Part shown: one piece after another, positions 1 to 64,000 of the stretch
Position numbering within the stretch: position 1 is the first letter of the stretch
How the letters are laid out: each line of letters opens with the position of its first letter
DNA from: Aliiroseovarius halocynthiae
GTDB lineage: Bacteria; Pseudomonadota; Alphaproteobacteria; Rhodobacterales; Rhodobacteraceae
DNA length: 64,000 nucleotides
NCBI RefSeq assembly: GCF_007004645.1
Contig: NZ_ML660019.1
Coordinates: forward strand, 169,408 to 233,407
Direction of reading: 5' to 3'
Position numbers and translations under genes: made by a program
The notes under the pieces: generated by a model
What the model saw: the letters and a program-made list of their open reading frames with translations, nothing else
Database searches by the model: none
Told to the model about the DNA's origin: nothing

Positions 1-282
1 TAGATGACGTGACGGCCATATGCCGAGCCAGATCGACCAGTGCGGCCACCAGACGTTCTTACGTAAGCAAAGAGAAACCACCCGCTATGATCTAACTGGC
101 AGCGAAACGAAGCAATGCAATCCGACCCACAGGTGCATAGAATATACTTAAATTATGCCACGTTCTGTCCAGCAAATGAGGCGTAGCTTATAATGGGCTG
201 ATCGAAGTTGCCAGGCACAGGTTTGCATCGCGGCCAATGTTTGAAATTCAAAGTGTGGCTCCATTGGTGCTCGTTACAAACT
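1..282. other. Left-edge non-coding stretch
   Basis: No supportable gene, RNA or clear terminator was found here. The only open frames are short, lack ribosome binding sites and have no recognisable protein character. It lies beyond the stop codon of the minus-strand glycosyltransferase gene that ends at 283. Confidence 0.5.
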
Positions 283-1257
283 TCAGCGCTCCTGGGTTTT
301 CCCAATGATCCCCAAGATCTGATCATGCTCAACTTTGCGGCGGTCGCGCAACCCATCCCATAGAGCTCTCCACATCAGGCGCACAAAAAGGTGTCGATCT
401 TGTGAATAGGTCCGAATTTTCAACACCCATTTCAGAAGGATGACCGGAAGAAGGGGCCAATACAACAAGCCCGCAGCTTTTTGGTAAAGAATTAAGAGGT
501 TCCGGTGATGATAGTACAACTTCCACAATGGTCGGAACTGACCGCTTTGCTGTCCCGCGAATGTGGCCATGTCGTGCTCGAACCGAATACGCGGCTCAAA
601 GCACATACGTCCTCCCTTGGCTGCCAAATCAAGGGTGTAGATCCCATCGTCACCATAGATGAAAAGATCTGGATCTGGGTAACCCACCATGGCGATCCCC
701 CTACGGGAAATAAAGAAGCCAACAAATGAGCTCATTTCGATCGGGGTAGGGGCATTAAGGTCGTAGCTCTCCGGCGTCAGGTAAAGCCATCTGTGCCCTC
801 GGACGACTTTATGCGCAAACTCTCCTAGATGCCAAAACGGATTACGGGACGGGCGATTCATCTCGCAAATCTCACCACTGGGAAAGTACACGGCTGCGGC
901 AATTCCATCGTACGGAGATGTATCGAGCGATTGAAAGGTAGCAAGCGCATCCGGATCGGGACGTCCATCGTCGTCAGTAACCATAATCCAGTCAGGGTCG
1001 AACCGGTCAACGGCCTCGCGCATCCCTCGGCAAAACCCACCAGCACCGCCAGTATTTATGGGCTCGTGGGTGACTGTTAGCCTAGGATCGCTCAGACCGT
1101 CGAGCCACTCACCAGTTCCATCAGTTGATGCATTATTTACCACAACCACATGCGCAAGGTCCGAGCTAGGGCTCTCGAGCAGTCGAGCGATCGTCGCCTT
1201 CAACTTAGGCAAACGATTGTATGTGACTACCACTGTCGCTAGTGTTTTGTTTGCCAT
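283..1257 (-). CDS. GT2-family glycosyltransferase
   Basis: This 324-residue protein probably moves a sugar from a nucleotide-sugar donor onto a growing surface glycan at the inner membrane. The N-terminus has the GT-A start TVVVTYNR (about 8-15) and NNASTDGTG (41-49). A DDD metal and donor motif sits at 95-97, and FIYGDDG at about 199-205 fits the acceptor/catalytic region of rhamnosyl- or galactofuranosyl-transferase-like GT2 enzymes. No signal peptide is visible. A GGTGCGGAC stretch precedes the ATG. Its neighbours are a sulfotransferase, a GT4 enzyme and an ABC polysaccharide exporter, which supports a role in capsule or exopolysaccharide assembly. Donor and acceptor cannot be read from sequence. 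Confidence 0.85.
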   Translation of the reverse strand: MANKTLATVVVTYNRLPKLKATIARLLESPSSDLAHVVVVNNASTDGTGEWLDGLSDPRLTVTHEPINTGGAGGFCRGMREAVDRFDPDWIMVTDDDGRPDPDALATFQSLDTSPYDGIAAAVYFPSGEICEMNRPSRNPFWHLGEFAHKVVRGHRWLYLTPESYDLNAPTPIEMSSFVGFFISRRGIAMVGYPDPDLFIYGDDGIYTLDLAAKGGRMCFEPRIRFEHDMATFAGQQSGQFRPLWKLYYHHRNLLILYQKAAGLLYWPLLPVILLKWVLKIRTYSQDRHLFVRLMWRALWDGLRDRRKVEHDQILGIIGKTQER

Positions 1258-1384
1258 GTCCGCACCTGGTCCTTTTTACAGCTCTATAGACAAAGATCTG
1301 CGTTGGTTACTGCGCCAATGGTGCCACTGCACCGTCGCGCACGAAACTCTCACTCCAGGCCGCCTAACTGGTCTTTCCAGAGAC

Positions 1385-2293
1385 CTATTTCACGCCAAGT
1401 TTACGCAACAGATCATAATCATCTTTATAGAACTCACGATGTTGGGAAAATGCAGAATGCACATCGTCCTTACTGTGGGGGGATTCTTGGTGCTCCATGG
1501 CTCGAACATCGTCAATCTCGGTGCCATATCGCTTCGAAAGCTCAGCCCGCACCTCTCCGATTTCGGACATCGTGTAGACACGGTCCAACAGCTTCCAGTT
1601 CTTTCCAATGTACCCCGTCATTGGGTCGGTATGATGTCGAAAATCGATAAACATACTACGATATTGATGAAACAGCCCAGCACAGTGGATTGGCCCAGGC
1701 AGGGTAACCAAGTTTTGCGCAGCTTGCTGTCCCTTCGAATCGCGCCGCAACGCACCGCCGACAACGTTCTTCTGGAAGTAAGAGACAACCCGAGAAATAG
1801 GATCTCGCACAACCGAAAACTTGAAATAGTCTTTGTACCGGCTCTGCAAATCTCTTGATGTGACCCATCTGTTAAGGTGCTGATGACGAAAATGGACGAA
1901 CTCCCCGAAGGTTTCACCGATGGTCAGAAAGGTGAAGTAGTTCTTGATCGTGGAAGATCCGCATTTCGGCATTGGAATATATAGGATTTTTCGATCATCA
2001 TCAACGAGGGCCATGGTTCTGTCGACATTGGCGTTGATGTAATGAGAGACGTGGACACTCTTTCCCTTTATTTCCGCAAACACAGAAAAGGCTTCAGCAC
2101 TGAGGGTATCACCGATATTGGTGTATACTTCGCAAAGCTGGTGAGCAGCTCGATCATCACCACACTGCATAGCTGTCTTAAGAACGGGTATGAGCGAGTG
2201 CATTTCGTTAGAGAATGCTCTAACCATTGCCACCATTTCATCAATCGAAATTTCGCCGCGTTCAAACTTGCGGATAAAGTAAGTGCTTTCCAT
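1385..2293 (-). CDS. Sulfotransferase family protein
   Basis: This 302-residue protein should transfer sulfate from PAPS to a hydroxyl or amine, here probably on a polysaccharide. The 5'-phosphosulfate loop PMPKCGSSTIK is at about 107-117, and the 3'-phosphate site FSVVRDPISRVVS is at about 159-171. Both are diagnostic of Golgi-type (Sulfotransfer_2-like) enzymes. About 95 mostly helical residues precede the catalytic domain. The start at 2293 has GGAG about 7 nt upstream; a longer frame would need GTG at 2329. Lying between two glycosyltransferase genes, it suggests a sulfated surface glycan. The acceptor is unknown. Confidence 0.85.
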   Translation of the reverse strand: MESTYFIRKFERGEISIDEMVAMVRAFSNEMHSLIPVLKTAMQCGDDRAAHQLCEVYTNIGDTLSAEAFSVFAEIKGKSVHVSHYINANVDRTMALVDDDRKILYIPMPKCGSSTIKNYFTFLTIGETFGEFVHFRHQHLNRWVTSRDLQSRYKDYFKFSVVRDPISRVVSYFQKNVVGGALRRDSKGQQAAQNLVTLPGPIHCAGLFHQYRSMFIDFRHHTDPMTGYIGKNWKLLDRVYTMSEIGEVRAELSKRYGTEIDDVRAMEHQESPHSKDDVHSAFSQHREFYKDDYDLLRKLGVK

Positions 2294-2509
2294 ATGTATC
2301 TCCGTCCAAAGCTGATCGCACTCACACACGACCCCTGTAGGTTTCCCTCTAATGGATGGCCCAGCTCAGTGGAAGGCCTGCCGTCCAATTACTTCAGTTA
2401 CATCCGCCTTATACGGATGTCGTTCGCGCCGATACTACCGCCGCCTTATACTCCGATACAAAGGTTGTTTTCGAGTAGTGTCAGCCCCGTATAGAGCGGA
2501 CTTTTTTGA

Positions 2510-4138
2510 TCAATGGGCCTCCAGCTTTTCTGAAGAGTCAGACTTATTCTGTCGTGATTTGACGCGTTGAGCACTCGCACCTGGCGTATAGTACGACAAA
2601 AGCTGATCAATATGATCAGAGATAGATGGCATTTGAAGCCCATGTTCGGCATAGTTTTCTCGAAGATCACGATCTTTCACAAGTCGATCCAGTTTCCTCA
2701 AGAAATCCTTTGTATTCTGCGCCTCAAATACAAAGTCTTCATGGTTGGCCAGAGTTTGTTTGGCTCCCACACGATCGGATACCAATGATGGCACGCCCAG
2801 CAGCCCCAATTCTACCGTCACCTGATTGAAGGTTTCCCACCAGATTGAGGGAACGATATTTAGATCGATCTGTTTGGACAACGGAACGATCTGCGACCGG
2901 GAATATCCCGACACAACCGTAACCGACTTAAACAGTGGTCGCAGATGCGTAAGCATTTTCGTGTTCCCAAGCCGCGCTACGATTTTAAGATGTACATGCT
3001 CGCGGTAATAGGGGTCGTCAATTCCGCCAAGAGCCTCGACCAGGAATGGGAGCCCCTTCGAAGGGATGCCGTACCCCACGAAGGATAGTGTTACATCTTC
3101 AGATTTCTCGCGCGTTTTGCGCAGCGCTCGACGCTCTTCCAGTGTGGTAGTAAAATCCATCGGTAACGGAAGAGATATGACCTCTGTACCCTCAGGCAAA
3201 AAACGTTCCGCGGTATCGCGCGCCAAATCAGAAACTGCGAAGACACCATCCACGTTGTACTTTAGCGCAGCGCCGTTTGACTCGCGCCAATTTTGATAGA
3301 GGTGTCCGTTCTGCTTCGATGCCTCAATCGCGATACTGCGTGGCGCAGCCGCGCGAGACGACAAATCAATAGGCTTACTTACCAGCACAGGTTCTGCACG
3401 CTTCGGACGCCATGCCTGAAACCTAGTTCGGAAGCCATGAATCAAATCCTTGATGAAGGTCCGCGCAGTGCGTGCCAACTGCTTTAGACCAGAAAACATC
3501 CCAAATATGAAATTTCCAGCAGGTGTACCAGCCAACCCACGACCGCTGAGCGCGTTGGACATACGCTGAAACGAAATCAGATTTTTCATCTGGTTGTTGT
3601 GCCCCATACAGCTAACACATCGGTTGCCGTCAAAATAGGATTCACAAAGCGTTTTTCCTTGATATAGAAGCTCGATTTGAGGGCAGACAGGCATATAGTT
3701 ATGGAACGTGTAGAACAACGATTTAACGTCTTGGCCCTTTTCAAGCGACAGCACGTTGGCACTGATACCTTCAAGATTGTGGAAGTGAAGCACATCAAAT
3801 GGCCCGTGCTCATGTAAGAAACCCTGCAAAACTTCGACCGAGCGATGGTCTTGTTGCCAGACGTCAATCGAATGAAAAGCGTCATGCGCAGGTGCTTTCA
3901 CCGGCGAGTTCAACATCTGAAAACTTTTGACACCAAGAGCTGAGAAAGCGTTTTCGGTGGGCTCGATACGCGTTCGCCGATCAAACATTGAATAATAGCG
4001 CCCTGCGGACAAGAAGTAGACTTCTACGTTGTCCCGCTTTGCCAATTCACGGATGATGTTGCGCAAATAGAGGCTCACGCCTCCGCCTGCCATGTGCACG
4101 TCATCGAACTGGCACCAATTATAGAGTAAAACTTTCAT
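2510..4138 (-). CDS. GT4-family glycosyltransferase
   Basis: This 542-residue cytoplasmic or peripheral glycosyltransferase has a GT-B fold. The N-terminal half has the acceptor-side glycine-rich start MAGGGVSLYLRNIIREL. The C-terminal half has the donor-domain features LSFVGYGIPSKGLPFLVEAL and PSIWWETFNQVTVELGLLGVP, the latter matching the E-x7-E-like region of GT4 enzymes. Between the two halves is an unusually long insert (about 170-300) with CVSCMGH and basic residues, so the protein exceeds the usual 350-400 residues. ATG 4138 overlaps the upstream HAD gene's stop by 4 bp (ATGA) and has GAGG 9 nt before it. Translational coupling to that gene is likely. Confidence 0.85.
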   Translation of the reverse strand: MKVLLYNWCQFDDVHMAGGGVSLYLRNIIRELAKRDNVEVYFLSAGRYYSMFDRRTRIEPTENAFSALGVKSFQMLNSPVKAPAHDAFHSIDVWQQDHRSVEVLQGFLHEHGPFDVLHFHNLEGISANVLSLEKGQDVKSLFYTFHNYMPVCPQIELLYQGKTLCESYFDGNRCVSCMGHNNQMKNLISFQRMSNALSGRGLAGTPAGNFIFGMFSGLKQLARTARTFIKDLIHGFRTRFQAWRPKRAEPVLVSKPIDLSSRAAAPRSIAIEASKQNGHLYQNWRESNGAALKYNVDGVFAVSDLARDTAERFLPEGTEVISLPLPMDFTTTLEERRALRKTREKSEDVTLSFVGYGIPSKGLPFLVEALGGIDDPYYREHVHLKIVARLGNTKMLTHLRPLFKSVTVVSGYSRSQIVPLSKQIDLNIVPSIWWETFNQVTVELGLLGVPSLVSDRVGAKQTLANHEDFVFEAQNTKDFLRKLDRLVKDRDLRENYAEHGLQMPSISDHIDQLLSYYTPGASAQRVKSRQNKSDSSEKLEAH

Positions 4139-6297
4139 CGATACGCCCTCGAAATCGCCCAATTAAACAGCGGGATAAGCCAGCCAACCCTAGAATGCCT
4201 TAGTGATCCCTGGGCCCATTTGTCCTCTGAAAGCACACGGGAAATGTCTCGTCTAACGCGGAACCACCGAACTTTTTGAACCGAGCTTTCTAGGTTGGTT
4301 TCAGAATTTCCCGTATCATGCAGCAATTCACGTACAAGTGTTACAGTCTGCGACGTAGGGCAGACAAAGCTATGCAACATCTTTTCGACAATCATTGCAT
4401 CAAGCCGCTCGATCGAGAGATTTGCCTTCACGGACAGGTCGTAATAGTCACGGGCAGCTGCGAGAAGCTGAGCCCTGACTGTATCCGTTTCAGGCTTATC
4501 TCTACCTTCACCAAAAACCGGATCCATGGTGCCCTTTTCCCCCCCTTGGTACCCATTGAGGCTGCCCAAAGTACGATCCAGACAGAAAGGCTCTAGCCAA
4601 GAAAAGTTGACTGACGCTGCGCGCCCCTCTTTTGTGTCTGTGTTGATCACCATACCAGGGCTGACTTGGCACTTTGGGTGCAATTGACCATAATTTCCAG
4701 AAAGGAACCGATTAGATGCGAACATGCAGAGCTCTAGACGCGCGCCGGTATTCTCAATCGGAGTATGCTGTCCAAACTCAGTGTCCGAAAAATACCGCGA
4801 CAGATTTTTGAGGATCGTACCCGAATACCCGACATCGACAAAAAGGAAGGAGCGATCTGGGTTCAAAATCCCTTGCTGCTCAAGATAGCGTATAGCTTTC
4901 TGACGCTTATGGTGCAGGGCGCGGTCAAGGCCATCTCTGATATTGGGATGAGCATCAAGCTCATCCATATCCATGTCACGCACCTGTGGCGTGACAAGGC
5001 AGGATTCCACTAATCTCTGCTCGTCATCAGACAACCCTTCGACCTCTGAGGTTTGAACACCAAAAGTTTGCATAATCGTTCGCAAAGAGACTGGGGTGTT
5101 GTTAAAATAACGAACATTGTGCTCCATCCAACCTCGATCAATGATGCCTGGATATTCAAGCAACACCCCGGTGCGCCGATTAAGCGCCAAGGTTTTCAGT
5201 TTAACGTTCTGTAAAAGACCCCGCCCATGAAAGCTGCTTAGAAAGTCTTTTACGATCTCCCCATAAATCGTGCCGTCGCGGGTCAGAAAGTAAATTGCAT
5301 CCACACCAGTTTGCTGCGCGCGCGCCACAACTCGGCGCACGAAAACTGCAAAGCTTGCAGCCATCAACCGCTGGGCGTCCGGTTGCGATTTCCCGAGATA
5401 GCTGGACAAAAACCGATCAAAGCGCTTCTTTTCCGTGCACTCGCCCAGTCGGTATTCCATCTCAAGTGTGCGTCTATGTGCCTCTCGCTTTGGCTGGAAG
5501 TAACGCCTGGCATCCCAACCGAATTCACGAGGGCGCGTGAAATCATTGGTAAGATTATCCCCAAGATGAATGCGTCGCTCGTTGGTGAAGCCAAGTTCAC
5601 GGTCAATTTCGTTAAAGAGAAGCCCGGAATTCTTGGTAACCCCTGTCGTTGCCGACACAAAGACATGATCAAAATAGGGGCGCAGCCCCTGCGCGGTCGT
5701 GATCTCAATCAGGTCATCGCGCGACAGATACATGTCTGACGTTAGAATAATGGTCTTGCCATTATCTTTGAGGAATTTAAGCAAATCGCGAAAGTCATCA
5801 TGGGTTTCTAAGACCAGCTTTTCGAGGTCAACCTCGTACCCAACCAACTCGTCCACGACTTCGGCGCGTTGCGACGCATCTGCCAGATAGGGGCGCAACA
5901 CACGATCGAACAAATCACGCAAATCCACCTCATTTCGGTATCGATCATGTGCGAGAGATTCATAGTACGCCTTCAATCTCTCCTGAAACCAACGTCGGCT
6001 GTTGCTCAAAAGGTGTTCAGGGATATCATCGCTGTGGCGCGCTAACACCTTCGCACCATGCCGTGCTGTCAGATCTTGTAGCGCATTCAAGGATATGCTT
6101 CGGGAGGCAAGCGTATCAAAATAGTCAAAACTGATAACGTTGTAGCCAAGCAGAAGTGTTCGCAGCTCGTTAGCATACACAAAGTCATTTTTGCCTGATT
6201 TAACTTGCCCTACCGTTTGCCGCACGCGCCGGCGCATGAACAGGTCAGGAAGCGACTTTGCCAAGAAATTACGAGCGAGGCCGGCATTCACGTCCAT
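4135..6297 (-). CDS. Large HAD-superfamily protein (COG5610-like)
   Basis: This 720-residue protein has a complete HAD core in its N-terminal half. Motif I is VISFDYFDTLASRS (two Asp), motif II is TIILTSDMYLS, and motif IV is RRIHLGDNLTND. The second half contains YFLTRDGTIYGEIV and SFLFVDVGYSGTILKNL, which look like a degenerate second Rossmann/HAD-like module. Such long HAD proteins are recurrent in polysaccharide loci, but their substrate is not established. Phosphatase activity on a sugar-phosphate or phospho-glycan is an inference. The start at 6297 has GGGAGAG about 6 nt upstream; a TTG at 6312 is less likely. It is the first gene of the hypothetical four-gene minus-strand operon 6297-283 and overlaps the GT4 gene. 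Confidence 0.75.
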   Translation of the reverse strand: MDVNAGLARNFLAKSLPDLFMRRRVRQTVGQVKSGKNDFVYANELRTLLLGYNVISFDYFDTLASRSISLNALQDLTARHGAKVLARHSDDIPEHLLSNSRRWFQERLKAYYESLAHDRYRNEVDLRDLFDRVLRPYLADASQRAEVVDELVGYEVDLEKLVLETHDDFRDLLKFLKDNGKTIILTSDMYLSRDDLIEITTAQGLRPYFDHVFVSATTGVTKNSGLLFNEIDRELGFTNERRIHLGDNLTNDFTRPREFGWDARRYFQPKREAHRRTLEMEYRLGECTEKKRFDRFLSSYLGKSQPDAQRLMAASFAVFVRRVVARAQQTGVDAIYFLTRDGTIYGEIVKDFLSSFHGRGLLQNVKLKTLALNRRTGVLLEYPGIIDRGWMEHNVRYFNNTPVSLRTIMQTFGVQTSEVEGLSDDEQRLVESCLVTPQVRDMDMDELDAHPNIRDGLDRALHHKRQKAIRYLEQQGILNPDRSFLFVDVGYSGTILKNLSRYFSDTEFGQHTPIENTGARLELCMFASNRFLSGNYGQLHPKCQVSPGMVINTDTKEGRAASVNFSWLEPFCLDRTLGSLNGYQGGEKGTMDPVFGEGRDKPETDTVRAQLLAAARDYYDLSVKANLSIERLDAMIVEKMLHSFVCPTSQTVTLVRELLHDTGNSETNLESSVQKVRWFRVRRDISRVLSEDKWAQGSLRHSRVGWLIPLFNWAISRAYR

Positions 6298-6728
6298 TTT
6301 TCTCTCCCACAAAGTTCACACATTTACCGTTACTCCTTGATCAATAGTTACATTGGCTGTTCTTCAAGCCGACCCCTTACGCGCCCCCGGTTAAGTCACT
6401 TTCCGCAAGAATGCGACCAATCCCCGCGACATTGAAGCGCTCCCCATTGTCTTGGAAAATTGATGGTGCTTTCCACCTAAAGCCCTTAACTTGATCGGAC
6501 TTGCGAGAGTTTAACCGCCTTCAACCGCCCAATTCCTCTTACTCAACAGGTAACAACTCGTTTTGGTTGATAAGCTTTTCAACATTGCCTGAGCAAGTGC
6601 TAATCGCACGAAATCAAGTCGTAACACAGAGCAAAAACTGAAGTTAACTCGTTGGCGGAAGTGGTCAATCTGGGGCAGGGCGGACTTCAGATCTTCGGCG
6701 TAAAGCAGCCGAACCCGGCCTTATGCCA
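6298..6728. other. AT-rich intergenic region with likely operon promoter
   Basis: About 430 bp without a coding frame lie between the HAD-GT4-sulfotransferase-GT2 operon, which starts at 6297 on the minus strand, and the end of the kpsM-type gene. It is visibly richer in A+T than the core regions. It probably carries the promoter of the downstream operon, but no convincing -35/-10 pair or terminator could be fixed. Confidence 0.4.
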
Positions 6729-7562
6729 TCAGGATTCCATAAGGGTCTTGAAATGCCTATTTAGAAGCAACAAACCGAAAAACAGGGTGATCGCTGAAAC
6801 CAGAAGAATATATGGAATACTAATATAGTCCCCGTGATAGACTGGATACAGGCCCCTTCTCATCAATCCAACCAAGTGAATTATCGGATTATACCAAAGA
6901 ATATCCTGCGCCAACTTTGGCATAATATCAAAAGTGAAAAATACGCCAGACATTAGAAACATCGGTCGCGTCGCAATGCTCCACAACTGCTCATACACCG
7001 GGATTGATGTCATCAGATAGCAGTTCAGAGAACCAATTCCCATTGCAAGGAACATTCCCAGAACCGTAGACGCAACGATGTAAGGAAGGTCCATCCATAC
7101 AGGCAATCCGAAGATAAACATGATGCCTAACAGAACAACTGCCAAAATGAACAAATTGGTCAATAGCGCCAAGAGAAGGCGTGCAATAATGGCGTCCATG
7201 AACGTCACGCAGGGATAGGCCATAAAGGGTCTCGAAAATCGAACTGACTGCGCAATTTTGCCGATTGTTCCGAGCGTCATCGCGAACGGCATAAATCCGC
7301 TTGCGTAAAATAGGGGGAAGTTCGTTCCAAGGCCTGGGGTGGTTAACACCATGGAGAAGATTAGAGATAAGAATGCAATGCCTGCAATTGGTTCGAGTAC
7401 AGCCCATAGGTACCCACCAACGGAACGACCATAGGTCGTAGCCATCTCTCTTAACATCAAAGCACCAACGGTACGTAGCATTTGAAAACGCGGACGCTTT
7501 CGCACAGTGTGGAAATCAGAGGAGAGAGGCGATTGTGCATCACGTAGCTTCGAGGTGCTCAT
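6729..7562 (-). CDS. kpsM: Capsule/polysaccharide ABC exporter permease
   Basis: This 277-residue ABC-2 type permease would form the channel through which a lipid-linked polysaccharide crosses the inner membrane. About six hydrophobic segments are visible, with the family features LREMATTYGRSVGGYLWAVLEP near the N-terminus and FLMSGVFFTFDIMP plus NPIIHLVGLMRRGLYP near the C-terminus. ATG 7562 gives the normal family length; an upstream frame would add 80 basic non-family residues. The gene is separated from kpsT and divergent from kpsE, with about 80 bp between the two starts. This is unusual for the family, whose M and T genes are normally adjacent. Wzm of O-antigen exporters is related, but the KpsE partner favours the capsule type. 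Confidence 0.85.
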   Translation of the reverse strand: MSTSKLRDAQSPLSSDFHTVRKRPRFQMLRTVGALMLREMATTYGRSVGGYLWAVLEPIAGIAFLSLIFSMVLTTPGLGTNFPLFYASGFMPFAMTLGTIGKIAQSVRFSRPFMAYPCVTFMDAIIARLLLALLTNLFILAVVLLGIMFIFGLPVWMDLPYIVASTVLGMFLAMGIGSLNCYLMTSIPVYEQLWSIATRPMFLMSGVFFTFDIMPKLAQDILWYNPIIHLVGLMRRGLYPVYHGDYISIPYILLVSAITLFFGLLLLNRHFKTLMES

Positions 7563-7642
7563 TCCAAACTGACCCTCTAGTGTTTTGTGTTTTCGCACTG
7601 TAACAGCTACCATTACAGGAGAACAACCGAAAGCAACTTTCA

Positions 7643-8905
7643 ATGGCGAACGGCCTGAAAAAGGAAGTGTCTGGACCTTCCAAGGATAATACACCAACTG
7701 CCGGCGGCAAGGCCGAGAAATCAGCAGCGGGTGAAAATAAGCCACAAAACGCTGCGGCGAACAAGCCCGTGCGACCAGCAGTAGCCCCCGGCGGGGTCCC
7801 AATGCGCCATCGCGTACTGGCTCTTGTATTTCTGGTTGCTGTCATACTTCCAACACTGCTGGCTTCACTATACATGTGGACATGGGCAAAAGATCAGTAC
7901 GTCTCTACTGTAAGCTTCTCGGTGCGTCAGGAAGAAGCTGGGTCGAATGTTGCCCTCATGGGGGGGCTCGCTCAGCTTGGGGTTTCGGGTACATCTGCGG
8001 CCGATACCGACATTCTTTATGACTATTTGCAAAGTGAAGACCTTGTCGCCCGACTTGATGCGTCGATCAACTTGAAGGAACGCTTCTCGTCGGCATGGCC
8101 CGAGGACTTCGTCTTCGCATATGATCCCTCTGGAACAATTGAGAACCTGGCAGACTATTGGCAGCGCCAGGTTCACGTGTTGTACGACAATCAGACTAAG
8201 TTGATCACGTTACGAGTCCAGGCGTTCACACCCGATGATGCCCTTATCATCGCGGATGCGGCATTTGACGAAAGCAGTCGTACAATTAACCGCCTGTCCG
8301 ACATCGCACGTCAAGATGCAACTCGATACGCCGGAGACGAGCTTCTGAAGTCGCAACAGCGTCTGACGGAAGTGCGTCAAGCTATGACTGCATTTCGTAT
8401 ACGTACACAGATCGTTGACCCCGTCGCAGATCTGGCGGGCCAAATGGGCGTGCTGACAAGTCTGCAGTCACAGCTTGCGCAAGCCCTTGTTACGTTGGAT
8501 ACACTTCTTGTCAGCGCACAAGAAACCGACCCCCGCGTAGAGCAAGCACATAGCAAGATCGACGCAATCAAAAAGCGAATCGCGGAAGAACGTGCAAAGT
8601 TCAGCGATGCCAGTCAGGGGGATAGTGACGAAAACTATGCCCACCTGATGGCTGAGTACGAAAAGCTTGCAGCAGATCTGGAATTTGCAGAGGTAACATA
8701 CAGATCTGCCCAGGCAAACTACGACCTAGCCGTTGCCGAAGGCCAAAGGCAGTCCCGCTATTTGGCGGCCCACATTACCCCACGCATGGCACAAACATCC
8801 ACCGTCCCAAATCGGATTCTGGTGGTCGCAAGCGTGTTTGGTGTTCTTCTGTTGGGTTGGGCAACTATGCTTCTGATTTACTACAGCGTCCGAGATCGCC
8901 GTTAG
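7643..8905 (+). CDS. kpsE: Capsule export inner-membrane periplasmic adaptor (KpsE/BexC type)
   Basis: This 420-residue polysaccharide co-polymerase/adaptor links the ABC exporter to an outer-membrane pore. A cytoplasmic Ala/Lys/Pro-rich tail of about 55 residues precedes a first membrane segment (about 56-75). A long periplasmic part follows, with a coiled coil around 230-370, then a second membrane helix (about 392-412) and a short basic tail. The proline-containing C-terminal helix region (LAAHITPRMAQTSTVPNRI) is typical of the PCP-2b/3 group. No strong Shine-Dalgarno lies directly before the ATG; an AGGAG is 22 nt upstream. The stop is one base before the kpsT start. No outer-membrane partner is in the window. 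Confidence 0.87.
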   Translation: MANGLKKEVSGPSKDNTPTAGGKAEKSAAGENKPQNAAANKPVRPAVAPGGVPMRHRVLALVFLVAVILPTLLASLYMWTWAKDQYVSTVSFSVRQEEAGSNVALMGGLAQLGVSGTSAADTDILYDYLQSEDLVARLDASINLKERFSSAWPEDFVFAYDPSGTIENLADYWQRQVHVLYDNQTKLITLRVQAFTPDDALIIADAAFDESSRTINRLSDIARQDATRYAGDELLKSQQRLTEVRQAMTAFRIRTQIVDPVADLAGQMGVLTSLQSQLAQALVTLDTLLVSAQETDPRVEQAHSKIDAIKKRIAEERAKFSDASQGDSDENYAHLMAEYEKLAADLEFAEVTYRSAQANYDLAVAEGQRQSRYLAAHITPRMAQTSTVPNRILVVASVFGVLLLGWATMLLIYYSVRDRR

Positions 8906-8906
8906 C

Positions 8907-9581
8907 ATGATTGCACTTGATAATTTAACGAAGGTCTTTCGCAGGAACAATCAAACCACAGTGGTTGCAGACAGCATTTCTGCCGTTTTTCCAACAGGAG
9001 AATCAGTAGCGCTGATTGGCCGAAACGGCGCTGGGAAATCGACCCTACTGCGTATGATCGCTGGAACAGCGCTTCCGACATCTGGTAACGTCCGAAGCGA
9101 CGGTACGGTTTCGTGGCCCGTGGGATACGCGGGCAGTTTTCACCCAGAGCTGACCGGCGCACAAAACGTCCGCTTTGTTGCTCGTATTTATGGTATCGAT
9201 AGTGATGCATTGGTCGACTATGTTCAGGAATTTTCTGAGCTTGGTCACCATTATTTTCAACGTTTCGGCTCTTACTCGTCTGGAATGCGGGCGCGGCTTG
9301 CAATGGGAACGAGTATGGGCATCGACTTTGACACATATCTTGTCGACGAAGTGACCAGCGTTGGGGATGCCGTCTTTAGGAAGAAATCCCAGGTTATCTT
9401 TGCAGACAGAATGAAGAATTCCAGCGCGATCTTTGTGAGTCACTCGATGGGGCTATTGCGCAATATGTGTACAATGGGTGCCGTATTACATGACGGCGAG
9501 TTGAATATGTTCGACGACATCGAAGACGCCATCTCGTTTCATCACAAGCTGATGGGATTGAAGAAAGAAGAAGAAGGCTAA
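8907..9581 (+). CDS. kpsT: Polysaccharide ABC exporter ATPase
   Basis: This 224-residue ATP-binding subunit powers export through the KpsM-type permease. It has the Walker A GRNGAGKST (38-46), the signature YSSGM (123-127, a degenerate LSGGQ as in KpsT/BexA), Walker B TYLVDE (143-148) and the switch histidine in VSHS (about 179). Length and signature match the KpsT/Wzt-core group without the C-terminal carbohydrate-binding domain of O-antigen Wzt, so export is probably not coupled to a recognised terminal modification. It starts 1 nt after kpsE and is surely co-transcribed with it. Confidence 0.92.
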   Translation: MIALDNLTKVFRRNNQTTVVADSISAVFPTGESVALIGRNGAGKSTLLRMIAGTALPTSGNVRSDGTVSWPVGYAGSFHPELTGAQNVRFVARIYGIDSDALVDYVQEFSELGHHYFQRFGSYSSGMRARLAMGTSMGIDFDTYLVDEVTSVGDAVFRKKSQVIFADRMKNSSAIFVSHSMGLLRNMCTMGAVLHDGELNMFDDIEDAISFHHKLMGLKKEEEG

Positions 9582-9621
9582 GCTTCTCGACTGCCGGGGG
9601 ATATTGGCCACGCCGATTTCT

Positions 9622-9641
9622 TTTCGCCTTTTGGGGCGAAA
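9622..9641 (+). terminator. Possible terminator after kpsT
   Basis: A 7-bp perfect stem (TTTCGCC/GGCGAAA) with a 6-nt loop lies about 40 bp past the kpsT stop. There is no T-run after it, so it may be a weak or Rho-assisted terminator. Confidence 0.4.
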
Positions 9642-9857
9642 GTGTCTGACGCTGACCCAGCACTTGATCCGGGCCGTTTAGATGTAGAATCCGTTCCTGT
9701 TTCTTTCTTGTGACTAGGGTGCGGCTAAGGCCTGCAGAGCGGAGCCTTTGCGCAGCTCAAGCGAAGCAGGCCGGGTTGCACGGTTCCAGCCATCGCTGAT
9801 CCCCCAGTTACGGGGCAAATCTATCCGAATGTGACATCAGAGAAGGATAGAGTCGGA

Positions 9858-9977
9858 TCAGCCATGTCGCACCTGACGGAATAGGAGAATGAGAAAATAG
9901 GGAGCCCCGATCAACGCCGTGACCGCACCAGTCGGGGTTTCCAGTGGGTAGACAGCAACGCGGGCCACGATATCTGC
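9858..9977 (-). pseudogene. FecCD-type iron-siderophore permease, C-terminal remnant
   Basis: In the minus frame ending with TGA at 9858-9860, about 39 residues read as the tail of a BtuC/FecCD permease. ADIVAR is followed by LETPTGAVTALIGAPYF and LILLFRQ, the conserved last loop and helix of that family. Nothing of the first 280 or so residues of such a permease is present. The fragment is in frame with an IS3-type transposase tail just upstream (10062-10151), so it is the scar of an insertion or deletion, not a working gene. Confidence 0.75.
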
Positions 9978-10061
9978 CTCAGGACCAAAGAAGCTCCAAT
10001 CATAGGGGTAATGGTCAGCAAAGGAGCAGCTCGTAATCCAACCATGGCTCGTGCGATACTT

Positions 10062-10151
10062 GGCGGAATGGGGGCGTTTGTGATTGTAGAACTCGGCCCA
10101 CTTCCCGACGCCTGCTTTCGCTTCTGATCCGGTTTCCCAGGCGTGTTGATA
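10062..10151 (-). pseudogene. IS3-family transposase (OrfB) C-terminal remnant
   Basis: The minus frame here reads HAWETGSEAKAGVGKW, then EFYNHKRPHSA. This is the end of the DDE integrase domain of IS3-family OrfB proteins, including the FYN..RPH motif. It stops matching right after RPHSA and continues in the same frame into an unrelated joining stretch and a FecCD permease tail. No inverted terminal repeats or OrfA were seen. It is a degraded insertion scar. Confidence 0.8.
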
Positions 10152-10234
10152 GCCGTCAGGGTGAAGGCGCGGACTTCCCCCTCGGACAATCCGATTAGAC
10201 AGGGCCGAGTTGTCGGCAACGAACCGACGGTCCC

Positions 10235-10633
10235 CTACGAAGCGGCACGGTCATGCACCGGCCACGTCCACGCGGTCCATAGAATTGCCACCATCGCGAT
10301 AAGCTCGATGACAAGGTGGAATGTGTCATCCATATCTGTCGGCGCGGACGCAAACAGAGTCCCCGTCGTGATGATCGCTGCAAGGATTGTGACGGGACGG
10401 CCGATCTTGCGGGTCAAAAGCAGCGAAAAGAGCACCATCGAAATCGGGACTTCGACGAGGAAGCCGCCCAGCAACATGAGCTCATCGGTGACCTCAATCC
10501 CGTTGTAAACGCCTGTCAACAGCATCTCTAAATGCGACGCGAGGACGTATTGGTGAATGTCGCGAAAGATTATGTTGAGCAGAATAAATAGCCATAGAGC
10601 CGAAAGTTTGGTCCTTGTGTCGATTGTTATCAT
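10235..10633 (-). CDS. Small four-helix membrane protein, DUF6326-like
   Basis: This 132-residue protein has four hydrophobic helices (about 9-25, 48-70, 77-95 and 108-126) and the acidic motifs RDIHQY and TDELM between them. It resembles small integral membrane proteins grouped as DUF6326; the assignment is from memory and unproven. Function is unknown. It lies 48 bp after the methyltransferase gene and probably forms the last gene of a three-gene operon (11967 to 10235) that faces the LysR gene. Confidence 0.65.
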   Translation of the reverse strand: MITIDTRTKLSALWLFILLNIIFRDIHQYVLASHLEMLLTGVYNGIEVTDELMLLGGFLVEVPISMVLFSLLLTRKIGRPVTILAAIITTGTLFASAPTDMDDTFHLVIELIAMVAILWTAWTWPVHDRAAS

Positions 10634-10681
10634 CAGAATGGGTCCTTCAGTTGCGACGGATAGGAATGGTGATCGAAATGT

Positions 10682-11305
10682 TCATTCGGCGGGTCGGTGA
10701 GCGACGATGAACGGGCTGGTGTGGTTCTTACCAAAGTGCTTGATTTGATCTATTTCGAACCCGGCGCGGGTCAGATGGTCGGTTAATTCGACTCGGCTTA
10801 TGTTGTTCACCTTTGGCGCAATCCGCGCCGTCGTGAGCAAGCGCACCATCAGTTGCATCCCGCGGGGGGCATCCATTAGGCAAACCGTTTTGGATATAAA
10901 GTAGCCACCGGGTTTCACCTGACGGAACACCGCTTCCAACACTTCGGGTATATTATCCACGAGGTGTAGGAGGCTGAAGGCGCAAACAGCATCAAAGGGA
11001 TACCCTTCGATTTCTTGCGATGCCTCGGCTTGGAAGAAATCCAATTTTCCTTTGGCGAATTCATTTGACCTTGCCCGTGCGATCCGGATCATCTCAGCAG
11101 AAATATCGGTCGCGGTGACCTGTGCTGCAACTTGCACGATCCTTCTTGCCGTACCGCCTGTCCCGCAACCAATCTCAAGAACGCGATCGGTCGGGCGAAG
11201 GAGCGCCGTGATGTGTTGCAGTTTGTCTTCATATGCGGCGGAATCGGCGATGGGTTTTTGGGCGTATTTAGGGGCTTTTCGATCCCAGAAAGCTTGGGCG
11301 GTCAT
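10682..11305 (-). CDS. Class I SAM-dependent methyltransferase
   Basis: This 207-residue Rossmann methyltransferase has motif I VLEIGCGTGGTAR (about 42-54), an acidic second-strand end (TDISAEMI) and the post-motif DAVCAFSLLHLV. The methyl acceptor is not evident. A short C-terminal region (ELTDHLTRAGFEIDQIKHFG) is typical of UbiE/Methyltransf_11-like proteins. AAAGGAAAA precedes the ATG at good distance. Its start overlaps the stop of the DUF2306-like gene by 4 bp, so the two are translationally coupled. Confidence 0.85.
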   Translation of the reverse strand: MTAQAFWDRKAPKYAQKPIADSAAYEDKLQHITALLRPTDRVLEIGCGTGGTARRIVQVAAQVTATDISAEMIRIARARSNEFAKGKLDFFQAEASQEIEGYPFDAVCAFSLLHLVDNIPEVLEAVFRQVKPGGYFISKTVCLMDAPRGMQLMVRLLTTARIAPKVNNISRVELTDHLTRAGFEIDQIKHFGKNHTSPFIVAHRPAE

Positions 11306-11967
11306 GATGTTTTCCTTTGTGGGTTAAATATCCGGGGCGAGGTTGAGAGCGCATGAATCCACCACTCCGCGAATGCGATATTGATGGCAAAGCCAATCGT
11401 GATGAGACTGGTTGCGCTTTGGGGCGTAAGCGGGCCGATAGCCCCCAGCCAAATCCCGATCACCAATGCTTGTGTTGATCCAGAGACGGCCAGTGCAAAT
11501 GCGCGGATCATCCACGCCCGATGCCTGACCACATCACTTCGACGAATGGCTGCAACCGCCGCGATGATAGAGACAACTAATGCAGCGGCGAACCCGACAC
11601 GCACAATGTCCAGCGTGAGCGTGGCAAGCTCACCCCGCGGATAGGCAAGAATGAGCCACATGCCGCTTGCCCCAGCTATGACGCCCGCCACCATCGCGAC
11701 TTTACCAGCTGTGCGATGCCATGCGCGATAGCTCGCCCATAGCTCTGGTGAAAACTGGACCGCCGCTAAGAGCAGGAATAACGACCCGCAAAGAATATGT
11801 ACAACTAGTATCTCCCAGGAACCATCAAAGCGCGCAACGTTCGGATCTTGTGCAGCGTCTTGGTTGCCAATCGAGATCAATCTGCTGGCGGAGGACATGA
11901 AAGGTAAGAGGCTCAGCCCGATGAGACGTAACGGTATGCGCCAAGCGCTTGGAATGGGGTTTCGCAT
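11302..11967 (-). CDS. DUF2306-like membrane protein
   Basis: This protein of about 221 residues has seven or so hydrophobic segments and a conserved-looking histidine in VHILCGSLFLLLAAVQFSP followed by HRTAGKVAMV. That pattern recalls DUF2306 and cytochrome-b561-like four-helix membrane proteins in which the histidines may bind heme. Redox function is an inference. The start is placed at 11967, where AGGAG is 8 nt away; ATG at 11973 leaves only 2 nt. It is the first gene of the operon divergent from the LysR regulator, which may control it. Confidence 0.65.
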   Translation of the reverse strand: MRNPIPSAWRIPLRLIGLSLLPFMSSASRLISIGNQDAAQDPNVARFDGSWEILVVHILCGSLFLLLAAVQFSPELWASYRAWHRTAGKVAMVAGVIAGASGMWLILAYPRGELATLTLDIVRVGFAAALVVSIIAAVAAIRRSDVVRHRAWMIRAFALAVSGSTQALVIGIWLGAIGPLTPQSATSLITIGFAINIAFAEWWIHALSTSPRIFNPQRKTS

Positions 11968-12041
11968 TTGCATTTCTCCTTGGTGTGGAGAGTAAGCTAT
12001 GCGCTGCGGAGATATGAATTGCGGAAAATCGTACTTTAGCT

Positions 12042-12055
12042 ATACATACTTGTAT
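12042..12055. promoter_or_regulatory. ATACA-N4-TGTAT palindrome, candidate LysR-type site
   Basis: A perfect 5-bp dyad with a 4-nt spacer lies in the gap between the divergent DUF2306-like operon and the LysR gene. LysR regulators typically bind such T-rich/A-rich dyads in divergent promoters and autoregulate. The site overlaps the first possible LysR start (12054), which supports the in-frame ATG at 12069 as the real start. Confidence 0.45.
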
Positions 12056-12068
12056 GAACTGGAAAGCG

Positions 12069-12947
12069 ATGTCCTTTGATTGGAACCAAGTTCGGGCATT
12101 TCTTGCAACCGCAGAGACAGGCTCGTTCAGTGCTGCTGCGCGCGTCCTAGAGACCACCCAACCGACGATCGGCCGGCAAATCACCGGACTGGAAGAGAGC
12201 CTTGGTGTTACGTTGTTCCAGCGTAGCGTCCGCGGCCCCGTCCTTACCGAGGCGGGCCGGGACCTGGTGGATCATGTGCGGCTTATGGGGGAGACGGCGA
12301 CACTCATTTCGACAGTTGCCGCGGGACAATCCCAAGAAGTAACAGGCGAAGTTTCCGTCTCGGCCACCGACCTGTTTTCGGCGGCCATTCTTCCCGCTCT
12401 CCTGGGTGGCCTTCGCGAGGCTGCGCCGGGCATTCACCTTCGGATCGCGGCATCAAATGATATCTCTAACCTTCTGCAGCGCGAGGCCGACATCGCGATC
12501 CGTCATGTCCGTCCCAGTGAGTCCGATTTGATCGCGCGACACGTAGGTGACATGCGCGCGAACCTATATGCGGCAGCTGAATATCTAGACAAAGTCGGAC
12601 GGCCGCGTACATCACGTTCCCTCGCCGATAATGCTTTTATTGGCGGTCGCGATTGTGACCAGCTGGTTTCGACCCTACAGGATAAAGGAATTCCCGTGCG
12701 CCGAGAAAATTTTGCGTTCTCAAGTGAAAACGGGGTTGTGCAATGGGAGTTGGTCAAGTCTGGTCATGGAATCGCGTTCATGCCAGAGTTTCTAGGGGAA
12801 ACGACGCCCGGTGTGGAAAAGGTTTTTCCTGACTTGCCGTCATTAGACTTCCCAGTCTGGTTGGTGACGCATCGCGAGCTCAGAACCAGTCGTCGTATTC
12901 GCGTCGTGTTTGATCTTCTCGCGCGGGAGCTGGACAAAGCGATGTGA
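12069..12947 (+). CDS. LysR-family transcriptional regulator
   Basis: This 292-residue DNA-binding regulator has an N-terminal winged helix-turn-helix (about 4-63; AFLATAETGSFSAAAR and QPTIGRQITGLEE) and a periplasmic-binding-like effector domain (about 90-290). The divergent placement suggests it controls the adjacent DUF2306/methyltransferase/DUF6326 operon and itself. ATG 12069 begins the conserved family N-terminus; ATG 12054 would add five residues and overlap a candidate operator. The inducer is unknown. Confidence 0.88.
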   Translation: MSFDWNQVRAFLATAETGSFSAAARVLETTQPTIGRQITGLEESLGVTLFQRSVRGPVLTEAGRDLVDHVRLMGETATLISTVAAGQSQEVTGEVSVSATDLFSAAILPALLGGLREAAPGIHLRIAASNDISNLLQREADIAIRHVRPSESDLIARHVGDMRANLYAAAEYLDKVGRPRTSRSLADNAFIGGRDCDQLVSTLQDKGIPVRRENFAFSSENGVVQWELVKSGHGIAFMPEFLGETTPGVEKVFPDLPSLDFPVWLVTHRELRTSRRIRVVFDLLARELDKAM

Positions 12948-13238
12948 GCCGCGCCCAAGGAAACCGCGATCAATTGGAGCCTTTCGCCTAGTTTGCGGTG
13001 CGGCATAGCTGACGAGGCGTCAGCTAGCGTTCAGGTAGTAAGGAGCATTCGACATCCGGAACCAGAAAGGGCAGCGTTTTGAGACCTGTTGCAATCTGTC
13101 GAGAACATGACCGGGAATTAGGGACAACAAGTCGTAGATTACGTCAGTGTCCAAACATTGTAGAGTAGCTCAGCCCCCTAGCGCGCTGTGGTGTATCACA
13201 CCTGCGAATGTGCCGCAGAGCACTAGATCGGATAGGAG
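12948..13238. other. Intergenic region with hairpins
   Basis: About 290 bp between the convergent LysR and HxlR genes. A perfect 8-bp hairpin (AGCTGACG/CGTCAGCT, loop AGG) at 13007-13025 and a 5-bp hairpin at 13190-13202 could end the two transcripts. Neither has a T-tract. No coding sequence was seen. Confidence 0.45.
13007..13025. terminator. Hairpin between convergent LysR and HxlR genes
   Basis: Perfect 8-bp stem with a 3-nt loop about 60 bp past the LysR stop. The lack of a U-tract leaves its terminator role uncertain. Confidence 0.4.
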
Positions 13239-13889
13239 TCATTTAAAGCCACCGTAGATATCCATCGCCTTTTGCAGAAGATCAAGCAGGGCAGCCACTA
13301 GTAAGGGATCCTGCGCGATGATTTCGCCTTGGGCCGCAAAATTGGCAAGCCGTTGATCGCCCCTTGCGACAGCCTCTAGATCTCTCCAGGAAAAGCCAAG
13401 TCGGACGGGGGCCAAAGGCATTGGACCTGCAATCATGGCGGCCTGACCTTGCGAGATGATCAATGTAAAAGGGGTTTCGTCCAGCCAAATTTCGGCGCGC
13501 AGCTCGTCCAGCGGGCCAGCAGCGCGTTCAATCGCTCCCGTCAAGATGGCAATTCGGGACGAAGGAAAACCTGTTTGGACGGCGTTTTCGGGGGTGGGAA
13601 TGTCTCGTCCAAACCGTGCCAGCTCAAACAAAATTCCGCGTGTCGCCTGTCCACGTTCTGTCAGCGCATAGATGCGCCCGGATTTTGAAACTAACCCGCC
13701 CTCAACCAGTTCGGCCAGTCGGGCTGAAAGCATATTGGTGGCAATCCCGGGTAGCCCATCGCGCAGCATGCCAAAACCAGAAGGGCCTGCGTGTAACTCG
13801 CGCAGGACATGTAGAGCCCAACGGTTGCCCAGAAGATCAAGGGACAGGGAAATAGGACAGCTTAACGAGTAAGGTTTGGCACGCGACAT
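13239..13889 (-). CDS. HxlR-family winged-helix transcriptional regulator
   Basis: This 216-residue protein has an N-terminal HxlR domain (about 8-95) with the characteristic CPISLSLDLLGNRWALHVLREL start, a single cysteine near the N-terminus, the recognition region GIATNMLSARLAEL and the wing YALTERGQ. HxlR proteins usually respond to aldehydes, quinones or disulfide stress, some through that cysteine. A C-terminal extension of about 110 residues has SCP2-like sterol-carrier character (PFTLIISQGQAAMIAGPMP), as in other long HxlR proteins. The target is unknown; its neighbours are not obviously related. Confidence 0.82.
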   Translation of the reverse strand: MSRAKPYSLSCPISLSLDLLGNRWALHVLRELHAGPSGFGMLRDGLPGIATNMLSARLAELVEGGLVSKSGRIYALTERGQATRGILFELARFGRDIPTPENAVQTGFPSSRIAILTGAIERAAGPLDELRAEIWLDETPFTLIISQGQAAMIAGPMPLAPVRLGFSWRDLEAVARGDQRLANFAAQGEIIAQDPLLVAALLDLLQKAMDIYGGFK

Positions 13890-14071
13890 AGCGCGCTTTT
13901 GAAGCAGCTCTTAAATGGCCGCAAGGGCAGATCCGCGCGATAGGCGAATCCGCGCCCGTTCCTGACAGTTGACGCGCGGCTACGCTCAGCACGCAGGTAA
14001 GGGATGCGGCTTCACAATCTGACTGCGCGCAAAAAGGTGACAGCCCTCCTGCCAACTGTTAGAATCTCATT

Positions 14072-14521
14072 ATGACACGTGTACTATTTGTCTGCTTAGG
14101 CAATATCTGCCGCTCCCCAAGTGCCGAGGGAATTTTCCGCGATCTTGCTGCCGAGGCAGGGCTTGCAGTCTTGACCGATAGTGCAGGCACCTCGGATTGG
14201 CATGTGGGCAGTGCGCCCTATGCGCCGATGAAGGAAGCCGCCCTGGAACGCGGTTTCGACCTGTCCGACCTGCGCGCCCGCCAGTTCATAGCAGGTGATT
14301 TCGACCAGTTTGATCTGATCATCGGCATGGATGACAGCAATCTTGAAAATATCGAGCGTCTGCGACCCGCTGGATCCCAGACGCCGGCTCGAATCTTCAC
14401 CGACTTCGCGCCTGAAATCGGTATGGACCACGTTCCCGACCCTTACTACACTCGCGATTTCACCCAGACACTGGACCTGGTGCAGGCCGCGTCACGCGGT
14501 TTGATCAAGCATTTGTCTTAA
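14072..14521 (+). CDS. Low-molecular-weight protein tyrosine phosphatase
   Basis: This 149-residue phosphatase has the P-loop CLGNICRS (Cys8, Arg14, Ser15) right at the N-terminus and the general-acid DPYY near the C-terminus, as in the family. It likely dephosphorylates phosphotyrosine on cytosolic proteins; arsenate reductase of the related ArsC type is less likely because the paired redox cysteines are missing. It is not next to a tyrosine kinase, so a direct role in polysaccharide control is not supported. Its stop overlaps the convergent gene at 14518. Confidence 0.9.
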   Translation: MTRVLFVCLGNICRSPSAEGIFRDLAAEAGLAVLTDSAGTSDWHVGSAPYAPMKEAALERGFDLSDLRARQFIAGDFDQFDLIIGMDDSNLENIERLRPAGSQTPARIFTDFAPEIGMDHVPDPYYTRDFTQTLDLVQAASRGLIKHLS

Positions 14522-14823
14522 CCGCAGTGGCGGGTCACGATGTCGCCGAACTGTTTATATTTCAGCCAGAACTTCTCGTCCGTACGACGGTCCGACTGGC
14601 GTGTCGCCTGACTTTTATGCGGGTCTTTGAAGAACTTTGCCACCTTCGAGCGTTCTCCGCCCGACAAGGTTGCATTGGCGACATCCTGAATACAACTGCA
14701 TAGGCGTCGCGTTGCATTGGGGCGATCCGCCTTCATACATGCCCGTTCGATCGTTCCACCATAAGCCGCCGGGCCGGGCAACATCGTAGCCATCAAAGTT
14801 GCTGCAAGAACTGCTCGTCTCAT
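14518..14823 (-). CDS. Small secreted protein of unknown function
   Basis: This 101-residue protein has an N-terminal signal peptide (about 1-22, RRAVLAATLMATML then GPAAYGG). The mature part is basic with four cysteines, including RLCSCIQDVA and a terminal HCG, suggesting disulfides in the periplasm. ATG 14823 gives a clean signal peptide; a longer frame from 14904 would put 27 charged residues before it. It is a conserved-looking small Rhodobacterales-type protein I cannot name. It overlaps the convergent phosphatase gene by 4 bp. Confidence 0.6.
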   Translation of the reverse strand: MRRAVLAATLMATMLPGPAAYGGTIERACMKADRPNATRRLCSCIQDVANATLSGGERSKVAKFFKDPHKSQATRQSDRRTDEKFWLKYKQFGDIVTRHCG

Positions 14824-14964
14824 TCCATTATCCCATAGATCTGCCTGTCCGGGTCTTTTGCCCGATTTTGACCAGAGCATATCGTGCTTAACAATACGTT
14901 GCAATTTTCTTAGATCGGAAAACTGCGACTAGATATCGGAAGGGGAGCGTTATCTGTAGCGTGT

Positions 14965-14993
14965 GGCGGCGCTTAGACTAGAACTACGCCGCC
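14965..14993. other. GC-rich hairpin downstream of the tiny membrane gene
   Basis: GGCGGCG pairs with CGCCGCC across a 15-nt loop, 23 bp beyond the stop of the minus-strand gene that ends at 15016. It could mark the transcript end but has no T-run. Confidence 0.35.
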
Positions 14994-15015
14994 GCCGATC
15001 TCTAACGTTGGGATT

Positions 15016-15195
15016 CTAGCCATTGATTTGTTTTGCAACGAACCATGAAATGGGGATGGCTACGATAAATCCAGAAATCGCTGCATAGGTGATGGGCTGA
15101 GCGGTGTCCAATCCGACAGTTAGTGCCGCGACGATAAAAATCCCAGCGAGTGTTGCCCCTAGCAGGATGTAGATGACGGAAGCTAGACGTAGCAT
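15016..15195 (-). CDS. Tiny two-helix membrane protein (copy A)
   Basis: This 59-residue protein is almost entirely two hydrophobic helices (about 3-28 and 36-55) ending in KQING. Start 15195 has AAGGAGAA upstream; an upstream ATG at 15216 is not needed. It is homologous to the next gene (15271-15465): both share Y-x3-G-x-TLA, V-x-AL-x2-G, P-x3-AA-x2-GFIV and FVA. Proteins like this are, I recall, sometimes mislabelled as CTP synthetase in Rhodobacterales annotations, which its size rules out. Function is unknown. Confidence 0.7.
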   Translation of the reverse strand: MLRLASVIYILLGATLAGIFIVAALTVGLDTAQPITYAAISGFIVAIPISWFVAKQING

Positions 15196-15270
15196 GGCAT
15201 TCTCCTTTTTACACAATCGCTATTATGCGTGAGTTGTGGTCCGGTTTTTGCGACGCCTCTTTGATCCGGA

Positions 15271-15465
15271 TCAACCGCCCATTATTACGCGCGCGACAAA
15301 ATAGCTCACAGGTAACCCGACGATGAATCCAAAGGTCGCTGCGCCAATCAAGGGCCATAGACCGGACACCCCGTTCACCAGTGCGATGACCACCAGCACA
15401 GATGCCAGTGTTGATCCGATGATCCCGTAAAAAGTCATGATGATTTTGAGCAGCGGAGAGCGCAT
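15271..15465 (-). CDS. Tiny two-helix membrane protein (copy B)
   Basis: This 64-residue paralogue of the adjacent copy A has the same two-helix plan and shared motif positions. Start 15465 is preceded by GAGG about 8 nt away. It ends about 75 bp before copy A starts and in the same direction, so the pair is a tandem duplication that may be co-transcribed. No catalytic motif exists; a structural or small regulatory membrane role is an inference. Confidence 0.7.
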   Translation of the reverse strand: MRSPLLKIIMTFYGIIGSTLASVLVVIALVNGVSGLWPLIGAATFGFIVGLPVSYFVARVIMGG

Positions 15466-15651
15466 AAAGAGCCTCTTTTTGTGAGGCATAGCGGATTGTG
15501 TTTGCTGTGCCCATGCATTCTTCGCAAGCTGCGTCAGAATGACAGCCTGTATTGCATTAACTCGTCAGATGTTGTTGCAACACAAAGCAGTTTGCGACGG
15601 CTGCAGCGATCTGCCTTGACCAATCCCCAAATCCCTTTAATACGCTGAACC

Positions 15652-17451
<1,800 letters not shown>

Positions 17452-17461
17452 GAATGAAAAT

Positions 17462-17482
17462 GGCCGCGTCAGCGGCCTTTTT
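17462..17482 (+). terminator. lepA rho-independent terminator
   Basis: GGCCGC-GTCA-GCGGCC followed by TTTTT, 11 bp after the lepA stop. A textbook intrinsic terminator. Confidence 0.93.
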
Positions 17483-17492
17483 CATTCCGTGC

Positions 17493-17545
17493 GCGGCAGC
17501 GAATTAGGTGCAATTGAAAATTGCACCAGTGGGCGGCAGCGAATT
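17493..17545. repeat. Direct repeat flanking a perfect 9-bp hairpin
   Basis: The 13-mer GCGGCAGCGAATT occurs at 17493-17505 and 17533-17545, 40 bp apart. Between the copies, GGTGCAATT (17507-17515) and AATTGCACC (17519-17527) form a perfect hairpin with loop GAA. GTGGGC/GCCCAC further pairs around the second copy. This looks like a small mobile or structured extragenic element. Confidence 0.6.
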
Positions 17546-17773
17546 GCGCAGCAAATCGCGTGCCCACTCCCTCACAACTCCATCCCACTAGCCTCCCACC
17601 CGGAGCGCTAACCCGTCGGCCCATCCCACCCCCCCCCGTCCGGCTGGGAAGCCGGACAACGCCCGACCTTCCCCATGGGAGGGCGTCTTGCCCACCCGGG
17701 GTCAGGCGATGTCCTCTGTACATTTGTGCTATTTGGGGTTGATTGATCTGCCCCATTTGGGTGAACTGAGCCT
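17546..17773. other. Structured GC-rich intergenic region before SUKH-like gene
   Basis: Non-coding. It contains an 8-bp perfect hairpin GTCCGGCT-GGGA-AGCCGGAC at 17638-17657, a long C-run just before it, and a second inverted pair ACGCCC/GGGCGT around 17659-17686. It resembles the GC-rich extragenic filler of Rhodobacterales. The promoter of the downstream gene should be in the more A+T-rich last 70 bp. Confidence 0.45.
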
Positions 17774-18133
17774 ATGTTGACAGCATTCAAATCAATATCA
17801 CCTAAACCACTCGAAGGAATTGAGTTTCCGCAAGAGTATCTCCGCCTCAAACGTTTGGGATTTTCAGATCTAGAGCCGTGGTATTTCCTAGATGGGGAAG
17901 AGCTAAACCACGCTCTGACTGGCCTAAGACAACGTTATCCGGACCGGACACTAACCCCGTTCGCCCGACGTCAGGACAATGACGATACTGCGTGTTGGGA
18001 TGGGCGAGACAACAAGACTGTCTACATCATTCATGATTTCGCGTCAGTTGGATACGAAGAACGCGAAACCTATGATGGTTTCTATTCATGGCTTCGAGCG
18101 GCAATTGAAGATCTGATCGAGTTTGACAGCTGA
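17774..18133 (+). CDS. SUKH (SMI1/KNR4)-like small protein, possible immunity protein
   Basis: This 119-residue acidic cytosolic protein has the pattern PWYFLDGEEL, then FARRQDNDDTACWDG, VYIIHDFASVGYEER and a final FYSWLRAAIEDLIEF. This recalls SMI1/KNR4 (SUKH) proteins, many of which are immunity proteins against polymorphic or contact-dependent toxins. No toxin gene is visible beside it, so it may be an orphan immunity gene or have another role. The next gene starts 22 bp later in the same direction. Confidence 0.6.
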   Translation: MLTAFKSISPKPLEGIEFPQEYLRLKRLGFSDLEPWYFLDGEELNHALTGLRQRYPDRTLTPFARRQDNDDTACWDGRDNKTVYIIHDFASVGYEERETYDGFYSWLRAAIEDLIEFDS

Positions 18134-18155
18134 TTGTGCGTGAAAGAGTTGATCT

Positions 18156-18608
18156 ATGGTAAAAGCATTGCTTTCGGTCTTGGTACTAAGCTTGGCGATT
18201 GTTTTTTCGCTCTACCTTTTCAACCCCGAGCCGGAAGCGTGGTCGTCAGATTTTACTCAAGACAGCTATACCGAAGCACGCACTAAATTAGGCCCACCAA
18301 TCTATACACATGGTTTGCTGTATGAGGACGAGGAATTCACAGCGATCCCGCAAGACTGGGTAGGTGAACCCGGTAAGACACCGATGTTCTTCTATGACGT
18401 TTGGATCGCTGGATGGGAGGTGGGGGACTTTTTGTTCTTCCCCAAGGTGCTGGCGGTCGAGTACTCGCGTTTTCTTGAGTATTGTAAGCACAAAGATACG
18501 CCCAATCCTTGCGATGAAAAAAACATTGTCACGAGGTTAAGGTGGTTATGGATGCGGCCTGCTGATGCGGACAAGTACGAGTATGGGGTCTCGGGATTCA
18601 AAATCTAA
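18156..18608 (+). CDS. Membrane-anchored protein of unknown function
   Basis: This 150-residue protein has an N-terminal hydrophobic segment (about 4-21) that is a signal anchor or uncleaved signal, followed by an acidic, aromatic-rich periplasmic domain with two cysteines (EYCKHK and NPCDEK). No family is recognised. It follows the SUKH-like gene closely, with a similar, somewhat lower G+C than lepA, suggesting both arrived together. A partner role with that gene is only a guess. Confidence 0.55.
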   Translation: MVKALLSVLVLSLAIVFSLYLFNPEPEAWSSDFTQDSYTEARTKLGPPIYTHGLLYEDEEFTAIPQDWVGEPGKTPMFFYDVWIAGWEVGDFLFFPKVLAVEYSRFLEYCKHKDTPNPCDEKNIVTRLRWLWMRPADADKYEYGVSGFKI

Positions 18609-18710
18609 GGCCACTCGGAGTGAAGTTGGGTGTCGTATCCCCCCGAACTCCCATCTTCCCTCCCCTCCCAATCCCCCCTATAGCTCCCTCACCCAACCCC
18701 GGAGCCCCAC

Positions 18711-18890
18711 ATGACCTGCCCCCTCTGCGCCTCAGACGCGCCTCTCTCCTCCTTCCCCGTTCCCGGCGGACCCGTTGACGCCTCGGCTGATGTCTGCGCC
18801 ACCTGTGCCGCTCAGATCGACGGCACGCCCGAGGACGCCCATTGGCGCGGGCTGACGTCCTCGATGTGGTCCGAGGGTGCGGCGGGATAG
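18711..18890 (+). CDS. 59-residue PhnA/YjdM-type zinc-ribbon protein (truncated)
   Basis: The frame starts with CPLC (about 3-6) and CATC (about 29-32), a four-cysteine zinc ribbon, and ends with DAHWRGLTSSMWSE and five more residues before TAG. This matches only the N-terminal third of PhnA-domain proteins. The rest, which would continue after the MWSE motif, is missing. GGAG lies 7 nt before the ATG, so it could still be translated. It is either a truncated pseudogene or a stand-alone mini zinc ribbon. Confidence 0.6.
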   Translation: MTCPLCASDAPLSSFPVPGGPVDASADVCATCAAQIDGTPEDAHWRGLTSSMWSEGAAG

Positions 18891-18927
18891 GTGTTTTCTG
18901 CCCGTGCTGAAAACGATGTGGGGTTTT

Positions 18928-19713
18928 CTAGACGTGACCGATAGAGCGAAGAAAGTCGGTCAGCAGCGCGGCGTATTCGGCAGGCTTTTCAACCGGGGAC
19001 ATATGTCCAGTGCCGCGGATTAGCTCGAAGCGTGATCCTGGGATCAGACCCGCCGTTTCGCGCACCATGTCGGCGGGGGTCGAGCCGTCTTCGGTCCCTG
19101 CAATCGCCAGCGTGGGCAGACGCAGGGCAGCTGTGCTTTCGTAAAGGTCCGTGTCCGCGATGGCTTCCATGCAGCCAAGATAGCCCTGAAGCGGCGTGGC
19201 ACGCATACGGGTGCGGGCGTCTTCCAGAAGCTCTGGGTGATCCCGCGCGGTCGTACGGGAAAACCAGCGTTCAATATTGGCGTCTATTCCGCCATCGCGC
19301 ACCGCTTTGATGCGATCTTCCCATTGCCACGGCGTTCCGATCTTCGCGGCAGTGTTCGAAATCACCATCCCGCGCACCAGATCCAACCGCTCGGCTGCCA
19401 ATCCTTGCGCGATGATGCCGCCGATTGACAGCCCGACAAAGACGCAGCCCTTCACCCGCAACGCGTCCAGCGTTGTGCCCGCATCGCCGACCAGATCGCC
19501 CATGGGATACGGGCCCTCGGGGCAAGGGCTTTGGCCGTGCCCGCGCATGTCCATGCGGATCAGGCGCAGGTGATCGGGCAGGGCGTCGACCACCGTGTCC
19601 CACATGGTCAGGTCGGACCCAAGCGCATGTGCGAAGACCACGGGGGGACCATCCTTGGGGCCGCTTTCCACCGTGTGAAGCGTGATGCCATGTGAGGCAG
19701 GAATTATGAACAT
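18928..19713 (-). CDS. pcaD: 3-oxoadipate enol-lactonase-like alpha/beta hydrolase
   Basis: This 261-residue alpha/beta-hydrolase has the nucleophile elbow GLSIGG (Ser about 97), an oxyanion region HALGSDLTMW, RMDMRGHGQS and a C-terminal catalytic His in GTGHMSPVEKP. Length and GHGQS/GLSIGG pattern fit PcaD, which opens 3-oxoadipate enol-lactone in aromatic catabolism. No other pca gene is present, so a related esterase is possible. Its ATG follows the preceding gene's TAA directly, making it the last gene of the 22734-18928 operon. Confidence 0.75.
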   Translation of the reverse strand: MFIIPASHGITLHTVESGPKDGPPVVFAHALGSDLTMWDTVVDALPDHLRLIRMDMRGHGQSPCPEGPYPMGDLVGDAGTTLDALRVKGCVFVGLSIGGIIAQGLAAERLDLVRGMVISNTAAKIGTPWQWEDRIKAVRDGGIDANIERWFSRTTARDHPELLEDARTRMRATPLQGYLGCMEAIADTDLYESTAALRLPTLAIAGTEDGSTPADMVRETAGLIPGSRFELIRGTGHMSPVEKPAEYAALLTDFLRSIGHV

Positions 19714-20913
19714 TTACGCGTCCCGTAAGGTCAGATGCGCCATGATCTGCCCGTGATCTGAGGCCAGCTTGTTATAGGGGGCTTCGGGGTGCGAACCGTC
19801 GGTGATGTGGTCATTCAACACACTGAAATAGGTCATATCCGCGATGCGGGACGTGTTGTCCGGGTGGAAATGGCGGCTGAGGAAAATCTGGTCGATGCTT
19901 TCAAACACGCCCCCAAAGGCCGAGGTATAGACCATGTCACGCAGGGACTTCCGGACGAACAGCTTCTCGGCGGAATGCAGGCGCACCGCCTCGATATCTT
20001 CGGTGATCTGCGCGCTTTCTTCGCGGGAATAGCGGTCGCGGTCGGTCTTCGCGTCGTGCCGCAGCATCCATGCGTAGTTCTTGAACGGCACCTCGCCCGA
20101 GATGATTTCCGAGCTGACGGCGTGTTCGCCATCGTTGAAATCGCCCATGACGGCGACAGGGTTTCCTGCGCGCAGTTCGTCCACCACCAATTTGCGTAGA
20201 ACCCACGCTTCGGCCATCCGACGCATGGCGGATCGCGCGGCCCCAAGGGCGCGGCCCACGGGATCGTAGTTGGTCAAATCCACCTCAGGCGCGAATTCGG
20301 CACCTTCTGGTCGGACGAATTCGCCCAGTTTGGACTTCAGGTGACAGTTGAAGATGGTGATGACCTGATCCCCGATGGGCACGCGAACCTTCAGGATCGG
20401 GCGTGACAGGCGGGACAGGGTGTAGTGTCCTGCGTCGCCTTCGTCCCCACGCAGGGCAGGGAAGGGGATGGTCAAAGGCTCTGGCAGATCCTGAATGATC
20501 TCAGGCGTTCCGACGAACCCAAACCGCGACAGGACCGCGACGCCGGGGCGGCGGTGGCCGGGTTCGCCGTCTGCTGCGTTGGCGGCAAAGGCCAGCCCAT
20601 CCTTGGGCCAGGGTTTCACCGCCAGCTTGCGAAAGATCGCCTTGCGGTGATAGCGCTTGCTTTCATCCGGGATGGTGGCAGCGTTCAGGTCATGTGCACG
20701 GGCGTTTGCCTCGCCAATCACATCCAGCAGGGCCTCTTCTTCGAAGATTTCCTGAAAGCCGATAATGTCGGCGTCCAGCGACATCATTTGATCGGCCATC
20801 CAATCACGCTTCCATGCGTATTCCTCGGGCGTGTAACGTTGGAACTGGTAATATTCCTGGTCCGCGCCAATCAGGTTTTTGACGTTGAACGAGGCAATCG
20901 TGAAATCGGTCAT
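19714..20913 (-). CDS. Endonuclease/exonuclease/phosphatase-family protein
   Basis: This 399-residue protein of the EEP superfamily has ASFNVKNL at the N-terminus, the metal-binding IIGFQEIFEEE, NCHLKS, VMGDFND and ASDHGQIMAHL at the C-terminus. These are the ordered catalytic motifs of the fold. The substrate could be DNA, phosphoinositide-like lipid or another phosphodiester. There is no signal peptide. It starts 25 bp after the dehydratase gene, in the same operon, whose theme is unclear. Confidence 0.8.
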   Translation of the reverse strand: MTDFTIASFNVKNLIGADQEYYQFQRYTPEEYAWKRDWMADQMMSLDADIIGFQEIFEEEALLDVIGEANARAHDLNAATIPDESKRYHRKAIFRKLAVKPWPKDGLAFAANAADGEPGHRRPGVAVLSRFGFVGTPEIIQDLPEPLTIPFPALRGDEGDAGHYTLSRLSRPILKVRVPIGDQVITIFNCHLKSKLGEFVRPEGAEFAPEVDLTNYDPVGRALGAARSAMRRMAEAWVLRKLVVDELRAGNPVAVMGDFNDGEHAVSSEIISGEVPFKNYAWMLRHDAKTDRDRYSREESAQITEDIEAVRLHSAEKLFVRKSLRDMVYTSAFGGVFESIDQIFLSRHFHPDNTSRIADMTYFSVLNDHITDGSHPEAPYNKLASDHGQIMAHLTLRDA

Positions 20914-20938
20914 CGGGGTCTCCGGTCAGGGACAAGGG

Positions 20939-21910
20939 TCAGGCAAAACGGTTCAGGGCATCGGCAAACAGGGGCGCGTCGACATTGCCCCCTGATACCA
21001 CTACAATAACCGCGTCGCCTTTGATTTCTAGCGGTTGAAACAGGGCGGCGGCCAAGGCAACTGCGCCGCCGGGTTCGATGACCAGCTTCAGACGCGTGAA
21101 AGCCAGCGCCATCGCGCGCAAGCAGTCCTTGTCAGTTACCACAATGCCCGCACCGCATAGGCGGGTCATGACTGGGAAAGTCAGGTCACCGGGCGCGGGG
21201 GTAAGGATTGCATCGCAAATCGAGCCACTTCGTTTCTCATTGATCTCGATCTTTTCGGCGTGAAGAGATCGGGTGACGTCATCGAAGTCCGCGGGCTCCA
21301 CGGGGCGAACTGTCATGTCCGGCGCGTCATGCTCGAGGGCAATGGCGATGCCTGCAGTCAATCCGCCACCGCCACAGGGCACCAGAACCTGTGCGTTGCG
21401 GATGCCTGCGTCGCGCGCTTGATTTGCGATCTCAAGCCCCACGGTTCCTTGACCTGCGATCACATCTTTGTTGTCGAAAGGTTTGATCAAGGTGAGCCGG
21501 TGTTGTCGCGAAAGGTCGGCCCCGATCTGGTCGCGATCTTCAGTCATCCGATTGTACAATACGACCTTGGCACCCAGTGCGCGTGTGTTGTCGATCTTCA
21601 ATTGAGGCGCGTCCGACGGCATGACAATCGTCGCTGGTGTCTGGTTTTGGCGCGCAGCTAGCGCAATGCCCTGCGCGTGGTTGCCGGACGAATAGGCAAT
21701 CACGCCCAGCTCTCGTTGCTGGGCGGATAGCTGAGAAATCGCATTATGCGCCCCGCGATATTTGAAACTGCCCGTGTGTTGCAGGCATTCTGGTTTCACA
21801 AACACTTGCCGCCCTGCGATCTCGTCCAGAAAGGGCGAGGTCAGCAGCGGTGTGCGTCGGACATGGCCCGCATTGCGGCGGGCAGCGTTGCGGATCTCGT
21901 TGATGTTCAT
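20939..21910 (-). CDS. PLP-dependent threonine/serine dehydratase
   Basis: This 323-residue fold-type II PLP enzyme deaminates threonine or serine to a 2-oxo acid. The Schiff-base lysine is in HTGSFKYRGA (Lys50), the phosphate-binding loop is PCGGGGLTAG, and VVSGGNVD is at the C-terminus. There is no ACT regulatory domain, so it resembles catabolic TdcB or serine racemase-like enzymes more than biosynthetic IlvA. Start 21910 overlaps the hydrolase stop as ATGA; a longer start at 21928 is less likely. Confidence 0.87.
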   Translation of the reverse strand: MNINEIRNAARRNAGHVRRTPLLTSPFLDEIAGRQVFVKPECLQHTGSFKYRGAHNAISQLSAQQRELGVIAYSSGNHAQGIALAARQNQTPATIVMPSDAPQLKIDNTRALGAKVVLYNRMTEDRDQIGADLSRQHRLTLIKPFDNKDVIAGQGTVGLEIANQARDAGIRNAQVLVPCGGGGLTAGIAIALEHDAPDMTVRPVEPADFDDVTRSLHAEKIEINEKRSGSICDAILTPAPGDLTFPVMTRLCGAGIVVTDKDCLRAMALAFTRLKLVIEPGGAVALAAALFQPLEIKGDAVIVVVSGGNVDAPLFADALNRFA

Positions 21911-22734
21911 TGCATCTTCTCTAGCCATGCGTTGAGTGTGGCAAGGCCTTCGGGTTCGTCCAGAAAGGGGACATGACCGCGATCAGGGACTTTTGCATAG
22001 CCCATATCGGGGCGCCGCCTGCGCATTTCGGCGACCGTCTTGTCGCTTAGAAGGTCCGAGTTTTCACCATGGATCAAAGCCAGCGGCAGGCCCTCCATCG
22101 CGTCAAAGAACGGCCAAAGGTCCGGGGCGGGTTGCGCGCCAGCAGCTTGAACCGCCTCGCGTAGGGCCGGGTCATAGCGATTGGTCAGGCCTTGATCGTC
22201 CTGCTCGAACAGATTGTAGCATTCCTCAACCCAGCGCTCGATTGGTACGTCATTGAAGCCGAAATTGGTCATGAGTTTCGCACGTGCATCGGCGGCGTCT
22301 TCGATGGTCTTGGCGGCGGGTTTGCGCCCCAGATACCCCATGATGTTGTCCAGCCCGTGCTGCGCAAGCTCGGGCCCAATATCGTTCATACAAACACCCA
22401 GAAGCTTGTCCTTCACAGTCGCGGCAAGCCCCATGGCGATCAGGCCCCCACGCGATGTGCCAAGGATCGCAGTTTTGTCGATCCCTAGATGGCTCATCAG
22501 GGACAGCGCATCCAGTCCCTCCTGCGGCACGGTATAGGTTGTGTGATTACCCCAATCAGACCGCCCACGCCCGCGATAATCCATGCGGATCAAACGAATA
22601 CCCTTCAGGTGCGGCGCGACGAAGTTGAAGTCATCCGAGTTCCGCGTCAGCCCGGACAGGGCCAGAACAGGCAGGCCTTCGCCCTCGTCCTGAAAGGCAA
22701 TTTCAAGGCCGTCGTTGGCGGTGAATGTTTGCAT
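21907..22734 (-). CDS. Alpha/beta hydrolase
   Basis: This 275-residue alpha/beta-hydrolase has the nucleophile GTSRGG, the acid region near LIHGENSDL and the histidine in DRGHVPFLDEPE. Its substrate is unknown. It is the first gene of a tight four-gene minus-strand operon. An IS110-family element sits directly upstream of its start, so the operon may have lost or exchanged its original promoter. Confidence 0.82.
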   Translation of the reverse strand: MQTFTANDGLEIAFQDEGEGLPVLALSGLTRNSDDFNFVAPHLKGIRLIRMDYRGRGRSDWGNHTTYTVPQEGLDALSLMSHLGIDKTAILGTSRGGLIAMGLAATVKDKLLGVCMNDIGPELAQHGLDNIMGYLGRKPAAKTIEDAADARAKLMTNFGFNDVPIERWVEECYNLFEQDDQGLTNRYDPALREAVQAAGAQPAPDLWPFFDAMEGLPLALIHGENSDLLSDKTVAEMRRRRPDMGYAKVPDRGHVPFLDEPEGLATLNAWLEKMQ

Positions 22735-22812
22735 ATTCCGATCCCTGCTGCGTGTTTAGGCGCAGTAAGCCCGAGAACCGGAATGGGGTCTAGTGGGACC
22801 TCGCATAAAAAA

Positions 22813-22887
22813 TACCATGCTGGACGGCGGCGCGGTTGACTGCTGCGATGTCGGAACATTCCAAACAAAGGAGTTTCCAGCATGGTA
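22813..22887 (+). repeat. 12-bp inverted repeat enclosing the transposase start
   Basis: TACCATGCTGGA at 22813-22824 is the exact reverse complement of 22876-22887, with 51 nt between. The right arm contains the ATG at 22882. If transcribed from outside, the hairpin would hide the start codon; it could also be part of the element's guide RNA. Confidence 0.7.
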
Positions 22888-23976
22888 AAGAAAGCAACAC
22901 GCATTTCGCGCTTTGTGGCGGCAGTTGAAGATCAGCCTGTCGTCGTTGGCCTAGATGTTCACAAGAAGACCTATTCGGTTGCGCTGTTTTCCAAAGAGGA
23001 CGGGTTGGTAGAGAGTTACACCTGTCCGTCAGGTGAAGCGGCACTGGCTCATCAACTGACAGAACTGGGTATTAACTTAGAGCACATAGTTTATGAATCC
23101 GGCCCTACCGGCTTCGCTCTGTCGCGGGTTTTGACGGATGCAGGTTTTGATGTGTCCATCATCGCAGCTTCGCGCATTTCTCGCGGATATGCAGCGGCAG
23201 CGAAGAATGACCGTTTGGATGCGGTGAAGCTGGCAACCTATTATGCCCGTGGGTTGCTACGCCCCATCGCGGTCCCGACTGTAGAGCAAGAGGGCTATCG
23301 CGCCTTGGTGCGACGGCGCAAACGGATCGCAGAAAGCAGGGGTAAGATCAAACAGAAGATCAAGGGTTTCTTGCTGGCGTCCGGCATTGATGAACCGGAT
23401 AGCATTCAGAAGTGGTCGCTGGCGGCATCCGCCGACTTGACCGCGCTCGATGTGCCGCCGCAACATCACATGGCGCTGGCCTCAATGGTGCGCGAATACC
23501 TGTTTCTGTTATCGGAAGACAAGATGCTCCGCGCAGAGATCCGCACTGCCACCAAACGGATGCACCCCGAACCTTATAAGCGCCTGACCTCTATCGTCGG
23601 TGTGGGGGAGACTGCCGCGACAAGCTTTTTGGCCGAGCTATTCTCGCCAGAGAGGTTTAACAGGCCGGAAGAAGTAACCTCGTATCTCGGGCTGGCCCCG
23701 GTGGTCAGCCCGAGCGGTGGCAGTGCAGCCCGGGCCAGGATCAAGCCCGTGGGTCAGAAGCGTCTGCGTGGCATTCTGGTTGAAGCGGCATGGCAATGGA
23801 CGTGGCGCGATCCGGAAGCCAAGGAACTCTACAATCGACATTTTGCGAAGCATGGGATCGGGCAGAAGGCGATTGTCGCCGTCGCCCGTAAGCTCGCAAC
23901 CAAGCTTTGGCGCTTGGCGATGGAAGCACGGCCCGCGTCAATGGGGGATGCTGCGAGCGGGGCTCGGTCGGCATAA
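22882..23976 (+). CDS. IS110-family transposase/recombinase
   Basis: This 364-residue recombinase has the RuvC-like DEDD domain at the N-terminus: VVGLDVHKKT (Asp25), HIVYESGPTG and KNDRLDAVKLA. A central coiled region is followed by the C-terminal Tnp domain (LTSIVGVGETAA then SPSGGSAARAR with the candidate catalytic serine). The gene is full length with no frameshift, so the copy may be active. AAAGGAG lies 8 nt before the ATG but falls beside a 12-bp inverted repeat. It inserted upstream of the hydrolase-dehydratase operon. Confidence 0.95.
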   Translation: MVKKATRISRFVAAVEDQPVVVGLDVHKKTYSVALFSKEDGLVESYTCPSGEAALAHQLTELGINLEHIVYESGPTGFALSRVLTDAGFDVSIIAASRISRGYAAAAKNDRLDAVKLATYYARGLLRPIAVPTVEQEGYRALVRRRKRIAESRGKIKQKIKGFLLASGIDEPDSIQKWSLAASADLTALDVPPQHHMALASMVREYLFLLSEDKMLRAEIRTATKRMHPEPYKRLTSIVGVGETAATSFLAELFSPERFNRPEEVTSYLGLAPVVSPSGGSAARARIKPVGQKRLRGILVEAAWQWTWRDPEAKELYNRHFAKHGIGQKAIVAVARKLATKLWRLAMEARPASMGDAASGARSA

Positions 23977-24266
23977 CCGACAGTAAAAAAGGGCAGCATC
24001 CCCATCAACCGGCGCGTACCGAAAACGGTACTTGGTGACCTTACATCATCCTGTCAGGCACGAATAAGAAAAGGCTTACGCAAGGCCGGTGAACAGTTTT
24101 GGTTTGGCCTCCGAACTCGGTGCCTTTGACAGGCACCGTGAGCTTTGCTGCGGCCAATGCCCAATGTCTCAGGTGCGGGACTTTGCTGACGTTCACACCG
24201 CTGATCCGAATGGCCGGTATTATTTGGGTGAAGTTGTTTCGCTTCAATCTCTGGCTTGAGGTCGGC
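23977..24266. other. IS110 right flank and intergenic DNA
   Basis: This holds the downstream hairpins of the IS element (to about 24031) and then about 230 bp with no convincing coding frame up to the end of the AHSA1-type gene. Nothing else is recognised. Confidence 0.4.
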
Positions 24267-24701
24267 CTAATTCGTCTCCGACCAAGGATACGCGCCGGGG
24301 TCTTGCCCTCGCGACGCTGAGTCAAGCCGAGCAAGGAAAATGGGCCACCCATATGCATGTTTCTCAAACTCAGAATCTTGCAACCCGGAATGTGTCAGCG
24401 TCAGCGATGTGCTGCCGCCCCTGTCCTGTAGCGAAATCGAAAGCTGCGTGGAGCCCGGCGGCATTAATTCATTTCCAGCCTCACCCCAGGCTATTTCAAT
24501 GAAAGTGGGACGATCGATTTTGGTGTATTCCCCGCGGATCAGGACACCGTCGATGTCCACCGAAAACAGGCCACCATCCTGTGCATCAAGGCGAGCAAAC
24601 TCACCCATCCAGCGTACCATAAATTCTGGTTTTACAAAGTGATCAAAAACCGTTTCAATCGAGGCCTCAATATCGATCTGCTGAATGAACGCATCCCTCA
24701 T
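24267..24701 (-). CDS. SRPBCC/AHSA1-domain protein
   Basis: This 144-residue START-like helix-grip protein of the AHSA1 group starts with IEASIETVFDHFVKPEFMVRWMG and contains RGEYTKIDRPTFIEIAWG and LSISLQDRGGSTSLTLTHSGL. Such proteins bind hydrophobic ligands. They are very often encoded next to an ArsR regulator, as here, where the start overlaps the regulator's stop by 4 bp. The ligand is unknown. Confidence 0.85.
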   Translation of the reverse strand: MRDAFIQQIDIEASIETVFDHFVKPEFMVRWMGEFARLDAQDGGLFSVDIDGVLIRGEYTKIDRPTFIEIAWGEAGNELMPPGSTQLSISLQDRGGSTSLTLTHSGLQDSEFEKHAYGWPIFLARLDSASRGQDPGAYPWSETN

Positions 24702-25000
24702 TCTTTCTCGGCACTTTCTTTTAACGCTGCTAACTGATCCGCCCAGAAGCTAGACACAAAATCTTGGACCGGTTGAAAACCGCCAATCCTAATTGCGTAT
24801 AAATGCCGCGTCCCCTCCTTGCGCGCCTCAACCAGACCAGCTTCCTCCAACATCTTGAGGTGAAGACTCACTGCCTGCTGCGTGACAGAGACGCGCTTTG
24901 ACATCTCGCCGACTGACATCGTTCCTTGGTCTCTTAATAGCGTTAATAGCTCTCTGCGACGGGGTTCCGCAATTGCCTTCAGAGCGGCCTGCTCGTTCAT
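24698..25000 (-). CDS. ArsR-family transcriptional repressor
   Basis: This 100-residue winged-helix regulator starts MNEQAALKAIAEPRRRELL and has recognition helix region VTQQAVSLHLKMLEEAGLVEARKEG and wing RHLYAIR. No CxC metal site is visible, so it probably senses an organic ligand or works with the AHSA1 partner. Start 25000 has GAGG 5-8 nt upstream and begins the family N-terminus. Two identical ACAAGT-N4-ACTTGT palindromes in the divergent promoter are its likely operators. Confidence 0.9.
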   Translation of the reverse strand: MNEQAALKAIAEPRRRELLTLLRDQGTMSVGEMSKRVSVTQQAVSLHLKMLEEAGLVEARKEGTRHLYAIRIGGFQPVQDFVSSFWADQLAALKESAEKE

Positions 25001-25012
25001 ATCGCCTCTTCC

Positions 25013-25028
25013 ACAAGTATTCACTTGT
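25013..25028. promoter_or_regulatory. Operator 1, ACAAGT-ATTC-ACTTGT
   Basis: Perfect 6-bp dyad with a 4-nt spacer, 13 bp before the ArsR start. The same arms and spacing recur at 25054-25069; the two centres are 41 bp apart, about four helical turns. Confidence 0.8.
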
Positions 25029-25053
25029 ATTTAACGTTTCGCCATCGTATATC

Positions 25054-25069
25054 ACAAGTCACAACTTGT
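25054..25069. promoter_or_regulatory. Operator 2, ACAAGT-CACA-ACTTGT
   Basis: Second copy of the perfect dyad, 13 bp before the GST start. Only the spacer differs from operator 1. The symmetric placement suggests joint repression of both divergent units by the ArsR protein. Confidence 0.8.
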
Positions 25070-25082
25070 AGAAAGGCACGAA

Positions 25083-25688
25083 ATGAAACTTTATAGCCAC
25101 CCGTTTTCGCAACATTCCCGTCGTGTGCGCATGCTTTGCGACGAGCTGAAACTGCGGCCAGAAATAGAAAATGTTTCCCTGGAATCGGGCGAACATAGGA
25201 GTGCCGAGTTCCTAGAAAAGAACCCGACTGGTCGTGTGCCAGTGTTGGAAGATGACTCGATGGTACTGCCAGAGTCGCACGCGATCATGAAATACCTCGC
25301 ATCGAAGTATGGAGGTGAACGGTTCTACGCTCAGGACAATACCACGCGCGCGCAAATAGACATGTGGCTCGATTGGAACCACACCAAACTGAACCCGCCC
25401 GTACAAACTTTGGTCATTCAATCCATGAGCAAAGATGGGGATCCTGCTCAAATTGAAGCGGCTGCGCATCAGTCGACTGATGCGCTCGAAATTCTGGAAC
25501 GTGCAATGCCAATAGAAAGTGGACCAGACGGTTCTCCAACATTGGCGGACTTGTCTCTAGTGAGCACGATTGCGCTATTTGAAATGGTCGGACAATCCCT
25601 TCAGGGCTTTCCAAAAGTGGCGAAGTGGTATGCCGACATCAAGGCTAGGCCTAGCTTCGCAAATACCGCGCCGACAATGGACCAATAG
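25083..25688 (+). CDS. Glutathione S-transferase family protein
   Basis: This 201-residue cytosolic GST has an N-terminal thioredoxin-like domain (about 1-78; LYSHPFSQHSRRVRML with candidate catalytic Ser8, GRVPVLEDDSMVLPESHAIMKYL carrying the cis-Pro and E-S glutathione contacts) and a helical C-terminal domain. It probably conjugates or reduces an electrophile. It is divergent from the ArsR/AHSA1 pair and shares their operator region, so all may respond to one toxic compound. Confidence 0.9.
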   Translation: MKLYSHPFSQHSRRVRMLCDELKLRPEIENVSLESGEHRSAEFLEKNPTGRVPVLEDDSMVLPESHAIMKYLASKYGGERFYAQDNTTRAQIDMWLDWNHTKLNPPVQTLVIQSMSKDGDPAQIEAAAHQSTDALEILERAMPIESGPDGSPTLADLSLVSTIALFEMVGQSLQGFPKVAKWYADIKARPSFANTAPTMDQ

Positions 25689-25735
25689 TCGGCATTTGTA
25701 TGCAATTTTAATTGTCGAAAATCGGAACGGAGCAC

Positions 25736-26266
25736 ATGAAACTTATCAAAGTAATTGCGGTGGGCGCGGTCATTGCCGTCGTTCTACTGATAGGGCTGTC
25801 GCAAATCGGAGGACAAATGACAACGCTTCACCATCAAATCAAAATAGACGCACCACAGGAATTGGTGTTTGCCACGCTCGCGGATCTGGAGACTGTCGAC
25901 GACTACAACCCACACGTCCAAACGGCTAAATACATATCTGAAAATCGCACGGGCGTCGGTGCATCCAGAGAGTGTTTTCTGGGCGCTCAAGGAACCGTGC
26001 TGGAGCGAGTGACAGCGGTTGAAGACGGCAAATCCATTTCGATGGAAATGTACGAGCATAACTGGCCCCTGAAGTACATGCGTTGGACAACCCGCCTTGA
26101 AACCGAGGGCGACTCTACTTTGGTTAGCCAGACACTTGAATATGAGATGAAGTTTGGCCTTCTCGGCGCACTGATGGACAGACTGATGATGAGAGGGAAA
26201 ATGGACAGCACAATGAACGAAGTGTTCAATTCGATGCGGGATTACATTGAAAAAATCCCGGTCTGA
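25736..26266 (+). CDS. Membrane-anchored SRPBCC (polyketide-cyclase-like) protein
   Basis: This protein of about 176 residues has an N-terminal membrane segment (about 4-24) followed by a START-like domain: HHQIKIDAPQELVFATLADLETVDDYNP at the start, SISMEMYEH and SQTLEYEMKFGLLGALMDRLMM near the end. Start 25736 is preceded by CGGAG; ATG 25712 would add eight residues. It follows the GST gene by 47 bp and may belong to the same ArsR regulon. It is the second helix-grip protein of the cluster, but in a membrane form. Confidence 0.8.
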   Translation: MKLIKVIAVGAVIAVVLLIGLSQIGGQMTTLHHQIKIDAPQELVFATLADLETVDDYNPHVQTAKYISENRTGVGASRECFLGAQGTVLERVTAVEDGKSISMEMYEHNWPLKYMRWTTRLETEGDSTLVSQTLEYEMKFGLLGALMDRLMMRGKMDSTMNEVFNSMRDYIEKIPV

Positions 26267-26282
26267 TAGGTTCAAATACTTT

Positions 26283-26307
26283 AGATGCGCGGAAAAACTG
26301 CGCATCT
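26283..26307 (+). terminator. Hairpin after SRPBCC gene
   Basis: AGATGCGC pairs with GCGCATCT across a 9-nt loop, 16 bp past the stop. There is no T-tract, so it is a possible but weak terminator. Confidence 0.5.
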
Positions 26308-26316
26308 CTGGTTTCC

Positions 26317-26332
26317 AACTAGTGAACTAGTT
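26317..26332. repeat. AACTAGT-GA-ACTAGTT dyad
   Basis: Perfect 7-bp inverted repeat with a 2-nt spacer, six bp outside the left end of the MITE-like element. Possibly part of the insertion target or an operator-like site. Confidence 0.5.
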
Positions 26333-26338
26333 CGTGCC

Positions 26339-26468
26339 GATTGTGTTGAAAAACTCCGAAATTCAGACATGACAATTTGGCCGAACCCCTCGCCACGAAA
26401 ATCTGACGAGCCTGTACGGTGAAGAAATCCATTGATCAGACCCAAAATCGGAGTTTTTCAACACAATC
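26339..26468. mobile_element. MITE-like 130-bp element with 21-bp perfect inverted ends
   Basis: Positions 26339-26359 (starting GATTGTGTTGAAAAA) are the exact reverse complement of 26448-26468. The 88-bp interior has no complete gene. Perfect long inverted ends around a short core are typical of a miniature inverted-repeat element mobilised by a full-length IS elsewhere. TGTTGAAAAACTC-like ends are familiar from several IS families; the parent is not in the window. Confidence 0.7.
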
Positions 26469-26590
26469 TGCCCAATGCGGCCATTCTTGCAACCTGCAGC
26501 ATCGGTCAAAGTGGGCTCAGAGCAGCCATTGACAGATTGGCTTTATACTCGCAGCATTGCTGGGTGGGCTTGACAGTCGTCCACATAAGA

Positions 26591-26617
26591 AAGGCCCCGC
26601 CAGTTGGGGCCTTTTTA
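26591..26617 (-). terminator. fabI operon terminator
   Basis: AAGGCCCC pairs with GGGGCCTT around a 7-nt loop, with T-rich tails on both strands, 18-44 bp past the fabI stop. It should end the minus-strand fabA-fabB-fabI transcript and may act in both directions. Confidence 0.85.
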
Positions 26618-26634
26618 GTCGCGGCGAATTCAGA

Positions 26635-27423
26635 TCATAGATTGTCTGGCTGAGGCATGCCCAAAACATGGAAGCCGCTGTCGACGGTGATGATCTCGCC
26701 CGTTGTGCAGTTGCCGTAATCGGAGGCCAAATAAACAGCGGTGCCGCCCACGGCTTCCAGCGTGGCGTTCTGGCGCAGGGGGGCGTTCTGTTCCGTATGG
26801 CGGAAGGTCTTGCGCGCACCTCCGATAGCCGCACCGGCCAGCGTTTTCATCGGGCCGGGCGAGATCGCGTTCACGCGGATACCGTTCGGGCCAAGATCGT
26901 TTGCCAGATAGCGCACGGATGCTTCCAAAGCTGCTTTGGCCACACCCATGACGTTATAGAAGGGCGTGACGCGGTTCGAGCCACCATAAGTCAGCGTCAG
27001 GATCGTGCCGCCGTCAGTCATTTTGGGGGCCACGCGGCGGGCCACCTCGATCAGCGAGTAGCAGCTGATATCCATCGAGTGTTTGAAATTCGCGCGGCTG
27101 GTGTCGACGAAGCGGCCAGTCAGCTCGTTTTTGTCGGAATATGCGATAGCGTGGACCAGAAAATCGATCGAGTCCCACTTGGACCACAGGTCGTCGAAGC
27201 CTTTGTCCAGTGCGGCGTCATCCGTGACATCCATGTCGACCAGAATGTCCGACCCCACAGATTCAGCCAGCGGGGCAACGCGCCCGCCAAACGCCTCGCC
27301 CTGATACGAGAACGCAAGCTCCGCGCCTTCGTTGGCCATCGCCTGTGCGATACCCCAAGCGATGGACCGCTGGTTTGCAACCCCCATGATGAGGCCGCGT
27401 TTGCCTTGCATAAGCCCTGCCAT
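26635..27423 (-). CDS. fabI: Enoyl-[acyl-carrier-protein] reductase (NADH)
   Basis: This 262-residue SDR-fold enzyme reduces the enoyl-ACP double bond in the last step of each fatty-acid elongation cycle. The nucleotide-binding start is GVANQRSIAWGIA; the catalytic pair is Y-x6-K in FYNVMGVAKAALE. The C-terminal TGEIITVDSGFHV is typical. It lies 9 bp after fabB in the operon fabA-DUF-fabB-fabI. FabI is the target of triclosan-type inhibitors. Confidence 0.97.
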   Translation of the reverse strand: MAGLMQGKRGLIMGVANQRSIAWGIAQAMANEGAELAFSYQGEAFGGRVAPLAESVGSDILVDMDVTDDAALDKGFDDLWSKWDSIDFLVHAIAYSDKNELTGRFVDTSRANFKHSMDISCYSLIEVARRVAPKMTDGGTILTLTYGGSNRVTPFYNVMGVAKAALEASVRYLANDLGPNGIRVNAISPGPMKTLAGAAIGGARKTFRHTEQNAPLRQNATLEAVGGTAVYLASDYGNCTTGEIITVDSGFHVLGMPQPDNL

Positions 27424-27432
27424 GTCAGTTCC

Positions 27433-28662
27433 TCACCCTTGATACTTGCTTAGGATCATCGATCCGTTGGTGCCGCCAAAGCCGAAGCTGTTGGTCATCA
27501 CGCTGTCCAGCCCGACATTTTCCACCAGCGCGGTTGCAACCTCGCCTTCGTTGATGCCGGGGTCCAGATTCTCGACGTTGATTGACGGCGCGATAAAGTC
27601 GTTGTCCAACATCAGCAGGCAGTACACGGCCTCTTGCGCGCCAGTGGCGCCTTGGCTGTGACCCGTCATCGATTTGGTCGAGCTGATTGGGGGCGTGGTG
27701 CCTTCGCCGAACACGCGGCGCACGGCTTCCACTTCGCCCACATCGCCAACCGGGGTCGAGGTGCCGTGGGCGTTGATGTAGCCCACTTTGCGGCCTTCGG
27801 GCAGCATGTCCATGGCCAGACGCATGGCGCGCTCGCCGCCTTCGCCGGACGGGGCCACCATGTCGTGACCGTCCGAGGTCGCGCCATAGCCGGTGACTTC
27901 AGCATAGATCTTTGCGCCGCGTGCTTGCGCGTGCTCCAGATCTTCCAGAACCAAGATGGCACCGCCGCCACCGATCACGAACCCGTCGCGATCCGCGTCA
28001 AACGCGCGCGAGGCTTTCTCGGGCGTGTCGTTATATTTGGACGACATTGCACCCATCGCATCAAACAGGCAGGACAGCGTCCAGTCCAGTTCCTCGCCGC
28101 CGCCAGCGAACATCACGTCCTGCTTGCCCATCATGATCTGCTCGGCCGCATTGCCGATGCAGTGCAGCGACGTCGAACAGGCCGAAGTGATCGAATAGTT
28201 GATCCCTTTGATCTTGAACGCAGTCGCAAGGTTGGCCGAAATGGTCGAGCCCATGCATTTTGGAACCGCAAACGGCCCAATGCGCTTGGTCGCGCCGGAT
28301 TTCAGCGCGGTCTGGTGGGCCGCAAACATTGCACTTGTCGAAGGACCACCCGAACCAGCCACAAGGCCAGTGCGCGGGTTCACCACGTCATCTTCGACAA
28401 GACCAGCGTCTTCGATCGCCTGGCTCATCGCGATATGCGCATAGGCAGCGCCCGGCCCCATGAAACGCAACGTGCGTTTGTCTACATGGGCAGCAATGTC
28501 GATATCCGGCATGCCCGCAACTTGGCTGCGGAACCCATGATCAACCATGTCCTGATTGGCGGTAATGCCGGACTTGCCAGCCTTGAGCGAGGCCAAAACC
28601 TCGTCCTTGTTGTTCCCGATGGCCGAGACAATGCCCAGACCGGTAACGACGACACGACGCAT
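27433..28662 (-). CDS. fabB: 3-oxoacyl-ACP synthase I
   Basis: This 409-residue condensing enzyme elongates acyl-ACP, including cis-3-decenoyl-ACP made by FabA, and so is needed for unsaturated fatty acids. The Cys-His-His triad is in SACSTSLHCIG, NAHGTSTPVGD and TGHSQGATG. The family start RRVVVTGLGIVSAIGNN follows ATG 28662; the longer open frame to 28833 adds non-homologous residues. Pairing with FabA and with an Irr gene opposite is the usual Rhodobacterales layout. Confidence 0.97.
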   Translation of the reverse strand: MRRVVVTGLGIVSAIGNNKDEVLASLKAGKSGITANQDMVDHGFRSQVAGMPDIDIAAHVDKRTLRFMGPGAAYAHIAMSQAIEDAGLVEDDVVNPRTGLVAGSGGPSTSAMFAAHQTALKSGATKRIGPFAVPKCMGSTISANLATAFKIKGINYSITSACSTSLHCIGNAAEQIMMGKQDVMFAGGGEELDWTLSCLFDAMGAMSSKYNDTPEKASRAFDADRDGFVIGGGGAILVLEDLEHAQARGAKIYAEVTGYGATSDGHDMVAPSGEGGERAMRLAMDMLPEGRKVGYINAHGTSTPVGDVGEVEAVRRVFGEGTTPPISSTKSMTGHSQGATGAQEAVYCLLMLDNDFIAPSINVENLDPGINEGEVATALVENVGLDSVMTNSFGFGGTNGSMILSKYQG

Positions 28663-28754
28663 GCGTGGCCTCCCTTGAAAACGTTCAATTCTTAGTAGGG
28701 CATTGGGCAGGTGAAACGCAAGGAGGCTTGCGCACACGAAGCGGAGCGGAAACT

Positions 28755-29288
28755 TCAGCGTGCCGCCGCCTGCATCCGCGTCATCTCGGTGACCATCTCT
28801 GACACGCGGGCGCGATCTACGCTTTTGAAGCAAGGCAGCACGTTGTTGGTCATCAATGCTTCGACGGCGCGATAGCAGACGAGCCTCAACGGCCCATAGT
28901 TGGGGTTTTCATGGAAGTGTTCATAGTTAAGTATGTCGTAGATTGCGTCGACGCCATCTTCGGGACTAAATCCGTTGTCTTTGAATGACTTCAGGAAAAG
29001 GGCGGCCTCTGCAGGATTGTGGGCAAAGTAGCCCATGATGAGCCGCCCCGCTTGGTGCATATCAGCATCGGGGCGCTCGGCACCCGAGATGATGTCATCT
29101 TCCAACGCGCTTTCATGATAGGGGAGATCAATCGCATGCGCGAATTCAGCGAAGCGGCCTTTGAATATGCCTTCAAGCAGCGCATTCATAACATCGGCTT
29201 GCTTCAAGGCTTTACGTTTGCTGCGAAACCACACTAGCAGCCCAACGCAGAGGGCTGCTAGTACAACAAGGACGATCAGAAATGGCAT
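28755..29288 (-). CDS. Membrane-anchored protein of unknown function inside the fab operon
   Basis: This 177-residue protein has an N-terminal membrane helix (about 2-22), a basic stop-transfer FRSKRKALK and a helical cytosolic domain with GRLIMGYFAHNPAEAALFLKSFKDNGF and DAIYDILNYEHFHEN. No family is recognised. It sits between fabA (10 bp upstream) and fabB (92 bp downstream), which are normally adjacent, so it is presumably co-transcribed. A link to membrane lipid synthesis is inferred only from position. Confidence 0.7.
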   Translation of the reverse strand: MPFLIVLVVLAALCVGLLVWFRSKRKALKQADVMNALLEGIFKGRFAEFAHAIDLPYHESALEDDIISGAERPDADMHQAGRLIMGYFAHNPAEAALFLKSFKDNGFSPEDGVDAIYDILNYEHFHENPNYGPLRLVCYRAVEALMTNNVLPCFKSVDRARVSEMVTEMTRMQAAAR

Positions 29289-29298
29289 CAGGGCTGCT

Positions 29299-29808
29299 TT
29301 AGCTTTCGCTTAGCGCGACCTTCATGTCTTTCACCTGATAGATCACTTCTCCGTCCGCCTCGACGATGCCGTCGGCAACGCCCATGGTCAGGCGGCGGGT
29401 TTGGATCGCTTTGGTGAAGTCGATCTTATAGGTCAGCATCTTACGATCCGGTCGGACCATGCCGGTCAGCTTCACTTCGCCCACGCCCAGCGCGTAACCA
29501 CGCCCCAACCAGCCGCGCCAGCCAAGGTTAAAGCCGGTCAGCTGCCATAGGCCATCCAAGCCCAGACAGCCGGGCATGATTGGGTTGCCGGGGAAGTGGC
29601 AGTCGAAGAACCACAGGTCGGGGGTGATATCGAACTCGGCCAGTACGTGGCCCTTCCCATGTGCGCCGCCATCGCCCGAGATTTCGGTGATGCGGTCCAT
29701 CATCAGCATCGGCGGGGCCGGAAGCTGCGCATTGCCGGGGCCAAACAGCTCGCCTGCCGCGCATTTCAAAAGGTCTTCCTTGCCAAAGCTTGTGGGATAA
29801 TCCGCCAT
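29299..29808 (-). CDS. fabA: 3-hydroxydecanoyl-ACP dehydratase/isomerase
   Basis: This 169-residue hot-dog-fold enzyme dehydrates 3-hydroxydecanoyl-ACP and isomerises the trans-2 product to cis-3, starting unsaturated fatty acid synthesis. The catalytic His is in [21 protein letters not shown]-type sequence (His about 70) with the downstream Asp. ATG 29808 gives the family start [13 protein letters not shown] and normal length; the longer frame to 29967 overlaps the irr promoter. It heads the fab operon, divergent from irr. Confidence 0.97.
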
Positions 29809-29993
29809 CTTCGCCCCATATCTTGTGTATTTCAGTCTCACACCCTCTAGCACCCGCGTAAAGCCCGACGCAAGGGCAGGTAAGGTCGCGCCACGGCAAT
29901 CTGATCCACAAAGGCTAGATTTTATTGGCGCTTGCCGCTCAGAGCCCCTATATTCGCTTGGAAACATCCGTTTGATGTCAGAAGAGCCGGATC

Positions 29994-30410
29994 ATGATGC
30001 AGGAAAAACGACAGACCGAAGCCGACTGGTTGTCCAGCGCTGGGCTGCGCCCGACGCGGCAGCGTTTGGCCTTGGCACATCTGCTGATTGGGGATGGTCA
30101 ACACCGCCATGTCACGGCCGAAAGCCTTTATGAGGCGACCCGCGATGGTGCCGACAAAGTGTCGCTGGCGACGGTCTATAACACTTTGCGTGTGTTCTCC
30201 GAAGCTGGGCTTCTGCGCGAAATTACCGTGAATGGCGCACGCAGCTATTTCGACACCAACGTCACAAACCACCCGCATTTCTTCTGGGAAGACAGCGAAG
30301 AGCTGATGGACGCCCCCGATGAAGACCTAAAGATCGCGCAACTGCCGGAAGCGCCCGAAGGGGCTGAGATTTCCAAAGTCGACGTGGTGATCCGCCTGCG
30401 CCGCAGTTGA
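29994..30410 (+). CDS. irr: Iron response regulator Irr (Fur family)
   Basis: This 138-residue Fur-family regulator has a winged helix with LRPTRQRLALAHLLI and LATVYNTLRVFSEAGL and the HPHFFWED region that replaces the usual CxxC-containing Fur C-terminal metal site, as in Irr. In alphaproteobacteria Irr senses heme status and controls iron and heme genes. It lies divergent from fabA with 185 bp between. A second ATG at 29997 is possible. It is followed by a hairpin repeat found also after trmB. Confidence 0.93.
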   Translation: MMQEKRQTEADWLSSAGLRPTRQRLALAHLLIGDGQHRHVTAESLYEATRDGADKVSLATVYNTLRVFSEAGLLREITVNGARSYFDTNVTNHPHFFWEDSEELMDAPDEDLKIAQLPEAPEGAEISKVDVVIRLRRS

Positions 30411-30423
30411 TTAGATTCCACGC

Positions 30424-30482
30424 TTTTTCTTGTTTGAAATATCCTGGGGTGAGCGCCGACGGCGCGAGGGGCAAAGCCCCTA
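30424..30482. repeat. Extragenic double-hairpin repeat, copy 1
   Basis: Starting 14 bp after the irr stop, TTTTTCTTG is followed 4 nt later by AAATATCCTGGGGTGAG, then hairpin GCGCC-GAC-GGCGC, then GGGGC-AAA-GCCCC. The same module recurs at 40143-40199, with a different but again self-complementary first stem. Likely a REP-like element of Rhodobacterales. Confidence 0.8.
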
Positions 30483-30525
30483 AAGACCGCGCGCTCAAGC
30501 GCGGCCCCCGGGTTCTGCATAGGCG

Positions 30526-30954
30526 TCAGCCGATGCCAACAACCTCGAAATCAAAGATCAGGGTTTTGCCCGCCAGCGCGTGGTTGGCGTCCAGCGTGAC
30601 GGTGTCATCTGTCAGGTTCGTGACGGTGACAGGAACGGGCTGACCCTGTGGGCCAGACATTTGCAGTTGGATGCCGACTTCCAATGGGATCTCGGCGGGG
30701 ATGTCACTGCGCGGAACTTCCAAGATGGCTTCGGCATGGCTTGGGCCATAGGCCTCTTCCGGGGCAATGGTGACATTTTTCTTCTCGCCAACTGTCATAC
30801 CGGGCAAAGCTTTGTCGAGACCGGGAATGATCATACCCGAACCAACTTCAAACTCCAGCGGATCGCGGCCTTCCGAGCTGTCGAAAACGCTGCCGTCTTC
30901 CAGCGTGCCAGTATAATGAATGCGCACCTTCGCGCCTTGCGTGACTTCAGTCAT
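30526..30954 (-). CDS. FKBP-type peptidyl-prolyl isomerase (SlyD-like)
   Basis: This 142-residue prolyl isomerase of the SlyD subgroup has an FKBP core split by an insert-in-flap domain: VRIHYTGTLEDGSVFDSSEGRDPLEF and GMIIPGLDKALPGMTVGEKKNVTIAPEEAYG, then the insert, then ANHALAGKTLIFDFEVV. The His-rich metal-binding tail of E. coli SlyD is absent. It is cytosolic, catalysing proline isomerisation and acting as a chaperone. It stands alone, convergent with irr. Confidence 0.92.
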   Translation of the reverse strand: MTEVTQGAKVRIHYTGTLEDGSVFDSSEGRDPLEFEVGSGMIIPGLDKALPGMTVGEKKNVTIAPEEAYGPSHAEAILEVPRSDIPAEIPLEVGIQLQMSGPQGQPVPVTVTNLTDDTVTLDANHALAGKTLIFDFEVVGIG

Positions 30955-31064
30955 GGAAACCTCGTTATGTCAGGAAATGAATGGACGAGGCCGAGGCGAT
31001 GACGCGGCGGGTGCTCGTTGTGTGCTAGGTGTTTACTGGATGGCGTGCGCGATGGGAACGGGGG

Positions 31065-31928
31065 TCAAAACCACTGACCCGGTTCCATCAGGCCAAGATC
31101 CAGAAGTTGCTGCGAATTCCACTGGAATTTCGTGGTGTTGTGCCAGTTGAAGCTTCGTATGTCGTGCTTTGATCCTGCGTTTGTTTTCAGCGCTTTGGCT
31201 GTGCGAAAGCTGGCGACGGCGACTGTGATGTTGTGGTGCCACGGACAGGAATAGGTATTGTATTCTTCGTCATTGAACGTGTGGTTCGCACGAAGTTTCA
31301 GGCCGGGCTTTGCTTTGAACAGAGAGACGCGGTCGATCTTGTGGCCGTTCTGCGGGACGTGTTCCTCGAATCGCCAGCGCAACCCGCCGAAGAAATCCAA
31401 CTGTCGTTCCAGTGGGTTCCCATCCGTTCCTTTGCGCCCGTTGGCATAGTATCCCGACTTGTCCAGGCAGGCGTGCTCTAGCGAGACAGCATTGGGAAAT
31501 TGTTCAAGGTCGTCAGCATACAGGTCAACCACATAGCTGAGGACCGCATCGCGCCGTTCTTCGGTCTGAAAGGTCAGTAATTCGCCCACGGTGCGGGTTT
31601 CGCAGAATGGGTGGAAGAGGTACTCAGCATTGAAGCCGTAGTAGATCCAAGTGCCTGGCGCGGCCTCGATCACGGTGTTGACGGCGTCCACCACCGCCCC
31701 AGATGCCGAACAGTTAAATGTGATACGGTGAATGCTGCCTTCCAAATCGTCAGGCAGATCCAGTTCGTCCGGTGCGAAAACCAAAAGCGCACGAAAGCCT
31801 GCCTGTTGGTGGTGGCGTATGGTGCTTTCCACCTCGATCAAATCCTCTACGAAAATCAGCGCGATAGGTCCTTTGGACAACAGTTTGGCGGATGAACTAA
31901 GAAACTGGGTAAGGCTGTCGTAGCGCAT
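31065..31928 (-). CDS. Conserved protein, possibly glycosyltransferase-like
   Basis: This protein of about 287 residues has an N-terminal alternating beta/alpha pattern (PIALIFVEDLIEVESTIRHHQQAGFRALLVF) and IYYGFNAEYLFHPFCETRT followed by RRDAVLSYVVDLYADDL, resembling the GT2/GT92-like families in outline. There is no classical DXD. The C-terminal part is rich in His and aromatic residues (CPWHHNITVAVASFRT). ATG 31928 is preferred over a TTG at 31940. Function is not known; cell-envelope work is a guess. Confidence 0.5.
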   Translation of the reverse strand: MRYDSLTQFLSSSAKLLSKGPIALIFVEDLIEVESTIRHHQQAGFRALLVFAPDELDLPDDLEGSIHRITFNCSASGAVVDAVNTVIEAAPGTWIYYGFNAEYLFHPFCETRTVGELLTFQTEERRDAVLSYVVDLYADDLEQFPNAVSLEHACLDKSGYYANGRKGTDGNPLERQLDFFGGLRWRFEEHVPQNGHKIDRVSLFKAKPGLKLRANHTFNDEEYNTYSCPWHHNITVAVASFRTAKALKTNAGSKHDIRSFNWHNTTKFQWNSQQLLDLGLMEPGQWF

Positions 31929-32076
31929 GGTGTGATCCAATGGTTGGCGGCGGTCTGCCGATTACCGACAGAAATTTCATGAAACCAACCTGTTTTGCAA
32001 GCGTTGCGGGCCTGATCCCTTTGCTGTAACAGGCGGGAACTTAAGCTTGTGCTGTAAAAAACCCGGGAAACGCGTC

Positions 32077-33402
32077 ATGTCCGACAAGAAAAAACTCTTC
32101 ATCCGCACCTATGGCTGTCAGATGAATGTTTATGACAGTGAACGCATGGCCGAAGCGCTGGGCGCGGATGGGTATGAGCAGACGGATACGCCCGATGATG
32201 CGGATATGATCCTACTGAACACCTGCCACATTCGCGAAAAAGCGGCCGAGAAGGTGTATTCCGAGCTTGGCCGCTTCAAAGGTCTGAAAGCCGAGAAGCC
32301 CGATCTGAAGATCGGCGTCGCAGGCTGTGTCGCTCAGGCCGAGGGCGAGGAAATTATGCGCCGTCAGCCGATGGTCGATTTGGTTGTTGGCCCGCAGACC
32401 TATCACCGTCTGCCGACGATGATGGAACAGGTGGCCAAGGGTGAGAAGGCGCTGGACACTGATTTCCCCGAAGAAGACAAGTTTGAACACCTTCCTAAGC
32501 TGCGCGGCACCAAGGCCAAGCGCGCACCGGCGGCGTTTCTGACCGTTCAGGAAGGCTGCGACAAGTTCTGCGCCTTCTGCGTGGTGCCCTATACCCGCGG
32601 TGCCGAAGTCAGCCGCCCTGTCGAGCGCATCCTGCGCGAAGCCCGCGATCTGGTCGAACGCGGCGTGCGTGAAATCACCCTTCTGGGGCAGAACGTGAAT
32701 GCTTATCACGGCGCAGGGCCGGATGGCGATTGGTCGCTGGCGAAACTGATCTGGGCGTTAGATGGCATCGACGGGCTGGAGCGTATCCGCTTTACCACCT
32801 CTCACCCCAACGACATGAGCGATGATCTGATCGAGGCGCATGGCACCTGCAAAAAGCTGATGCCTTATCTGCACCTGCCGGTTCAATCAGGCTCGGACAA
32901 GATTTTGAAGCGGATGAACCGCAGCCACACGGCGGAAAGCTATTTGCGTCTGATCGAGCGGATTCGCGAGGCGCGCCCGGATATCCTGATCTCGGGCGAC
33001 TTTATCGTGGGCTTCCCGGAAGAGGATGATCAGGATTTCGAAGATACGATGAACCTGATCCGTGAAGTGAACTATGGTCAGGCGTTCAGCTTCAAATACT
33101 CGACCCGCCCCGGTACCCCGGCTGCTGAACGTGCTTTGGTGGATGACGCGGTCGCCTCCGAACGCCTGTATCGCCTGCAAGCGCTGATCACCGAACAGCA
33201 ACGTGCCATTCAAAACAGCATGGTCGGCCAAGAGGTAGGCGTTTTGTTTGAAAAGAAAGGCCGCCTTGAAGGTCAGATGGTCGGCAAATCCGATCACCTG
33301 CATGCGGTGCATGTTGAATGTGACGCGGCCGTGGGCGATCTGAAGCGCGTGCGGATCACCGGAAGTGGTCCGAATTCGCTGGCGGGTGAACTTATCGGCT
33401 AA
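32077..33402 (+). CDS. miaB: tRNA-2-methylthio-N6-dimethylallyladenosine synthase
   Basis: This 441-residue methylthiotransferase adds a methylthio group to i6A37 of tRNAs reading UNN codons. The N-terminal UPF0004 domain has the first cluster cysteines ([26 protein letters not shown]), the radical-SAM motif is CDKFCAFC, and a TRAM domain ends the protein. Start 32077 is ATG with GGGAAA upstream; an earlier TTG frame is not needed. It heads the plus-strand housekeeping run to trpB. Confidence 0.97.
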
Positions 33403-33508
33403 GTTGCGCTGACAATTGATGACAATCCTATGAAGTTTTGCGGATGGGGCTTGCGTGTCCCGTCTGCTCTTGGCACCATCGGGTTATAGACCTGACAGGA
33501 GACCCCAT

Positions 33509-34558
33509 TTGGGAATAGCAGACCTGACCGCAGCACCCGAAGCTCAAGAAGCCTCCGAAGTGCTGCTGGAATTTCCAGACAACCGCCTGCTTATTGATTT
33601 GTGCGGCGAGTTTGATCGCAACCTTACTCACATCGAAAGTCATTTGGGCGTGCAGATAATCCGACGCGGCAATCAGCTGGTCGTGATGGGTGAAAGTTCA
33701 GCGCGCGAAAAGGCGGGCGAGGTGCTGCAATCGCTTTATGAGCGGCTTGAAAGCGGCAAGGCGGTCGAGCCTGGTGACATCGATGCCGAAATCCGGATGG
33801 GCGGGACACAGGACGGCACTGGCACGCGTGACGGCGACCAGATGGAGATGTTCAAAGGCAGCGATGTCGAGATCAAGACCCGCAAAAAGACCATTGAACC
33901 ACGTACGGCAGCGCAAAAGGCCTATGTCCAAAGCTTGTTCAACAACGAGCTGGCCTTCGGGATCGGTCCGGCGGGTACGGGTAAGACCTATCTGGCGGTG
34001 GCTGTCGGCGTGAACATGTTTCTGGGCGGGCATGTGGATCGCATGATCCTGTCGCGCCCTGCGGTCGAGGCGGGTGAGAAACTGGGCTATCTGCCCGGTG
34101 ACATGAAGGACAAGGTCGATCCGTATATGCAGCCGCTTTACGATGCGCTGAACGATTTCCTGCCCTCGAAGCAGGTCACCAAGTTGATCGAAGAAAAGAA
34201 GATCGAGATCGCCCCGCTGGCTTTCATGCGCGGGCGCACGCTGGCGAACGCTTTCGTCGTGTTGGACGAGGCGCAGAACGCCACAACCATGCAGATGAAG
34301 ATGTTCCTGACTCGTCTTGGTGAAGGCTCGCGTATGGTGATCACGGGCGACCGGTCTCAGGTCGATCTGCCGCGTGGCGTGGACAGTGGTTTGCGTGACG
34401 CCGAGGGGTTGTTGAAGGGGATCGACCAGATCAGCTTTAACTATTTCACCTCGAAAGACGTGGTGCGTCACCCGTTGGTCGCGAAGATCATCGAAGCCTA
34501 TGACGACGCCTCGCAAAAGGCGATGGTGCGTGCGGCCAAGCAGGCGCGCAAAGACTGA
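33509..34558 (+). CDS. PhoH-family ATPase (PhoH-like, YbeZ)
   Basis: This protein of about 349 residues has an N-terminal KH-like stretch and a C-terminal PhoH P-loop ATPase/RNA-helicase-like domain: GIGPAGTGKTYLAVAV (Walker A), FVVLDEAQNATTMQMKMFL (Walker B) and VITGDRSQVDLP. It partners with YbeY in ribosome quality control and rRNA processing. TTG 33509 is chosen as start because AGGAGA sits 8 nt upstream; GTG 33455 would add 18 residues with no Shine-Dalgarno. The ybeY start follows 1 nt after its stop. Confidence 0.9.
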   Translation: MGIADLTAAPEAQEASEVLLEFPDNRLLIDLCGEFDRNLTHIESHLGVQIIRRGNQLVVMGESSAREKAGEVLQSLYERLESGKAVEPGDIDAEIRMGGTQDGTGTRDGDQMEMFKGSDVEIKTRKKTIEPRTAAQKAYVQSLFNNELAFGIGPAGTGKTYLAVAVGVNMFLGGHVDRMILSRPAVEAGEKLGYLPGDMKDKVDPYMQPLYDALNDFLPSKQVTKLIEEKKIEIAPLAFMRGRTLANAFVVLDEAQNATTMQMKMFLTRLGEGSRMVITGDRSQVDLPRGVDSGLRDAEGLLKGIDQISFNYFTSKDVVRHPLVAKIIEAYDDASQKAMVRAAKQARKD

Positions 34559-34559
34559 G

Positions 34560-35054
34560 ATGTTGGTTGATATCGTATTCGAAGATCCCCGCTGGGAAGC
34601 TGCAGACCTGACCGGTTTGGCCGACGGCGCGGCATCGGCGGTGATCGATTATCTTGCACTGACGCCGCCCTTTGGTGATGCGTTCGAAATCAGCCTTTTG
34701 GCGTGTGACGACGCCCGCATCGCGGTGCTGAACGGAGATTTCCGAGACAGGCAAAGCGCAACCAACGTGCTGTCATGGCCGTCCGAGGAACGCGCAGCGG
34801 ACAATGCGGGCGGCAATCCGATCCCCCCGGAAGACCCTGAACTTGGGGATATCGCCATCGCCTATGACACTTGCCTGCGTGAAGCGGGTGAGCAGGGTAA
34901 GGAATTTCCCCATCATGTGAGCCATCTTTTGGTGCATGGCGTACTGCATCTGTTGGGTTATGATCACATTAATGACAAAGATGCATGTCTGATGGAGGGG
35001 TTAGAGGTTGAAATCCTTGGCAAGATGAACATTTCCAACCCATATGAAAAGTGA
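34560..35054 (+). CDS. ybeY: Endoribonuclease YbeY
   Basis: This 164-residue single-strand endoribonuclease is needed for 16S rRNA 3'-end maturation and ribosome quality control. Its zinc site is HGVLHLLGYDH, with the upstream segment SATNVLSWP and GDIAIAYDT. The start is fixed by near-contact with the phoH stop. The corC gene begins just after its end. The PhoH-YbeY-CorC-Lnt order is the common arrangement. Confidence 0.96.
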   Translation: MLVDIVFEDPRWEAADLTGLADGAASAVIDYLALTPPFGDAFEISLLACDDARIAVLNGDFRDRQSATNVLSWPSEERAADNAGGNPIPPEDPELGDIAIAYDTCLREAGEQGKEFPHHVSHLLVHGVLHLLGYDHINDKDACLMEGLEVEILGKMNISNPYEK

Positions 35055-35086
35055 CGGCGCTTTTGCGCGAAACTGGAAAAGGATCA

Positions 35087-35992
35087 ATGGGCGACACCGC
35101 AGACGGATCTTCTAATGCAGCGCAGGGCGCGCTGCAGGATGACACAAGACATCACAGGCCGGGGTTTTTCAGCCGTATTTTCGGTACGCGCAATCCCCGC
35201 GATCTGGAACAAGTAACGCTTTCGGATGCTGCGCCGCATGCTAGTGGTACGGCCCCAGTTTCGGCGCCTGGTATGGTGAACCTGCGCCGGATGCGCGTAG
35301 AAGACGTCATGATCCCGAAATCCGAAATTGTCTCGGCCCCGGTTGATATTCTGAAAGACGAACTGGTCGAGCAGTTCCGGGAAAGCGGTCTGTCCCGTTT
35401 GCCGGTCTTCGACGGAACTTTGGATAGCCCCATAGGTCTTGTGCATTTGAAAGACCTTGCCCTGAACCATGGGTTCAACGGCAAACCCGGCAATAAATCC
35501 ACGCGCTTTGTGCTGCGTAAGCTGATCCGCCCACTTCTTTTCGTCCCACCCTCGATGCCGATTGGTGTGTTGTTGCAGAAGATGCAGACGGAACGGATTC
35601 ACATGGCGCTGGTCATTGATGAATATGGCGGGGTCGACGGGCTTGTGACCATCGAAGACCTGATCGAACAGGTCATCGGTGAGATCGAGGACGAACATGA
35701 CCTTGAAGAAGGCGCATTATGGGTCGAAGAAAAACCGGGCTGCTATCTGCTCGAGGCCAAGACTCCCTTGGATGAATTCGAGGCTGCAACCGGCGTGCGC
35801 TTGCAGCATGACCAAGCTGATGATGACGAAATCGAGACCCTGGGCGGTTTGGTGTTCGTTCTGTGCGGGCAGGTTCCTGCACGCGGCGAAGTGATCGCTC
35901 ATCCAGGTGGGGCCGAGATCGAAGTCGTCGACGCAGATCCGCGTCGCATCAAGCGCCTGCGCGTGCGCATTCCTTCTAAATCTGATGGTTAA
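35087..35992 (+). CDS. CorC/HlyC-type CBS-domain protein
   Basis: This protein of about 301 residues has two CBS domains (about 70-200; RMRVEDVMIPKSEIV, VFDGTLDSPIGLVHLKDL, MALVIDEYGGVDGLVTIEDLIEQVIGEIEDEHD) and a C-terminal CorC/HlyC domain. It is thought to take part in Mg2+/Co2+ efflux or homeostasis. ATG 35087 with AAAGGATC before it is preferred over GTG 35051, which overlaps the ybeY stop. The N-terminal membrane domain of larger paralogues is absent, as in CorC. Confidence 0.9.
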   Translation: MGDTADGSSNAAQGALQDDTRHHRPGFFSRIFGTRNPRDLEQVTLSDAAPHASGTAPVSAPGMVNLRRMRVEDVMIPKSEIVSAPVDILKDELVEQFRESGLSRLPVFDGTLDSPIGLVHLKDLALNHGFNGKPGNKSTRFVLRKLIRPLLFVPPSMPIGVLLQKMQTERIHMALVIDEYGGVDGLVTIEDLIEQVIGEIEDEHDLEEGALWVEEKPGCYLLEAKTPLDEFEAATGVRLQHDQADDDEIETLGGLVFVLCGQVPARGEVIAHPGGAEIEVVDADPRRIKRLRVRIPSKSDG

Positions 35993-37505
35993 TGGAATTG
36001 TTCGGACCTTGCCGGTCCAATACTGTCTTATTACTGTTCTGGGGGCCGGTTCTGCGCTTGGCCACGCCCCGTTTAATATGCCCGCCTATACCTTGGTGGG
36101 CTTTGCAATGGCCATTTACCTCATCATGAACGCGACCTCGGCGCGGCAGGCCTTTCGTCTCAGTTTGATCTGGGGCTTTGGATATTTTGCTGTCTCGTTG
36201 TCTTGGTTGGTCGAGCCGTTCATGGTGGATGCGCCGCGTTATGGATGGATGGCGCCGTTTGCCCTGATCATGATGGCCTCGGGCCTTGCTCTTTTTTGGG
36301 GGGCGGCGGCAGGCATCGCATTCTGGATGGCCCCGCGTTCACTGCATTGGGCCATGCTCGTAATTGCCTTGGCGGCTGCCGAGATGATCCGTGCGCGGCT
36401 ATTTACGGGCTTCCCCTGGGCAAGCCCGGGCCATGTTTGGGCCGATCTGCCATTCGCACAATTGGCCGCCTATATTGGGGCGGGTGGATTGGGCGCGCTG
36501 ACGTTTCTAGCGGCAACATTGCTTGCTCTAAGTTTTACACCTCGTGGTGCTTTGTCCATGCGCTTGCGGGCTATGATCGCTTTCATGGTGTTGACTTCAG
36601 GAGCTTATGGCCTTGGAGTATATCGGCAGAATCTGCCGCGTCCTGCCGATACCGCAACGGTTCTTAGACTGGTGCAGCCCAACGCACCGCAACACCTGAA
36701 ATGGCACCGTGACCATGCTTATGGTTTTGTAGCCCGCCAAATCGAGTTTACAGCGGCTCCTCCCACGCAGGGGATGTCAAAACCAGAGCTGATAATCTGG
36801 CCGGAAACATCTGTACCCGCTTTACTGGAATACGCAGGCCCTATTATCCCGAAGATTGCGGTCGCTGCGAAGGGAAGCTCTGTAGCTTTTGGTGTGCAGC
36901 GGGGTGAGGCGCCGCGCTATTTCAACAGTCTCGCAGTGATCGATTCAGGCGGCGATATCACGGCAACGTATGACAAACACCACCTCGTACCGTTTGGTGA
37001 ATACGTCCCATTGGGAAATTGGCTGGAGAAACTCGGCATTTCGGCTTTTGCGGCGCGCGCTGGTCACGGCTATTCGGCGGGGCCGGGGCCGCGCGTTTTG
37101 AATATGGGAAGGTTAGGGAAAGTTCTGCCACTGATCTGTTACGAGGCTGTTTTCCCGCGTGATATCAGGAATGCGCCTGAACGTCCCGACTGGATCTTGC
37201 AGATAACCAATGACGCGTGGTTCGGTGATTTTTCCGGCCCGCAACAGCACCTTGTCCAAGCGCGTTTCCGTGCGATTGAGTTCGGCTTGCCTGTGATCCG
37301 CGTGGCAAATACTGGAATCAGTGCAGCAATTGACGTGCGAGGGCAGATTCGATCTTCGCTTGTGCTTGGGCAGGCCGGATATCTTGATGTGCAATTGCCG
37401 GCTGCGGGACCTGCCACAGTTTATGCTGGGGTCGGAGATTTGCCGCTTGGGTTGTTGCTGATTGGCGCCGTTTTTACAGCTGTGTTGCGCCGAAAGCGCT
37501 TTTAA
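35985..37505 (+). CDS. lnt: Apolipoprotein N-acyltransferase
   Basis: This 506-residue inner-membrane enzyme adds the third acyl chain to the N-terminal cysteine of lipoproteins. About seven hydrophobic helices (1-210) precede a periplasmic nitrilase domain with catalytic Glu in IIWPETSVP, Lys in YDKHHLVPFGEYVP and Cys in LPLICYEAVFPRD. A last helix ends the protein. The start overlaps the end of the corC gene by 8 bp. A small hairpin CCTTT/AAAGG follows at about 37512-37527. Confidence 0.95.
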   Translation: MVNGIVRTLPVQYCLITVLGAGSALGHAPFNMPAYTLVGFAMAIYLIMNATSARQAFRLSLIWGFGYFAVSLSWLVEPFMVDAPRYGWMAPFALIMMASGLALFWGAAAGIAFWMAPRSLHWAMLVIALAAAEMIRARLFTGFPWASPGHVWADLPFAQLAAYIGAGGLGALTFLAATLLALSFTPRGALSMRLRAMIAFMVLTSGAYGLGVYRQNLPRPADTATVLRLVQPNAPQHLKWHRDHAYGFVARQIEFTAAPPTQGMSKPELIIWPETSVPALLEYAGPIIPKIAVAAKGSSVAFGVQRGEAPRYFNSLAVIDSGGDITATYDKHHLVPFGEYVPLGNWLEKLGISAFAARAGHGYSAGPGPRVLNMGRLGKVLPLICYEAVFPRDIRNAPERPDWILQITNDAWFGDFSGPQQHLVQARFRAIEFGLPVIRVANTGISAAIDVRGQIRSSLVLGQAGYLDVQLPAAGPATVYAGVGDLPLGLLLIGAVFTAVLRRKRF

Positions 37506-37548
37506 CATTGACCTTTCGGGATAAAGGCCAGATACCAAACCGGACCAC

Positions 37549-37593
37549 CGTCGCAACGGCTTCCTGGCGTGGCGGGTTGACCCAAATGGAGCA
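37549..37593 (+). promoter_or_regulatory. SAM/SAH riboswitch upstream of metK
   Basis: The leader contains AACGGCTTCCTGGC between pairing arms CGTCGC and GTGGCG, followed by TGGAGCA just before the metK ATG. This matches the SAM/SAH riboswitch, known only upstream of metK in Rhodobacterales. CUUCC should pair with the Shine-Dalgarno GGAG as a pseudoknot when SAM or SAH is bound, blocking translation. The joining region carries an extra GGG-TTGA-CCC hairpin (37574-37583). Confidence 0.93.
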
Positions 37594-37599
37594 TGTTTC

Positions 37600-38766
37600 A
37601 TGTCACGACAGAACTATACCTTCACCTCCGAAAGTGTGTCCGAAGGACACCCTGACAAGGTGTGTGACCGCATTTCGGATGCGGTACTTGATGCGTTTTT
37701 GGCGGAAGAGCCGAACGCGCGTGTTGCTTGTGAAACCTTTGCCACAAGTGGCATGGTTGTTATCGGCGGCGAAGTTGGCCTGTCCAACCCAGAGCGCTTG
37801 AAAGTTATGATGGGCTCGATCAGCCAGATTGCACGCGATTGCATCCGCGACATCGGATACGAGCAAGAGCAGTTCCACTGGAATACCTGCCGCGTCATGA
37901 ACTTCCTGCACGAACAGTCTGCCCATATTGCTCAGGGTGTGGACCGTGATGGTGCAGGCGACCAAGGGATCATGTTCGGGTACGCAGTGAACGAAACCCC
38001 CGAGCTAATGCCCGCTCCGATCCAGTATTCGCAGGCTATTCTAAAGCGTCTGGCCGAGGTGCGTAAAAACGGAACCGAGCCGTCGCTTGGCCCGGATGCC
38101 AAATCGCAGCTTTCACTGCGCTATGAAGATGGCAAGCCGGTCGAGGTGACCTCGATCGTTCTGTCCACCCAGCATCTCGACGCTGACATGACCAGCGACG
38201 ACGTGCGCGCTGTTGTCGAACCCTATATCCGCGAAGTTGTCCCTACCGAGTGGATCAACGGCGGCACCGAATGGCACGTGAACCCGACCGGCAAATTCGT
38301 CATCGGCGGTCCGGATGGCGATGCGGGCCTGACAGGTCGTAAGATCATCGTTGATACCTATGGCGGCGCAGCCCCACATGGTGGCGGTGCGTTCTCGGGG
38401 AAAGATCCAACCAAGGTGGACCGTTCGGCCGCCTATGCCGCGCGCTATCTGGCGAAAAACATCGTGGCCGCTGGCATGGCCGAACGCTGCACATTGCAAC
38501 TGTCTTATGCGATCGGCGTGGCCAAACCTTTGTCGACCTATGTCGACACACACGGCACAGGCGAAGTGGATGAAGCCGGGATTGAACGTGCTGTCGAGCA
38601 GGTCATGGACCTGACGCCGCGCGGCATTCGCGAACATCTGGGCCTGAACAAACCCATCTTCCAACGCACCGCGGCCTATGGTCACTTCGGTCGTGCACCC
38701 GAGGCTGATGGTGGCTTTAGCTGGGAAAAAACCGATCTGGTCGAGGCGCTGAAAAAAGCCGTCTGA
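37600..38766 (+). CDS. metK: S-adenosylmethionine synthetase
   Basis: This 388-residue cytosolic enzyme makes SAM from methionine and ATP. It contains [30 protein letters not shown] and the P-loop-like [23 protein letters not shown]. Normal length. Expression is probably controlled at translation by the SAM/SAH riboswitch directly upstream. A strong terminator follows at 38789. Confidence 0.98.
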
Positions 38767-38788
38767 TCCGTCCGAAAACATGTTGATG

Positions 38789-38821
38789 CGCCCCGCCTTG
38801 AATTCGGCGGGGCGTTGTCGT
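38789..38821 (+). terminator. metK rho-independent terminator
   Basis: A 9-bp stem CGCCCCGCC/GGCGGGGCG with an 8-nt loop followed by TTGTCGTTTTG, 23 bp past metK and just before the next gene. Confidence 0.8.
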
Positions 38822-38833
38822 TTTGTGGACCTC

Positions 38834-39424
38834 ATGAAACGGCTCACCCGCATAATGGTCATTGGCGCCTCAGGCAGCGGTAAATCGACCGTCGCAAAGG
38901 CGTTGGGCGGCGCGCTGGACCTACCTGTGGTCCATGGCGATCGCTTTTATTGGCTGCCGGGCTGGGTTGCGCGCGAACGGGTCGAGGTCAAACGCCTGTT
39001 TGACGAGGCCGCCCTTGCCGACCACTGGATCATTGATGGGAACAACAGTGAAAGCATGATGATGCGGGCGGAACGGGCGCACCTGATCATCTATCTGCAT
39101 CTCAACAAATACCAACGCATGTGGCGGGTCTTTCTGCGCAGTCTACGCAACTTTGGCCAAACCCGACCGGATATGGGCGACGGATGCCCCGAGAGGTTTG
39201 ATCGTGAGTTCTTGTTCAATTGGGTCTGGAAATATGACCAGCGTTCGAAGCCTAAAATGGACTGGTTCGCGGATCATTGGGTCGACAAACGATCCGTCCT
39301 GCGGCTGACGAATGCCCGCGACATCTCGCGATTTACCGCAGATCCCATCACTGCACTGAAACACCTTGGGGTACTCGATGGGCTTGACGGATGCGTCGCC
39401 ACGCGTCAGAAGCGCGACCCATGA
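38834..39424 (+). CDS. P-loop kinase-like protein (FlaR/AAA_17-type)
   Basis: This 196-residue nucleotide-binding protein has Walker A VIGASGSGKSTVAKAL near the N-terminus, RTxxGDRFYW-like region VHGDRFYWLPGW and a lid with RPDMGDGCPERFDREF. It resembles adenylate-kinase-like proteins named for DNA topology modulation (FlaR). The substrate is unknown. ATG 38834 gives a short N-terminus before the P-loop; ATG 38855 is an alternative. Its stop overlaps the trmB start (ATGA). Confidence 0.75.
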   Translation: MKRLTRIMVIGASGSGKSTVAKALGGALDLPVVHGDRFYWLPGWVARERVEVKRLFDEAALADHWIIDGNNSESMMMRAERAHLIIYLHLNKYQRMWRVFLRSLRNFGQTRPDMGDGCPERFDREFLFNWVWKYDQRSKPKMDWFADHWVDKRSVLRLTNARDISRFTADPITALKHLGVLDGLDGCVATRQKRDP

Positions 39425-40134
39425 CAGAAAGCACGCATAAATCCGGTGCGCCATGGCGCAATTTCTATGGTCGTCTGAAGGGTAAGGGGCTGCGCGATAG
39501 CCAGCAGGCCTATCTGGATGAAGACCTGAAAGCACTCAGTCCCGGTGCGGTGGATTGGGAAGAAAACCCCGACCGCACTCCGCTGGACCTGAAGGCGCTA
39601 TTTGGCGACAAACCTGTCTGGTTGGAAACCGGCTTTGGCGGCGGCGAGCATATGGTACATCAAGCCGCCACCTATCCAGATATCGGCATCATCGGATGCG
39701 AGCCTTATATCAACGGCGTTGCCATGCTTCTGGGCAAGATCCGCAAAGCTGGATGCGAAAATGTCGCTGTGCATCCCGGGGACGTGCGCGACCTGTTTGA
39801 TGTGCTTCCGCCCGAAAGCATCGACAAAGCCTTCCTGCTCTACCCTGACCCGTGGCCCAAAAAACGCCACCACCGCCGCCGCTTTGTGACGCCTGAATAT
39901 CTGGAACCGTTCCACAAGGTTCTGAAACCCGGTGCGGAATTCCGTGTGGCCACTGATATTCCGGATTACGTTCGCCAAACCCTGGAAGAGGTGCCGCGTG
40001 CAGGTTTCGAATGGTTGGGTGAACGGGCCGACGACTGGCGCACCCCTTGGAGCGACTGGATCTCAACCCGCTACGAACAAAAAGCGCTGCGCGAAGGTCG
40101 TACCCCGCATTACCTGACCTTCCGCCGGATCTGA
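39421..40134 (+). CDS. trmB: tRNA (guanine-N7-)-methyltransferase
   Basis: This 237-residue SAM-dependent methyltransferase modifies G46 of tRNAs. It has the Rossmann motif [26 protein letters not shown], and the family signature [21 protein letters not shown] 39421 overlaps the preceding stop by 4 bp; longer upstream starts encode non-family residues. It is followed by copy 2 of the double-hairpin repeat. Confidence 0.96.
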
Positions 40135-40142
40135 TCCCCGCA

Positions 40143-40199
40143 TTTTCTTGTCGCAAATATCCTGGGGTGAGGCCGTCAGGCCGAGGGGCAACGCCCCTT
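40143..40199. repeat. Extragenic double-hairpin repeat, copy 2
   Basis: Starting 9 bp after the trmB stop, it shares TTTTCTTG and AAATATCCTGGGGTGAG with copy 1 at 30424. The first stem here is GGCC-GTCA-GGCC in place of GCGCC-GAC-GGCGC, and the second is GGGGC-AAC-GCCCC. Pairing is kept although bases differ. Confidence 0.8.
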
Positions 40200-40259
40200 T
40201 CCGCTGGCCTCGCCAAAATGTCTGCGCTATCAGAACAGCACGACAATAGGAGAACACGC

Positions 40260-41612
40260 ATGTCCGGACACGGCCCCGCCATCCCCATGACCGCCCGCAA
40301 ATCCGGCCCCCTAAAAGGCGAGGCCCGTGTGCCCGGCGATAAGTCGATCAGCCACCGGTCGCTAATCTTGGGTGCGATGGCCGTGGGCGAGACCCACATT
40401 ACCGGCCTTCTGGAAGGCGAAGACGTGCTGGGAACGGCAGACGCGATGCGTGCTTTTGGCGCGGATGTGGAACGATTGGGCGACGGCGAATGGCGTGTGA
40501 ACGGCGTCGGCGTCGGCGGTTTTGCTGAACCCGAGGATGTGATTGACTGTGGCAATGCTGGAACGGGCGTGCGTTTGATCATGGGGGCGATGGCGACCTC
40601 TCCGATCACAGCGACGTTTACCGGCGACGCGTCCCTGCGCTCGCGTCCGATGGGGCGTGTGACCGACCCGATCGCGCTTTTCGGCGCGCAAAGCTATGGC
40701 CGTGACGGTGGCCGCATTCCGATGACAATCGTCGGTGCGCGTGAACCGGTTGCGGTGACCTACACAACGCCCATGGCCTCGGCGCAGGTGAAGTCGGCTG
40801 TGCTTCTGGCGGGCCTGAACGTGCCCGGCAAAACCGTCGTGATCGAAAAAGAAGCCACACGCGACCACACCGAGCGGATGTTGGCAGGCTTCGGAGCCGA
40901 GATCACGGTCGAAGACACCGATGAAGGCCACAAGATCACTCTGACCGGTCAGCCCGAGTTGAAGCCGCAGACAATCACCGTCCCGCGCGATCCAAGCTCG
41001 GCTGCCTTCCCGGTCTGTGCCGCGCTGATCGTGCCAGGCTCGGACGTGTTGGTGCCGAATATCGGCCTAAACCCAACCCGAGCGGGTCTGTTCTATACCC
41101 TGCAAGACATAGGTGCGGATCTGACCTTTGAAAACGAACGCGTCGAGGGCGGCGAGCCGGTCGCAGACCTGCGTGCAAAATACTCGCCCAACATGAAGGG
41201 GATCGAGGTTCCGGCGGAACGCGCCGCGTCCATGATCGACGAATATCCCATTTTGTCCGTGGTGGCGTCCTTCGCGACTGGCAAAACAGACATGCCCGGC
41301 GTGCACGAGCTGCGCGTGAAGGAAAGCGACCGGATCGACGCTATGGCCAAAGGTCTGCGTGCCGCTGGCGTCACCGTGGATGAAGGCGAGGATTGGTGGA
41401 GCGTCGAGGGCCTGGGCCCCGACGGAGTTCCCGGCGGTTGCACCGTTGCCACCGTTCTGGATCACCGCATCGCGATGAGCTTTGCCTGCCTTGGCTTTGC
41501 ATCGCGAAAGCCCATCAATCTGGACGATGGCGGCCCCATCGCCACCAGCTTCCCGGTGTTCGAGCCGCTGATGTCGGGGCTTGGCGCTCAGATCGTACGG
41601 TCGAACGGGTAG
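40260..41612 (+). CDS. aroA: 3-phosphoshikimate 1-carboxyvinyltransferase (EPSP synthase, class II-like)
   Basis: This 450-residue enzyme of the shikimate pathway makes EPSP from shikimate-3-phosphate and PEP. Conserved parts include [58 protein letters not shown] and [15 protein letters not shown]. Overall pattern is close to class II (CP4-like) enzymes as I remember them, but the PEP-site Gly is kept (GNAGT, not GNAAT). ATG 40260 has AGGAG upstream; a longer frame from 40047 overlaps trmB. Confidence 0.97.
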
Positions 41613-41639
41613 AGTGATCTCTGAAATCCGGTAGTTTCG

Positions 41640-42266
41640 TCAGATGAATTGCGCGCCGGATTTTTCGAGCGTGTCACGCGCCTTGGCGTTTGCTTTCGGA
41701 AGCGCTCCTAGAAGCCCATCTGAAATCAGCGAGACCTTGTAGCCACGCGCCAAAGCGGCCTGCGCGGTTTTGTTCACGCAAAAGGCAGTGTCCAGACCGG
41801 CGATCTGCAGGTGTCCGATATTCAGTTGCGCCAATAGCGTGTCGAGGCTGCCCGTTTCAAATCCGTCTTGAACGCGCTTTACGACCTCATGTTGCCCTAA
41901 CTGCGCAAAGGGCGCCGCCATCTGTGTGCCGGGGTGTCCTGCAATTCCCTGACCCTTCATGAAGATCTTCGCAAACGCCTTGGTGGACGGTTGGCTCCAC
42001 TCCTGACGGATCACTACGACGGGAAAGCCATTCTCTTCGGCGGCCTGTGCAGCCTCGCTTATTGCAAGGGCTGCATGTGCTTTTTGCTCTTCGGAATACT
42101 GCCCACCGTTCCAAAAATCTTCTTGCAGGTCGATCAGCAGCAGTGCGGTGCCCGGGCGGATTTCAATGGGTTGCCCCTGCGTGACGATGCCAATCCTGCG
42201 AAGGGTGAGTAAGGCCCAAAGAAAAGCAGCGATAACGATGATCGATGCGGCCCAGATATACATCAT
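41640..42266 (-). CDS. Membrane-anchored isochorismatase-family cysteine hydrolase
   Basis: This 208-residue protein has an N-terminal membrane helix (about 3-22) and an isochorismatase-fold hydrolase domain: ALLLIDLQEDFWNGG (Asp nucleophile helper), VVIRQEWSQ and the catalytic Cys in AGLDTAFCVNKTAQAAL. It may hydrolyse an amide, such as a nicotinamidase-like substrate. The substrate and the reason for a membrane anchor are unknown. Its start overlaps the MarR stop by 4 bp (ATGA), so it is probably under that regulator's control. Confidence 0.8.
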   Translation of the reverse strand: MMYIWAASIIVIAAFLWALLTLRRIGIVTQGQPIEIRPGTALLLIDLQEDFWNGGQYSEEQKAHAALAISEAAQAAEENGFPVVVIRQEWSQPSTKAFAKIFMKGQGIAGHPGTQMAAPFAQLGQHEVVKRVQDGFETGSLDTLLAQLNIGHLQIAGLDTAFCVNKTAQAALARGYKVSLISDGLLGALPKANAKARDTLEKSGAQFI

Positions 42267-42691
42267 GACGGAGGTCCCAATCTGCTGTGGCAATGGCGCG
42301 CAACACGCAGGGCGGTCGCAATGTCATCGGCGCTCAATCCATCGGTCAGTTCAGACAGTATCGCGCCTTCCTTTTCGAGGATGCGAGTGATCTGATCGAG
42401 CCCGGATTTAGTCAGGGCAATCAGCGGCGATCGTGCGTGACGTGGGTTCTTTTGTTTTTCCGCCAGGCCGACCTTGATGGTGTCGTTTACCATCAGCTGA
42501 ACATACTGGCGCTGGATTTCCAATTTGAAGGCAATATCGGGCACGGTTTGTGGGCCGTGTTCGGTCAATGCCTCCAGCACAGCCCGCATTCGTACAGTTA
42601 GCCCTGTGCCTTGCAGATCGGATTCTATTCTGGCTTCGATGCGCTGCATAAGGGGGCGCGATAGCCAGAGAAGGGATTTTAAGTCAGTCAT
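42263..42691 (-). CDS. MarR-family transcriptional regulator
   Basis: This 142-residue winged-helix regulator has LTVRMRAVLEALTEHGPQTVPDIAFKLEIQRQYVQLMVNDTI, with the recognition helix, and the wing KQKNPRHARSPLIALTKSG. MarR proteins bind palindromic sites as dimers and release on binding small phenolics or oxidants. The strong dyad at 42706-42736 just upstream is the likely autoregulatory operator. It forms a two-gene operon with the hydrolase and faces cmk. Confidence 0.88.
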   Translation of the reverse strand: MTDLKSLLWLSRPLMQRIEARIESDLQGTGLTVRMRAVLEALTEHGPQTVPDIAFKLEIQRQYVQLMVNDTIKVGLAEKQKNPRHARSPLIALTKSGLDQITRILEKEGAILSELTDGLSADDIATALRVARHCHSRLGPPS

Positions 42692-42705
42692 GATGGGATT
42701 AATAA

Positions 42706-42736
42706 TGTCATATTGACAGTAGTAATGTCAATATGA
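42706..42736. promoter_or_regulatory. Candidate MarR operator with nested dyads
   Basis: TCATATTGACA (42708-42718) and TGTCAATATGA (42726-42736) form an 11-bp perfect dyad with a 7-nt spacer. Within it, TGTCA-TAT-TGACA (42706-42718) is itself a perfect palindrome. TAATGTCA recurs 20 bp apart (42703 and 42723). The site starts 15 bp before the MarR ATG and lies in the marR-cmk divergent gap. Confidence 0.85.
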
Positions 42737-42793
42737 AGCCTTTCTTTTGCAACTCCAATTTGCGATGCAGCAATGACCAAAGGAGGAAACGCC

Positions 42794-43396
42794 ATGCCAT
42801 TTACTGTTGCAATCGACGGCCCGGCCGCAGCTGGCAAGGGTACGGTGTCAAAAGCTGTTGCCGCGCATTTTGGTTTTGCGCATCTGGACACAGGGCTGCT
42901 TTACCGCGCGGTTGGGGCAAAGGTCTTGGAAGGTGCAGATCCGGTTGAGGCCGCGCAATCTTTGACGCCCGCGGACATGCAAGGTGATCTGCGCACGCCC
43001 GATGTCGCTCAGGCGGCATCGAAGGTTGCTGTAATTTCTGAAGTTCGCGCCGCGCTTGTGGATTTCCAACGCAATTTCGCTGCCCGTGATGGCGGCGCGG
43101 TGCTGGACGGGCGCGACATTGGCACCGTGATTTGCCCGGATGCGGATGTAAAGCTGTTCGTCACCGCAAGCGCAGAGGTCCGCGCCGAGCGCCGCTTTCT
43201 GGAGCTGTCCGCAAAAGATCACGATGTCAGCCGTGACCAAGTTCTGGCGGACGTGATTGCACGTGACAAACGCGACAGCGAACGGAAAGAGGCACCGCTG
43301 AAGCCTGCCGAAGACGCAGTGATCATCGACACGTCTGACTTGTCGATCGAGGGTGCAGTGGCACTGGCCGTCGCGCAAATCGCCTCTAAGCGCTGA
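42794..43396 (+). CDS. cmk: Cytidylate kinase
   Basis: This 200-residue nucleoside monophosphate kinase phosphorylates CMP and dCMP. The Walker A is [17 protein letters not shown], the [10 protein letters not shown] helix binds [25 protein letters not shown] follows, and [25 protein letters not shown]-type sequence gives the lid. AGGAGG lies before ATG 42794. It sits in the common cmk-rpsA-ihfB order, here with one extra gene before rpsA. Confidence 0.97.
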
Positions 43397-43470
43397 AACT
43401 CTCTTCACCACACTGTGCATCGCATGTGACATCCGAGGTGGCTATTGTTGACCCAATCGGAGGTCAGCTG

Positions 43471-44007
43471 ATGCGCTTTGCCAATTTCCTTGTTCTTGCT
43501 GTATGCCTTGCAATTGTCAGTCCCATGCAATTGTCAGCGCAGGTCCAAAGCGAACCGCCCATGACATATGAGCGGATTGGACGGATTTTGGCGGCCATCG
43601 ACCCCGACCTTCAGCCGCAGGGGAACGGGTTTCAGATGGTCATCGGAGGGGTGCCGATGATTGTAATTACCGACCCTGCGGCTGATCGCATGCGCGCGAT
43701 GGTTCGGATCGGACCCGCTGGTGCGATGGATGACGCCTTGATGCAGCGGATGCTGCAAGCCAATTTCGACGCTGTGCTGGACGCGCGCTATGCGGTTGCG
43801 GGCGGGCAGATCTGGTCGACTTTTATCCATCCGCTATCTCCGCTTGAAACGCGGCAATTGGTATCCGCTTTGACCCAGACGGTCGTTGCCGCCCAAAGCT
43901 TTGGAACGGCATTCACGGGTGGCGGTGTGCAGTTCGGCGGTGGTGACAGCAACGCGTTGCAGCAAGAGTTGATTGATCAGCTTCAGAAGAAGGGTATCCC
44001 GCTGTAG
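43471..44007 (+). CDS. Secreted protein with type III-chaperone/YbjN-like fold
   Basis: This 178-residue protein has a signal peptide (about 1-23) and a domain reading MTYERIGRILAAIDPDLQPQGNG, MIVITDPAADRMRAMVRIG and ALMQRMLQANFDAVLDARYAVAGGQIWSTFIHPLSPLE in pieces. This pattern resembles CesT-like secretion chaperones and YbjN proteins. A Gly-rich segment follows (FTGGGVQFGGGDSN). A secreted member is odd, because CesT-type chaperones are cytosolic. Function is unknown. Start 43471 has GGAGG upstream. Confidence 0.6.
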   Translation: MRFANFLVLAVCLAIVSPMQLSAQVQSEPPMTYERIGRILAAIDPDLQPQGNGFQMVIGGVPMIVITDPAADRMRAMVRIGPAGAMDDALMQRMLQANFDAVLDARYAVAGGQIWSTFIHPLSPLETRQLVSALTQTVVAAQSFGTAFTGGGVQFGGGDSNALQQELIDQLQKKGIPL

Positions 44008-44219
44008 CGCACGGAATGCCCTTGATTTACAGGCAGAATCCCCGTAAATCCCGCCCTGTCGACAAGGTGCAATTGCCGCGACACAGGGAAAGACAGGCAG
44101 GGTCGAGGTTTCGGCCCTCTTTGTTTTGCGTCTAACCTGTTGACCAAATTGGGAAATCCAAGACCGGCGGAGACAACCGCTCGGCCCGTGAAAATGACTG
44201 TAAAGGAATGAAACGCCAC
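44008..44219 (+). promoter_or_regulatory. rpsA leader with hairpins and internal terminator
   Basis: A 212-bp leader. CCCTGT pairs with ACAGGG around 44054-44089, then a terminator-like stem AGGGTCG/CGGCCCT at 44099-44118 is followed by CTTTGTTTT. It ends about 100 bp before rpsA. It may only end the upstream transcript, or act as an attenuator in S1 autoregulation. Confidence 0.5.
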
Positions 44220-45893
44220 ATGGCTAACGCAACCATGGAGGAATTCGAAGCCCTCCTTAACGAAAGCTTCGAAATGGACACCCCGGACGAGGGTTCGGTT
44301 GTCAAAGGTAAAGTCATCGCTGTTGAAGCTGGCCAAGCCATCATCGACGTCGGCTATAAAATGGAAGGCCGCGTTGATCTGAAAGAATTCGCAAACCCGG
44401 GTGAAGCCCCTGAAATCGCCGTTGGCGACGAAGTGGAAGTCTACCTGCGCGCGGCTGAAAACGCCCGCGGCGAAGCCGTCATCTCGCGCGAGATGGCCCG
44501 CCGTGAAGAAGCATGGGACCGCCTGGAAAAAGCATACGCAGACGATGCACGCGTCGAAGGCGCGATCTTCGGGCGCGTCAAAGGCGGCTTCACCGTCGAT
44601 CTGGGCGGCGCTGTTGCGTTCCTGCCCGGCTCGCAGGTTGACGTACGCCCCGTACGTGACGCTGGCCCGCTGATGGGTCTGAAGCAACCGTTCCAGATCC
44701 TGAAAATGGACCGTCGCCGTGGCAACATCGTTGTATCGCGTCGCGCTATCCTGGAAGAAAGCCGTGCCGAACAGCGCGCCGAAGTCATCGGCAATCTGTC
44801 GGAAGGCCAAGCAGTTGACGGCGTGGTCAAGAACATCACCGAATACGGTGCGTTCGTTGATCTGGGCGGCGTTGACGGCCTGCTGCACGTCACCGACATG
44901 GCATGGCGCCGTGTGAACCATCCTTCCGAGATCCTGACGATCGGCGAAACCATCAAGGTTCAGGTCATCAAGATCAACAAAGAAACCCACCGCATCAGCC
45001 TGGGCATGAAGCAGTTGCAAGACGATCCGTGGGATCTGGTTGCTGCCAAGTACCCGCTGGAATCGGTGCACACTGGCCGCGTGACCAACATCACCGACTA
45101 TGGTGCATTCGTAGAGCTGGAGCCCGGTGTCGAAGGTCTGGTACACGTTTCCGAAATGTCGTGGACCAAGAAGAACGTACACCCCGGCAAGATCGTGTCG
45201 ACAAGCCAAGAAGTCGAAGTCATGGTTCTGGAAATCGACGGCGCCAAGCGTCGCGTGTCTCTGGGCCTGAAGCAGACCATGCGCAACCCGTGGGAAGTGT
45301 TTGCAGAAACTCACCCCGAGGGCACCGAGGTCGAAGGCGAAGTCAAGAACATCACCGAATTCGGTCTGTTCATTGGTCTCGACGGCGAAATCGACGGCAT
45401 GGTTCACCTGTCGGACATCTCGTGGGACGAGCGTGGCGAAGAAGCTATCCAGAACTTCAAGAAGGGCGACATCGTCAAAGCTGTTGTTTCGGAAGTTGAC
45501 ACCGACAAAGAGCGTATCTCGCTGTCGATCAAAGCCCTGGACGGCGATCCCTTCGCGGAAGCTGTTGGCGGCGTGAAGCGCGGCTCGATCATCACTGTTG
45601 AAGTGACTGCAATCGAAGATGGCGGCATCGAAGTCGAGTATGAAGGCATGAAATCCTTCATCCGTCGTTCGGACCTGTCGCGTGACCGCTCTGAACAGCG
45701 CCCCGAGCGTTTCCAGGTTGCTGACAAGCTGGACGTTCGCGTGACCAATGTTGACGCGAAATCGCGTCGTCTGGGTCTGTCGATCAAAGCACGTGAAATC
45801 GCGGAAGAGAAAGAAGCCGTAGAACAGTATGGTTCGTCGGATTCGGGTGCGTCGCTGGGTGATATCCTGGGTGCAGCTCTGAAGCAGGACTAA
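44220..45893 (+). CDS. rpsA: 30S ribosomal protein S1
   Basis: This 557-residue protein binds mRNA and brings it to the 30S subunit. Six S1 (OB-fold) domains can be followed from the repeated VxG-V-K-I-TxYGAFVDLG pattern, e.g. VDGVVKNITEYGAFVDLGG, HTGRVTNITDYGAFVELEPG and EGEVKNITEFGLFIGLDG. ATG 44220 starts the usual MANATMEEFEALL; ATG 44208 has no room for a Shine-Dalgarno. A terminator is at 45917. Length is normal. Confidence 0.98.
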   Translation: MANATMEEFEALLNESFEMDTPDEGSVVKGKVIAVEAGQAIIDVGYKMEGRVDLKEFANPGEAPEIAVGDEVEVYLRAAENARGEAVISREMARREEAWDRLEKAYADDARVEGAIFGRVKGGFTVDLGGAVAFLPGSQVDVRPVRDAGPLMGLKQPFQILKMDRRRGNIVVSRRAILEESRAEQRAEVIGNLSEGQAVDGVVKNITEYGAFVDLGGVDGLLHVTDMAWRRVNHPSEILTIGETIKVQVIKINKETHRISLGMKQLQDDPWDLVAAKYPLESVHTGRVTNITDYGAFVELEPGVEGLVHVSEMSWTKKNVHPGKIVSTSQEVEVMVLEIDGAKRRVSLGLKQTMRNPWEVFAETHPEGTEVEGEVKNITEFGLFIGLDGEIDGMVHLSDISWDERGEEAIQNFKKGDIVKAVVSEVDTDKERISLSIKALDGDPFAEAVGGVKRGSIITVEVTAIEDGGIEVEYEGMKSFIRRSDLSRDRSEQRPERFQVADKLDVRVTNVDAKSRRLGLSIKAREIAEEKEAVEQYGSSDSGASLGDILGAALKQD

Positions 45894-45916
45894 GTCCTCA
45901 CGCCTGAAAATTTTGG

Positions 45917-45955
45917 AACGGCCCTGCGCATTGCGTGGGGCCGTTTCGCTTTCAA
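45917..45955 (+). terminator. rpsA terminator
   Basis: AACGGCCC pairs with GGGCCGTT, with inner TGCGC/GCGT pairing, and is followed by TTCGCTTTC, 24 bp past rpsA. Confidence 0.75.
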
Positions 45956-46181
45956 GCCCTACGAATCATGGTGTCAGGGATGATGCCAAGCAGCCAGAGT
46001 TTCCAGATCAGCAACGATGTGCATTTGCAGCATCGGATTTTTCACGCAGAAAATGGCAGAAATTTGTTTAATTTCCCCCAACTTGCGTCCTAAGGCTTGT
46101 ATCCACAGCTTTGGTTTGCTCCTATATTCGACAGAATAAGGATGCAAAATCCATTAGATAGGCCAATTTGGGGGGACCAGA
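45956..46181. other. ihfB upstream region
   Basis: About 225 bp with no gene. The last 100 bp are rich in A+T and should carry the ihfB promoter; no confident -35/-10 pair was fixed. Confidence 0.4.
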
Positions 46182-46463
46182 ATGATCCGGTCTGAACTGA
46201 TCCAGAAGATCGCGGATGAAAATCCGCACCTTTATCAACGTGATGTTGAGCGCATTGTGAACACCATTTTTGAAGAGATCATTGAAGCCATGGCTCGTGG
46301 CGATCGGGTCGAACTGCGCGGCTTTGGCGCATTTTCTGTGAAGAAAAGAGATGCTCGTATCGGGCGTAACCCGCGCACGGGCGAGTCGGTTGAAGTTGAA
46401 GAAAAGCACGTTCCTTTTTTCAAGACCGGAAAGCTTCTGCGGGACCGGCTGAACGGCAAGTAA
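46182..46463 (+). CDS. ihfB: Integration host factor subunit beta
   Basis: This 93-residue DNA-bending protein pairs with IHF-alpha to bend DNA in transcription, recombination and replication. It shows [17 protein letters not shown]-type start, [31 protein letters not shown] and the beta-arm [30 protein letters not shown] in pieces. It is 10 bp ahead of lapA and probably co-transcribed with it. Confidence 0.97.
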
Positions 46464-46473
46464 GAGGATCCAA

Positions 46474-46824
46474 ATGCGGTACATCCGTTACGCCTTTTTG
46501 GCAGCCCTTGGTGTTGTGTTGATCACGGTGGCGCTGGCCAACCGTGGGTCTGTGACGTTGAATATTCTGCCTGGCGAGCTATCGGGCTTCCTTGGGTGGA
46601 GCTGGTCTATCACTCTGCCCCTATTTGTCATCATTTTCGGCAGCGTGGTCTCTGGGATTCTCATCGGGTTCGTTTGGGAATGGCTGCGCGAGCACAAGCT
46701 GCGCGCGGAAGGGGCCCGAAGCCGTCGTGAGCGCGACCAGTTGGCCCGCGAGGTGAAATCCCTGCGCGAACCTGCAACCCGCACCGGTGACGACGTGTTG
46801 GCCCTGCTGGACAAGACCAGCTAA
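46474..46824 (+). CDS. LapA-domain (DUF1049) membrane protein
   Basis: This 116-residue protein has two membrane helices (about 5-23 and 42-70) joined by a short loop and a basic coiled-coil tail. It matches the LapA/YciS group that works with LapB in controlling LPS synthesis in enterobacteria. A LapB gene is not here. The gene lies between ihfB and trpF, the common alphaproteobacterial setting. Confidence 0.85.
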
Positions 46825-46829
46825 ATCGC

Positions 46830-47477
46830 ATGAGCATTTCAGTAAAGATCTGTGGGCTGAAAGACCCCGCACAGCTTGCGGCTGCAGTTGATGCAGGTGC
46901 GCGGTATATCGGCTTTAACTTCTTTCCCAAAAGTCCACGTTCGGTAACGGTCGACCAGGCCGCTGCGCTGATGCTGGACGTTCCCATGGGGGTGGCCAAA
47001 GTCGCGCTGGTGGTGAACATGGAAGATGCCGAGATCGACAAGATCGTGAACGGGACGACGGCGGACATGATCCAGCTGCATGGCGCGGAAAGCCCAGAAC
47101 GCGTGGCCGAGGTCAAGGCGCGTTTCGGTTTGCCTGTGATCAAAGCAATCGGCATTGCTGGCCCTGAGGATACAGCGCAGATTGACCTTTATGCCGGGGT
47201 TGCCGATCAGCTGTTGATTGACGCTAAGGCGCCGAAAGGTGCAGATCTGCCGGGTGGCAATGGCGTGCCTTTCGACTGGCGGTTGGTACAACGCAAATAC
47301 TGGCCCTGCCCGTGGATGCTGGCGGGCGGTCTGACCCCTGACAACGTGGCCGAGGCCATCCGCCTGACGGGGGCCAAGCAGGTTGATGTGTCATCGGGCG
47401 TGGAAACCGCGCCTGGGGTGAAAGATCCCGCACTGGTAAAAACTTTCATTGCGAACGCACATACCGCAACGCCCTAA
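46830..47477 (+). CDS. trpF: Phosphoribosylanthranilate isomerase
   Basis: This 215-residue TIM-barrel enzyme isomerises PRA to CdRP in tryptophan synthesis. The catalytic Cys is in VKICGLKDP and the Asp in [23 protein letters not shown] and [12 protein letters not shown] are also typical. It starts 5 bp after the lapA stop and is followed by trpB; trpA is not in the window. Confidence 0.95.
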
Positions 47478-47574
47478 TTGCACAGTCAACTCGTCCCTGT
47501 TGGGCAGAAAAACCGCTGGAAAACCACGCCCCCCCAATCTATGCAGGTGTGAAATGCGCAGAGCGGGGGGCAGC

Positions 47575-48822
47575 ATGGCCAACGATCTTTTTAACAGCTT
47601 CATGAATGGTCCTGACGAAAAGGGACGGTTTGGCGATTTCGGTGGGCGCTTCGTGTCCGAAACCCTGATGCCGCTGATCCTTGACCTCGAGGCCGAGTAC
47701 GAGAAGGCCAAGACCGACGACAGTTTCTGGGCCGAGATGAACGATCTGTGGACACATTACGTCGGTCGCCCCAGCCCGCTTTACTTTGCCGAAGGGCTGA
47801 CCAAGCATCTTGGCGGCGCCAAGGTCTATATGAAACGTGACGAGCTGAACCACACAGGCGCGCACAAGATTAACAACGTGCTGGGGCAGATCCTGCTGGC
47901 CCGCCGCATGGGTAAGACTCGTATTATTGCGGAAACGGGTGCTGGTCAGCACGGCGTTGCCACGGCAACCGTCTGCGCGAAGTTCGGTCTGAAATGCATC
48001 GTCTATATGGGCGCGCATGACGTGAAGCGTCAGGCGCCGAACGTCTTCCGTATGCGTCTGCTTGGGGCCGAAGTTGTGGCTGTTGAAAGTGGTCGTGGCA
48101 CATTGAAAGACGCAATGAACGACGCGCTGCGCGACTGGGTGACGAATGTGGCCGACACGTTCTATTGCATCGGCACCGCGGCGGGTCCGCACCCTTATCC
48201 GGCGATGGTGCGCGACTTCCAGTCGATCATCGGCAAGGAAGCCAAAGAGCAGATGATGAAAGCCGAAGGCCGTCTGCCCGACACGCTCATTGCGGCCATT
48301 GGCGGTGGTTCGAACGCTATTGGCCTGTTCTACCCTTTCCTTGACGATAAGTCGGTGAACATCATTGGCGTCGAAGCCGGCGGCAAGGGCGTGAATGACG
48401 ATATGGAGCACTGCGCCTCCCTGACCGGCGGCCGCCCCGGCGTGCTGCATGGCAACCGCACCTTCCTGTTGCAAGACGACGATGGGCAGATTCTAGATGG
48501 TTATTCGATCTCGGCGGGATTGGACTATCCGGGGATCGGGCCTGAACACAGCTGGCTGCACGAGATTGGGCGCGCTGAATACGTGGCGATCACCGACAAG
48601 GAAGCGCTGGACGCGTTCCAGCTGTGCTGCTCGACCGAGGGCATCATTCCCGCGCTGGAACCCTGCCACGCGCTGGCCCACGTGACGAAGATCGCGCCGA
48701 CGCTGCCCAAGGATCACATCATCTGCATGAATATGTGTGGACGGGGTGATAAGGACATCTTCACCGTCGCCAAGTATCTGGGGTTTGACATGTCAGATAC
48801 TGAAGGCCGCGACGCGGACTAA
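47575..48822 (+). CDS. trpB: Tryptophan synthase beta chain
   Basis: This 415-residue PLP enzyme makes tryptophan from indole and serine. The PLP lysine is in HTGAHKINN (Lys98), and the phosphate loop is in [28 protein letters not shown] is the family start, supporting ATG 47575; an earlier frame from 47449 has no homology. A terminator is at 48850. Confidence 0.98.
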
Positions 48823-48849
48823 ATCTTTCCGAGAGTTTAGGTTTGTATG

Positions 48850-48892
48850 AAGCTGCCGCGCTGTCATGGGTGCGGCAGCTTTTCTATTTCGT
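48850..48892 (+). terminator. trpB terminator
   Basis: A 10-bp stem AAGCTGCCGC/GCGGCAGCTT with a 12-nt loop and T-rich tail TTCTATTTC, 28 bp past trpB. Confidence 0.85.
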
Positions 48893-48933
48893 ATTGATTA
48901 TGGACTCTGGAGCAGACCGATATGCGCCGTGGG

Positions 48934-50106
48934 CTATCGCGCTTCGACCTCTGCTGCGATGCGCCGGAATATTGCGATGTTGTTGTCGTTTACGCCGTCA
49001 CCACGGAACCCGCGATCGGCACTGTTAAGGGCGATCACGACGCCGCGGGCCTTGTCGATATAGATATACTGTCCATAAATGCCGCGCGCGTAATATTCGC
49101 CCTCGGTTGCGTCCGGAGCCATCCACCACTGGTACCCGTATTGTTCGTTTCCGTTGGCCGTTGGCGCTGATGGGCGGGTCGATGCTGCGATCCAATCGGT
49201 AGGCACGATTTGTTGTCCGTTCCACACGCCGTCTTGGCGAAACATCTCTCCGAACCGGGCATAGTCGCGGGTCGTCAGGTTCAGCCCGCCCAAGACAAAT
49301 GCGACGCCATATCCGTCGGTCAGGTAATAGGGATCCGCCTCAAGCCCCATCGGGGCGATGACATGCTCTTGCAGAAGGTCTGGAATGCTACGCCCGGTCG
49401 CGCCGCGCACCACCATCCCGATCACATGCGTGTCGATCGAAACATATTGCCATGTCTCACCCGCAGGCGCAAAACTGTCCTGAAGCCCAGCCGCAAATTG
49501 ATCCATTGACCGCCCCAATGCCAATACACGGCCCATGCGGTTGATGTCGGAATTGAAGTCCAGATAATCCTCGTTAAACACGACGCCAGACGCCATGTTC
49601 AGCACGTTTCGCACGCTTGCGCCCGCATATGCGCTGCCCCTCAGTTCTGGGGCGTATGTTTCGACCGGATCGTCCAAAGATGCGATGGCACCTTGCTCTA
49701 GCATGATGCCCACCAAGGCAGACAAATAGCTTTTCGCCATGGACCAACTGATCCGCCGGTCATCCGGCCCGGTGCCAAGGTAATAGCTTTCATGGCGCAG
49801 CTGCCCGTCTTTTAGCACCACCAACCCAGTGACCGCGCGATCCTTGATCCAGGTGTTCACTGTCTCATCCGGCGACCAGTTTCCCCCCGCGGGCAATGGG
49901 GCAACCGACCCATCCCCACGTGACATGCTGCGCGTCAAAAATGCGCTATCCATGTTGGAAAAGTTGCCCACGATCTTTTCTTCCGAGAACAGAGAATTCA
50001 CTGCAAGAAGCCGGGTGATCTGTTCGCGTTTCCAAAGACCCGCAAGGATCAGAAGCACGAAAAGGGCAAGAATGGTGCGGAAAAGGTATTTCAAGACAGT
50101 ACGCAT
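48934..50106 (-). CDS. Beta-lactamase-family serine hydrolase
   Basis: This 390-residue protein has an N-terminal membrane segment (about 8-24) and a penicillin-binding-like fold with the S-x-x-K motif SMAK (122-125) and downstream Tyr/His region (YVSIDTHVIG, GEYYARGIYGQ). It could be an esterase, peptidase or carboxypeptidase of the class C group. True beta-lactamase activity is not implied. It is convergent with trpB and 21 bp after the DUF2332-type gene. Confidence 0.82.
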   Translation of the reverse strand: MRTVLKYLFRTILALFVLLILAGLWKREQITRLLAVNSLFSEEKIVGNFSNMDSAFLTRSMSRGDGSVAPLPAGGNWSPDETVNTWIKDRAVTGLVVLKDGQLRHESYYLGTGPDDRRISWSMAKSYLSALVGIMLEQGAIASLDDPVETYAPELRGSAYAGASVRNVLNMASGVVFNEDYLDFNSDINRMGRVLALGRSMDQFAAGLQDSFAPAGETWQYVSIDTHVIGMVVRGATGRSIPDLLQEHVIAPMGLEADPYYLTDGYGVAFVLGGLNLTTRDYARFGEMFRQDGVWNGQQIVPTDWIAASTRPSAPTANGNEQYGYQWWMAPDATEGEYYARGIYGQYIYIDKARGVVIALNSADRGFRGDGVNDNNIAIFRRIAAEVEAR

Positions 50107-50127
50107 GTGGCCTCCGATGTTCGAAAG

Positions 50128-51150
50128 CTAGGGTGCCGTCCAATCCACCCAGCGTCCATGAAAATCTACCCGACCAAACGTCAACTTGCGCCCCTCGGGC
50201 CATAAGGTCAGGGTGATGGCTGCACCCGGCGCGTCTTGCTCATCCGCCTCCATCGAAAGATGAGCGATGGGCCCGCGCTGCGCGGCAGTCTCGATGGCTG
50301 CTAAGCAGCGATCTTGTGTTGCGGGTGGAAAATATTGCCAAGCAATCGTGTGATAGATCAGGGTCAGATGATCCTGCGCGACATTTTTCAACTGCGCTTC
50401 AAGCCATTCGGCCGCATCGCCCTGATCCACATGCGCGTCAAAAATCGCGGCGGCGGCGCGACTGCGCGCCAACCGCTCGGGCTGGTCCGCCCACAGGTAT
50501 GACGACATGCGCAAAAGGTCGTCCGGGTCCGTGATGTCCATCGGCATCAGGTCAACGCCGCGCCGCGACAGGACTGTTGGCAATGCGCCTGTGGGCAGAT
50601 CTGCCCGCCAGTCCGGCGTCAATAATACTGGTGCATCCTCTGGCCCCAACTGCCCGTCACCCACCTGCAATGCGAAGCGATCCCACATCAGGTTCAATCC
50701 TGCGCTCGCCCCCAACTCGTATACGCGCATGGGCAAGTCGTATTGCGCCGCCAACCAATGCCCCATCGAAATCATCACCGCCGCGCGTCTCACTTCATTG
50801 GTTTGCGGGGGCAAGTCCAGCCATTGGTTCAGGACATCTGCGTGATCTGACAAGGCTACGTTCAACGCCGCTGAAAGCTGATCATCGTTTGGTGTCGGAT
50901 TGGCGGGATAGGCGGTCACCAGCGGGGCGCAGTTCCCGGTCAAAACAAGCGCGTGCAATCCTGCCAGAAAGCGCAGCGGCAGGGATTGCCCACTTGGCCC
51001 CAGATCCCCCGGCCAGTCGAACATCCGATCTGTCAGGGGTGTTCCGGGGCGTAGGGATTGGGCAAGCAGATCCAATACGCGCGCCGTAAACGGGGATCCC
51101 AGCTGCCGGTTGCTTTCCGCCTGATAGGTGAACGCGTCACGCAAGCTCAT
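50128..51150 (-). CDS. DUF2332 protein
   Basis: This 340-residue protein resembles DUF2332 family members in length and motifs: YELGASAGLNLMWDRF, RRGVDLMPMDITDPDDLLRMSSYLWADQPERLAR and LIYHTIAWQYF. The GASAGLN motif recalls a SAM-binding loop, and methyltransferase activity is a possible but unproven role. Its start overlaps the stop of pth by 4 bp. Confidence 0.82.
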   Translation of the reverse strand: MSLRDAFTYQAESNRQLGSPFTARVLDLLAQSLRPGTPLTDRMFDWPGDLGPSGQSLPLRFLAGLHALVLTGNCAPLVTAYPANPTPNDDQLSAALNVALSDHADVLNQWLDLPPQTNEVRRAAVMISMGHWLAAQYDLPMRVYELGASAGLNLMWDRFALQVGDGQLGPEDAPVLLTPDWRADLPTGALPTVLSRRGVDLMPMDITDPDDLLRMSSYLWADQPERLARSRAAAAIFDAHVDQGDAAEWLEAQLKNVAQDHLTLIYHTIAWQYFPPATQDRCLAAIETAAQRGPIAHLSMEADEQDAPGAAITLTLWPEGRKLTFGRVDFHGRWVDWTAP

Positions 51151-51857
51151 GAGAACTTGTCCATCAGCTTCTGAAGCGGGCTGCGTGTGTCTTCGGGCTT
51201 GGCCGCTGCAGGTTGCGGACGTGGTTGCGGTGGTTCCTTCTTCTTAGATTTCGGGGCAGCGTCGGGGGCATTGCCGCCAGAAGAACGCGGCGGGTTCACA
51301 CGCCGGCCGATGGCATTCATGAACTTCCCGCTATCGCCTGCGGCCAGGTCCGCCGCTCCGTCCGAGCATCCGCGCAGCACGTCATCCAGCCAGTCCTGAT
51401 CCGCCTTTGCAAAGTCACGTAGCACGAACGAGGCAACGGCCGCCTTGTTGCCGGGATGACCAATGCCCATGCGTACTCGCTGATAGTCGGCCCCAATATG
51501 GGCATGGATTGACCGAAGGCCGTTATGGCCCGCATGCCCCCCTCCGGTCTTCACGCGGCACTTGCCAGGGGCCAGGTCCAGTTCGTCGTGGAACACGACC
51601 ACATCATCCGGGGTCAGTTTGTAAAACCGCATCGCCTCGCCCACGGATTGGCCCGAGAGGTTCATAAAGGTTTCCGGTCGCAACAGGATGACCTTCTGGG
51701 ACCCCAGCTTGCCTTCGCTGACACTGCCCTGAAACTTGCCGCGCCATGGTGAAAAGCCGTGGTCATCTGCAATGCGCTCGACAGCCATGAAGCCAATATT
51801 GTGCCGGTTTCCTGCGTATTTAGCACCCGGGTTTCCAAGCCCTACGAACAGTTTCAT
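51147..51857 (-). CDS. pth: Peptidyl-tRNA hydrolase with C-terminal extension
   Basis: This 236-residue enzyme frees tRNA from peptidyl-tRNAs dropped by ribosomes. Conserved features are GLGNPGAKYAGNRHNIGF (catalytic His), TFMNLSGQSV and VVFHDELDLAPG. After about residue 190 comes a Pro/Lys-rich tail (KSKKKEPPQPRPQPAAAKPE) not in E. coli Pth. It is normally next to rplY, but here an opposite FkbM methyltransferase gene lies between. CCGAAA/TTTCGG at 51893-51911 in its upstream region could be a regulatory dyad. Confidence 0.95.
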   Translation of the reverse strand: MKLFVGLGNPGAKYAGNRHNIGFMAVERIADDHGFSPWRGKFQGSVSEGKLGSQKVILLRPETFMNLSGQSVGEAMRFYKLTPDDVVVFHDELDLAPGKCRVKTGGGHAGHNGLRSIHAHIGADYQRVRMGIGHPGNKAAVASFVLRDFAKADQDWLDDVLRGCSDGAADLAAGDSGKFMNAIGRRVNPPRSSGGNAPDAAPKSKKKEPPQPRPQPAAAKPEDTRSPLQKLMDKFS

Positions 51858-51977
51858 TTACCGTTATTCCTTCTGGACATCGGGCCCGTAACCCGAAATT
51901 ATCATTTTCGGTAATCTACTTGGCCTGATCAGGCGTGGCAAATGCCTTGATGTAATCGGTCACCCATGGGGAAACGC

Positions 51978-52676
51978 ATGCCGCAATTCAAACTGGATGG
52001 GCTGATCCTTAAGATCCCTCGGAACTGCATGAATGACAATATTCAAGAGGCGATCAATCTTGGTCAATACGAGCAAAATGAAACGAAAGCTCTGCATCGG
52101 CATATCACACCGGATGATCGTGTTTTAGATCTTGGTGGTGGCGTAGGGTATATCGCGCTTCAAGCCGCCCGCATTGTTGGGGCTCAGAATGTAACAACAG
52201 TTGAAGCCAGCCCGGCCATGCATAAGGCCATCGGCGATAATGCCGAGAAAAACGGCCTTGATGCCTTGCGTGTCGTACACGGGGCGGTCGTGCCGGATAG
52301 CCATAAAGGTGATGCCGTGCAGTTCGAGGTTTTGCCGGGGTTTTGGGCCTCGTCTATTGCAGCCGAGGGGGGCAAGAAAAAGAAGGCGTCGACGCTGGTC
52401 GACGTTCCGGCGTTGAAATTCGGAGAGCTGCAGACGCGCTCGATGCCGACCGTGATTTCGATGGATATCGAAGGGGCTGAACTTGACTTGGCTCAATGCG
52501 TGTGGCGACCCGAGGTGCGGATTGTGATTATGGAGGTTCACCCAAATAGATATGGGCTACACGCTCTGAGACAGCTGGTCAGCAGCATGTTCGCAAATGG
52601 ATTTGGCCCAATGCCTTGGGGAACTCGGGGCAGCGTTATGGTGTTCACGCGACTGGACGCTCCAACCGGGCAATAA
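51978..52676 (+). CDS. FkbM-family SAM-dependent methyltransferase
   Basis: This protein of about 232 residues has motif I RVLDLGGGVGYIAL, TTVEASPAM and PTVISMDIEGAELDLAQC, which fits the FkbM methyltransferase pattern. The acceptor is unknown; many FkbM proteins modify polysaccharides or nucleosides. GGGGAAA stands before ATG 51978; ATG 51966 is possible. It is reversed relative to pth and rplY and splits that pair. Confidence 0.78.
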   Translation: MPQFKLDGLILKIPRNCMNDNIQEAINLGQYEQNETKALHRHITPDDRVLDLGGGVGYIALQAARIVGAQNVTTVEASPAMHKAIGDNAEKNGLDALRVVHGAVVPDSHKGDAVQFEVLPGFWASSIAAEGGKKKKASTLVDVPALKFGELQTRSMPTVISMDIEGAELDLAQCVWRPEVRIVIMEVHPNRYGLHALRQLVSSMFANGFGPMPWGTRGSVMVFTRLDAPTGQ

Positions 52677-52678
52677 AA

Positions 52679-52702
52679 AACGGGGCCCCGAAGGACCCCG
52701 TT
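52679..52702 (-). terminator. rplY terminator (bidirectional)
   Basis: AACGGGG/CCCCGTT stem with a GC-rich loop, followed on the minus strand by a run of T. It lies between the convergent FkbM and rplY genes and can serve both. Confidence 0.82.
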
Positions 52703-52726
52703 TCACACAGTCTTTGAGGAAGATGT

Positions 52727-53368
52727 TTATTCTTCAGCCGCAGCGGCTTCTTCTTCGCCTGCTTCTTCGGTTGCATCACCGTCATCCGACGAACGCAGCG
52801 AGCTGGGCGCCGAGATGTTGGCGATGACGAAGTCACGGTCAACAGTGGTTTTGGCACCTTCCGGCAGGGTCACATCCGAGATGTGGATCACGTCGCCGAC
52901 GTCTTTGCCGGCCAGATCAACAACGATCTTCTCGGGGATCTCGCCAGCCAGAACGTTCAGTTCAACTTCCGGACGCACGATGGTCAGAACGCCACCACGC
53001 TTCAGGCCGGGGGCTTCTTCTTCGTTCTCGAATTCGACGTGGATGAACAGGCTGATCCGGCTGGTGCGGCGCAGGCGCATCAGGTCCAGGTGGGTCGGCA
53101 GGTCTTTTACAACGTCACGCTGTACGTTGCGGCAGATCACGCGGACATCTTCCTGGCCGTCGATCTTCAGGTTCCACAGGGTCGACAAGAAACGACCGGC
53201 CTTCAGCTTTTTGAACAGCTCGTTGAAGGGGATGTTGATCGCAAGCGGCTCTTCGCCACCGCCGTAAACGATACCCGGTACCAAGCCTTCGCGGCGAGCT
53301 TGACGAGCGGCCCCCTTGCCTGTCCCCGTACGTACCGTGGCTTCAAGATTCGGAATCTCACGTGCCAT
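52727..53368 (-). CDS. rplY: 50S ribosomal protein L25 (CTC family)
   Basis: This 213-residue 5S-rRNA-binding protein has the L25 domain (about 6-92; [27 protein letters not shown]) and the C-terminal TL5/Ctc domain (about 100-185; [21 protein letters not shown]), ending in an acidic Glu/Ala tail. It is the long form of L25, usual in alphaproteobacteria. Terminator at 52679. Confidence 0.96.
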
Positions 53369-53490
53369 TGGTTTTCTCCATATTCAATTAGGTGCGGGAA
53401 TCCTCCAAGGGTGTAAGCCCCGCAGTGAAGCCGTGCCTATAGACTGGATCGGTCCAGTTGAAAAGGGAATTATGCGTCATTTGCGTGGTT

Positions 53491-53880
53491 TTATTGGTGT
53501 TCCACGCGCCTCTGGACCATGTTGCGTTGTTCTTGCGCCATTTTCGCTTGGATCGCGTTGATTGCAGAATTTCGCCCAAAGGCTTGCCTGGTTTCGGCCA
53601 AACGCTCTTCATGATCCGCGAGGGCTTGCGCAAGCTGCACATTCAGTTGTTTTACTTGAGCCTGAGCCTGCTTTTGCCAGTGGTCAAAGTGCCCACTGGA
53701 CAAGGCTGGATTCTGACCGCTTTCAACATCATACCCTGGAAGCGCACCCAGCCGTTCGCGCAAATCCGTGATCTGTTTTTCCAGACCCGCAATCCGGGCT
53801 GACGTGTTGGACAGTTCGGCCATGGCGCGGTCCAGTATCAGCGCTGTCAGGTCGGAAAGTTGTGACGATGGCGATGACAT
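53491..53880 (-). CDS. Coiled-coil protein at end of flagellar export operon
   Basis: This 129-residue protein is highly helical with many Gln/Glu/Leu heptads (AELSNTSARIAGLEKQITDLRERL and QKQAQAQVKQLNVQLAQALADHEERL). It has no signal or membrane segment. ATG 53880 follows the flhB stop within 1 nt, so it belongs to the flhA-fliR-flhB operon. FliJ-like chaperone function is possible from size and helix content but no family match is claimed. Confidence 0.65.
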   Translation of the reverse strand: MSSPSSQLSDLTALILDRAMAELSNTSARIAGLEKQITDLRERLGALPGYDVESGQNPALSSGHFDHWQKQAQAQVKQLNVQLAQALADHEERLAETRQAFGRNSAINAIQAKMAQEQRNMVQRRVEHQ

Positions 53881-53881
53881 G

Positions 53882-54970
53882 TCAGCTCCTGAATGATTTC
53901 TTTGCACGCTGACGCATTTTCTCGGCAAATCGGATGGCTGCGGCGACGGCCTGATATTGATCGGACGGTATCTCGCGACCGATTTCGACAGTGGCATGAA
54001 GCGCGCGCGCGGTGGGTGGATCGCGATGGATGGGCACGCCATTTTCTGATGCGATTTCGCGAATGCGGGCCGCAACTTCGTCGACGCCTTTTGCGACGCA
54101 GATTGGGGCTTCGCCCGGAAGGCGAGACCATTTCAGCGCAACAGCATAATGGGTTGGGTTGACCACAATTACGTCCGCGTCTGGGACGTCCTGCATCATC
54201 TGATTTGTCGCGATGTCATAGGCTTTTTGGCGGCGTTGGCCTTTCATATGCGGATCGCCTTCATTCTGCTTGATCTCGTCCATCAGCTCTTTGTGTGACA
54301 TTCGGTTTTTGCGTAGATGTTCCTGATGCTGCCACAGATAATCGATCCCGCCGATGATCATCGCGACCAACAACACAATGGCAAAGAACTCGATCGAAAG
54401 GTCCATCAACAGGACCGAAACCATACCGGGGGTCAACGCCAGCGCGGCCAGCATTTCCGGTAGGTTGACCCAGATGAAGACGCCAAGGATGACTCCATAG
54501 ATCGACAGTTTGACAAAGCTCTTGAAAAACTCGAACAGACCCGAGCGGCCGAATTTGTTTTTGGCGTTGGACAGCGGAGAGATGCGGTTCAGTTTCGGCA
54601 TCAGCTTTTCCGGCGATACGACGAAGCTGCGCGTTACAATGGACAGACCCAATACGGCAATCATGGGCAACACCAGCCACGGGGTTAGCCGCCATGCGAT
54701 CGAGGTCATGGCGTTCGCCAGCACCGGACCAGCCTGCCCATGAAATGCATGATGCGCCAGTTGATCCGATCGCTCGATCATACTGGCAAGTATCGTGCCA
54801 ATCCCCGTCATCGTCGATGCTCCAAGGGCCGTGGCCAGCAGAAGAAGGACCATATAAGACATGGCCGTGTTCAGATCTGAAGATCGCGGAACCTCGCCTC
54901 GTTTTCGGGCATCATCCAGTTTCTTCTGCGTTGGTTCGTGTTGCTTGCTGTCGTCGTCTTCGTCCGCCAT
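53882..54970 (-). CDS. flhB: Flagellar type III export protein FlhB
   Basis: This 362-residue inner-membrane protein switches export specificity between rod/hook and filament substrates. The N-terminus is charged and soluble (EPTQKKLDDARKRGEVPRS), four membrane helices follow, and the cytosolic domain carries the self-cleaving NPTH in VIVVNPTHYAVALKW. ATG 54970 overlaps the fliR stop by 1 nt; GTG 54976 is less likely. Confidence 0.97.
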   Translation of the reverse strand: MADEDDDSKQHEPTQKKLDDARKRGEVPRSSDLNTAMSYMVLLLLATALGASTMTGIGTILASMIERSDQLAHHAFHGQAGPVLANAMTSIAWRLTPWLVLPMIAVLGLSIVTRSFVVSPEKLMPKLNRISPLSNAKNKFGRSGLFEFFKSFVKLSIYGVILGVFIWVNLPEMLAALALTPGMVSVLLMDLSIEFFAIVLLVAMIIGGIDYLWQHQEHLRKNRMSHKELMDEIKQNEGDPHMKGQRRQKAYDIATNQMMQDVPDADVIVVNPTHYAVALKWSRLPGEAPICVAKGVDEVAARIREIASENGVPIHRDPPTARALHATVEIGREIPSDQYQAVAAAIRFAEKMRQRAKKSFRS

Positions 54971-55743
54971 CACCACCCCGCAAATGGATTGTGAAGCAGG
55001 GCATCGAAGGCGCGCTGCCAGATGGGAAGAAGCACCGGCGTCGTAACGGCCAAAAGGATCAATCCCCCTGCCGTAATGGCGGGCGCGCCGACGAAAGCCA
55101 CCATCAATTGCGGCATGGCGCGGTTGATGACGCCAAGTGCCACATTGTACAGAAGCGAAACGATGACAAAGGGCGCAGCTAAGGTGAACGCAAACCCAAA
55201 CGCCCGCGCGATATGCGAGATCCCCCAGTCCGAGAACCCCTGCGCATCTGGAAGGTCTCCCACTGGAAAGATCTGATAAGACATAATAAATCCTTCAACG
55301 ATCCGCACATGCAGACCCAGCATTACTGCAAGCGCTAGCCCCGCAATGGTCAGGACATGCCCGATGGCAGGTTGCGGGTCCGAACTGTTGCCCCCCATCA
55401 GTTGCGCAAGCGAAGTGGATTGCGCTGCGATGCTGCCCGCGATCTGCAGCGAGACGACCGCCAAACGAAGGGCTATTCCGAACCCCAGCCCGACGATCGG
55501 TTCACTCATCAGGTAAATTGGTGATGTCAGGGTGCCGATTGACGCGTCCACCCCGGAAGCCACGGCAGGCGAGACGATGATTGTGAAGGCCAGCCCGATG
55601 AACAGGCGGACCCGCGCGGGTACCATGGTTTCACCGAAAGCAGGCAACAAAGCCATCGCCGCGCCGACACGCAAAAACACGACGAAGCCCAGCAGGAAGA
55701 AAGCCTGAGACTGGGTCATGATTTGAGCGAGCTGTTCGTTCAT
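54970..55743 (-). CDS. fliR: Flagellar export channel protein FliR
   Basis: This 257-residue polytopic protein is part of the export gate with FliP, FliQ and FlhB. Several hydrophobic segments and the motif PIYLMSEPIVGLGFGIALRLA with QIAGSIAAQSTSLAQLM are typical. Start overlaps the flhA stop (ATGA). FliP and FliQ are not in the window. Confidence 0.95.
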   Translation of the reverse strand: MNEQLAQIMTQSQAFFLLGFVVFLRVGAAMALLPAFGETMVPARVRLFIGLAFTIIVSPAVASGVDASIGTLTSPIYLMSEPIVGLGFGIALRLAVVSLQIAGSIAAQSTSLAQLMGGNSSDPQPAIGHVLTIAGLALAVMLGLHVRIVEGFIMSYQIFPVGDLPDAQGFSDWGISHIARAFGFAFTLAAPFVIVSLLYNVALGVINRAMPQLMVAFVGAPAITAGGLILLAVTTPVLLPIWQRAFDALLHNPFAGW

Positions 55744-57824
55744 GCAGGCACCAAACCAACAAGTGATGGGCGTGCTTCTGTCCCGATTTCTTCGAAGGAT
55801 AGAACGGGGTTGGCAATGCCTTTGGCCGATAGCACCGTTCGCAAGAACCTGCGCCGACGCGATGATGTAACGACAGCAGGATAAATCCCGGTTTCGCCTG
55901 CGCGCGCTATCTTATCGGCCACGGCGTTGGCCAGCCGGTTGAATTCTTCTGGGGGCAGTGCCACTTCGCCGCGGTCGGGATCTAATTGATGGGATTGGAA
56001 GCAGGTTTCCCATTCCGGGGCCAGCTGGACCAAGGGAATGGTCCCGTCCTCGCGTTTTAGCTCGGCCAGAAGTTGGAAATTCAGCCGCTGCCTGACGTGG
56101 TCGCAGATGGCCTCGGGCGTGCCCAGTACCGGCCGTGCTTCTGCCACGCTTTCCAAAATAACAGGTAAGTTTCGGATCGAGACCCGCTCTTCCAACAGCA
56201 GGCGCAGGACGGTGTGCAGAAGATCAAGTGGCACCTTATCTGGCACCAATTCGTCGAGAAGGCGCCGATTGGCTTCGGCGCGGGTTGGGTCAGACAGGTT
56301 CACAAATTCGTCCAGCAACCGGCGCAGTGCCTTCAGGCCCAAAAGACGTGGGAAATTCTGTTTCATCACCTCCAGAAGGTGCGTTGCCAGTACCTCGGTT
56401 GGCGAGACGACGGCGCACCCGGCCAGCGCGGCTTGTTCCTGATCGTTTTCCGCAATCCATCGGGCAGGGGCCTGATAGACGGGTTCCAGCACATCCTCAC
56501 CATCAGGAAGCAAAGCCGCATCGCCGCTGAGTATGATCAGTGCCTTATCGGGCTCCAATCTGTTGCGTGCCTGCTCGACACCCTGAATTTTAATGGAATA
56601 GGTGCCTGCAGGAAGGGCACCGTTATCCGTCAGTCGAATTTCAGGCAAGATCAAACCGAACGAGCTGGCTGTATGGTTGCGAATGCTGGAAATCCGGGCA
56701 TCCAGACCCGTTGCAGGATCCAGTACCATCGCGACCAGATCGGTTGCGAACTCGACATGAATGTCATCCAAATCAAGAATGTCACCAATGCTTTCCCCGG
56801 CCGGCTCTTGGGGGGCATCTTGCGACTGCTCTGCCACATTTGACGCTGCTTGCTCTTGCTGTTTTGCGGCCCACCACGCGGCGGAGCCCAGGGCTGCAGC
56901 CCCCAGGATGAACGGGATAAATGGCAGGCCGGGGACAAGGCCGAACAGCGCCATCAGGAACGCCACCGTGGCCAGGGCGGATGGGTGTTTGCCAAACTGC
57001 GAAAACATCGCCAGATCGGTTGAACCAGAGGTGCCGCCCCGCGCGAGCAGAAGCGCGGATGCGATCGAGATGATGACGGCTGGGATCTGCGTAACCAATC
57101 CATCTCCGACAGTCAGAATGGCATAGGTTTGGAATGCAGATGACAGATCCATCCCGTGGATAACCACGCCGATGATTAATCCCATGACAAGGTTTAGAAA
57201 CGTGATCAGAAGCCCTGCAACCGCATCGCCCTTCACGAATTTCGAGGCCCCATCCAACGAACCAAAGAACGTGGTTTCGGCCTGTTCTCGTTCGCGGCGC
57301 GCCTTTGCTTCGGCGTGGTCGATAGCGCCCGCCGACATGTCACTGTCGATGGCCAGCTGTTTGCCCGGCATGCCGTCCAACGCAAAGCGCGCGCCGACTT
57401 CTGCCATGCGGGTCGCGCCTTTGGTGATCACAATGAAATTGACGATCAACAGCACACAGAACACAACAAGCCCAAGCAATATACTGCCGCCCATCACGAA
57501 ACTTGCGAAACCTTCGATCACGCTGCCGGCGGCGGATGTGCCCGTGTGTCCGTTGCCGATGATCAGCTTGGTGGAGGACACATTCAGCGACAGGCGAAGC
57601 ATCAACGATGCCAGAAGTACCGTTGGAAAGGCCGAGAAATCCAAGGGGCGCTCGATGAATAGCGTGACGGTGAACATCAAAATGGCCAGAGCGAAGGATG
57701 CGGCTAGGCCAAGGTCCAATACCCAAGCTGGCATGGGCAAGATCATCATTACGATGATGGCCATCAAGGCCAAGGCCAATAAGATAGTCGGACGGAAAAT
57801 GTCTTTGGCACTTTGCATTATCAT
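55740..57824 (-). CDS. flhA: Flagellar export protein FlhA
   Basis: This 694-residue gate component has about eight N-terminal membrane helices (including DLGLAASFALAILMFTVTLFIERPLDFSAFPTVLL in pieces), the FHIPEP-like segment GARFALDGMPGKQLAIDSDMSAG, and a large cytosolic domain that docks chaperone-substrate complexes. The start is placed at ATG 57824 (next ATG 57818); GTG 57845 is possible. It heads the flhA-fliR-flhB operon. A CtrA-like box is at 58005-58019 in its upstream region. Confidence 0.97.
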   Translation of the reverse strand: MIMQSAKDIFRPTILLALALMAIIVMMILPMPAWVLDLGLAASFALAILMFTVTLFIERPLDFSAFPTVLLASLMLRLSLNVSSTKLIIGNGHTGTSAAGSVIEGFASFVMGGSILLGLVVFCVLLIVNFIVITKGATRMAEVGARFALDGMPGKQLAIDSDMSAGAIDHAEAKARREREQAETTFFGSLDGASKFVKGDAVAGLLITFLNLVMGLIIGVVIHGMDLSSAFQTYAILTVGDGLVTQIPAVIISIASALLLARGGTSGSTDLAMFSQFGKHPSALATVAFLMALFGLVPGLPFIPFILGAAALGSAAWWAAKQQEQAASNVAEQSQDAPQEPAGESIGDILDLDDIHVEFATDLVAMVLDPATGLDARISSIRNHTASSFGLILPEIRLTDNGALPAGTYSIKIQGVEQARNRLEPDKALIILSGDAALLPDGEDVLEPVYQAPARWIAENDQEQAALAGCAVVSPTEVLATHLLEVMKQNFPRLLGLKALRRLLDEFVNLSDPTRAEANRRLLDELVPDKVPLDLLHTVLRLLLEERVSIRNLPVILESVAEARPVLGTPEAICDHVRQRLNFQLLAELKREDGTIPLVQLAPEWETCFQSHQLDPDRGEVALPPEEFNRLANAVADKIARAGETGIYPAVVTSSRRRRFLRTVLSAKGIANPVLSFEEIGTEARPSLVGLVPA

Positions 57825-58015
57825 TATCGGACGGCCATCGCCCACGGGCCTATGCTTCCGGCCCTTGGAGGTGCCGTTGGGCAGATCTGCCCTTCCGGGG
57901 CGGAGTGATGGCTCAGGCTAGTGAGCCGAATCTTGAGTGTGCCAACCAGGGTCATATAAGCGCATTTCTTGCTGCAGAATTTCTGCCAACGTAGAAGATT
58001 ACACTTAACGATCAG
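57825..58015. other. flhA upstream region
   Basis: Non-coding region between the 729-residue protein gene and flhA. It contains a GGCTCA/TGAGCC hairpin at 57910-57927, a likely end of the upstream transcript, and most of the CtrA-like box that ends at the preceding stop codon. Confidence 0.5.
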
Positions 58016-58019
58016 TTAC
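58005..58019 (-). promoter_or_regulatory. CtrA-like box upstream of flhA
   Basis: On the minus strand it reads GTAA-N7-TTAA then GTG, matching the CtrA consensus TTAA-N7-TTAA at seven of eight positions. It overlaps the stop of the preceding gene, about 180 bp before flhA. Confidence 0.5.
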
Positions 58020-60205
58020 CTGAGTTCGGTGATCGCCGGGACTATGCTTAGCAGTTCATCCAATGCCGCGCGCGTTTCACCGCTGCTGTCGAGAATGTTC
58101 TGATACGTTTGCAAGTCGGTGCCTGCATCTGTCTCAGAGATCTCTGGTGTGGTGCTCAGAAGTGTTTGTATCTCTTTTGATACTGCCGACCCTGAAAGGT
58201 TGAGGTTGTATTGCATGTTTTGCGTGCGACCGACAGTCGTGACCGCCGTTGCTGCTGTTCGCCCCATTGCAATGCGTCGCAAGGAACTCGCGGACTCATT
58301 GTTTAAACCGGAGAGATATCCAATCGCTACATTCGGTTTATTCTGCTCGAGTGCAATTTCGGCCAGAAATTCGCGCGTGGCCCTGTTGGGAACATCATCA
58401 TTTGACAGAACGAGACGTCGGGCTTGTTCTGTAAACCCAAGGCTTTTCATTCGGTGAGCCATCGCAAGTTTCGGCTTCGCGGGCAATGTGTCCCAGTCTT
58501 CGCGTGTCAGGCCATGCGTAAGAAATTCAGCGTCCGACCCAACCGACACGAGATAGCGGGCTGCGTCTGCAAGCAAGCTTGGAGTGGGCGTGCCTTTGCT
58601 GGAAAGATCCATCAATGAAAACGCCTGCGAGAAGCGCCCCATGTGAAATAGCGACCTAATATGAAGCCGCTGTAGCTCTGGACCTTCTTCGTTGCCTTTG
58701 TACTCGAAGGCGATAGATGCCAATAGGGAAAGCTCGGTGTCTGAAATGCCGTCACCTGTTTGTAGTTTGCTTTGGATGAGCGCGGCAATGGCTGGCTTAG
58801 TCTCTGACAGACTAGACTGGATCGTATCCGACAGTTCTTGGTGGGCTTGATCAGAGAGTCCCTGTGCCAAGCTGATATCGGCATCTAATACGGTTGTGTC
58901 ATCCGGTACCGCCCGAATTGACCGTTTCGCAATGTTGCGGATTTCGATAGCGGTTTCCACGCGGCTGGCGTTTAAGAACTTTCTCGCCAAAGTGGGTGCT
59001 AAATATTTGCGCAGATGCGGCGGGAGCTCGGAGAAGCTTCTTAGAACAGCTTGGATGTTCACACGATCAGGCAGCTTTGGCTGTGCTAACGCGGACCATA
59101 GCGCCCCGCGCGTATTGCACATAATCTGAGGAGACCATATCGTGAACGACGAAGCTTCTCCGTTCTCTATTACTTCAGCCATCATGCGAAGAATGCCGGC
59201 ATCCGGCAAATCGTCCCCGTAACTATCTATCAATTGCAATGCTTCCAAACCAAGCGTCAGGTAAATCATTCGGCGAATATGAGATACCAGAAGATCAGCG
59301 TCGGGCTGGTCGAACTCGCCTAGATAGTTTGATGTCTCAAACACAGGTGCATCCGTTTCGGATTTATAGATGCCCCAGCTGGCAATATCGAACTGTTCGT
59401 CAGGTAAGCAGGCTTGTTCCGTTGATGCAATCTCGCGGCCACCATTTTGATCCGAACGGGCCTGATCAATCGCAGTTTGCATGCGAACATGCTGGTCTGG
59501 GGTGGTCGGAAGCTGGGGAGCAGTGTCGATTGCTGTCTCAGAGGGTAGCGGTGCGACAATCTCTTTGATCTCTGGCAGTTCGATATCGGCGTCAACTAAT
59601 CCCTGTGATGCCGCCTGCGAGAGCTGTTCTAGCAGAGCCCGACCGTCGATTGCAGAGTGATTTTGAGATGGAACAAGCTGTGTTCCTTTGTGATTCTGTG
59701 CAGTAGTTTCCGTCCTATCGTCGCTGATTGGTTCTTCGTGACTGATTGGTGCCGTGAATAGCGGCAAGCTGGCGCGCAACTTTGATGCGTCAAGCCTCCC
59801 GTTCCCGATGTGCTGCAGTGCTGCCTGCGCATGAGATCCATTCGGATCTGGCCCATCAACGATGTCGAGAACCAATTGCCCAGTTGGCAAGCGAAACTCT
59901 TTGATGTGGCAGTCACACCCCTGATGAATTGCCAGCGTCCCTGTTTCGATCACGGTCAGATCTTTGATGCGGTCCCGATCGATTAACTCGAACGCACGTG
60001 ACAGATTGAAGTCGCCGGGGTCTGACGTGATGGAAAGAAGGTATCCGCCGCCTGTGTCCTCAACTACGTATGTGTCTGAAGGTTTGGTATAGATGACCAA
60101 TCGCGTAAAGCCTTTGTGCTCACCCGAGCGGACGGCAATGTTGCGGGCCTGCGCAGGCAATGCCATGAACCAGACAACAGCGAGAAGCAGAGGCCAGATC
60201 CTCAT
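58016..60205 (-). CDS. Large periplasmic AMIN-like/helical-repeat protein, flagellar cluster
   Basis: This 729-residue protein has a signal peptide (about 1-20), then a domain around 22-105 with HKGFTRLVIYTKPSDTYVVEDTGGGYLLSI that looks like an AMIN (cell-wall/secretin-binding) domain. A low-complexity stretch (110-270) precedes a long helical-repeat-like region (about 280-680). It follows motA with a 4-bp overlap and is likely co-transcribed. A motor or cell-wall anchoring role is inferred. MotB would normally follow motA but does not here. Confidence 0.65.
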   Translation of the reverse strand: MRIWPLLLAVVWFMALPAQARNIAVRSGEHKGFTRLVIYTKPSDTYVVEDTGGGYLLSITSDPGDFNLSRAFELIDRDRIKDLTVIETGTLAIHQGCDCHIKEFRLPTGQLVLDIVDGPDPNGSHAQAALQHIGNGRLDASKLRASLPLFTAPISHEEPISDDRTETTAQNHKGTQLVPSQNHSAIDGRALLEQLSQAASQGLVDADIELPEIKEIVAPLPSETAIDTAPQLPTTPDQHVRMQTAIDQARSDQNGGREIASTEQACLPDEQFDIASWGIYKSETDAPVFETSNYLGEFDQPDADLLVSHIRRMIYLTLGLEALQLIDSYGDDLPDAGILRMMAEVIENGEASSFTIWSPQIMCNTRGALWSALAQPKLPDRVNIQAVLRSFSELPPHLRKYLAPTLARKFLNASRVETAIEIRNIAKRSIRAVPDDTTVLDADISLAQGLSDQAHQELSDTIQSSLSETKPAIAALIQSKLQTGDGISDTELSLLASIAFEYKGNEEGPELQRLHIRSLFHMGRFSQAFSLMDLSSKGTPTPSLLADAARYLVSVGSDAEFLTHGLTREDWDTLPAKPKLAMAHRMKSLGFTEQARRLVLSNDDVPNRATREFLAEIALEQNKPNVAIGYLSGLNNESASSLRRIAMGRTAATAVTTVGRTQNMQYNLNLSGSAVSKEIQTLLSTTPEISETDAGTDLQTYQNILDSSGETRAALDELLSIVPAITELR

Positions 60206-61071
60206 GCCGCAGCTTTCTTAACTTCTTTCAGTGCGTCTTCAAGTTCAGAGAAACTGGGGCGGTGTGAGCCGGGGGTGTTCTGGCGCCCAACTTCGATGCA
60301 GATATTAACTGAGTGATTGTAAAGGTTGGCAACCAACACCTCGCGGATGAGCTGATAGAAATGCGCGTCTTCCTCGGTGACCGCCTTTACTTTGGCCGAG
60401 AATGGCCCCACCAACCCATAAGCCAGAAACACACCAAGGAAGGTGCCAACCAAAGCGCCGCCGATCATCTTGCCCAAAATTTCCGGGGGTTGGTCAATGG
60501 AACCCATGGTTTTGATAACACCAAGCACAGCCGCAACGATGCCCAAGGCGGGAAGGCCATCGGCCATGGATTGCAGGGCGTGGCTGGAATGCAGCGCATG
60601 GTGAAGATTTGCCTCCATGCGTTTCTCCAACACCTCTTCGACTTGATGGGGATCATCATAGTTCATGGATGCTGAACGCAGGGTGTCGCAAATCAGTTCA
60701 ATCGCTTCCTTATCTTCAAGAATCTTTGGATAGCGTTGGAAAATCGGGCTGTCTTCCGGGGCTTCAATATGTTCTTCCAAGGCCACAGCGTTCTGACGTG
60801 CTTGGCGGATCAATTCGAACAGAAGGCACAGCAGATCGCGATAGTCCTCGTGCAACCACTTTGGGCCTTTGAACACCTTCTTCACGTCTTTAATTGTGTG
60901 CTTGATTGACGCCATGTCGTTGGAAATCACGAATGCGCCGGCAGCGGCTCCACCGATCATCGTAAACTCGAATGGAAGTGATTTGAGGATGATCCCCATT
61001 TTGCCGCCTGCGGCAAGATAGCCACCGAAGACCATTACAAAGATCAGGGCAATACCAACAAAGCCAATCAT
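60202..61071 (-). CDS. motA: Flagellar motor stator protein MotA
   Basis: This 289-residue protein has four membrane helices and is the proton-channel subunit that pushes on the rotor. Typical parts are GYLAAGGKMGIILKSLPFEF, a cytosolic domain with charged segment, and ADGLPALGIVAAVLGVIKTM with MIGGALVGTFLGVFLAYGLVGP. A CtrA-like box lies about 53 bp upstream (61124-61138). Its MotB partner is not in the window. Confidence 0.96.
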   Translation of the reverse strand: MIGFVGIALIFVMVFGGYLAAGGKMGIILKSLPFEFTMIGGAAAGAFVISNDMASIKHTIKDVKKVFKGPKWLHEDYRDLLCLLFELIRQARQNAVALEEHIEAPEDSPIFQRYPKILEDKEAIELICDTLRSASMNYDDPHQVEEVLEKRMEANLHHALHSSHALQSMADGLPALGIVAAVLGVIKTMGSIDQPPEILGKMIGGALVGTFLGVFLAYGLVGPFSAKVKAVTEEDAHFYQLIREVLVANLYNHSVNICIEVGRQNTPGSHRPSFSELEDALKEVKKAAA

Positions 61072-61123
61072 GACACACCTTTGTTATTTCAAGCTTAATC
61101 ACCCTTGTCTTCGCATGACAGGG

Positions 61124-61138
61124 TTAATTTCTGATTAT
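61124..61138 (-). promoter_or_regulatory. CtrA-like box upstream of motA
   Basis: On the minus strand it reads ATAA-N7-TTAAC, matching TTAA-N7-TTAAC at all but one position. It lies 53-67 bp before the motA start, in the gap after the MotE-like gene. Confidence 0.6.
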
Positions 61139-61142
61139 TGGA

Positions 61143-61751
61143 TCACCGGGTTGGTGCCGCCGCATTTCGACCTGCAAGAACCACACTGATCGCATAGGAA
61201 ATTTGCGGATCCAACCCAGCCAGAATTTGCGCTGCTGCTGCTGGCTTCATCTGCGCAATGAAGCCAGCAGCGAACTCGGGTTCCATGGCTTCGAACAGGG
61301 GAATCGCTTGTTTGGGCTTCATATTTTCGTAAAGCGTAGTAAGCTGCGCTAAGTCGTCTGCTGCGGCAGACTTCGCCGTCGCCATTGTTGCGGCGAGAGT
61401 TTCTTCAGCCCTGGTCAATTCTTCCAGCTTGCTGCTGACCCGCGTCTCAGCAAGATTCAACGCTTCCAACCTTTGCGAAAGCTTGGCCTCGCGTTCATTA
61501 AGGGCTGCTTCACGTTCTTGCAGCGCTGCTAAGACGACGGCCACATCTTGAGGATTTTGTGCGGCCTCATCCAAAGTCTGTTCTACTGACGTGCCAGAGA
61601 GAAGCGAGGTCAAGTCTTCTGCAAATGCTGCGGTAATGGGTCCTAGATGCAGCATGCCTGAAACCGTGAAGGTTGCCGAAAGCAATACAAGGATTCCGCG
61701 CGTGCGCAGTCGATGCATGCGGCTGCGTTTCTTGATAGCAGCTTGTGTCAT
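61143..61751 (-). CDS. MotE-like flagellar protein
   Basis: This 202-residue protein has an N-terminal membrane/signal segment (about 17-42), a long coiled coil (about 65-120) and an MgtE-N-like end with YENMKPKQAIPLFEAMEPEFAAGFIAQMKPAAAAQILAGLDP in pieces. MotE in rhizobia is a periplasmic chaperone for the motor protein MotC. It overlaps the next upstream gene by 4 bp and belongs to the fliL operon. Confidence 0.8.
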   Translation of the reverse strand: MTQAAIKKRSRMHRLRTRGILVLLSATFTVSGMLHLGPITAAFAEDLTSLLSGTSVEQTLDEAAQNPQDVAVVLAALQEREAALNEREAKLSQRLEALNLAETRVSSKLEELTRAEETLAATMATAKSAAADDLAQLTTLYENMKPKQAIPLFEAMEPEFAAGFIAQMKPAAAAQILAGLDPQISYAISVVLAGRNAAAPTR

Positions 61752-62173
61752 TCTGCTGCCTCCATAACGCGATGGCGCAGGAATACCGGGATGTCATGCT
61801 TTGGAGCGGGGTTTGAGCTGCGGGTCGAAGTGAAATCACCCATATTCCCGGTAAGTTCCGGTGCCATCTCGGTTTGAGGCGATGGCGCCTCGGGCAGGTC
61901 GTGCAGACTAGCCATCATGAGTTCCAACTTGCGAGCAGAGTCTTCGGCGCGTTCGGTCAACGCGGTCAGCACGTCGGCGCTTTGCCCTGCGGCTGATTGC
62001 GCGTGAGCGAGAGTTTTCGTCATATCGTCGACCTGTGCGCTCAGCACGGCTACGGCGCTACCCATTCCATCCTGCAAGTTGTTAAACCGCTTCAGGCGAC
62101 GTGACAAAATTAGGCAATAGTACCCAGCTCCAAAAGCGCCAAGCCCAAGGATGATGTCTGCGATGTAGTCCAT
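61748..62173 (-). CDS. Small membrane protein in the fliL operon
   Basis: This 141-residue protein begins with a membrane helix (about 3-20) followed by RRLKRF and a coiled coil (about 35-80), then a Pro/Ser/Thr-rich tail. There is no recognised family. It is packed between fliL (10 bp upstream) and the MotE-like gene (4-bp overlap), so a flagellar role is likely. Confidence 0.7.
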   Translation of the reverse strand: MDYIADIILGLGAFGAGYYCLILSRRLKRFNNLQDGMGSAVAVLSAQVDDMTKTLAHAQSAAGQSADVLTALTERAEDSARKLELMMASLHDLPEAPSPQTEMAPELTGNMGDFTSTRSSNPAPKHDIPVFLRHRVMEAAE

Positions 62174-62183
62174 ATCCTTCCTC

Positions 62184-62687
62184 CTAGTTGAGTACGAATT
62201 CGAGGATTAAAAGATTGCGCACGCGGCCTTCTCCGGCAACGAGCTGGATCCTGCGCAGCATTTGGGCGCGCAGTTTCACCAAAGAGTGTGGATCCTCAAG
62301 CATCGCCGTGTCCACCGCGCGGAGATAAGCGTTCAGCACGTCCAACACGCGTGGTTTCAGTTTTATCACGTCTTCTTCATAGTCGGGTTCAATCTCAAGC
62401 GAGGCGCGGAACCGCAAGTGGCGATTGCGCGCGTTTGGGCCAAGTGACACGACCAACGGATCTAGCTCGACAAAACTGACGGGGGGCAGTTCTTGAACTT
62501 CGGTTTTTGGCTCAGCCGCTTCTGCTTCAGGCGCTGCCTGTCCGCCGATCAGCCCGGCATAAGTTGCATAGAAACCGCCGCCGCCCAAAAGCAGCGCGCC
62601 GATCAGTCCGAACAACAAACCCTTCTTGGACTTCTTGCCCGAACCCTCTTCCACGTCCGTCTCTAAGGCTATGTCTGCGCTCGACAT
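62184..62687 (-). CDS. fliL: Flagellar basal-body protein FliL
   Basis: This 167-residue single-pass membrane protein supports the stator. It has a cytosolic tail, one helix (about 24-43), a variable Ala/Glu linker and the periplasmic FliL domain with LDPLVVSLGPNARNRHLRFRASLEI, LKPRVLDVLNAYLRAVD and RNLLILEFVLN. ATG 62687 is chosen; the longer frame from 62735 would run into the promoter. It is divergent from fliF. Confidence 0.92.
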   Translation of the reverse strand: MSSADIALETDVEEGSGKKSKKGLLFGLIGALLLGGGGFYATYAGLIGGQAAPEAEAAEPKTEVQELPPVSFVELDPLVVSLGPNARNRHLRFRASLEIEPDYEEDVIKLKPRVLDVLNAYLRAVDTAMLEDPHSLVKLRAQMLRRIQLVAGEGRVRNLLILEFVLN

Positions 62688-62734
62688 TTGAACTCCGAAT
62701 CCAATTTCACTGCGTTGATTTAAACCGATGGGCA

Positions 62735-62749
62735 CTAACCAATTATTAA
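62735..62749. promoter_or_regulatory. CtrA-like box between fliL and fliF
   Basis: Plus strand CTAA-N7-TTAAG; seven of eight consensus bases. It lies 48 bp before fliL and 66 bp before fliF and could serve both. Confidence 0.6.
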
Positions 62750-62814
62750 GGCCGATCAGGGAAAACAGGTTGACATGACGGGGGTAGAAGCCCGCTCGGA
62801 TAAGGAGTTACGTC

Positions 62815-64000
62815 TTGCAGCAGTTGATCTCGGTTTGGGGGGCTATGGACCTGAGGAAAAGGGCCATTGTGATCGCCGCAACCCTTGCCATGTTCCTCGC
62901 AGTTATTGGCCTATCGCGCATGGCGACACGTACGCAGATGACCTTGTTGTATGCCGGGTTGGAAAGCGGCGCAGCCGGAGAGGTGGTGCAGGCGCTGGAA
63001 GGTCGCAATGTGGCCTACGAGATCCGGGGCGATTCGATTTTTGTGGATGCGACACGGCGCGATGCGCTACGCATGACGCTGGCCAGCGAAGGTCTGCCCG
63101 CAAACTCGGGGAAGGGGTATGAGCTGCTCGACGGGTTAAGCGGGTTTGGTACCACCTCTCAGATGTTTGATGCGGCCTATTGGCGGGCGAAAGAGGGTGA
63201 GCTTGCGCGCACCATTGTTGCCAGCCCCGCCGTTCGAAACGCGCGCGTGCATATTGCGAATGCGTCCTCGCGTCAGTTTCGGCAGCGAAGTGAGCCGACA
63301 GCGTCTGTCACGCTGACCACGGCCAGTGGCACCCTGCCTATGCAGCAAATCAAGGCGTTCAAGTTTTTGGTGGCGTCTGCGGTGCCGGGTCTGGCGCCCG
63401 AGAAAGTCTCTGTCATCGACAGTCGCGCCGGGCTGATGGGAGGGGAGGATCCGGCGACTGGCGGAGCCGTCGCCGCACAGGATCGGGCCGAGCGATTGAA
63501 GCAGAATGTCGAGCGCTTGCTTGAGGCGCGAGTCGGTTTCGGGAATGCAGTGGTCGAGCTGAATTTAGAGACTGCAACCGAGCAGGAACAGATTCGCGAG
63601 CGCAGGTTTGACCCGGAAAGCCGCGTCGCCGTGTCGACCGATACCTCTGAAAGTACGAATGCGGCCAAGGACAGCGATGCGGGTGGTGTGACCGTTGCAT
63701 CGAACCTGCCCGACGGGGATGGCACCAGTGGTGGTGGAGCTTCATCGTCCAACAACTCGGAAACGCGAGAGCGCGTGAACTATGAAGTGTCCGAAACAAC
63801 GCGTGAAATCCTGAAAACGCCGGGGGCTGTGAAGCGATTGACAGTGGCCGTTTTGGTTGATGGTATCCGTACCACAGCCGAGAACGGAACCGTCGAATGG
63901 GCGCCGCGCCCCGAGGCCGAGATGGAAAACCTGCGCGAGCTGGTCGCTGGCGCTGTTGGGTTCAATGAAGCACGCGGAGACATCATTACTCTGAAAACTA
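62815..64000 (+). CDS. fliF: Flagellar MS-ring protein FliF (3' end outside window)
   Basis: The first 395 codons of the MS-ring protein are visible. A TTG start at 62815 has AAGGAG 7 nt upstream; ATG 62845 (codon 11) is the alternative. A membrane helix (about 18-38) follows, then TLLYAGLESGAAGEVVQALEGRNVAYEI, a ring-building motif with GYELLDGLSGFGTTSQMFDAAYWRAKEGELARTI in pieces, and NYEVSETTREILKTPGAVKRLTVAVLVDG. The C-terminal helix and FliG-binding tail lie beyond 64000. Confidence 0.95.
   Translation, partial: MQQLISVWGAMDLRKRAIVIAATLAMFLAVIGLSRMATRTQMTLLYAGLESGAAGEVVQALEGRNVAYEIRGDSIFVDATRRDALRMTLASEGLPANSGKGYELLDGLSGFGTTSQMFDAAYWRAKEGELARTIVASPAVRNARVHIANASSRQFRQRSEPTASVTLTTASGTLPMQQIKAFKFLVASAVPGLAPEKVSVIDSRAGLMGGEDPATGGAVAAQDRAERLKQNVERLLEARVGFGNAVVELNLETATEQEQIRERRFDPESRVAVSTDTSESTNAAKDSDAGGVTVASNLPDGDGTSGGGASSSNNSETRERVNYEVSETTREILKTPGAVKRLTVAVLVDGIRTTAENGTVEWAPRPEAEMENLRELVAGAVGFNEARGDIITLKT

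What the first reader, a model, noticed from the sequence alone, without database searches (positions are those of the whole stretch)
22735..24031. IS110-family element with hairpins over both transposase start and stop
A perfect 12-bp inverted repeat spans the transposase start codon, an 11-bp one spans the stop, and a tetraloop hairpin follows. IS110-family elements use an RNA from a non-coding end to choose targets. These hairpins could be part of such a guide RNA, or a brake on translation of readthrough transcripts. The gene appears intact.
Basis: partly seen in the sequence, partly recalled or inferred. Interest (0 to 1): 0.6.

Follow-up and report, generated by a model that had tools for sequence, protein, structure and literature searches.

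The report
Cargo-carrying RNA-guided transposon targeting terminators
This is a mobile DNA element whose guide RNA, hidden in the tail of its own transposase gene, appears to steer it into the stop signals at the ends of other genes, and which unusually carries extra, exchangeable genes along with a hairpin that seems to keep its transposase switched off while it is parked.

Summary
In 11 of 11 congener loci read, nothing of it lies between the flanking genes; its cargo is absent from the 20 other congeners searched. It encodes an intact IS110/IS1111-type transposase (22882-23976), a structured RNA (about 23940-24086), four cargo genes (SRPBCC, ArsR, GST, SRPBCC) and a right end (TTGACAGTCGTCCACATAA).

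The stop-codon hairpin is very likely the target-binding stem of a seekRNA/bridge RNA overlapping the transposase gene. Its stem covaries and its loop resembles the target, an intrinsic terminator (next to 15 of 18 right ends examined). Guide and target covary over 14 elements (permutation P about 1e-4), mostly through three divergent ones; within the 11 close relatives P is only 0.03-0.06.

The start-codon hairpin has compensatory changes in relatives at 41-43% identity. Its first arm holds the -10 box of the predicted circle promoter, so only read-through RNA should form it: a translation brake.

All 11 complete Roseobacter-group elements carry extra open frames, 10 different sets; two strains hold the same element at one place with different cargo. 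My literature searches listed no natural cargo or terminator targeting. New variant of a known kind.

The parts
22807..22812 (+). A-run at the left junction; the exact crossover inside the run is not resolvable
   Evidence: Similarity among relatives starts here; congeners L042 and L043 have an A-run followed by the terminator stem
22813..22824 (+). Arm 1 of the start-codon hairpin; begins with TACCAT (22813-22818), the proposed -10 box of the RE-LE circle-junction promoter
   Evidence: promoter role inferred from TTGACA in the right end
22821..22826 (+). Short subterminal inverted repeat, left copy (TGGACG)
   Evidence: same geometry as an 11-bp copy in relative L084
22869..22873 (+). Shine-Dalgarno AGGAG
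   Evidence: Sequence
22876..22887 (+). Arm 2 of the start-codon hairpin, over the ATG
22882..23976 (+). IS110/IS1111-type DEDD transposase, 364 aa
   Evidence: PF01548, PF02371, NF033542 above cut-off; ISCro4 and IS621 chains match residues 205-343
23940..24086 (+). Predicted seekRNA/bridge RNA region, beginning inside the transposase gene; 3' limit approximate
   Evidence: Conserved in the relatives aligned; fold z -4.66 for 23940-24095
23944..24003 (+). Stop-codon hairpin: outer stem 23944-23954 / 23993-24003, inner stem 23967-23971 / 23977-23981
   Evidence: 5 of 11 outer-stem pairs change on both sides; inner stem conserved without such changes
23955..23965 (+). Proposed target guide complementary to the top strand of the right target (GAGCGGGGCTC)
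23985..23992 (+). Proposed target guide with the sequence of the target top strand (AAAAAAGG), i.e. complementary to the bottom strand
   Evidence: Sequence comparison; nearly constant, so no covariation test
24016..24031 (+). Tetraloop hairpin GTACCG-AAAA-CGGTAC of the predicted RNA
   Evidence: Conserved, no both-side changes
24059..24074 (+). Conserved CACGAATAAGAAAAGG, a candidate donor-end-matching segment (resembles RE CACATAAGAAAGG)
   Evidence: Similar also at 41-54% transposase identity; role inferred
24267..24701 (-). Cargo: AHSA1/SRPBCC protein
   Evidence: PF08327
24698..25024 (-). Cargo: ArsR-type regulator
   Evidence: PF01022
25083..25688 (+). Cargo: glutathione S-transferase
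   Evidence: PF13417
25712..26266 (+). Cargo: SRPBCC/polyketide-cyclase-like protein
   Evidence: PF10604
26570..26588 (+). Right end core TTGACAGTCGTCCACATAA; contains the proposed -35 (26570-26575) and the right copy of the short repeat (CGTCCA, 26578-26583)
26590..26616 (-). Target: intrinsic terminator of the leftward enoyl-ACP-reductase gene (26635-27423), cut off from most of its A-run by the insertion

Best explanation
Window 22807-26588 is an RNA-guided IS110/IS1111-type transposon with cargo. Shown by sequence comparison: ends, cargo, target class, stem covariation, guide-target covariation (mainly in divergent relatives), conserved start hairpin. Inferred: the biochemistry. When excised as a circle, RE (TTGACA) and LE (TACCAT) join into a promoter that drives the transposase and, downstream, a guide RNA overlapping the 3' end of the gene. 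The stop-codon hairpin is the target-binding loop: its 5' side pairs with the GC arm of an intrinsic terminator (top strand) and its 3' side with the A-tract (bottom strand), so the element enters the U-tract side of terminators and spares genes. Once integrated, the promoter is split. Stray transcripts entering from the left carry arm 1, which pairs over the start codon and blocks translation; circle transcripts start about where arm 1 ends and are free of it. Genes between the guide RNA and the right end move as passengers.
For: Empty locus in 11 of 11 congener loci read, the reductase gene following 129-210 bp after a common point beside the hydrolase gene; cargo not found in 20 of 20 other congeners. 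Right-end block at variable distance behind different cargo. Unit LE-tnp-RNA-YciI-RE shared by L028 and L029 without similarity in the flanks held. Same place, same element, different cargo in L027 and L078. Terminator hairpin next to 15 of 16 right ends. Guide-target permutation over 14 elements, P 5e-5 to 2.5e-4 for lengths 8-11. Outer stem with 5 both-side-changed pairs; covariation 0.156 against 0.099 shuffled, 0 of 500. Start hairpin with changed arms in L083 and L084. AUG unpaired 0.04 in read-through, 0.35 in circle-type and 0.35 in arm-shuffled RNA, lower in 20 of 22. IS1111 elements have downstream guides in top-then-bottom order and a junction promoter (PMC11187229).
Against: No RNA, circle or transposition data. 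The crossover in the A-run is unknown, so the junction promoter spacing (about 17-18) is an estimate. Guides were delimited by eye. The guide-target signal rests mainly on L032, L074 and L084: within the 11 Roseobacter-group elements P is 0.025-0.056, and at length 10 the window's own guide matches two other targets better than its own (7 of 10), L026 seven and L035 eight. Another pair measure, further pair types, does not exceed shuffles (15 against 16.0), and helices 2-4 have no both-side changes. Of 18 right ends, L019's hairpin is weak and L083 and L086 (both with broken transposases) show no clear terminator; L032, L074 and L084 were found by loose match or eye. L031, L005 and L037 keep a partly open AUG in the read-through fold (0.34, 0.32, 0.24), and over -14 to +6 the mean difference is small (0.24 against 0.30). 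A single copy gives no proof of recent activity.
Confidence: 0.75

Rival explanations
1. The mobile unit is an ordinary cargo-free IS ending near 24086-24190; the downstream genes and the RE block arrived separately, and the RE-like sequence is a chance or independent repeat.
For: Cargo-free relatives exist: L084 is 1391 bp from LE to RE, and L032 has its RE within about 60 bp of the conserved RNA. The borders of several cargos resemble dispersed Rhodobacteraceae repeats.
Against: I saw no RE-like motif between the RNA and the cargo; the ancestral terminator lies after 26588. L028 and L029 share the whole unit including cargo, without similar flanks. The RE pattern occurs once in this genome; of the 9 places in 394 family genomes, two (L055, L058) look like chance, two are orphan right ends and five close a known element.
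Confidence: 0.1
2. The start-codon inverted repeat is a DNA site (an operator or recombination site bound by the transposase), not an RNA brake.
For: Arm 1 overlaps the left subterminal repeat and the -10 box, which are DNA features, and arm 1 is almost invariant within the Roseobacter-group elements.
Against: In L084 arm 2 copies the CCATGTCGGTA part, over the start codon, and not the TCTCTGT part of the 11-bp subterminal repeat. Arm 2 includes the ATG in the copies examined, and some pairs are G-U.
Confidence: 0.15
3. Insertion next to terminators reflects a preference for A-tracts or bent DNA, not RNA guidance, and guide-target similarity is shared ancestry.
For: Most targets and guides in the Roseobacter group look alike; within it the permutation P is only 0.025-0.056, and several guides match other targets as well or better. 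The 3' guide is nearly constant.
Against: L074 and L084 match their own targets 10 of 10 and the 13 others at most 8; L032 matches its own 8 with two ties. Over all 14, P about 1e-4. RNA guidance is established for this transposase family (PMC11187229, PMC11208160).
Confidence: 0.1

Closest known systems
IS1111-group insertion sequences with seekRNA (ISEc11, ISPa11, ISKpn4; PMC11187229)
   Same: Transposase family, guide RNA downstream of the gene, top-strand guide 5' of bottom-strand guide, overlapping matches in the target, ends with a short subterminal repeat, elements of a junction promoter
   Different: Guide stem starts inside the gene and spans the stop codon; target is the generic class of intrinsic terminators; variable natural cargo (in that paper cargo was engineered); subterminal repeat only 6 bp here; start-codon hairpin
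IS621 / bridge RNA (IS110 group; PMC11208160, passages seen)
   Same: Related recombinase, two-sided target-binding internal loop, promoter formed across the joined ends
   Different: IS621's RNA is upstream in the left end; here it is downstream
IS10/Tn10 and IS50/Tn5 protection from external promoters (recalled, not read here)
   Same: A terminal inverted repeat present only in read-through RNA hides the ribosome site
   Different: Unrelated transposases; here the first arm coincides with the -10 box of a promoter that exists only in the circle
Group IIC introns (recalled: insert next to intrinsic terminators; my one search returned nothing)
   Same: Terminator as a safe landing site
   Different: Retroelement with a different chemistry
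Transporter IS with passenger genes (recalled; other families)
   Same: IS plus passenger genes between the ends
   Different: No IS110/IS1111 example listed in my searches

Membership tests
IS110 superfamily (DEDD transposases) | DEDD N-domain plus Transposase_20 C-domain | tested here: met
   PF01548 58.3 bits, PF02371 75 bits, NF033542 213.7 bits (cut-off 140)
IS110 superfamily (DEDD transposases) | C-terminal G--P----SG motif | tested here: met
   GLAPVVSPSG in the translation; motif from PMC11187229 section 6
IS1111 group | Long non-coding region downstream of the gene | tested here: met
   75 bp upstream; downstream about 110 bp conserved throughout and up to about 240 bp with near relatives, then cargo
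IS1111 group | Subterminal inverted repeats of 7-17 bp | tested here: inconclusive
   Only TGGACG (6 bp) here; 11 bp at the same positions in the relative L084; in the nine other group members tested the longest exact match is 5-6 bp, and out of place in three (L025, L027, L031); 5 bp out of place in L083
IS1111 group | Top-strand guide 5' of bottom-strand guide in the RNA | tested here: met
   23955-23965 before 23985-23992, both proposed by sequence match; order from PMC11187229 section 9
IS1111 group | Guide RNA bound by the transposase | not testable with these tools
   Needs RNA pull-down
IS110 superfamily (DEDD transposases) | Circle with a junction promoter | not testable with these tools
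   TTGACA in RE and TACCAT in LE seen; no junction data
Intrinsic-terminator-targeting element | Right flank is a GC stem plus U-tract | tested here: met
   15 of 16; two further degenerate copies, L083 and L086, not clearly

The most novel reading that the evidence does not exclude
The clade is an RNA-guided counterpart of a gene-cassette system: a transposase plus guide RNA aimed at terminators, with a cargo bay between guide RNA and right end whose contents are exchanged while the ends and the chromosomal position stay, as in the two Tritonibacter strains, probably by recombination in dispersed repeats at the bay's borders.
Probability: 0.4. Interest if true: 0.85.

Novelty: new variant of a known kind. 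Interest (0 to 1): 0.73.

Why it matters
IS110/IS1111 elements are usually treated as bare insertion sequences (recalled), and cargo delivery by them is an engineering goal. This clade suggests evolution already did it, aimed at sites that should do little harm, with a guide that tolerates the variable sequences of terminators. It also offers a clean test of how these elements stay silent: one short sequence is at once the -10 box of a circle-only promoter, part of the end, and one arm of an RNA hairpin that should block read-through translation.

Tried and rejected
Rfam at E up to 1 gave one chance-level hit elsewhere. The viral collection gave no relative. A distant plasmid search with each hairpin region found only the Tritonibacter plasmid. 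Three more distant IS110 elements on plasmids (about 30-32% identity, L075-L077) had no inverted repeat of 9 nt or more over start or stop; L076 has a 7-bp candidate by eye, untested. So the hairpins look like a feature of this clade and not of the whole family, on three examples. I first took the conserved block ending near 24109-24190 as the right end; the pairwise comparison and the empty site overturned that. Right-end-like hits in L055 and L058 were set aside as chance: no element and no terminator. G105 has a left part (L024/L063) and a right end on another contig (L064); not counted as a complete element. L033 and L005 have no right end found within the DNA held. L087, L040, L021 and L023, in the start-hairpin set, are truncated or degenerate. 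Literature (search listings): no naturally cargo-carrying or terminator-targeting IS110/IS1111 element among the listed papers, some of which are capped lists; two searches returned nothing. Most subscription papers and ISfinder itself are not in that library.

Full report
Observation. They are unlikely by chance: 48 of 2000 shuffles hold at least one perfect repeat of 11 nt or more within 60 nt, and 8 of 2000 one of 12 nt or more. The gene is a 364-aa IS110-family transposase, NF033542 213.7 bits against a cut-off of 140. The element matched only itself in its own genome.

True extent. Relatives align from about 22807, 75 bp before the ATG. Pairwise comparison shows a second conserved block far downstream, window 26569-26601, at about +620 to +2625 from the stop in different elements. 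In 11 of 11 congener loci read, the end of the reductase gene follows 129-210 bp after a common point beside the hydrolase gene (gene identities); in L042 and L043 the A-run and GC terminator between them are plain. In the window the A-run sits before 22813 and the terminator after 26589. So about 22807-26588 is the insertion. The left-flank DNA matched 21 of 21 genomes of the genus, the window's own included, while the cargo DNA 24260-26330 matched none of the 20 others.

Target. In 13 element copies the right-end motif was found at up to 3 mismatches; three diverged ones (L032, L074, L084) were added by loose match or eye. Of these 16, 15 are followed at once by a hairpin with a U-tract on the other strand; L019 is weak. 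Two further degenerate copies, L083 and L086, are not clearly at terminators. Two single-mismatch hits of the motif, L055 and L058, were set aside as not elements. The element thus sits in the U-tract of a terminator; in the window, that of the reductase gene.

Guide RNA. The region from 23944 to about 24086 is conserved in the relatives aligned and folds far better than shuffles (23940-24095: z -4.66, 0 of 200 as good). In 15 sequences the outer stem keeps 94.5% of cells paired, with five pairs changed on both sides (GGATGCTGC/GCAGCATCC to GGGTGCCGC/GCGGCACCC). For the whole four-helix structure the covariation score is 0.156 against a shuffled mean of 0.099, 0 of 500, and slid versions pair 32.5-45.1% of cells; the count of further pair types does not exceed shuffles (15 against 16.0), and helices 2-4, the tetraloop hairpin included, have no both-side changes. 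L030 and L032 are partly misaligned there; by hand they, L083, L084 and L086 also form the outer stem with other sequences. Inside the loop, the 5' segment is complementary to the right target and the 3' segment AAAAAAGG equals the target's top strand. Over 14 elements the 5' guide matches its own target better than permuted ones: 95 of 112 against a mean of 82.6 (length 8, P 5e-5) and 106 of 140 against 92.2 (length 10, P 1e-4). L074 and L084 match 10 of 10 and every other target at most 8; L032 matches 8; L030 and the window 7; L026, L028, L034 and L035 only 6. The signal comes mainly from the divergent elements: the 11 Roseobacter-group ones alone give P 0.038, 0.025 and 0.056 at lengths 8, 9 and 10; five lineages alone (window, L030, L032, L074, L084) give 0.008 and 0.025 at lengths 8 and 10; and several guides of the group fit another member's target as well or better. 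The guide was delimited by eye, and offsets 0-4 were allowed in both real and permuted data. The order, top-strand guide first, is that of IS1111 seekRNAs (PMC11187229, section 9 read).

Start-codon hairpin. I examined 22 copies, some truncated or decayed (17 rows, 5). In the Roseobacter-group elements arm 1 is nearly invariant. In relatives at 41-43% identity both arms have changed together: ACCATGTAGGCCTC/GAGGCCGACATGGT in L083 (one mismatch) and CCATGTCGGTA/TACCGACATGG in L084 (perfect); L040 is similar only with a bulge, and L087 is partly decayed (sequences). Predicted mean unpaired probability of the AUG is 0.04 in read-through RNA, 0.35 in RNA starting after arm 1, and 0.35 with arm 1 shuffled; read-through is lower than each in 20 of 22, L031 and L037 being the exceptions to the first; in L005 the difference is small. 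Over the wider stretch -14 to +6 the means are 0.24 and 0.30. Arm 1 begins with TACCAT and the right end holds TTGACA, so joined ends would form a promoter whose start falls at about 22824-22827. This step is inferred; junction promoters are known for the family (PMC11187229 passages; PMC11208160 passages).

Cargo. Eleven elements have both ends in hand (window, L025, L026, L027, L028, L029, L030/L062, L031, L034, L035, L019), and each holds at least one extra open frame between RNA and right end. Identified ones: SRPBCC, ArsR, GST and SRPBCC in the window; YciI in L029 (L028 encodes its near-identical copy); LysE in L031; DinB in L019; alpha/beta hydrolase in L035; PLP decarboxylase and TetR in L030. 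The main frames of L025, L026, L027 and L034 have no Pfam match, so as genes these are weaker. L028 and L029, from records labelled Neomegalonema and Lentibacter, share the whole unit at 92.5% over its main part but no similarity in the flanks held. In Tritonibacter scottomollicae DSM 25328 (L027, a draft contig) and LC.270.F.C4 (L078, a plasmid) the same element sits at the same place, the aligned parts 99.0% and 98.0% identical, yet one holds a 356-aa frame and the other a gene annotated ClbS/DfsB (Pfam DUF1706). Relatives outside the group can be cargo-free: L084 is 1391 bp end to end. Several cargo borders resemble a repeat also found in other Rhodobacteraceae; in the window's own genome only weak partial matches turned up. 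Exchange by recombination there is my guess.

Known or new. By family and guide layout this is an IS1111-type element; the subterminal repeat criterion is only weakly met here (6 bp; 11 bp in L084). Of the papers, I read PMC11187229 sections 6, 9 and 11-13, and passages of PMC11208160 and PMC7371123; others I saw only in search listings. There, cargo was engineered, or passengers belonged to Tn3-family transposons. My searches listed no natural cargo-carrying or terminator-targeting IS110/IS1111 element; the library lacks most subscription papers. I file it as a new variant of a known kind.

Noticed in passing
window 26339-26468: A roughly 130-bp element with 21-bp inverted ends (GATTGTGTTGAAAAACTCCGA), read, lies between the cargo and the right end: a MITE-like insertion. 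A similar end sequence lies near the contig ends in G105 (L063 near 7530, L064 near 107).
   Followed up: partly
window 24163-24220 and 26475-26545; L011, L013, L015, L022: Cargo borders resemble a dispersed Rhodobacteraceae repeat (AATGTCTCAGTTGCGGGACTTTGCTGCCGTTC); in L015 the right-border and left-border types sit next to each other. In the window's own genome only weak partial matches were found.
   Followed up: partly
L070 (G228:C1:74000-90500): An orphan right end at a terminator and, 11.7 kb away on the other strand, an orphan left end with a degenerate transposase: remains of an inversion or of two decayed copies.
   Followed up: no
L021 near 1500-2150: A decayed left end followed about 600 bp later by AACAAAAAAGGCCCCC and a terminator: a likely fossil insertion at the same kind of site.
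   Followed up: no
L084-L087 (G1052): One genome outside the class holds four places matching this transposase, all listed with stop codons inside the match; L084 has both ends. A place to study several insertions in one host.
   Followed up: partly
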